The notes: generated from the sequence alone by a model not told the origin. Positions 1 through 20,802 are shown, numbered from the stretch's first letter. The stretch: 20,802 nucleotides of DNA from a virus (IMGVR_UViG_3300032006_001551:1-20802); one strand, 5' to 3'. Program-made: numbers and translations.

Positions 1-87
1 CGTGCCGGGGGGCTGAGTTTCGTATCCGAAGTTCTCGCTCAGCCCGCTAGACGGGAATACGAATTTCTGGACCTGACGTGGAGGCAT
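1..87 (-). CDS. Partial virion (tail/neck) protein, N-terminus only
   Basis: Only the first 29 codons are present; the reading frame is open through the left edge. The start is an ATG at 87 preceded by a strong ribosome binding site (AAGGAGG, then ACGCTG). The N-terminus reads roughly MPPRQVQKFVFPSSG and continues with Gly, Asn and Pro-Pro-Gly-rich sequence. This resembles the first residues of phage tail-stabilisation or tubular-type proteins that follow the connector gene, but that is inference from style and position. The gene is the last visible one of the leftward morphogenesis operon, 21 nt after the stop of the 71-residue virion protein gene. A structural role is likely; the exact family cannot be told from this fragment. 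Confidence 0.6.
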   Translation of the reverse strand, partial: MPPRQVQKFVFPSSGLSENFGYETQPPGT

Positions 88-108
88 CAGCGTCCTCCTT
101 GTCGGGTG

Positions 109-324
109 CTATGTTGCCTCAACCCAGTTGGCCGTCGTCTCACTGTCGTTGTTCACGTACAGTTTTGCGTTCGCCGTGTCGATGAACAGACAACCCTTGG
201 AGAACCCGGCCTCGTTGTCGCGGGTCGAGGACGGGTCTTCAGCGGAGGCGACAATAAGGGAGTTTCCGATCTCGTCGGAAGCAATGATTCCGGTCGCGTC
301 TTGAATAGTGTGTCGTTGACTCAT
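109..324 (-). CDS. Small virion-associated protein (71 aa)
   Basis: The protein has 71 residues and starts at an ATG after a good Shine-Dalgarno (TAGGAGAAAAAG). It has no membrane segment or signal peptide. The C-terminal half (phenylalanine- and glycine-rich turn, then a segment close to CLFIDTANAKLYVNN and ending NWVEAT) is a pattern I recognise from short structural proteins in tailed-phage morphogenesis operons, where a short beta-rich module follows a Gly-rich turn. It lies 9 nt downstream of the 77-residue protein gene and just before the truncated gene at the left edge, so it belongs to the head-tail region of the operon. The role as a minor virion protein is inferred from position and composition; no enzymatic motif is visible. 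Confidence 0.65.
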   Translation of the reverse strand: MSQRHTIQDATGIIASDEIGNSLIVASAEDPSSTRDNEAGFSKGCLFIDTANAKLYVNNDSETTANWVEAT

Positions 325-333
325 CTTTTTCTC

Positions 334-567
334 CTACAATCTCGAATCCGCGCGAGGGATCAGGGAGGCCGCACCGGCCTTCAGGGTCGCTTTTCCAACT
401 CCGGGGCCGACGACAATGACGACGTCATCCCCGATAGGGGCGGCGTCTCCGCCATCAATCTCAACTGTACTGGACGCATTGCCGGACACGATGGAGTACG
501 AGCGGGTCTCGTCCAAGTCGTAGACCGTGTCGACCACCATGTTTTGCGACGCGATGATTTCAGCCAT
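334..567 (-). CDS. Small hypothetical virion protein (77 aa)
   Basis: This 77-residue protein begins at ATG 567 after a GAGGTGAG ribosome binding site. It is rich in Val, Ala, Gly and Asp with alternating hydrophobic residues (a run like DDVVIVVGPGVGK in the middle), which suggests a small beta-sandwich rather than a membrane protein. There is no charge-dense or Cys motif. It starts 8 nt after the stop of the 342-residue connector-like gene and is followed 9 nt later by the 71-residue gene, so the three are almost certainly translated from one transcript. A head-tail joining or decoration role fits the neighbourhood. I do not recognise the family. Confidence 0.6.
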   Translation of the reverse strand: MAEIIASQNMVVDTVYDLDETRSYSIVSGNASSTVEIDGGDAAPIGDDVVIVVGPGVGKATLKAGAASLIPRADSRL

Positions 568-575
568 GACTCACC

Positions 576-1604
576 TCAGTCAATGAATGTTCCGGAAATG
601 TTCTTGTGCCGCACCCTGTCGTTTCCGACCAGCCTTCCCTCGTACAAGGCTCTTCCGTCAGATCCATCTGAGTTGTAACCAAGATTCTCCGCACGGTTGG
701 ACCGTGCGTCAAGCTCGATGGAGGGGGCCAGACATTCCATGAACCGAGCGTAATACACACCTCTTTCATTGTCGAGCCTCTGTTCCGCTGCCGCGAGACA
801 GGAGTTCAGGATTGTCTCTGAGTGGTCACTGGCCCCGTAGGGGTGCTTGTTGGCCGAGGTGACATCGTGGCTAGCCCTTACCCGGTAGCGGTAAGAAACG
901 GTCACTGCGCTGGAGATGGCTGGCCAGAACTGGATGACCTGCCTGCTGCCGATGGAGTCTGTTGCGGACTGAGGCTTGGGTTTGATGGCCGCGTAGTACG
1001 GATCGGTTGTCGAGGCCGTGGAGTAGTCCCGCTGCCGCATTTCCCTGATGCGGTTTTCTCCCACGATCTTCACCGTGTGCCAAGACTTGTCCTTCTCAGC
1101 AAAGGTGAGGTCTCCCATGATTCTCCCGAAGTCGTCCGGAAGGTCGTAGTCGTCCTGATGCAGGCGGTAGGTGGAGGCGACGGAGATGTTCGCGCCGGGG
1201 TTGTCGGTCGTGGGGAGGACCAGATTGCTGGCGTCGTGGCGTGAGTCCACGTCGTAATTGACATTGTCGATCTCGATCTTGTAGTTCGGCGCTGTGGAGT
1301 CTGTCAGCCCGTGGGGTGTCGTGAACACAACTCGGCGGTTGGAGTGCGTGTACGTGACCGTTCCCGCCGTAATCTCAGCGTTGAGGGAGAAGGATGTCAC
1401 CGGCTTCAGGAAGCTCCAGTCGTGCATGTGCTGTGCAACTGGAGGAGGACTGTAGAACTGCCGCAGACCAGACTCAATGACTCTGGTTACTACGTCCTGC
1501 TTGTGGCCCGTATCGCTCCCGACGACGTACTGCCCGCCATACAGGAATTCCCAGACCTCCTTGCGGAGATCCCCAAACGTCAAGGTGAAGGTCGACTCTG
1601 CCAT
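576..1604 (-). CDS. Head-tail connector/adaptor-like structural protein
   Basis: The product has 342 residues and starts at ATG 1604 with a GAGGG ribosome binding site. The N-terminus (residues about 1-60) is a helical segment mentioning a Gly-Gly-x-Tyr turn and a cluster VTRVIESGLRQFY, as in neck/adaptor proteins whose N-terminal helices pack against the portal. The middle (about 70-260) is beta-rich with Pro-Pro-Asp-Asp-Phe (PDDFGRIMG) and a Tyr-Arg-Tyr-Arg strand. The C-terminus (about 265-342) is helical, with SCLAAAEQRLDNERGVYYARF. This layout and its place after the capsid genes match proteins often annotated as head-tail adaptors in podo- and siphoviruses. The hairpin at 1622-1664 separates it from the upstream decoration gene. 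The connector assignment is inference; structural protein is fairly secure. Confidence 0.6.
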   Translation of the reverse strand: MAESTFTLTFGDLRKEVWEFLYGGQYVVGSDTGHKQDVVTRVIESGLRQFYSPPPVAQHMHDWSFLKPVTSFSLNAEITAGTVTYTHSNRRVVFTTPHGLTDSTAPNYKIEIDNVNYDVDSRHDASNLVLPTTDNPGANISVASTYRLHQDDYDLPDDFGRIMGDLTFAEKDKSWHTVKIVGENRIREMRQRDYSTASTTDPYYAAIKPKPQSATDSIGSRQVIQFWPAISSAVTVSYRYRVRASHDVTSANKHPYGASDHSETILNSCLAAAEQRLDNERGVYYARFMECLAPSIELDARSNRAENLGYNSDGSDGRALYEGRLVGNDRVRHKNISGTFID

Positions 1605-1621
1605 GCCGGTCCCTCTAAAGG

Positions 1622-1664
1622 AAAAAAGCGGGACGAGGGCCGGAGGATGGGCCCCCGCCCCGCT
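1622..1664 (-). terminator. Intrinsic terminator between the decoration-like and connector genes
   Basis: On the minus strand a 15-bp stem (1650-1664 with 1627-1641, two G.U pairs, 8-nt loop) is followed directly by six T residues (1627-1622). The stem is perfect only when read as minus-strand RNA because the two mismatched positions become G.U pairs. It lies inside the structural operon, so it probably attenuates transcription of the connector genes relative to the capsid and decoration genes rather than ending it. Confidence 0.75.
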
Positions 1665-1695
1665 CGAAAGGAACGTGAGTTCCTTGGGGCTTCAG

Positions 1696-2448
1696 TTAGT
1701 CAGCGACTCCGCCAGCCAAGAGTCGTCCAAAAAGGACGTTGCTGGTCGACGAGGCCGACTTGGTGGCAACGACGAACTTGCTGGACGTATCCAGCCCGCC
1801 CGGAATCGGAACCTTCTTGACGAGCTTGTCGTCAACAAAGACCTTCATCCGACCGTCGCCAGCAACGACGAGGCCGATCTTCTTTGCGGCGGCGGCGGCA
1901 AGGGTTTCGCCGGTATCCACCAGTGTCTCCGAAGTTCCGTCATGCCGAGCAATCTGGATCTTCTTCGGGCTGGCTTCGTTGGCGACGAGCCGAACGCCTG
2001 CGCCCTTGATGGCGAGCTTGGCGTCATTGTCGGCAAACGAGGCGAGGAAGGTCGGGACTCCGCCCGAACCATCGTCCTTGATGACTCCCGCGAAGACCGT
2101 CTGCAAGTTGACGGTTCCGTTGGAATACTGAAGGCTGAACTCCATCGCCAGTCGTTGCGAGGCATCCACTGAGACGCCGTCGGGGTTGAGGACGATGTAG
2201 GCCAGATCGTTTGCGCCACTGCCGGTTGTGACCTTCCACTCACCGCTGGCAACGGAGCCATCGGCGTGCTTCAGGGGATTGTTGGTGGCAAGGTCGGTGT
2301 CCAGCAGGTAGCCGTCCTTGCGAGCATCCAGAATGTCCAACTCGCCGTTGAGGCGGGCCATTGCACTCTTGATGGGGAAGTTGCCGAAGACGACTGGCGA
2401 CAATCGACCAGCCTTGACGATTCCCTTGTGCGGTACGTTTGAACCCAT
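1696..2448 (-). CDS. Probable capsid decoration / jelly-roll structural protein (250 aa)
   Basis: The protein has 250 residues, starts at ATG 2448 with a weak GAGTGA ribosome binding site, and has no signal peptide or membrane segment. Residues about 1-50 contain a helix-rich head (GRLSPVVFGNFPIKSAMARLNGELD), and residues about 70-250 are rich in Val, Gly, Asp, Thr and Ser in a strand-turn-strand pattern. The segment near residues 190-215 (KIGLVVAGDGRMKVFVDDKLV) looks like the strand pair of a concanavalin/LamG-type jelly roll. The gene stands alone between two strong hairpins, directly downstream of the major capsid gene, which is the position of highly expressed decoration or major tail proteins. 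The fold and role are inferred. A receptor- or glycan-binding decoration protein is the main alternative. Confidence 0.5.
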   Translation of the reverse strand: MGSNVPHKGIVKAGRLSPVVFGNFPIKSAMARLNGELDILDARKDGYLLDTDLATNNPLKHADGSVASGEWKVTTGSGANDLAYIVLNPDGVSVDASQRLAMEFSLQYSNGTVNLQTVFAGVIKDDGSGGVPTFLASFADNDAKLAIKGAGVRLVANEASPKKIQIARHDGTSETLVDTGETLAAAAAKKIGLVVAGDGRMKVFVDDKLVKKVPIPGGLDTSSKFVVATKSASSTSNVLFGRLLAGGVAD

Positions 2449-2486
2449 GGCTTCACTCTTTCTTTGATGCTGCCAATCTCAAAGAA

Positions 2487-2527
2487 GCCTCCCGCCCCGC
2501 ATGGCAGCGATAGCTGGGGCGGGAGGC
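2487..2527 (-). terminator. Strong hairpin downstream of the major capsid gene
   Basis: A perfect 12-bp GC-rich inverted repeat (2487-2498 with 2516-2527) has a 17-nt loop. On the minus strand it is followed by TTCTTT, a poor but recognisable T-rich tail. It lies 20 nt past the capsid stop codon. It may be a leaky terminator or an mRNA-stabilising 3' hairpin that raises capsid transcript levels. There is no T-tract on the plus strand, so it serves leftward transcripts. Confidence 0.65.
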
Positions 2528-2546
2528 GAACTAGACACTTAGGTAC

Positions 2547-3584
2547 TTACACCTGATGCAGGATAAAGTTTCGACGGCGGTCAACGCACAGGAAGTTGTA
2601 CGTGCAGTCGATGTACTGCGTCAGGACGCGGTGATGGAGAGGATGGGGAGCGACTTTCGTCTCCTTCATGTACTCTCCGGACAGGAACACGGGCTTGAAC
2701 ACTTTCCAGTTCACGCCGTAGACGCGATTCTCGTCCATGTTGCCCTGATCCGAATCAAGGAACGGAACCCAGTTCACGGAAACTCGCCGGAACGTGGTCA
2801 GCCCGTCTTTGCTCGCGACATCGTTTCCGAGATTCTGGTTCTGAGCTTCCAGAATTTCTTCCATCTTGCCGATGACATCGTACGGGGCGTAGTAGGCGTA
2901 ATCGCCACCCACGTTCGAGAACGGGCCATCCACGGGCGGGCGGAAGTCGGTCTTGACCGAGGCTTCCCGCCAAGTGCGGATGAGATCGCTCTTCGAAATC
3001 TTCGAGAACGTCCCCGTGTAGTTCTTGAATTTCGGATACGTCGTGGGATTGACGTTACCGACTGTGGTGTGGTCGGACGGCAGCCCGCCATTGAACCCCT
3101 TAGAGGCGTTCTTGACGATCCAGTAGTTGATGCCGAACGGCTTCATCGAGTCGCTTGCCGACGGAGCCGGACCCCAGAAGTTGTTCTCCATCAGGTCGGC
3201 GAGATCCGTCAACGAATCAATCCGGCTTGATTGGAGAAGGTTCACCAGACGGGCCGGTTCACGGTTCATCGCAACGATCCGTTCCTCGATGGCCCAGTGA
3301 GTTTCACTGTGACGCCAAGGAATGTTGCCGCGAATCTGCGTGTCCGCAGTTGTCGGGTTGTCTTCTTCGTTCAGCTTGACGTTGCGAGCAGCGTTGTTGC
3401 TGGCGACGCGCAGGTTGAACTGGTGTCCGTAGCCCGAGCCGAATTCGACGCGGTTCTTCCGAAGCAATTGAGGCATGGCCGTGTGACGCTGGAGGTCCAC
3501 GACGATATCCGTCCAAGAGACCTTGTCGAGGTGACGAAGAGTCGTCTCAATCAGGTCTTGGTAGCTTTCTGCACTGTAAGCCAT
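2547..3584 (-). CDS. Major capsid protein
   Basis: The product has 345 residues and starts at ATG 3584 after AAAAGGACTGACC. Its place is decisive: it directly follows the scaffold-like gene and is itself followed by a strong hairpin, as expected for the most abundant virion protein. The N-terminal arm (1-60) is helical with an LDKVSWTDIVVDLQ segment, followed by an extended region with EFGSGYGHQFNLRV, as in HK97-fold coat proteins with an N-arm and E-loop. Residues about 105-145 form the long spine-type helix (EERIVAMNREPARLVNLLQ...LADLMENNFWG). The C-terminal half contains the conserved-looking VNWVPFLDSD and a final hydrophobic strand (YIDCTYNFLCVDRRRNF). The HK97 fold is expected for the family and not provable here. 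Confidence 0.8.
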   Translation of the reverse strand: MAYSAESYQDLIETTLRHLDKVSWTDIVVDLQRHTAMPQLLRKNRVEFGSGYGHQFNLRVASNNAARNVKLNEEDNPTTADTQIRGNIPWRHSETHWAIEERIVAMNREPARLVNLLQSSRIDSLTDLADLMENNFWGPAPSASDSMKPFGINYWIVKNASKGFNGGLPSDHTTVGNVNPTTYPKFKNYTGTFSKISKSDLIRTWREASVKTDFRPPVDGPFSNVGGDYAYYAPYDVIGKMEEILEAQNQNLGNDVASKDGLTTFRRVSVNWVPFLDSDQGNMDENRVYGVNWKVFKPVFLSGEYMKETKVAPHPLHHRVLTQYIDCTYNFLCVDRRRNFILHQV

Positions 3585-3606
3585 TGGTCAGTCCTTTTAT
3601 CGAGGA

Positions 3607-4464
3607 CTACCGCCTCTCGTTTTCTCTGAACCAATCGGCAGCCGCTTGAATTGCGGCTTCTGTGGAGGTCTTCTCTGAAGGTTGGTCCCGTGTGGGAGCA
3701 GCTATAGTTTGACCCCTCTGCCGACGGCTTTCCGAGGCGGCAGTCTTGAGTGTTTGATTGCCAAGTTCTTCCGCAAATGAGCCCGAAATGGACTCTTCCA
3801 CAAGCTCCTCAACAGAGGGGACATCTTCACCTCTTGCCGAGTACCCATGAGCCAAGCGAGATACAGATTTCGCAAGTTTCATGCGGTTGTCGGAATGTTG
3901 GCTGCTGACAGAGTCAAAGCTGCCTCTTCCAAACGTGTCTTCGTCCAGCTGATTGACAGCCTTCTCGAAGGACGCCACATTCTGCTCAGCCTGTTGCTTT
4001 GCAGAATCCTGTTGGGCGAGATGGCTATTCGACATCACCTCGTCCATCTTCTGTTCCAGAGAAGCAAACCGGCGGTTCGTTTGTTCCGTCAGGTTGACAA
4101 TCTCTGGGTCGTACTCATTCGGATCAGAGAACTGGAAGTCCGAGAATGCTTCATCGGAAGCCGTCGTCTCTTCTGCCGGTTTTGTATTCTGCACTTGGGC
4201 CGCAGAACGTGCAATAGCTTCAAGGCGACCCAGCGCCCCCTCGTACAGCTTGACGTCCCCGAACGCATCAACCTGATCGGGCGTAAGGCCGAACTTCGCA
4301 CCAACCTTGTAATGCTTTTCCTCGAAGGGGACTTCATCCTCGGCGGGCTGGGGCGGCTCAATCTCCTCGGGCTGGGAGTATGTTGGCTCCTCTTCGATGT
4401 AAGGAGTCTCCTCAGCTTCCGGGGTCTCCACGGGTTCGGTGTTTTCGGTGATTTCTTCCGGCAT
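3607..4464 (-). CDS. Capsid scaffolding protein
   Basis: The product is 285 residues, starting at ATG 4464 after GGGAGG. The first 50 residues are extremely rich in Glu and Pro (a disordered acidic leader), followed by KVGAKFGLTPDQVDAFGD and an Ala/Gln/Glu-rich helical core with EQTNRRFASLEQKMDEVM and LAQQDSAKQQAEQN (about 130-170). The C-terminus is basic and helical (QAAADWFRENERR). A disordered acidic start, coiled-coil middle and short basic C-terminal helix that binds the coat protein is the classic scaffold design. It sits immediately upstream of the major capsid gene (22-nt gap). No protease motif is seen, so it is not a protease-scaffold fusion. Confidence 0.75.
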   Translation of the reverse strand: MPEEITENTEPVETPEAEETPYIEEEPTYSQPEEIEPPQPAEDEVPFEEKHYKVGAKFGLTPDQVDAFGDVKLYEGALGRLEAIARSAAQVQNTKPAEETTASDEAFSDFQFSDPNEYDPEIVNLTEQTNRRFASLEQKMDEVMSNSHLAQQDSAKQQAEQNVASFEKAVNQLDEDTFGRGSFDSVSSQHSDNRMKLAKSVSRLAHGYSARGEDVPSVEELVEESISGSFAEELGNQTLKTAASESRRQRGQTIAAPTRDQPSEKTSTEAAIQAAADWFRENERR

Positions 4465-4474
4465 CTCAACCTCC

Positions 4475-4633
4475 CTAGAAATTCAAATAGCTTCTTATCT
4501 TGGACAACTCTTTTTTGTTCTTGCCGATTACGGCAAGCAGCTTCTTCATTTCAGACCGCCCCTCCCTGCGGAGCTTCACCCTCCGGAGGGCCGCCTCTTT
4601 TGCCTCGGGGCTGTTCTTTTTTCTATCCGGCAT
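4475..4633 (-). CDS. Small basic protein (52 aa) between portal and scaffold
   Basis: This 52-residue protein is too short for routine prediction. It begins at an ATG whose A is shared with the stop TAA of the preceding gene (TAATG) and ends with TAG at 4475, 10 nt before the scaffold start. It contains a basic helix (EAKEAALRRVKLRREGRSEMKKLLAVIGKNKKELSKIRSYL), with Lys/Arg spaced for an amphipathic helix. Translational coupling in both directions argues that it is real. A DNA- or RNA-binding, or scaffold-associated, role is only a guess. The family is not recognised. Confidence 0.6.
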   Translation of the reverse strand: MPDRKKNSPEAKEAALRRVKLRREGRSEMKKLLAVIGKNKKELSKIRSYLNF

Positions 4634-4752
4634 TATCTTCCGCCTATCCTGCGGCGAATCCTTCTTCGCCGGGGCCTCTTTTTCTTTTTCGGGTCAGGCC
4701 GCTTGCCTACCTTGAAGTCTAGAATCTCTTCTAAGCCTTTTTTTACCCTCAT
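4633..4752 (-). CDS. Extremely basic 39-residue protein
   Basis: The 39-residue product starts at an ATG overlapping the upstream stop (ATGA) and its stop overlaps the next start (TAATG), so it lies in a continuous chain of coupled genes. The first half is ordinary (MRVKKGLEEILDFKVG). The second half is almost all Lys, Arg, Pro and Gly (residues about 18-39, with KKKKRPRRRR). Such a tail would bind nucleic acid strongly, like protamine or a ribosomal extension. The position between portal and scaffold suggests a packaged or assembly-related peptide. The function is not known to me. The coupling and complete conservation of frame in a GC-rich region are the main evidence that it is translated. 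Confidence 0.5.
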   Translation of the reverse strand: MRVKKGLEEILDFKVGKRPDPKKKKRPRRRRIRRRIGGR

Positions 4753-5054
4753 CCCATCACTCCGTCTCTGTTGTGCATTCCAATCAGGCGAAGATAGCTG
4801 GCCTGATGTCGGGCGCTTTTGTATTGCGGCCTCCCCTGCTTGTCGAAGTATGTAGGAACACCATGCTTGGCGGCATGAGCTTCGGCGGCCTTGATGTCCT
4901 TCGGGTGGACGGCGGACCCCTCGCAGAAATGATCTTCCCACTCCGAATTGATACGGGAAGGCAGCTTGCCTGTAAAGTCGATCCCGGCAGTCTTCCGCTC
5001 GGAAAACTCCTCGGGGGTAAGCTCCTGTCCGTTTACCATGTACTTGACCTTCAT
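4749..5054 (-). CDS. Hypothetical protein downstream of portal (101 aa)
   Basis: The 101-residue product starts at an ATG that overlaps the portal stop codon (ATGA). After an N-terminal part (YMVNGQELTPEEFSERK), the protein contains HPKDIKAAEAHAAKHGVPTYFD followed by GRPQYKSARHQASYLRLIG. This is a pattern I associate with small conserved phage proteins next to portal genes: a helix, a His-Gly-Val-Pro-Thr turn that contacts a Gly-Arg-Pro strand, then a His/Tyr-rich helix. No catalytic function is assigned to that group as far as I know. The operon position suggests a head-assembly or DNA-associated role. The pattern recognition is from memory and should be treated as tentative. Confidence 0.65.
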   Translation of the reverse strand: MKVKYMVNGQELTPEEFSERKTAGIDFTGKLPSRINSEWEDHFCEGSAVHPKDIKAAEAHAAKHGVPTYFDKQGRPQYKSARHQASYLRLIGMHNRDGVMG

Positions 5055-6820
5055 GACATCTGCCTCATCGCGCCTTCTTTTTCAGACTGCTGGGAGTTTC
5101 CCCCGAGCATCTGGTTGACCATGACTTGCTCCGCCCCCTGCCGGGTCGCGCCCGGACGAGAGACCCTCTCGTTCGTCCGGTGAGTCACGGAGGGCTTGCC
5201 CGGCCCCTCCGAGGGCGGAGCCCCTTCCTGCTGAGGCTTCCCTTGGTACGTCAAGATGTCGGTAAGTTCCGGCATGTCGGCGTATTCACTGTACAGGCTC
5301 AGCAGGGCACCCATATCCAGACCCATCCCCTGCTGCTGCATCAGCGGAAGTGACGGGAGGACCACTCCGGAGACGATCTGGTTCAGCGTCGCCAACCTTT
5401 CCCCCGGAGACTTGAACTGCATCGAGTAAGGCTCGATCTCAAGCATCATGTCATAGTAGGCGGTGTCGTTTCTCTCCTGAGCGGTGAGTTCAGTCATCAT
5501 CGGTTCCATGCCCGGAGGCTGGAGCGTGGCGGGGTACGCTTCCAGTGGGTCCTGCCAGAGATAGAAGCCCCAGTCTGTCAGCACTCGCTTAACAAATATT
5601 TGCACCGCGTCCTGCATTCCAGACACCCTCTGGTTTGCAGAGGCGAACATCAGCCTGTCCTGACCTACTGTCTCGGATTGCGGCCCGAGTCCCCCCAGTG
5701 CGTCCAAGTTCCCCGACAGCCAGCTGAACATCTCCTTCGACTGGAGCATGAAGGCGAACGTGTTCTGGTCGATCCCGCCCATGTTGAGTTCTTCGATGGG
5801 AAGCCCGCCGTTGATGGGGACAACCTCCCCGTCATTCGCTCTCCGGACACGCTCAGCGTCCTCAGTGTCCGCGCCTCTCGCGAGACCCACTGTCTTTTGC
5901 CGGGCCGCCTGCCGCTCCAGCTTCCGGTACATCGAGTTGACGATTCGGTGCAACCCCTGCCACAGCATGGCGGGAGCCAGCGGCATGGAGTTCCCGTCGA
6001 CCTCGTTGAAGTACAGCATGTGGAATGGTCCCTGCTCGGGACCAGACCATTCAACCACCCTGAGCGGCTTCGACCCCTCGTTCGGGCCGAGCGTGACCAG
6101 ACTCTTGCTCTTAGGGAGCCAGACTTCCCAAAGCTCAACCTTGGGGTCGTACTCGTCTTCCAAGTAGGAGTTGTGTTGCGTGATGGTGGAAACCCGCTCG
6201 TCCCCGCCGGGGTTGAACCGTGACACCTCCATCGGTCGCAGTTTCTTACGCTCCTTCTTGTCGAAATCTTCATTTGCCATCGCATCCTCAAGCGACATGC
6301 GATAGCGGTTGCCCATAAACGAACACTCCTCGATGTTCAGGGCGGTCATGTCGTGGACCCAGTCGTCCAGAAGGACGTGCTGGGCAATCGGGACGGACCT
6401 GTCGATCTGGATGCCGTTGTAGTCGTATGTCCCGACGTGCTTGCGGCCAACCTTGATGATGCCGATGGAATACAGGGCGGACTTCACCGCGCGGGCCATC
6501 TCTCGGTGTAGAGTGGTTGTCTCCAGAAGAGCATTCATCACAGACTTGAGCTTGGCGGCGGTAGGCTTCAGCTTCCCCTGCCGTGTCAGGATGTTCACCT
6601 TGGGAGGGCGAGCAATCAACTGTCGCTCGTAGATGTTGGTGGCGATCTCCATCAGGTTCATGTGAACCGGTTTCTCGGCACCGTTGTCGGAGTAGTACAC
6701 GCCGACGTATTGCTCCATCGCCTCCTTGTGCCTACGACGAAAAGGCTCCAGACGGTATCTGGAGCTTTCAATCGCATTGCGCAATCTGGCGACGTGCTTT
6801 GGGTCGTATGGGTTCGGCAT
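5051..6820 (-). CDS. Portal protein
   Basis: The product has 589 residues from ATG 6820, whose A is shared with the stop of the 66-residue gene (TAATG). A longer open frame exists upstream, but the overlap marks the ATG as the start. Portal features are an N-terminal helical region (residues 8-45, HVARLRNAIESSRYRLEPFRRRHKEAMEQYVG), a wing with MNLMEIATNIYERQLIARPPKV, the beta-rich core, a stem/clip segment near WQGLHRIVNSMYRKLERQAARQK (about 295-320), and a disordered C-terminus with Pro, Gly and Gln (about 530-589). It sits between TerL and the scaffold and forms the dodecameric DNA channel. Length matches podo- and siphovirus portals. The assignment comes from order and overall pattern; no single diagnostic motif exists. 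Confidence 0.85.
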   Translation of the reverse strand: MPNPYDPKHVARLRNAIESSRYRLEPFRRRHKEAMEQYVGVYYSDNGAEKPVHMNLMEIATNIYERQLIARPPKVNILTRQGKLKPTAAKLKSVMNALLETTTLHREMARAVKSALYSIGIIKVGRKHVGTYDYNGIQIDRSVPIAQHVLLDDWVHDMTALNIEECSFMGNRYRMSLEDAMANEDFDKKERKKLRPMEVSRFNPGGDERVSTITQHNSYLEDEYDPKVELWEVWLPKSKSLVTLGPNEGSKPLRVVEWSGPEQGPFHMLYFNEVDGNSMPLAPAMLWQGLHRIVNSMYRKLERQAARQKTVGLARGADTEDAERVRRANDGEVVPINGGLPIEELNMGGIDQNTFAFMLQSKEMFSWLSGNLDALGGLGPQSETVGQDRLMFASANQRVSGMQDAVQIFVKRVLTDWGFYLWQDPLEAYPATLQPPGMEPMMTELTAQERNDTAYYDMMLEIEPYSMQFKSPGERLATLNQIVSGVVLPSLPLMQQQGMGLDMGALLSLYSEYADMPELTDILTYQGKPQQEGAPPSEGPGKPSVTHRTNERVSRPGATRQGAEQVMVNQMLGGNSQQSEKEGAMRQMS

Positions 6821-7020
6821 TATATGTCGTCCCGTGTTGTCCTGCCGTGGTAATTCTCGAAATGAGCAGTCTCTTCCATGTCCATGAAGTCGGGCCGCCA
6901 CTCCTGACGGAATGTTCCGTGCGACTGAACGACTTCATTCTTCACGGAAAGGAGTTCGATCAAGATTTCCTCTGCCGGTGTCTTCTTGCCAACCAGATTA
7001 CCATATTTCGAAATACTCAC
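6820..7020 (-). CDS. Small hypothetical protein between TerL and portal (66 aa)
   Basis: The start is a GTG at 7020, chosen because an excellent AAAGGAGG lies 10 nt upstream and because the frame then overlaps the TerL stop by 23 nt and the portal ATG by one base. The 66 residues (SISKYGNLVGKKTPAEEILIELLSVKNEV... ending GRTTRDDI) show one amphipathic helix and an acidic middle. There are no Cys, membrane or signal motifs. Tight coupling between terminase and portal suggests a head-assembly or packaging accessory protein. I do not recognise the family. Confidence 0.7.
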   Translation of the reverse strand: MSISKYGNLVGKKTPAEEILIELLSVKNEVVQSHGTFRQEWRPDFMDMEETAHFENYHGRTTRDDI

Positions 7021-8710
7021 GTTCGTCTTCCCTCCTTTGTTGGCGTCTCCACGCCAGTGACATGAGAGGCGGCCCCTGCGTCTCTCGTTCTGGTTTCTGG
7101 ATGCTCCTGTGGAGTAACTTCGAGCAGAGAGCATCTGCAATGACTACGTCTCCATGATTGTCTCCCCTGTCACTTGGGTCAATCGAGTTTGCAGAGCCGC
7201 CGTGTTCGATCTTCCCGTTGGGGGAGTAGACGAACTCGGACGCCTGACGAATCGCCCTTTCGGACGGGTTGATAAACTTCTTCGAGACAAGCGCGTTGCG
7301 GTAGTCGTTCAGCAAGTCCTTCTTGCCGTCTCCGGTTGAAAACCAGCCGGGCTTGTCTGTCTGCCGCTTCTTGATGCTCCTGTCGTCGGTCATATAGTAG
7401 ACGTTCCCAAACCTCAAGTCGTCGACGACAGTTTTTCCAAACGTACGCCCCGGACCAGTCGCCTCCCAGATCAGGTGAGCGGGACGCCCGCCCGGACCTG
7501 AGAACATATTGCACACCGCCACCGCCAGCTCGGCGAACCGGTTTGCGGAGAGCTGGTTGGTGCAAAGCTCTGCCACCTTCTCTCCGGACATCCTGTCCCC
7601 CACGGAGATGGCGGAGTCTGATGCTCCAGTGCCTTGGGACACATCGCACCCCACAACGTAGTCGCGGTCGGAGGGAGGGCTTCCGCCCTCATCCAGATGG
7701 CACCACACCCGGAGATCACCAACACTATCCTCGGAGAACTCCCCTGTGCCATCCGGGCTGACGATCATCGTTCCAGTGTGCTTTGGCTCAAGCCCGAATG
7801 CGGTGACGAGATCGTCGAGGATTTCCGGAGGGAAGAAGGGGTAGTTACTACCGAGGTAATCAATATCGAGCTGGGTGGCGATCTCCACGGGGTGGGCGCG
7901 ACGAAGGCATTCTCCGTCGTACCAAGGGGAGCGGGGCTTCCCCTTCTCATCCTGATACAGGCCTTCGCCCTTCTCCGGATGGAGTGGCCAGTGAAGCCTG
8001 AGCCTAGGCGTCCCCTTCTCTCTTTGAGCGTAGAAAGCGTTTGCAGTGCCGCATGGGGTGCTGTTGAAGATTCGACAGTTTGAGGTGTCTGCGGTAGCTG
8101 AAAGAGTGTCCCACCCACCTCCGTCGAAAGCCGCGAACTCGTCGATGAGCATTGCCCCACGCCTGCCGCCACGTCCGATGTTGTCGTTCGTGGACTCGCC
8201 TTCGATCTTTGAACCGTTGTCCAAGTTGATGAGCTTGAGCTTGTTGCGAGTCATGGCGGGACGCATCCATGCAGGTATCCCTTTCATGAGGAAGTCGATG
8301 TGGCCAAAGAGGGAGTCGGCAGAGCCGTCCACGAGGCTCTCTTTACGAGAGACCATGAGGTACGACTGCATGGGGCGGAACAGCCAGCCCCAGAAGAACA
8401 GGGTGAGGCACATCCATGATGCACCCATGTCTCGCGACTTCTCAATGAGGATGTCGCTGCCCTTGAAGTCCTCACCGCTCTCCTTCTTGTGAGGGAGGGA
8501 TTCTTCGAGGCAGAGAAGGGCGTTGTCTTGGAACCCGTAGGTGATGAAAGGGATCTTCGGGTTCGGCTTGCGGGGGTCATACGTCCAGCAGAACGCATTG
8601 ATGAAGTAGAGGATGTCCCGCTCGCAGGCCTGCCACACCAAGTTCCTCAGTTCGGGATCACTCCCCGTCTTCTCCAGAATCTCCTTCCGGAACAGCAGGT
8701 TCGCCTCCAT
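6998..8710 (-). CDS. terL: Large terminase subunit (DNA-packaging ATPase/nuclease)
   Basis: The 570-residue product packages DNA: an N-terminal ATPase motor plus a C-terminal RNase H-fold headful/cos nuclease. Visible motifs from the ATG at 8710: a degenerate Walker A KSRDMGASW (91-99), Walker B MLIDE (187-191), coupling motif STPCGT (217-222), then the nuclease acids D356 in VVGCDVSQG, E416 in LIWEATGPG, and D521/D526 in NHGDVVIADAL. An in-frame ATG at 8785 would add 25 residues, but those are the out-of-frame shadow of the upstream gene and the family normally starts near LLFRKEILEK, so 8710 is preferred even though its GAAGGAG is adjacent to the start. The gene overlaps the upstream gene by 53 nt. 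Very confident. Confidence 0.95.
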   Translation of the reverse strand: MEANLLFRKEILEKTGSDPELRNLVWQACERDILYFINAFCWTYDPRKPNPKIPFITYGFQDNALLCLEESLPHKKESGEDFKGSDILIEKSRDMGASWMCLTLFFWGWLFRPMQSYLMVSRKESLVDGSADSLFGHIDFLMKGIPAWMRPAMTRNKLKLINLDNGSKIEGESTNDNIGRGGRRGAMLIDEFAAFDGGGWDTLSATADTSNCRIFNSTPCGTANAFYAQREKGTPRLRLHWPLHPEKGEGLYQDEKGKPRSPWYDGECLRRAHPVEIATQLDIDYLGSNYPFFPPEILDDLVTAFGLEPKHTGTMIVSPDGTGEFSEDSVGDLRVWCHLDEGGSPPSDRDYVVGCDVSQGTGASDSAISVGDRMSGEKVAELCTNQLSANRFAELAVAVCNMFSGPGGRPAHLIWEATGPGRTFGKTVVDDLRFGNVYYMTDDRSIKKRQTDKPGWFSTGDGKKDLLNDYRNALVSKKFINPSERAIRQASEFVYSPNGKIEHGGSANSIDPSDRGDNHGDVVIADALCSKLLHRSIQKPERETQGPPLMSLAWRRQQRREDEREYFEIW

Positions 8711-9215
8711 CTCCTTCGGAACTTGGGAGTACAGTGGTGAGGGCGTTGAGCATCTTGGCGATTTCACCGGCTGACTTGGAGGCATCTCTCGCGTACTCCT
8801 TCAGAACCTTGTCTTCGTCCTGCGTGCGTCCCACCATCCGCATCCACTCGACGTAGAAGCTCTTGGGGTCGCTGCGGGAGAACTGGAGCAGACCCCAAGC
8901 TCCACACGAGGGAGCCTCGGTGGCACTGCACTCGGGGTTCGCAATGTTGTCGTACACCCACTGGTAGTCTTCCCTCAGAGTGGAAGACTTGCCCTTGAAC
9001 ACGTCTGGAGAAAGTTCCGGCCCCGGAGCCTCAGGCCCGGAGGGAGGAGCTGCCGGTGAGGCTACCTTGGGGCCGGAACCGAACTCTGACGTGGCGATGA
9101 CGTAAGCCTCGGACTTTGAGTGGCCCTCAGACTCAAGCTGCGCCCTTCGCCGCTTGAACTCCTTGAACCGCCCCTCTCTCTTGAGGGTTTCGGCAATCGA
9201 CTCAGATGATGTCAT
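8658..9215 (-). CDS. Possible small terminase subunit
   Basis: The 185-residue product is upstream of TerL and overlaps its start by 53 nt. The N-terminus (1-45) is a charged helix (ESIAETLKREGRFKEFKRRRAQLESEGHSKSEAY) that could form the helix-turn-helix of a small terminase. A Pro/Gly/Ala-rich linker (about 50-75) follows, then a helical oligomerisation-like region with YQWVYDNIANP... and WGLLQFSRSDPKSFYVEWMR, and an acidic Gly/Glu/Asp-rich tail (155-185). Position and layout (DNA-binding head, central helices, acidic tail) match TerS, which recognises the packaging site. No family-diagnostic motif is visible and the sequence is divergent. A structural accessory protein is the alternative. 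Confidence 0.55.
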   Translation of the reverse strand: MTSSESIAETLKREGRFKEFKRRRAQLESEGHSKSEAYVIATSEFGSGPKVASPAAPPSGPEAPGPELSPDVFKGKSSTLREDYQWVYDNIANPECSATEAPSCGAWGLLQFSRSDPKSFYVEWMRMVGRTQDEDKVLKEYARDASKSAGEIAKMLNALTTVLPSSEGDGGEPAVPEGDSGEDGE

Positions 9216-9216
9216 C

Positions 9217-9285
9217 CTAGTACTCCGAGATCAGGATCATCAGGCCAAAGGCGACCAGTCCAGATGCCGCAAAGATCAATATCAC
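9217..9285 (-). CDS. 22-residue single-membrane-helix peptide
   Basis: A GTG at 9285 overlaps the protease stop codon (GTGA) and sits 7 nt after GAGG. The frame ends with TAG one base before the ATG of the next gene. The 22 residues are almost entirely one hydrophobic helix (ILIFAASGLVAFGLMILI, ending SEY), with small residues Ala, Ser and Gly spaced for helix packing. It exactly fills the space between two genes, so it is probably translated, but nothing except the start signal and fit supports it. A holin-like, anti-holin or regulatory membrane peptide is possible. Confidence 0.45.
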   Translation of the reverse strand: MILIFAASGLVAFGLMILISEY

Positions 9286-10076
9286 TTGGCGTCCTCAATC
9301 GGAAGGTTCTTCCAAGGCTCGGCTCCGGGCATCTTGATGGTCTCGTCCATCGCCCAGTCCACCTTGACCTTTCTTGACCAGTCACGCATTCGCCGGACAG
9401 GCACGTACAGCGAGAAGCCTTCTCCCGCTCCACGGACCAGCATGCCGACGTACTTGCCTGTGGCGGCCTCGTAGATGCCCCCTCCAGAGCTTCCGGGGAA
9501 GGACGTGGCGTTTGTCTGGTCATAGATCGTCTTGTTGATGAGGCGGCCTCTTTGACTCACGATTCCGTCCGTCAGGCTGTTGCTGCCCAGTTCCCCGAGC
9601 AGGGAGCCGACGTGGTAGAGCTTCGTCCCCAGTTGCGGCGGCTTCTCAGACTTATAGAACTTCGTGCCCTCGGCGAACTGCCCCTTCGCCCTCACTCGCA
9701 GCAGGGCCAAGTCCTGTCCGTGGTCGGCATCAGAATACTTGATGACTTCAGCATCCAGCTCGTAGCGGCCCACCGTGCGGCCATCCTCGACCAAGACCTT
9801 CACAACCTTGGCATCCTCGAACTCCACGACCGTCTTCGTTGCCCCCGTCTTGGCGTCCACAGCCCTTCGCTCTTTCCGGAGTCCCGCCACAACGTGGGCT
9901 GCCGTCCAAACGAAGCTGTGCTTCTCCCTCTTGAAGATGACCCCGCTGCCTTCCGAGAAGCCCGCCTTGATCGTGACGGAGATGTTCTGGAGGTGGGGTA
10001 CAATCTCTGGCTCAGCGGCTGCCGCCGGGCTTGCGAAGATTAGAGCTAGTGTGGCCGCTTGGAGTGTCTTTACCAT
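9282..10076 (-). CDS. Secreted trypsin-like serine protease 1
   Basis: From the ATG at 10076 (ribosome binding site GAGGACAAGAAAG) the product has 264 residues. An N-terminal signal peptide (residues 1-21: basic MVK, hydrophobic core, Ala-Ala-Ala-Ala cleavage region) predicts export. The body is a chymotrypsin-fold domain: catalytic H61 in WTAAHVV, D122 in GQDLALL and nucleophile S197 in PGSSGGG, with the usual Gly-x-Ser-Gly-Gly surroundings. This matches S1-family, HtrA-like proteases but lacks an obvious PDZ domain. Forty extra residues encoded upstream of 10076 look like shadow and were excluded. It lies at the head of the morphogenesis operon, overlapping the membrane protein gene by 65 nt. 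Target unknown: envelope degradation for entry or lysis, or prohead processing, are inferences. Export argues for the former. Confidence 0.85.
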   Translation of the reverse strand: MVKTLQAATLALIFASPAAAAEPEIVPHLQNISVTIKAGFSEGSGVIFKREKHSFVWTAAHVVAGLRKERRAVDAKTGATKTVVEFEDAKVVKVLVEDGRTVGRYELDAEVIKYSDADHGQDLALLRVRAKGQFAEGTKFYKSEKPPQLGTKLYHVGSLLGELGSNSLTDGIVSQRGRLINKTIYDQTNATSFPGSSGGGIYEAATGKYVGMLVRGAGEGFSLYVPVRRMRDWSRKVKVDWAMDETIKMPGAEPWKNLPIEDAK

Positions 10077-10320
10077 CTTTCTTGTCCTCAGACGTGATTG
10101 CCTCGATGATGTCCTCCCGGCGTGCCAATTGCTCACAGTGCAGACACCAGACAACACAGCCTGAAGTAAGAGCCGCCGTAATAACAACCAACGCACTCAG
10201 GATAAACGTCCCGTTACCGTATGAACATATCACCGCTCCGGAGATCAAGGCAACAGCCACACAGGACATGATCGCAATGCCACACAGGCACATCAGGAAA
10301 CGTCGGATCAACCTGCCCAT
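10012..10320 (-). CDS. Two-helix membrane protein, holin candidate
   Basis: The start is an ATG at 10320 with a weak TTAGGG-type signal. The product is 102 residues. Two hydrophobic stretches at about 6-30 (IRRFLMCLCGIAIMSCVAVALI) and about 37-60 (FILSALVVITAALTSGCVVWC) are separated by a short polar turn, then follows a charged Glu/Lys/Asp/Ser-rich C-terminus (about 66-102). A basic N-terminus with two membrane spans and a charged tail is a common class II holin shape. It is first in the leftward operon and overlaps the protease gene. The holin call is based on topology and context only. A small membrane-associated accessory protein is equally possible. Five Cys residues are unusual for a holin. 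Confidence 0.5.
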   Translation of the reverse strand: MGRLIRRFLMCLCGIAIMSCVAVALISGAVICSYGNGTFILSALVVITAALTSGCVVWCLHCEQLARREDIIEAITSEDKKDGKDTPSGHTSSNLRKPGGSR

Positions 10321-10459
10321 ACCTAACCCTAAATTTTGAGAGTGGGACTCCGACCGACTATATACGACCGGGGGGTCCGGTTCCATTTCGGCGTAGCCGT
10401 GAGCGGGGGATAAGAGAACTACGCGCGCCCAGAAGACCGGGGGGGTGGGTTCGTTTTTT

Positions 10460-10487
10460 GAAATATTCACTACACGATGTTTGACAA
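10460..10487 (-). promoter_or_regulatory. Candidate leftward sigma-70-like promoter
   Basis: On the minus strand TTGTCA (10487-10482) is followed, 16 nt later, by TATTTC (10465-10460). It would drive the membrane protein, protease and terminase genes about 140 nt downstream. The -10 box is poor. A TATATAGT stretch nearer the gene (about 10360-10368) is an alternative -10. Weak call. Confidence 0.25.
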
Positions 10488-10500
10488 CCGGTCCCACACA

Positions 10501-10529
10501 CGACAGCAGCAGCAAGCTTACTGCTGTCG
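10501..10529. repeat. Perfect 9-bp stem-loop in the control region
   Basis: CGACAGCAG (10501-10509) and CTGCTGTCG (10521-10529) are perfect inverted repeats with an 11-nt loop and no T-tract on either side. It may be an operator or an RNA structure in one of the two leaders. Confidence 0.55.
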
Positions 10530-10724
10530 CTTAGGCTCATTGACCGCTTGTTAAGCTCGTGTGTGTGCGTGTGCGTGGGGGATTGTAAGGAGATGAGTTA
10601 GCTCAGGGCTCTCATGAGCGTGTATCACGCAGGGCAACACACCAGACAGACTGTTGCCAGATTGACAATCCTCCCAATTGCCAGCTTTTCTCGCGTTTCC
10701 CGTCCTCCCAGCCCAGCGTAATGC

Positions 10725-10753
10725 TAAAGATTACTCTTGTCTAGTCCGATGAA
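10725..10753 (+). promoter_or_regulatory. Sigma-28-type promoter P1
   Basis: TAAAG (10725-10729) and CCGATGAA (10746-10753) are separated by 16 nt. This matches the FliA/SigD consensus (TAAAGTTT-N11-GCCGATAA, SigD spacing allowing 1-2 nt variation), with GC before TAAAG. It lies 47 nt before the ATG of the first plus-strand gene. Four further copies with the same 16-nt spacing are listed below. Confidence 0.65.
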
Positions 10754-10799
10754 TGGGTGAGCAGTGGGATAACCTCGCTGCATTACTAGGAGGATTGTG

Positions 10800-10997
10800 A
10801 TGTTCTACGATACCCTGATTGCATTCTTGCCGGAGATTTGTGCTTGGGTGACCGGTGGATTCTTGGGTTCGTCGTTGATGTACATCTATATGGATGTGAA
10901 GCTTGTGGAAGCTAGACGACACCTCTCAACACTGGATCGCATGTACAATGAACTGAAGACAGGCTACCTAAGGGTGCAAAAGAACCAACAGAACTGA
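10800..10997 (+). CDS. Small membrane protein (65 aa)
   Basis: The start is an ATG at 10800, after AGGAGG and a 6-nt spacer that contains a GTG. The 65-residue protein has a hydrophobic N-terminal half (FYDTLIAFLPEICAWVTGGFLGSSLMYIYM) with one long or two short membrane spans, followed by a charged helical tail (DVKLVEARRHLSTLDRMYNELKTGYLRVQ). No conserved domain is recognised. It is the only gene of its transcription unit: promoter P1 precedes it and a perfect terminator ends it. Such lone small membrane proteins in phages often interfere with host processes or superinfection; that is only a possibility here. Confidence 0.7.
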   Translation: MFYDTLIAFLPEICAWVTGGFLGSSLMYIYMDVKLVEARRHLSTLDRMYNELKTGYLRVQKNQQN

Positions 10998-11002
10998 CCA
11001 AT

Positions 11003-11047
11003 AAAAGGGTGATTAGCGTGCAATTGCATGCTTTTCACCCTTTTTTT
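11003..11047 (+). terminator. Intrinsic terminator after the 65-aa membrane protein
   Basis: AAAAGGGTGA (11003-11012) pairs with TCACCCTTTT (11035-11044), with a self-complementary TGCAATTGCA in the loop, and runs into seven T residues (11041-11047). Confidence 0.85.
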
Positions 11048-11059
11048 ATGCGCTGTGGG

Positions 11060-11088
11060 TAAAGTTTGTCCCTTCTCGTTCCGATGAA
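11060..11088 (+). promoter_or_regulatory. Sigma-28-type promoter P2
   Basis: TAAAGTTT (11060-11067), with CCGATGAA at 11081-11088, and 16 nt between TAAAG and CCGAT. This is the best match to the FliA -35 (TAAAGTTT complete). It begins 12 nt after the T-tract of the previous terminator. It drives the coiled-coil gene 44 nt downstream. Confidence 0.7.
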
Positions 11089-11131
11089 GGGGTAGAACGA
11101 ACGCTGTTTATGTCTTTTTGAAAGGGATGAC

Positions 11132-11602
11132 ATGGATTTTTTGGCAATGTTTAGTTTGGAACAAGTCCAAGGCATGCTCTCAGTTGTTGTCATGCTTGGC
11201 CTGTTCTGCGGCGTCTGGAAGCTGTTCAACATGGCTGTTGAGCGACTCGATGAGTGGTTCTTCAACCGACCTTATGCTCGCACTCAGATGACCAAAGCTC
11301 TGGCTGGTGATCGACAGCTACTCGCAAATGCTAAGGCAGAGAACGAGAAGCTGAAGAAAGCCCTAAAGAACAAGGTCGACAAGAACGAGTATAATCAGCA
11401 GAAGGATGCCAAAGCGCGGGCACAAGCAAAGGTGACACACTTAGAAAAGGATGTCAAAGGGCTAGAGTCCAAGCTAAGGAGCGCTGAGGAGGAGAACTAC
11501 AGGCTGAAGACTCAGCTTGACGTTCTCCACGGTAGTTCTTACCGACCTCAAACTGTTCACAGTAGCCAGCGTGCCTCAAGTGGGGGCATTCAAAGCTTCT
11601 AG
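11132..11602 (+). CDS. Membrane-anchored coiled-coil protein (156 aa)
   Basis: The start is an ATG at 11132 after AAAGGGATGAC. The 156 residues begin with a hydrophobic segment (about 11-36, VQGMLSVVVMLGLFCGVWKLF) and continue with a long charged helix (about 55-135), rich in Lys, Glu, Ala and Gln with heptad-like spacing of Leu, ending with a short Ser/Gln/His tail. The topology is single-pass with a cytosolic coiled coil. No enzymatic motif is present. It is the sole gene of a P2 unit. Candidate roles are membrane-localised inhibition of a host complex or organisation of phage assembly at the membrane. The family is not recognised. Confidence 0.75.
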   Translation: MDFLAMFSLEQVQGMLSVVVMLGLFCGVWKLFNMAVERLDEWFFNRPYARTQMTKALAGDRQLLANAKAENEKLKKALKNKVDKNEYNQQKDAKARAQAKVTHLEKDVKGLESKLRSAEEENYRLKTQLDVLHGSSYRPQTVHSSQRASSGGIQSF

Positions 11603-11620
11603 GACTGTGAGTGTCGGTGG

Positions 11621-11654
11621 AAAAGCCCGCTGACCTCGGTTGGCGGGCTTTTTT
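11621..11654 (+). terminator. Intrinsic terminator after the coiled-coil gene
   Basis: AAAAGCCCGC (11621-11630) and GCGGGC (11643-11648), followed by six T residues, pair perfectly around a 12-nt loop. Confidence 0.85.
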
Positions 11655-11708
11655 CGTTAACAAACAAAGAACAGGGGGGTCACACCCTTACCTTCAAGGA
11701 GGTACGCA

Positions 11709-11918
11709 ATGTTTACATTGTGTCTGGCTGCTTCTGCGGCACTGTTCTTCTCCCTCTCGCTGTACTTCGAACAGAAGTGCAGGCGACTAACTCGGGAGCT
11801 GGAGTCCGCCTGTCACAGGGCGGTAGTCTGGCAACGGAGTATGGTCGCAGCGAGACGGGGGAAGGATCTGCCGTACAGGTTGACCCAAGAGGTCATCGAG
11901 AAGATAGCCAAGGAGTGA
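11709..11918 (+). CDS. Small membrane protein (69 aa)
   Basis: The start is an ATG at 11709 after AAGGAGG and a 6-nt spacer. The first 19 residues (FTLCLAASAALFFSLSLYF) are hydrophobic, then a charged region (EQKCRRLTRELESACHRAVVWQRSMVAARRGKD) with two Cys follows and an acidic end with EKIAKE. It could be a single-span membrane protein; an uncleaved signal anchor is likely because no cleavage site is evident. No sigma-28-type promoter lies in the 55 nt upstream, unlike the neighbouring units, so it may depend on read-through of the preceding terminator or on an unrecognised promoter. Function unknown. Confidence 0.7.
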   Translation: MFTLCLAASAALFFSLSLYFEQKCRRLTRELESACHRAVVWQRSMVAARRGKDLPYRLTQEVIEKIAKE

Positions 11919-11922
11919 CCCG

Positions 11923-11957
11923 AAGGCCTGCCAGCTTATGCTGGTGGGCCTTTTTTT
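11923..11957 (+). terminator. Intrinsic terminator after the 69-aa gene
   Basis: Stem AAGGCC plus GCCAGC pairs with GCTGG plus GGCC (11923-11950) with a TTAT loop and one internal mismatch, followed by seven T residues (11951-11957). Confidence 0.8.
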
Positions 11958-11969
11958 ATGCACGCACGC

Positions 11970-11998
11970 TAAAGAAGTGGCGTGGTTAGCCCGATGTA
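11970..11998 (+). promoter_or_regulatory. Sigma-28-type promoter P3
   Basis: TAAAG (11970-11974), 16 nt, CCGATGTA (11991-11998). It begins 12 nt after the terminator T-tract, in the same geometry as P2, and precedes the 132-residue gene by 52 nt. Confidence 0.65.
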
Positions 11999-12050
11999 CT
12001 TGTAACGCGGGGCATTGAGACCCTGCAAGACAATAGGAGAATGTTTGATT

Positions 12051-12449
12051 ATGGCTATGCACCTAATCGTGTACGTTGTCGAGAAGGCTGGGTATGACCC
12101 CATCCAAAAGTGCAAGATGACCATCGAGGGTGACTTCGTCGGCGCCAAGTGCTTGGTGAGGCGGTCACTCGGGTACGCCTTGAACACAACAGACATCGAC
12201 CTCGAAAACACAATCGAACGGTTCTTTGAACACAACATGACTCTCACAGAACTCAGGTCAATGCAACAAGCATGCCATGAGATCTCAGAGTCAGTTGAAG
12301 CGGAGGCTGTAAGCGCCTTTGAGAGAATCAAGACACTCGAAAGGGTGTTTGAAAATCGGCTGAACAAGATCAGGGAAAGGAGTGGCACTGCGGCCTTGTC
12401 GCGTGCCACGACAAGACTTTCCACGGATGACCAGCCGGAGAGCTTCTGA
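12051..12449 (+). CDS. Hypothetical protein (132 aa), predicted soluble
   Basis: The ATG at 12051 is chosen over an upstream in-frame start at 12015 because promoter P3 would place that start too close to the transcription start and it lacks a ribosome binding site; AGGAGA lies 11 nt before 12051. The product has a beta-strand-like N-terminus (HLIVYVVEKAGYD), KCKMTIEGDFVGAKCL, then long helices (about 60-120) with FERIKTLERVFENRLNKIRERS. There are three Cys and no membrane segment. The fold resembles nothing I recognise. It is the only gene of the P3 unit and ends before a strong terminator. Function unknown. Confidence 0.7.
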   Translation: MAMHLIVYVVEKAGYDPIQKCKMTIEGDFVGAKCLVRRSLGYALNTTDIDLENTIERFFEHNMTLTELRSMQQACHEISESVEAEAVSAFERIKTLERVFENRLNKIRERSGTAALSRATTRLSTDDQPESF

Positions 12450-12480
12450 GGGCCTATCAGGGGCCTTCAAAGCCCTCCTG

Positions 12481-12523
12481 AGACCCAGATGGTGGTGCAA
12501 TGCCACTGTCTGGGTCTTTTTTT
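12481..12523 (+). terminator. Intrinsic terminator after the 132-aa gene
   Basis: AGACCCAGA (12481-12489) pairs with TCTGGGTCT (12509-12517), with an internal hairpin of TGGTG and CCAC, followed by a run of T residues to 12523. Confidence 0.85.
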
Positions 12524-12578
12524 ATGGGCTATGAGGCGTGCGAAGCATGCTCTGAAGGCACTGAGGGGGTAATTCAGA

Positions 12579-12611
12579 GCTAAAAATACACTCTTGAAGT
12601 CTATTTTTGGC
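12579..12611. repeat. 10-bp hairpin between terminator and promoter P4
   Basis: GCTAAAAATA (12579-12588) pairs with TATTTTTGGC (12602-12611), with one G.U pair, around a 13-nt loop. It lies in the 97-nt spacer that distinguishes this cassette from the compact ones. No T-tract follows, so it is not an ordinary terminator; it could be an operator. Confidence 0.4.
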
Positions 12612-12620
12612 ACATACGGC

Positions 12621-12649
12621 TAAAGATCTCGTCTGCATGGACCGATAAA
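12621..12649 (+). promoter_or_regulatory. Sigma-28-type promoter P4
   Basis: TAAAG (12621-12625), 16 nt, CCGATAAAG (12642-12650). The -10 box CCGATAA is a full match to the FliA consensus. It precedes the 125-residue gene by 51 nt. Confidence 0.7.
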
Positions 12650-12700
12650 GAGTGTAGATGGGAACGATGGATTCCCTAGACCTGTTTGGAGGACAAGAAG

Positions 12701-13078
12701 ATGCCACGTTTTGACAATCTGCCCGTTGGAGACGACGGGGGACCAGACAAGCCAGACGACACCAACCCCCCGAGCGATAGCTTAGGGGACACGGACGAAT
12801 GGCTCAAGAGTCTGTTCGCGGAGATGTCGGACGAAGATATCGACAGAATGACTCCAACCATGACTGCTGAGGAGGAGCTGAATAAGGCTGAGGTTCTTTA
12901 CGAGAAGGGTTTTTTGACCGAGTTTGAACTCAATCAGAAGAAGGATGTTATCGCGAAGGTGATAAAGCTTCGCGAGATGAAATACATCGACGATGATGAG
13001 TACCAACACGCGATACACAACAACGGATTCTTCCGTGCCTGTGAAATACCCAAGCCGGAGGAACTGAGGCGGAAATAG
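12701..13078 (+). CDS. Acidic hypothetical protein (125 aa)
   Basis: The start is an ATG at 12701, after GGAGG and ACAAGAAG. The first 45 residues are rich in Asp, Pro and Gly and look disordered (FDNLPVGDDGGPDKPDDTNPPSDS), followed by helices with EWLKSLFAEMSDEDIDRMTPTMTAEEELNKAEVLYEKG and a C-terminal region (DDDEYQHAIHNNGFF). The pI will be very low. Acidic DNA-mimic or protein-inhibitor roles are common for such phage proteins, but there is no motif to say so here. It is the only gene of the P4 unit, ended by a perfect 13-bp terminator. Confidence 0.7.
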   Translation: MPRFDNLPVGDDGGPDKPDDTNPPSDSLGDTDEWLKSLFAEMSDEDIDRMTPTMTAEEELNKAEVLYEKGFLTEFELNQKKDVIAKVIKLREMKYIDDDEYQHAIHNNGFFRACEIPKPEELRRK

Positions 13079-13100
13079 CCACTCCAAGGCGACCGAAAGA

Positions 13101-13139
13101 GGCGTTGCATAAGGCAATACTTATGCAACGCCTTTTTTT
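13101..13139 (+). terminator. Strong intrinsic terminator after the acidic gene
   Basis: GGCGTTGCATAAG and CTTATGCAACGCC form a perfect 13-bp stem around a 6-nt loop (13101-13132), followed by seven T residues (13133-13139). Confidence 0.9.
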
Positions 13140-13152
13140 ATGCGCTGACGGC

Positions 13153-13181
13153 TAAAGTTCCGGGCCACAAGGCCCGATGAA
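13153..13181 (+). promoter_or_regulatory. Sigma-28-type promoter P5
   Basis: TAAAG (13153-13157), 16 nt, CCGATGAA (13174-13181), followed by GGGGTAGAA as in P2. It begins 13 nt after the terminator T-tract. It drives the next two genes. Confidence 0.7.
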
Positions 13182-13241
13182 GGGGTAGAAGGACGGCCAC
13201 TGTGGCTGTCCATAACCGGTCTAGACAGAAAGGTATTTCAG

Positions 13242-13787
13242 TTGTCAGACCAAACTTTGCATGAGCTGGCTTTGTCATTGGCTGACCTCGTTAGCAATCA
13301 CATCGTTGAGTTCCTCGATGAGGAGCGGTACTTCGGTGTTGATGACGCGGATGTTATCAATGAACTGTCGGCAATTGCTCGCGGTGCTGTGTCCGACCGC
13401 TTCAACGAGTTGTTGGACGACCCCGAGTCGGGGTGGACGCAGCAGCTTGTCAACTTGCCGCTCGGAGAGGGCTGTCATGCCCTCCAGAGCGTCAGGCATG
13501 TTGGCAACAAGCCTATCCTCAACCAGCCAAAACTCACTGCCCCCCAGAACGGGGGAAAGAAACGTGGCCGGAGGAGGAGACGCAGGAAAGGGGGTGGCGG
13601 GAGGCAACAGAAGCTTCCCGACATTCCTGATCCGTCGTTGGATGCGGCGGACGAAGACAATTACCCCGGAGGGCCATTTTATGCGTCCGAAGGGGAGGAT
13701 CTCTCCGCTAGAGATCGTGCGTGGCTGGCAAACCAGCGAGCGGACGACGAATTCTGGAGAGACCAGTTAAACGACGACTCTTTCTGA
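13242..13787 (+). CDS. Hypothetical protein with a polyarginine patch (181 aa)
   Basis: The frame has no in-frame ATG near its start; a TTG at 13242 preceded by GAAAGG at 8 nt is the best start. Residues 1-70 are acidic and helical (LHELALSLADLVSNHIVEFLDEERYFGVDDADVINELSAIARGAV). Residues about 105-125 hold a highly basic Gly/Lys/Arg patch (KKRGRRRRRRKGGGG). The C-terminus is acidic with SARDRAWLANQRADDEFWRDQ. The alternation of acidic and basic blocks suggests a nucleic-acid-binding or scaffolding adapter. It is the first gene of the P5 unit. No domain is recognised. Confidence 0.65.
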   Translation: MSDQTLHELALSLADLVSNHIVEFLDEERYFGVDDADVINELSAIARGAVSDRFNELLDDPESGWTQQLVNLPLGEGCHALQSVRHVGNKPILNQPKLTAPQNGGKKRGRRRRRRKGGGGRQQKLPDIPDPSLDAADEDNYPGGPFYASEGEDLSARDRAWLANQRADDEFWRDQLNDDSF

Positions 13788-13805
13788 GTCGAAAAGGAGG
13801 ATGAG

Positions 13806-14015
13806 ATGTTGAAGTTTTTCGCTCTTGCTGCCGTATCGGTGGCACTACCGATGTGTGGATGCTCTGGCACCCACAACCTTCGACATGAGGAGGCGACTCC
13901 TCGAAGTGATGTGGCCGACCTTGACAAGGTCATCGACGACCGCATCGAAATGTACATCCTACGGGATGTAAACCCCTCTGTGACGTGGGGGAGCGAGGCT
14001 GAGTCAACAGACTGA
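13806..14015 (+). CDS. Small secreted or lipoprotein-like protein (69 aa)
   Basis: The start is an ATG at 13806 after AGGAGG (5 nt away). The product begins with a signal-like segment MLKFFALAAVSVALPMCGCSG. Cys17 and Cys19 sit where a lipobox Cys would be, but the -3 to -1 residues do not fit a classical lipobox, so either an unusual lipoprotein or a cleaved secreted peptide. The mature region is acidic (DVADLDKVIDDRIEMYILRDVNPSV). It follows the 181-residue gene by 18 nt and is the second gene of the P5 unit. An o-spanin-like role is possible but unsupported. Confidence 0.6.
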   Translation: MLKFFALAAVSVALPMCGCSGTHNLRHEEATPRSDVADLDKVIDDRIEMYILRDVNPSVTWGSEAESTD

Positions 14016-14018
14016 GTC

Positions 14019-14038
14019 AAGCCCCCAACCCGCAGGGG
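14019..14038 (+). repeat. Hairpin before the tRNA-like element
   Basis: GCCCCC and GGGGGC (14019-14038) form a 6-bp stem with an 8-nt loop, ending three bases before the tRNA-like sequence. There is no T-tract, so it may be an RNA-processing or stabilising hairpin. Confidence 0.45.
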
Positions 14039-14041
14039 GCT

Positions 14042-14117
14042 AGGCACGCCAAAGGGTGCGTCCCCTATGGAGGTGAAGCCTTGTATGGGGAGGAGGGTTC
14101 AACTCCCTCCCGTGCCT
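14042..14117 (+). tRNA. tRNA-like element, possibly degenerate
   Basis: The 76-nt length is that of a tRNA. AGGCACG (14042-14048) pairs with CGTGCCT (14111-14117), a seven-base acceptor stem. Next to it is a T-arm with the invariant-looking TTCAACT loop (GAGGG-TTCAACT-CCCTC, 14093-14109), extendable to a 6-bp T-stem, giving a 13-bp acceptor-T helix. A D-arm-like AGGG-TGCGTC-CCCT is present. The anticodon arm is poor: only three pairs around GTGAAGC, which would give anticodon GAA (Phe). No CCA is encoded. It is either a divergent or decayed tRNA or a tRNA-like RNA. Confidence 0.45.
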
Positions 14118-14121
14118 TTCT

Positions 14122-14152
14122 GAGGGGGCCACGTACGGCCCTCTCTTTTTTT
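14122..14152 (+). terminator. Terminator after the tRNA-like element
   Basis: GAGGGGGCC (14122-14130) and GGCCCTC (14137-14143) form a stem with a bulge, followed by CTTTTTTT-like sequence to 14152. It separates the tRNA-like element from the DUF932-like gene. Confidence 0.7.
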
Positions 14153-14175
14153 GTGTGGTTTCAGAAAGGGAACCA

Positions 14176-15264
14176 ATGAAGCACGGTAATTCTGGCACGA
14201 TAGACCGGTTGGTTGAACGAGTGCAGGCGGAGAACATCCGCAAGCACGACTTCATAAGCCCAACCGGTGTAATGACTGCCTCAGATGTGTACGGAGAGCC
14301 AAGGCTCAACTTCAGGGTGAACAGGGGGTCCGATGAGACAACCTCGTTCAATCTGGAGCAGGTGGCCCACGAAAACCTCTCCCAGCTCTGTGGCATCGAC
14401 ATGCGGTACTACCGCAAGTTGCTGGAACTGCCATCGAAGGAACTCTGGGCAACCAATGTAAACCAGTGGTTGCCGGGGGTGTCGAACCGAACGGTTCGCA
14501 CCTTCGATGGAGAGTACGAGGACGACCTCGGGATGAGGTCGACGGGCAGTGTTCGCTGTTTGATGAGCGACCGATACTGGTGTCTCGACAACAGCGACCT
14601 GCTCGCAGCACTGATCCCTCAGTTTGAGAAGAGGGAACTGACAGTGCTGACAAGCAACCTCAGCGAGAGGCACATGGTCATCAAGGCGGTTTCGCCCAAG
14701 ATGATCGCAGAGGTGCCTCACGTTGGGGATCGCGTGCAAGGCGGGATCGCAGTCGGTAACTCCGAAGTGGGCCAAGGCTCGCTGTGGATCACCGAGTACG
14801 ACTATGTCCTGTCCTGCACCAACGGGATGGTTGGAGAAAAGGAGAGAAAGTACACGCACCGATCCGGCAAGTCCGGAGAGGATGACAGCAACTTCTCCTC
14901 CTACTCCAGCGAGACCAAGCGGAAGACCAACGAGGCCTTCTGGGCTCAAATCGCGGAAGACATCGACCGCTGCTTCGACGAGGAGCGGTTCGCCGGGAGG
15001 GTGAGCAACTACGGAGACGCTGCCGCAGACGAGGTTCACGAGCATCAAGAAGCTCGCGTGATATCCACTGTCTGTAGCGAATCAGGCGTCCCCAAGGATG
15101 ACTGGGACAAGGTTCTCCGGCACTACCACAGGGGTGGGCAGGAGAATCGGTGGGGAGTGGCCCAAGCGGTCACCCGCTACGCCCAAGACGTCGAAGACTT
15201 CGATCTTGCGACCTCGCTGGAATCAGCTGGCCGCAAGGTTATGGACGGAGGCTTGTACAGATGA
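14176..15264 (+). CDS. DUF932-like phage/plasmid protein (362 aa)
   Basis: The start is the ATG at 14176, after AAAGGGAACCA; an upstream in-frame start at 14155 is within the terminator region. The 362-residue protein shows the pattern of the DUF932 family (phage/plasmid-like proteins): VRCLMSDRYWCLDNSDLLAAL, a strand region, GDRVQGGIAVGNSEVGQGSLWI, and CTNGMVGEKERKYTHRSG. The C-terminal third (about 270-362) is helical and has HHRGGQENRWG-like sequence. The family is common in phages and plasmids and its activity is not well defined; DNA-recombination roles have been suggested. No sigma-28-type promoter precedes it. It is followed by an overlapping zinc-ribbon gene (ATGA). The gene is the largest of the plus-strand block. 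Confidence 0.7.
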   Translation: MKHGNSGTIDRLVERVQAENIRKHDFISPTGVMTASDVYGEPRLNFRVNRGSDETTSFNLEQVAHENLSQLCGIDMRYYRKLLELPSKELWATNVNQWLPGVSNRTVRTFDGEYEDDLGMRSTGSVRCLMSDRYWCLDNSDLLAALIPQFEKRELTVLTSNLSERHMVIKAVSPKMIAEVPHVGDRVQGGIAVGNSEVGQGSLWITEYDYVLSCTNGMVGEKERKYTHRSGKSGEDDSNFSSYSSETKRKTNEAFWAQIAEDIDRCFDEERFAGRVSNYGDAAADEVHEHQEARVISTVCSESGVPKDDWDKVLRHYHRGGQENRWGVAQAVTRYAQDVEDFDLATSLESAGRKVMDGGLYR

Positions 15265-15482
15265 GCGTCCGAGAAGAAACCGAAGGCGTGCAATACTGCC
15301 CCATCTGCAAGGTGGAACAGAGCAGGCCTTACTACGACGGTAAATGCGAGGACTGCTACTTGGATGGCCTCCAAAGCATTACCGAAAGGATGGGCTCGGC
15401 AGGACCAAAGGTTCTGGGAGCCAGACAAGACGCCAGTAGGCGTGGAGGTGGAAACCCCACCTTCAACATAGGCAGGGACTAG
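15261..15482 (+). CDS. Small zinc-ribbon protein (73 aa)
   Basis: The start is an ATG overlapping the stop of the DUF932-like gene (ATGA at 15261-15264). The product has 73 residues. C13 and C16 (YCPICKVEQ) and a second pair (CEDC near residue 30) are spaced like a zinc ribbon, followed by a short helix and a Gly/Arg/Asn-rich tail (RRGGGNPTFNIGRD). It would bind zinc through four Cys and perhaps nucleic acid or a protein partner. Translational coupling implies joint function with the DUF932-like protein. The next element is the convergent terminator. Confidence 0.75.
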   Translation: MSVREETEGVQYCPICKVEQSRPYYDGKCEDCYLDGLQSITERMGSAGPKVLGARQDASRRGGGNPTFNIGRD

Positions 15483-15500
15483 AACTCCCTGCTGCGAATA

Positions 15501-15542
15501 AGGCCCTCGATGAGGTTTACACCTCGTCGGGGGCCTTTTTTT
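15501..15542. terminator. Terminator between convergent operons
   Basis: An imperfect 16-bp stem (15501-15516 with 15521-15536, two G.U pairs in the plus-strand RNA, TTAC loop) is followed by seven T residues on the plus strand. On the minus strand the tail is poor (TTATT), so it serves mainly the plus-strand block. The minus-strand gene ends within the stem. Confidence 0.8.
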
Positions 15543-15882
15543 GCGCCTGTACCTCAGGGAGAACCCACCCCTCTATCTGCTCCTGAGAAGAAAGGCGGAC
15601 GTCATCCCAGTCCTCGCGGATCTTGGCACACTCCTCGCGAATCTGCTCGGGGGACGGGAGGTACGGGATCTCCGACTTGCCGGGGAGGTGGTCTGGGTCC
15701 GGAACATGGTTGACCAAGTCCCAGTTCAGTGAAGCGCACTTGGGGCACGCGGGGTTGAACTTGACGTATATCCACCGGCAGTCAATGCACTGCTTGTCCC
15801 ACACGCCACCCTTGTTTGCGATGTAGTGCGCCTTCTGCTCGTCCGTGCTTGGCTTGCCAAACTTAGGCCTCTTGCCCGGCAT
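15517..15882 (-). CDS. Zinc-ribbon hypothetical protein (121 aa)
   Basis: The start is an ATG at 15882 after AGGAGGG (TTAG spacer). Two CxxC pairs, C32-x2-C35 (QCIDC) and C46-x2-C49 (PACPKC), form a compact zinc ribbon. The N-terminus is basic (PGKRPKFGKPSTDEQKAHYIANKGG) and the second half acidic (DPDHLPGKSEIPYLPSPEQIREECAKIREDWDD). It is the last gene of the right minus-strand operon and follows the thermonuclease closely. Its stop codon (TAA at 15519-15517) is in the loop region of the convergent terminator, so the C-terminal codons and the terminator share DNA. The function is unknown; a nucleic-acid-binding protein is likely. Confidence 0.7.
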   Translation of the reverse strand: MPGKRPKFGKPSTDEQKAHYIANKGGVWDKQCIDCRWIYVKFNPACPKCASLNWDLVNHVPDPDHLPGKSEIPYLPSPEQIREECAKIREDWDDVRLSSQEQIEGWVLPEVQAQKKAPDEV

Positions 15883-16230
15883 CTAACCCTCCTTGCAATG
15901 CCCCTCTTCCTCCAAGAGCTTATTGACACACCTCCCGTCGGCGAGGTACAGCTCTCCGAGATACCTGCCGTACTTGCCCTTCCTGTCCTTGACTGTCCGA
16001 AGAAAGAGCGGGTCAGGGTTCTCCTCAAGAAGAAAACCCAAAAACTCCTTGGCAAGGAGGCCCTGCTCCCGCTCTTCCCCTCGCACCTCATAGGTGTCAA
16101 TGCCGGACAGCCTGATTCGGGCTTGGTGGTACATGTCCATTCCGAGGTCGACCATCACATCGACAGTGTCGCCGTCAACGATGTTCGTGACCGCACACTT
16201 GTACGTGTACAGGTCTTGCTCGCTCAGCAT
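15883..16230 (-). CDS. Thermonuclease (SNase-like)
   Basis: The 115-residue product from ATG 16230 carries the staphylococcal nuclease active site: D21 (GDTV), R40 (ARIRL), D45 and E48 (GIDTYE), and R89 (GRYLGEL). This fits a Ca2+-dependent endonuclease of the OB fold that degrades single- and double-stranded DNA/RNA. No signal peptide is present in this frame, so it acts in the cytoplasm unless a longer start is used: an upstream in-frame extension exists but overlaps the previous gene. The ribosome binding site is weak (GGA only), so translation may depend on coupling. It lies between the NlpC/P60-like hydrolase and the zinc-ribbon gene. Host DNA degradation is an inference. Confidence 0.85.
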   Translation of the reverse strand: MLSEQDLYTYKCAVTNIVDGDTVDVMVDLGMDMYHQARIRLSGIDTYEVRGEEREQGLLAKEFLGFLLEENPDPLFLRTVKDRKGKYGRYLGELYLADGRCVNKLLEEEGHCKEG

Positions 16231-16271
16231 GACATGTTCCAAGGCCAATACTTGGCCAGCTCCTCTCTCGT

Positions 16272-16829
16272 TCACAGTTCCAACCTTCCCATCCTGTGCA
16301 GGCATGGCAGCTCGATAATGTCTCCCGGTGCCGCCTCTGCTGGCCTGAGCCGGGAGGCGAACCCCTCGCCCAAGTATCCCGCCTGTCTCAGGCAAGTCAA
16401 GACAAATTCTGAACAAAAGAATCGCTCAGGGTCCACATCCAGAGGAGCCCCTTCCTTGTCCTTACGCTTGCGTAGCCAGCGGCACCAAGTCCTGAGGAAC
16501 TGGTACTTGGGGGCGTACTGCTTGCCCCAGTGGGACAGGGCTTCCGCAACCAAGGTGGTGCGATTGATCTTGTTGTCCTTCGGCTTGTGAAGCTCGTACC
16601 AGTCGATCCAGTCACCATCCTCTAAGCACTTGGAGACAGGGAATATCCTGATTCCCCGCCCCTCAAGGGCTTCCATGACACACAAGCGACCGTGCATCCA
16701 GAGGGCAAACCCGACGTGAGAGGTTCTAGACTGGGTGAAGTACCTTATGAGCCAAGACCACCACCTCGTGCCCCGAAAAGCCAAGACATCCCCGTCCTTA
16801 ATCTGATCCCTCACCGTCAGGTATTTCAT
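16272..16829 (-). CDS. Permuted NlpC/P60 (YiiX-like) papain-fold hydrolase
   Basis: The ATG at 16829 has GGGAG at 7 nt; a longer start at 16853 has no ribosome binding site. The product has 185 residues. A circularly permuted papain-fold active site is visible: GDVLAFRG (13-20), H38 in TSHVGF, E53 in VMEAL, and C139 in RFFCSEF. This resembles YiiX/YebB-type enzymes. The family includes peptidases, amidases and acyltransferases, so peptidoglycan cleavage is one possible role, though no signal peptide is visible. It overlaps the upstream gene by 32 nt. The neighbouring protease and membrane protein genes make an envelope-degradation module plausible. Confidence 0.8.
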   Translation of the reverse strand: MKYLTVRDQIKDGDVLAFRGTRWWSWLIRYFTQSRTSHVGFALWMHGRLCVMEALEGRGIRIFPVSKCLEDGDWIDWYELHKPKDNKINRTTLVAEALSHWGKQYAPKYQFLRTWCRWLRKRKDKEGAPLDVDPERFFCSEFVLTCLRQAGYLGEGFASRLRPAEAAPGDIIELPCLHRMGRLEL

Positions 16830-17217
16830 CTGGTTCTCCCAGCTTGAGGTCATACTTAGTATCGAGATCAGGCAGGTCGACCCCGGAAGCCCCAGAGAAG
16901 AGGCTCAGCAGGTCTGGAAGTGCTGCACCGACCCCCCCGCTGGCAAGAAGACCGGCAAGAATTGCCAGTTTGGGAAGCCAGCTCTTCCCTTTCCCGTTCG
17001 TGTTCGTCTCCGAGTGGTTGTGCGTCACGTCCCCGATGTGCGTACTCCCTGTCTTGGACTGGCTCTGGAAGTCTTCCCCAAGGTGGGTGCGGTAGTGGGC
17101 ACGAACAAGCTCCTGCCCGAGCCGGAGGCTTTCGGCCACATCCTCAGCCTTGGCCTGCTCCTCCAGCATCCTGATCCCGGCCCATCTCTCCACCAGCTTG
17201 TCGAACAAGCTCTTCAC
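16798..17217 (-). CDS. Membrane-associated hypothetical protein (139 aa)
   Basis: A GTG at 17217 is preceded by GGAGG (ACTCC spacer) and is preferred over an upstream TTG at 17244. The product is about 139 residues. A charged helical region (about 1-45) is followed by a Thr/Ser/Asn-rich loop (SKTGSTHIGDVTHNHSETNTNG), one hydrophobic helix (about 80-102, WLPKLAILAGLLASGGVGAALPDLL), and an acidic tail (DLDTKYDLKLGEPDEIPDGE). Topology is a single-pass or hairpin membrane protein. It is translationally coupled with the NlpC/P60-like gene by overlap. It could assist lysis or superinfection exclusion. No family is recognised. Confidence 0.65.
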   Translation of the reverse strand: MKSLFDKLVERWAGIRMLEEQAKAEDVAESLRLGQELVRAHYRTHLGEDFQSQSKTGSTHIGDVTHNHSETNTNGKGKSWLPKLAILAGLLASGGVGAALPDLLSLFSGASGVDLPDLDTKYDLKLGEPDEIPDGEGSD

Positions 17218-17350
17218 GGAGTTCCTCCGCTCTTCTGGACACAACGGTAGACAGGCTGCCGTCTAAGGCAGACATCCTGATTGCAGCAATCCGCTTGCGG
17301 TGCAATGCGGAGTTACGTTCCGCTTGGAGCAGTGGATCGAGACTTTCCAC
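17144..17350 (-). CDS. Possible overlapping small protein (68 aa)
   Basis: A GTG at 17350 has an ideal GAGGAG 7 nt upstream and opens a 68-residue frame, charged and mostly helical (LLQAERNSALHRKRIAAIRMSALDG, then RRAEELREELVRQAGGEMGRDQ). It overlaps the 75-residue gene by 38 nt and the 139-residue gene by 74 nt in another frame. The 5' part is the only open frame for about 95 nt and has codon pattern and helix propensity like a real protein. The last third runs through the clearly coding neighbour. It may be a real coupled gene or a fragment that is joined by frameshift to the next gene. Medium-low confidence. Confidence 0.45.
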   Translation of the reverse strand: MESLDPLLQAERNSALHRKRIAAIRMSALDGSLSTVVSRRAEELREELVRQAGGEMGRDQDAGGAGQG

Positions 17351-17540
17351 TACCGCTCTCCTCAACGATACGGTGTCCCAGAGCCTCGGCCTGAGAAACC
17401 ATGTTCTTGGCTTCCTGATGCTCGTAGCGGATGCACTCAACCAAGGCGTTGAAGCCGTTGGCCGCCTGTTGCGCGCCGTTCAGGGCGTGCATCTTCATCA
17501 TCGCGTAATCGTTGGCGGCAAGTTCGACAGAATCGGGCAT
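17313..17540 (-). CDS. Small helical hypothetical protein (75 aa)
   Basis: The start is an ATG at 17540, with AAGGA 9 nt before it, just after the Cys-rich peptide. The 75-residue protein is helical, with two predicted helices (DSVELAANDYAMMKMHALNGAQQAANGFNALVECIRYEHQEAKNMVSQAEALG) and a Ser/Gly/Lys-rich tail (RIVEESGSGKSRSTAPSGT). There are no membrane or metal-binding motifs. It may be a small oligomerising protein. Neighbours are the secreted protease upstream and possible membrane proteins downstream. Function unknown. Confidence 0.65.
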   Translation of the reverse strand: MPDSVELAANDYAMMKMHALNGAQQAANGFNALVECIRYEHQEAKNMVSQAEALGHRIVEESGSGKSRSTAPSGT

Positions 17541-17543
17541 TAT

Positions 17544-17606
17544 TCAATCCTTGTGACAGGGGCATAAGGGACATTCAGGGCAATCGCAGCCTTCTTGATC
17601 GCACAT
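17544..17606 (-). CDS. 20-residue cysteine-rich micro-protein
   Basis: An ATG at 17606 shares its A with the stop TGA of the protease (TGATG), 8 nt after AAGGG. The frame ends at TGA 17544, 3 nt before the next ATG. Six of its 20 residues are Cys (positions 2, 7, 9, 12, 15, 17), with a His at 18, a C-x4-C-x-C-x2-C-x2-C-x-C-H arrangement with Pro and Asp between. It exactly fills the gap between two genes. It could chelate Zn2+ or Fe, or act as a redox or regulatory peptide. Translational coupling supports translation. It is below the size limit of usual gene finders. Confidence 0.5.
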   Translation of the reverse strand: MCDQEGCDCPECPLCPCHKD

Positions 17607-18478
17607 CACTTGGCCCTTGGTAAGAGTAGCTTGATCGGTGTTCCGAACGGGTAAGACTGCTCTTGCAGCACCTTCCCGGTTACCGGGTCTAGTATTTGGA
17701 CGCGGATAGGGGTCCGTTTGATCCGCTCAAGTTCGGCTCCCCTCCTCTTTAGCTCAGAAAGAATATGCACTATGGCCTTCGTTCTGTCAACGTCGCTTCC
17801 CAGAGGGATGCCCTCGAACTCGAACCCGCCAACCTCCGCCTTCTTGGAGGAGAGGAGGCTCAGGCCGAGCTTCTTTTCTGCGTCTTTCAGGAACCCGACG
17901 AGCTGATCGTGGGTGGACGAGAACATCTCGTCGTTGTCCTTGTTTCCGTGGGACATCACGCCCACTAACGACCCGTCAGCAAACACTCCCCCGCCAGAAC
18001 ACCCCTTGTTGAACCGGGTGTTCTTGACCCCAAACTCCCATCGGACTGCATCGAAGTTGGTCAGTGTCACCAAGCCCTTGAACTTGGAGGCGATTATGAA
18101 AGGCCCCTTCCCTTTGGGGTAGCCGCACGACACAAACTTCTCCAGCTTCGGCTCAAGCTTCACCGGGTAGATCGAGTCAATCTGGGAAGTTGGGCACCTG
18201 AACAGAGACATGTCCACAGTCCGGTCTATGTACACCCAGACGGCAGACCCCTCCTTGCCGCTGGGGAGATCAACCTTGGTGGACATGCCCACGCCCGGAG
18301 CGCAGTGCGCGGCCGAAACCCCGTAAGAAAACTTGCCCTCAGACGCCACCATAGTGGCACTGCAACCGCTTATCCTCGCAGATGCGGGCACGAAATCAGG
18401 GCTGGCCGCACCGGCAACCCGAAACATGAGTGCCATCGACACAGCGATAGACAGGACGTGGAGAATAGGTCTGCGCAT
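17606..18478 (-). CDS. Secreted trypsin-like serine protease 2
   Basis: The 290-residue product starts at ATG 18478, immediately after seven T residues. A signal peptide is visible (MRR basic start, hydrophobic IAVSMALMF, Ala-Gly-Ala-Ala cleavage region, about residue 25). The chymotrypsin-like triad is H58 (VSAAHCA), D89 (TVDMSLF) and S161 (KGCSGGG, the Gly-x-Ser-Gly-Gly oxyanion turn). C59 and C160 next to the catalytic residues may form disulfides with other Cys. A helical C-terminal extension (about 205-290: KKAEVGGFEFEG..., IVHILSELKRRGAELERIKRTPIRV) differs from protease 1. No SD is seen; the GTCGGGG that precedes the T-run may act as a weak one. It lies downstream of the resolvase gene and upstream of possible membrane or lysis genes. 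Confidence 0.85.
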   Translation of the reverse strand: MRRPILHVLSIAVSMALMFRVAGAASPDFVPASARISGCSATMVASEGKFSYGVSAAHCAPGVGMSTKVDLPSGKEGSAVWVYIDRTVDMSLFRCPTSQIDSIYPVKLEPKLEKFVSCGYPKGKGPFIIASKFKGLVTLTNFDAVRWEFGVKNTRFNKGCSGGGVFADGSLVGVMSHGNKDNDEMFSSTHDQLVGFLKDAEKKLGLSLLSSKKAEVGGFEFEGIPLGSDVDRTKAIVHILSELKRRGAELERIKRTPIRVQILDPVTGKVLQEQSYPFGTPIKLLLPRAK

Positions 18479-18513
18479 AAAAAAACCCCGACGCCATCTT
18501 CCGATGACCCCGA
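18479..18513 (-). other. Hairpin and T-run directly before protease 2
   Basis: On the minus strand, GTCATC-GGAA-GATGGC (about 18508-18493, one G.U pair) is followed by GTCGGGG and then seven T residues (18485-18479), which end at the ATG of protease 2. It may attenuate transcription into the protease gene, but the stem is not adjacent to the T-tract, so a terminator is uncertain. The TTTTTTTATGCGC string is also found at 11041 and 13133 on the plus strand. Confidence 0.4.
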
Positions 18514-18524
18514 GGCCTTGTCAA

Positions 18525-19004
18525 CTAGCGTTCCTTCCATGCGAGCCCGACAGCAATGGCGGACCAGACATCCCCGGTCACTCCGTAGAGTGGGCCGGGT
18601 TCTTTTTTTGTCCCAATCGCATCCATTCCATCTTCGGTGTATCTCTCGATTATGCACCTCCGGACGTCAGAATCGCGGGAGTGAGTCGTGCCGCAAACGG
18701 CCTTTTTCACGTCCCGCCGACTAATCCTGTCCGCTTCACCCGGATGCCACGCTTCGAGAAACTTGCCTGTCCAGACAAGGGTCTCAAAGACCTCTGTCCC
18801 GACAGGTTTCCCGTAGCTTGTCATACCCTCAACGACAAGGGTGTCGACAGTGTGCCACCCCCTCCCCGTGGACCTTATGGCCTCCAGAAGGGTCTCGTTG
18901 GGCTCTTTCCCAAACGTGGTCACAGCGCCGCCCCCGCGCACCACCGCCCATGCGGACAAGGTGGTGCCGGGGTCAATCGCCAAGACGGTCTCAAAACTAC
19001 CCAT
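18525..19004 (-). CDS. RuvC-fold Holliday-junction resolvase-like nuclease
   Basis: The 159-residue product has the RNase H-fold RuvC pattern: D11 in LAIDPGTTLSAW, E59 in TLVVEGM and D145 in GVTGDVWSAIAVG, with the typical spacing of the acidic residues. Resolvases of this group cut four-way junctions before packaging and repair. The ATG at 19004 overlaps the preceding gene's stop region (that stop is at 18997-18999) with no ribosome binding site, so translation is coupled. The C-terminus is very close to family length (about 150-175). The gene sits in the replication/recombination part of the operon. Confidence 0.8.
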   Translation of the reverse strand: MGSFETVLAIDPGTTLSAWAVVRGGGAVTTFGKEPNETLLEAIRSTGRGWHTVDTLVVEGMTSYGKPVGTEVFETLVWTGKFLEAWHPGEADRISRRDVKKAVCGTTHSRDSDVRRCIIERYTEDGMDAIGTKKEPGPLYGVTGDVWSAIAVGLAWKER

Positions 19005-19257
19005 GATGGTAGCCGCGTTGAGGGAGTACAGTTTCGGTAAACTCGGGAAGTTCTATCCCATTATTTACCGCATCACGGATCTGTTTTACCAGAGCGAGGG
19101 CTTCTGGAGTCCCCGCTTCGGTCGCGAAATACTTCTCGCAAAGCTCCCCGAACCGCCTCTCTTGGGCCACTGCCGGGGTCTGCTTCACCAATCTCGCGAA
19201 CTCCGTCTTGTCTCTCTCGATCTGCTCCAGAGACCGCCTCTGAATTTCTTGTGGCAT
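18997..19257 (-). CDS. Hypothetical helical protein (86 aa)
   Basis: The start is an ATG at 19257 with an ideal AAGGAGG (CGACGA spacer). The 86-residue protein is helical (EIQRRSLEQIERDKTEFARLVKQTP, ERRFGELCEKYFATE, EALALVKQIRDAVNN) with a polar C-terminal tail. It overlaps the 3' end of the replication-like gene (185 nt, different frame) and the start of the resolvase gene. The strong ribosome binding site, and the way its sequence looks more protein-like than the alternative frame in the overlap, make it convincing. Function unknown; by position it may aid the replication protein or the resolvase. Confidence 0.7.
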   Translation of the reverse strand: MPQEIQRRSLEQIERDKTEFARLVKQTPAVAQERRFGELCEKYFATEAGTPEALALVKQIRDAVNNGIELPEFTETVLPQRGYHHG

Positions 19258-19726
19258 TCGTCGCCTCCTTCTCGTATTGGGTTTTGAACTGCTGAAAGAG
19301 TTGCCCTCTGTTGAACTCCGTCATGGAGCAGAGGTTCTGCCAGCCGATCTTCTTTACCGCTGAAATGGTTGGCCCATCCAGCGACTCCCTCGCCTCGACT
19401 GGCTTTCCCAGACCGAAACGAGAAATTGCCTCCCGAACCTTCTCCCATGCTGTCTCAGCCGGGATGTCCGGTCGACGTCCTTCCCACCAGTCGTCCCTGT
19501 CGTCGTCCCACCTCTCTTGGTTGAACCAAGTCGATGGGTGAGGGATGTACTGGCGATCCTGCCCCTTTTTGGCCTTGGCGTACTCCTGAACAGCGTCCAT
19601 TAGGGCGTCAAAGCCAATGCTGTCTTTCGACATCAGGGCCTTCTTGATGGCTTTCAAGGCCGCTCCCCTCGCAACCTTGCGTGGGTAAGCCTTGTACAGG
19701 GCCATCGCCTGATCTTCAGTTCGCAT
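19073..19726 (-). CDS. Replication-protein-like (O-type) gene, C-terminal part possibly overprinted
   Basis: The start is an ATG at 19726 after AAGGAGGAGCAG. The 217-residue frame begins with QAMALYKAYPRKVARGAALKAIKKAL, then LMDAVQEYAKAKKGQDRQYIPHPSTWFNQERWDDD (residues about 42-76). This Tyr-Pro-Arg-Lys...HPSTWxNQERW motif is typical of the C-terminal region of phage replication proteins that load helicase at the origin. The part after about residue 155 overlaps the 86-residue gene and reads as a low-quality Arg/Gly/Ser-rich sequence; the true functional protein may end by frameshift or be this long. No DNA-binding N-terminal domain precedes it, so it may be a loader-type fragment. Role: replication, probable. 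Confidence 0.6.
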   Translation of the reverse strand: MRTEDQAMALYKAYPRKVARGAALKAIKKALMSKDSIGFDALMDAVQEYAKAKKGQDRQYIPHPSTWFNQERWDDDRDDWWEGRRPDIPAETAWEKVREAISRFGLGKPVEARESLDGPTISAVKKIGWQNLCSMTEFNRGQLFQQFKTQYEKEATNATRNSEAVSGADRERQDGVREIGEADPGSGPREAVRGALREVFRDRSGDSRSPRSGKTDP

Positions 19727-19883
19727 CTGCTCCTCCTTTCGTAGGGCCTGTGATTCTGATTTCCAAGCTGAAGTCGAAATCGAGTTCTCCTTCCTCCTCT
19801 GCTTCCGCAAGGACTCTGGCGATCTCTTTGACCCCTGAGTAAGGGGCTCGCAACGTCATCACAGCAGTAGTTTCTGCAACCAC
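19716..19883 (-). CDS. Small acidic protein, first gene of the right operon (55 aa)
   Basis: A GTG at 19883 preceded by AGGAGG (AATACT spacer) is the best start; a longer frame to 19925 lacks such a signal. The product is about 55 residues with TLRAPYSGVKEIARVLAEAEEEGELDFDFSLEI (helix then strand) and a short Gly-rich end. It overlaps the next gene by 11 nt. It follows a leader of about 300 nt, so it is the first gene of the right minus-strand operon. No domain recognised; possible regulator or replication accessory. Confidence 0.6.
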   Translation of the reverse strand: MVAETTAVMTLRAPYSGVKEIARVLAEAEEEGELDFDFSLEIRITGPTKGGADAN

Positions 19884-20189
19884 AGTATTCCTCCTAAATG
19901 CGCAACACTCCCTATCCGGGGACATACGTCACCGTTATGTCAGGATGCTGGGGGGCCTGCCGTATTGATCGCGAAAGCGACATGTCCCCACCGGGATGCT
20001 AGGGTAAACATAGCCCGGAATTGGTTTTTACTCGGCATCGGGTTCGTGAGACCCGCCGGGTAACCTCCCCTGTGAGACCAGAAATCCGACTGCTTTTAGC
20101 GGATTTGGGCGACGGAGCGTACCCGCCCAGATGTTTAGACGCCCCTGATTTGTCTCACATGCACCTAACTGCTTATCGTTGCAGCGAAC
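19884..20189 (-). promoter_or_regulatory. Structured leader of the right minus-strand operon
   Basis: About 300 nt without a convincing gene lies between the promoter at 20192-20219 and the first GTG start at 19883. It holds several inverted repeats: TGGGCG...CGCCCA (about 20108-20131), AAATCCG...CGGATTT (about 20081-20105), and CGGGT...ACCCG (about 20040-20056). These could be attenuators or RNA structures in the leader. No known riboswitch was recognised. Confidence 0.4.
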
Positions 20190-20191
20190 CC

Positions 20192-20219
20192 ATGATAGGC
20201 ACGCCGAAACGGTTGTCAA
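20192..20219 (-). promoter_or_regulatory. Sigma-70-type promoter of the right minus-strand operon
   Basis: TTGACA (20219-20214), 16 nt, TATCAT (20197-20192) on the minus strand. Both boxes are strong. It lies 17 nt downstream of the tRNA-like element's 3' end and points to the leader and the replication genes. The 10-base string TTGACAACCG is also found at 10481 on the plus strand. Confidence 0.65.
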
Positions 20220-20236
20220 GAAGTTTTTTCTTGAAG

Positions 20237-20308
20237 TGGACCTGCCGGGAATCGAACCCGGTGCCCCAGAAGCGGTTCTAAGTCCGCCGGAACTCACCTG
20301 TCAGGCCC
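20237..20308 (-). tRNA. tRNA-like element with an 8-nt anticodon loop
   Basis: Reading the minus strand, GGGCCTG (20308-20302) pairs with CAGGTCC (20244-20238) through one G.U pair, followed by the discriminator A. The T-arm is perfect: CCGGG-TTCGATT-CCCGG (20261-20245). The anticodon arm GGCGG...CCGCT closes on an 8-nt loop ACTTAGAA, where a normal arm would have seven; CTTAGAA would give anticodon UAG (Leu). The D-arm is only two pairs and the variable region is about 9 nt, and no CCA is encoded. A single-base deletion in the anticodon stem of a Leu-type tRNA would explain it. It could also be a tRNA-like RNA of another kind. Confidence 0.55.
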
Positions 20309-20373
20309 AAAAAGCACAGACGGGCTCGCCGCCCATTCTGGCCTCGGGAGGGAATTACCCTGCCCGTCTGTGC
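20309..20373 (-). terminator. 12-bp hairpin with T-tract before the tRNA-like element
   Basis: GCACAGACGGGC (20373-20362) and GCCCGTCTGTGC (20325-20314) pair perfectly around a 36-nt loop with smaller internal hairpins. The minus strand continues with five T residues (20313-20309). This looks like a terminator with a long loop, or a processing hairpin, immediately 5' of the tRNA-like element. Confidence 0.55.
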
Positions 20374-20382
20374 CGAGTAAGA

Positions 20383-20451
20383 GAGAGGAGCAGGGTTCAC
20401 GCTAGAAGGCCGTCACCTGCTAGTCCCAGCGGCCTACTGGGAACTCCTCTC
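20383..20451 (-). ncRNA. Predicted H-type pseudoknot enclosed by an 8-bp helix
   Basis: GAGAGGAG (20451-20444) pairs with CTCCTCTC (20390-20383). Inside, CCCAG (20441-20437) pairs with CTGGG (20429-20425), and GGCCG (20434-20430) pairs with CGGCC (20412-20408). These two 5-bp helices cross: loop 1 is TA, loop 2 is 0 nt, and loop 3 is 12 nt. This is a compact H-type pseudoknot geometry. It lies 7 nt past the stop of the edge frame. Whether it is a separate RNA or the 3' end of the edge transcript is not clear. Confidence 0.4.
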
Positions 20452-20457
20452 AATGCC

Positions 20458-20802
20458 TTACGGCAGTAAAGTCCGCTTCAACGGAGCCGCTGGGGCCCTG
20501 CGAAGCTCGAAGGTCCGGACAGTAGTCCTCGACCTCCGGCAATCCTTACAGCGGCATGTCGGGAGAGGGAAGAGTCTTCCCAACGCCCGTCCATATCCGC
20601 CAACAACCTCTGAAGCGGCTCCCGCCACCCTACCGGCGACGGTAACCACTCCTCCGTGGACAACCTTAGCGGTGCCAACGACACCTCTGTGTGCAAACTC
20701 AACGGTATCAACGACACCGTCGTGTGCAAAGTCCACAACTTCGACTGCTCCGTCGTGAACGTCAATCAAGACGCCCTTGAAGAACAGTCCGGTTCCCTTG
20801 AC
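20458..20802 (-). CDS. Possible partial protein with 11-residue repeats, running off the window
   Basis: The frame is open from the window edge to a stop at 20458-20460 on the minus strand (114 codons). The N-terminal part has four imperfect 11-residue repeats with the core H-x-G-V-V (HDGAVEVVDFA, HDGVVDTVEFA, HRGVVGTAKVV, HGGVVTVAGRV), then AASEVVGGYGRALGRL and a CRCKDC cluster. The repeats come from 33-nt DNA units. Other frames are also open here and the plus-strand frame has higher GC at third positions, so coding is not proven. Operon direction favours the minus strand. Function unknown. Confidence 0.35.
   Translation of the reverse strand, partial: VKGTGLFFKGVLIDVHDGAVEVVDFAHDGVVDTVEFAHRGVVGTAKVVHGGVVTVAGRVAGAASEVVGGYGRALGRLFPLPTCRCKDCRRSRTTVRTFELRRAPAAPLKRTLLP
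20641..20769. repeat. 33-nt tandem repeat array
   Basis: Four tandem units start near 20641, 20671, 20704 and 20737 (30, 33, 33 and 33 nt). The second and third share GGTxxCAACGACACC...GTGTGCAAA; the first and fourth are more diverged. The unit length is a multiple of three, which fits protein repeats. There are no spacers, so it is not a CRISPR. Confidence 0.55.

Follow-up and report, generated by a model that had tools for sequence, protein, structure and literature searches.

A conserved row of putative sigma-28-type promoters ahead of exchangeable accessory genes in a marine phage

Introduction

Phages are usually thought either to use the housekeeping sigma factor of their host or to bring a factor of their own. 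Which factor, then, would read a block of small phage genes in which a single two-box motif, TAAAG-N16-CCGAT, recurs at positions 10725, 11060, 11970, 12621, and 13153? The block lies in a 20.8-kb virus record of a marine phage, the whole of which (20,802 nucleotides) was analysed and is called the window below. The initial annotation had described these five sites as intergenic and on the plus strand, and had proposed promoters of the FliA/SigD/WhiG class, read either with the sigma factor of the host or with a sigma-28-like factor of the phage's own. We ask here what the motif is, which genes it serves, and which factor is likely to recognize it.

Results

A motif scan together with a gene model confirmed that all five sites are intergenic and on the plus strand. 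Because the motif had been chosen after being seen, we ran an unbiased dyad search over all combinations of a 5-mer, a gap of 8–21, and a second 5-mer; TAAAG-16-CCGAT alone reached five occurrences on a single strand, the plus strand. Five copies were reached in none of 100 shuffles, which bears out the rarity claimed for the motif, with an expected count of 0.09 even when spacings of 14–18 are allowed (0.04 had been given for the fixed spacing). The distance to the gene start, put earlier at 44–61 nt, was close to what we obtained: about 46–63 nt from the end of CCGAT to the likely start codon (10797/10800, 11132, 12051, 12701, and 13242 for sites 1–5), where a ribosome-binding site is usually present. 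The motif does precede five gene starts, but the genes at 11709 and 14176 stand behind terminators without a TAAAG-N16-CCGAT site, and the array therefore does not serve every gene. Family and profile searches assigned no function to the cargo proteins of the window (Table 1), and a content of defence genes was rejected, the only signal being coiled-coil noise.

Table 1. Predicted features of the array block, in window coordinates
Feature	Position (nt)	Strand	Remarks
Sigma-28-type promoter 1 (predicted)	10724..10751	+	CTAAAG-N16-CCGATG; predicted start near 10760
Leader hairpin of putative transcript 1 (5')	10762..10782	+	z -2.2
65-aa cargo protein	10800..10997	+	hydrophobic N-terminus; no family
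Terminator-like hairpin and T-run	11003..11048	+	directly ahead of promoter 2; sequence reading
Sigma-28-type promoter 2 (predicted)	11059..11086	+	GTAAAG-N16-CCGATG; predicted start near 11094-11095
156-aa cargo protein	11132..11602	+	hydrophobic stretch and coiled coil; weak Rz-spanin match only
Terminator-like hairpin and T-run	11625..11657	+	behind 156-aa gene; sequence reading
69-aa gene	11709..11918	+	behind terminator, without own site; gene model
Terminator-like hairpin and T-run	11922..11958	+	ahead of promoter 3; computed
Sigma-28-type promoter 3 (predicted)	11969..11996	+	CTAAAG-N16-CCGATG; predicted start near 12005
Leader hairpin of putative transcript 3 (5')	12008..12028	+	z -2.2
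132-aa cargo protein	12051..12449	+	no family
Terminator-like hairpin and T-run	12480..12523	+	~100 nt ahead of promoter 4; computed
Sigma-28-type promoter 4 (predicted)	12620..12647	+	CTAAAG-N16-CCGATA; predicted start near 12656
125-aa cargo protein	12701..13078	+	weak SHOCT-like C-terminus; 37-41% between otherwise close relatives
Terminator-like hairpin and T-run	13103..13142	+	ahead of promoter 5; sequence reading
Sigma-28-type promoter 5 (predicted)	13152..13179	+	CTAAAG-N16-CCGATG; predicted start near 13188
Leader hairpin of putative transcript 5 (5')	13191..13212	+	z -2.5
181-aa cargo protein	13242..13787	+	no family
69-aa predicted lipoprotein	13806..14015	+	downstream of promoter 5; lipobox read by eye
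Terminator-like hairpin	14122..14152	+	ahead of DUF932-like gene, no promoter site behind; computed
362-aa DUF932-like protein	14176..15264	+	phrog_1362; homologues in L118, L115

Sites 2, 3, and 5 lie 10–15 nt downstream of the T-run of a terminator-like hairpin, and site 4 is preceded by a T5 run; the full terminator in this case lies some 100 nt further upstream. Sigma-70 promoters were rejected for the block: a scan gave one weak match, fewer than the shuffle mean, and none that stands out. The leaders tend to open with a hairpin (mean z -1.16, with sites 1, 3, and 5 below -2). One could envision the motif itself as a conserved RNA structure of the leader, since reading by eye suggests base pairing across some of the window sites, for example CCCTTC with GAAGGGG. 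However, the promoter segment from -36 to +6 does not fold (mean z -0.26), the window pairings are lost in the relative G003 without compensatory base pairs, and there was no Rfam match; a riboswitch or other RNA element was rejected on these grounds, and we consider a structural role for the motif exceedingly unlikely.

Loss of the motif in an aligned clade had been named beforehand as an outcome that would refute the promoter reading; the test was run, and the motif is kept across relatives. A search with the window terminase matched 77 viral loci, and arrays occupy the same locus, bounded by the gene of a trypsin-like protease and by those at about 15.5–19 kb of the window, in seven related phage contigs, with 5 sites in G003, 5 in L127, 7 in L144, 5–6 in G001, 4–5 in G002, 4 in L113, and 4 in L007. 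In two more distant contigs with ~64% terminase identity (L012 and L034), no site was found upstream of the terminase, although the homologous block may lie beyond their ends. At orthologous sites, identity was 0.90 for TAAAG and 0.95 for CCGAT, as against 0.61 for the spacer and 0.52 for both the upstream sequence and the leader. Over 42 sites, whose consensus is CTAAAGTTT-N12-GCCGATAA, the T, A, and A of the upstream box and the C, G, and A of the downstream box are invariant, and the second position of the upstream box is A in 31 and C in 11. In 39 of the 42, the base 10 nt past CCGAT is a purine (A in 34), which would place TAAAG at -35.

Both TAAAG and CCGAT are present in 5/5 window sites, and the A that directly follows CCGAT in 35/42 sites overall is found in only 1/5 there; four of the five read CCGATG, as against CCGATA in the relatives, and the discriminators of several window sites have changed relative to G003. 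In L007, the motif has changed at all 4 sites alike, to the form TCAAG-N16-ACGAT (TCAAG-N16-ACGATAACAGT). A motif that is repeated, one-directional, intergenic, and co-varying between phages could also be the operator of a phage or host regulator, akin to a stoperator, with no core promoter in it. Against this, the motif is non-palindromic, its two boxes occupy positions -35 and -10 when counted from a conserved purine, and most sites lie between a transcription stop and a gene for which the sigma-70 scan provides no other promoter; we therefore regard an operator as quite unlikely.

The genes behind the sites are far less constant than the sites. In G001 and G002, the flanking core genes (terminase, portal, capsid, and protease) are 60–78% identical to those of the window, whereas blastp gave no match there for any of the window cargo genes. 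In G003, the similarity of the gene that follows site 4 falls to 37%, the other cargo genes being 90–99% identical, and L127 keeps promoter 1 although no homologue of the gene behind it could be detected there. Because the core flanks are alike and the cargo is not, and because a promoter can be kept without its gene, we conclude that the promoters are the stable part of the locus and the cargo genes the exchanged part.

The consensus of the 42 sites is that of E. coli FliA (sigma-28), TAAAGTTT-n11-GCCGATAA (PMC2859248), with one extra base in the spacer; the octamers are n12 apart throughout the phage sites, not n11 as in E. coli, and n12 is also enriched in Planctomycetota. The assignment to the FliA/SigD/WhiG class is thus well supported by the boxes, by their conservation in relatives, and by the array in the phage G015 described below, but not by the spacing, in which E. 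coli has one base fewer. From their sequence, the five sites are very likely promoters of the sigma-28 (FliA/WhiG) class.

Whether a factor of the phage's own reads them was addressed by domain searches, which would miss a very diverged factor and which found no Sigma70_r2 in records G000–G008, G013, G015, and G026–G028, several of these being fragments. The 46-kb relative G001 matters most in this respect, as its genome is near complete: each end of the contig falls within an open reading frame, both frames having the same orientation, as if one giant virion protein had been cut by a circular map. Its only candidate was a weak, sub-threshold Sigma70_r4-like helix-turn-helix match (13.8 bits) in a 139-aa protein, a family also matched in G026. 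This protein carries a hydrophobic stretch resembling a transmembrane segment, and its gene adjoins that of a C92 amidase, for which reasons a lysis-related role appears likelier than a sigma role. A single-subunit phage polymerase seems an unlikely reader: RNA_pol gave no match in the window or its relatives, G001 included (nor did it in the control genomes, so that the search had no positive control), and such an enzyme would not be expected to use two boxes parted by a free spacer.

A diverged sigma or sigma-like factor, missed by the searches or encoded beyond the contigs, could nevertheless read what would be real promoters. The concerted change in L007, the altered discriminators of the window, and the r4-like match in the 139-aa family speak for such a factor, and gp55-like sigmas are indeed present in T4-like phages with overlapping motifs. 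On the other hand, region 2 is absent from G001 and from G015, the 139-aa protein has a likelier role, and gp55-like factors have no region 4 with which to read a -35 box, which together make a phage factor rather unlikely. Of the two readers that the initial annotation had offered, the host's factor is thus favored, and the phage's own was found in neither the window, G001, nor G015.

G015 is an apparently unrelated phage (66.6 kb, 63% GC, with one weak tblastn match only). It carries ten sites within 4 kb, every one of them N16 when spacings of 13–19 are allowed. Low-GC T4-like contigs with gp55-like sigmas also contain the motif, which there overlaps sigma-70 promoters in two registers; we treat them as a lead and did not accept them as independent support, since most of their sites show this overlap and the contigs had been picked by the pattern.

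Searches with the portal and the capsid found no cultured phage relatives, and those with the terminase matched distant isolates only. Most relatives of the terminase in bacterial genomes fall within the Planctomycetota or elsewhere among the PVC bacteria (Phycisphaerae, Sedimentisphaerales, Brocadiaceae, Rhodopirellula, Verrucomicrobia, and Lentisphaerae), among them an isolate contig of the verrucomicrobium Cerasicoccus frondis. The contig with the nearest genome match (terminase 94%) was assigned to a deltaproteobacterial MAG, possibly through a binning error; this MAG, which contains L127, was rejected as the host because TAAAG-N13-18-GCCGATA is absent from its genome and no spacing peak appeared in its phylum. 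In 149 Planctomycetota genomes, with one repeat-rich genome left out, TAAAGTT-Nk-GCCGATA occurred at 15 sites for k = 13, the phage spacing, as compared to 0, 6, 5, and 3 for k = 11, 12, 14, and 15 (Poisson P about 4e-6 with the average over the other spacings as reference, some of the sites being orthologous), so that no other spacing was enriched. No peak at k = 13 was seen in Verrucomicrobiota or in the phylum of G014. To judge by these sequence comparisons, the host is probably a PVC bacterium, and most likely one of the Planctomycetota.

In the planctomycete G181, CTAAAG-N16-CCGATAA stands 69 nt upstream of fliA, itself behind flhB-flhA-flhF-flhG, and a site ahead of a FliA/WhiG gene is found in G150 as well; conserved autoregulation of planctomycete fliA was rejected, as G181, with G150, is alone in having such a site among 30 fliA loci. 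Most planctomycete k = 13 sites are not ahead of recognizable flagellar genes, and several lie upstream of non-flagellar genes, one of them DivIC-like. The host factor could thus be a FliA/WhiG-family sigma unconnected with flagella and serving development or stress instead, which is a narrower form of the host-sigma explanation and does not exclude it. The G181 factor scores for the WhiG and FliA models alike, and in Chlamydia, another PVC bacterium, sigma-28 is used for hctB and tsp (PMC12282069). Given that the G181 factor gene adjoins flhB-flhA-flhF-flhG, we regard a factor unconnected with flagella as possible, although on the unlikely side.

Discussion

The explanation that we favor, and hold to be probable, is that the five sites are FliA/WhiG-class promoters of a cassette array that is read by a FliA/WhiG-type sigma of the host. 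From each promoter, about 10 nt downstream of CCGAT, a short transcript would begin, as a rule with a 5' stem-loop at its head; it would span one or several small accessory genes of the phage and stop at an intrinsic terminator. The block would therefore constitute a row of exchangeable promoter-gene-terminator cassettes. Because neither a phage sigma nor a phage polymerase was found, the holoenzyme most likely consists of the core polymerase of the host and the host factor, by which the sites are likely read, and expression of the cassettes would follow the activity of that factor. Against this reading weigh the extra base in the spacer as compared to E. coli, the CCGATG of four window sites, the two genes behind terminators that have no site, and the nearest genome match in a MAG that lacks the motif; the planctomycete enrichment, for its part, comprises 15 sites, several of which are not independent of one another by orthology and most of which are not ahead of recognizable flagellar genes.

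The retention of the array despite gene swaps, and the presence of a similar one in G015, suggest that some phages entrust a portion of their genes to a specialized sigma factor of the host for expression. More tentatively, and with somewhat less than even confidence, we propose that at least two unrelated phage lineages independently keep a modular accessory locus as a regulon of the host FliA/WhiG sigma, switched on only in cells in which that factor is active, that is, motile or differentiating ones. If so, the host's own alternative sigma would tell the phage in which physiological state the cell is, and promoter spacing would offer a sequence handle for guessing the hosts of uncultured phages. 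The initial annotation knew of no described phage array of this kind, and none appeared in our search, which covered open-access full text.

Several known systems resemble the array in part. The T4 gp55-type and sporulation-like phage sigma systems also set a gene block apart by a distinct promoter class, whereas in the phage family of the window no sigma gene was found. The flxA gene of E. coli is located in the Qin prophage, a defective one, and offers one site rather than a cassette array in free phages. Here too, a FliA promoter lies ahead of a gene without obvious flagellar function (PMC4183435). The class III flagellar promoters of FliA/SigD share the TAAAG -35 box, the GCCGATAA -10 box, and a T-rich stretch behind the -35 box, and differ in that E. 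coli, for example at tar and flxA, has N15 between TAAAG and CCGAT (PMC4183435) as compared to N16 in the phage, and in that the phage sites stand before genes without assigned function. Finally, moron-like phage cassettes are likewise exchangeable single-gene units with a promoter and a terminator; the cassettes described here differ from these in sharing one promoter of an alternative-sigma type and in being lined up one behind another at a single, fixed locus.

Results

The discriminator, the nine bases that separate CCGAT from the predicted start site, differs between the window phage and its close relative G003 at 19 of 36 positions over four sites, compared with 9 of 172 leader positions (Fisher P for the discriminator excess, 7e-11), and GAA(G/T)GGG is present in the discriminator of three of the five window sites. 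The discriminator seems to undergo rapid or concerted evolution. Separately, a 75-aa hypothetical protein of the window keeps 92-100% identity among phages that share 50-80% identity in the rest of their proteins.

In the related phages L115 and L118, several cargo genes are preceded by a structured repeat of ~110 nt (GGCAGC..CACCTTCACGGTGGTGCTGCTGTACGGCC..GGCCTAAGCTGACGAGTC..TCACTTCCCC), without a match in Rfam, in place of the sigma-28-type promoter; in L118 the cargo block opens with a single sigma-28-like site. Between L118 cargo genes there is also a sub-threshold match to the type II hammerhead ribozyme (32.1 bits; cut-off, 37), and the more distant phage L106 carries a GC-rich intergenic repeat terminating in CCCTAAGTCGTTGA.

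Locations of the features described
Feature	Location	Strand
Discriminators compared with G003	window 10751-10759, 11086-11094, 11996-12004, 13179-13187	
75-aa protein	window 17313-17540	
Structured repeat, ~110 nt	L115:11200-13850; L118:10700-14250	-
Sigma-28-like site	L118:14591	
Hammerhead match	L118:13747-13814	-
GC-rich repeat	L106:500-7000	-

A similar motif, YTMAAG-N16/17-MCGAT, was found in low-GC phage contigs (L152, L153, L155, L159, L163, L165, L166, and L172), where it overlaps sigma-70 promoters in two different registers; most of these contigs carry gp55-like sigma genes.
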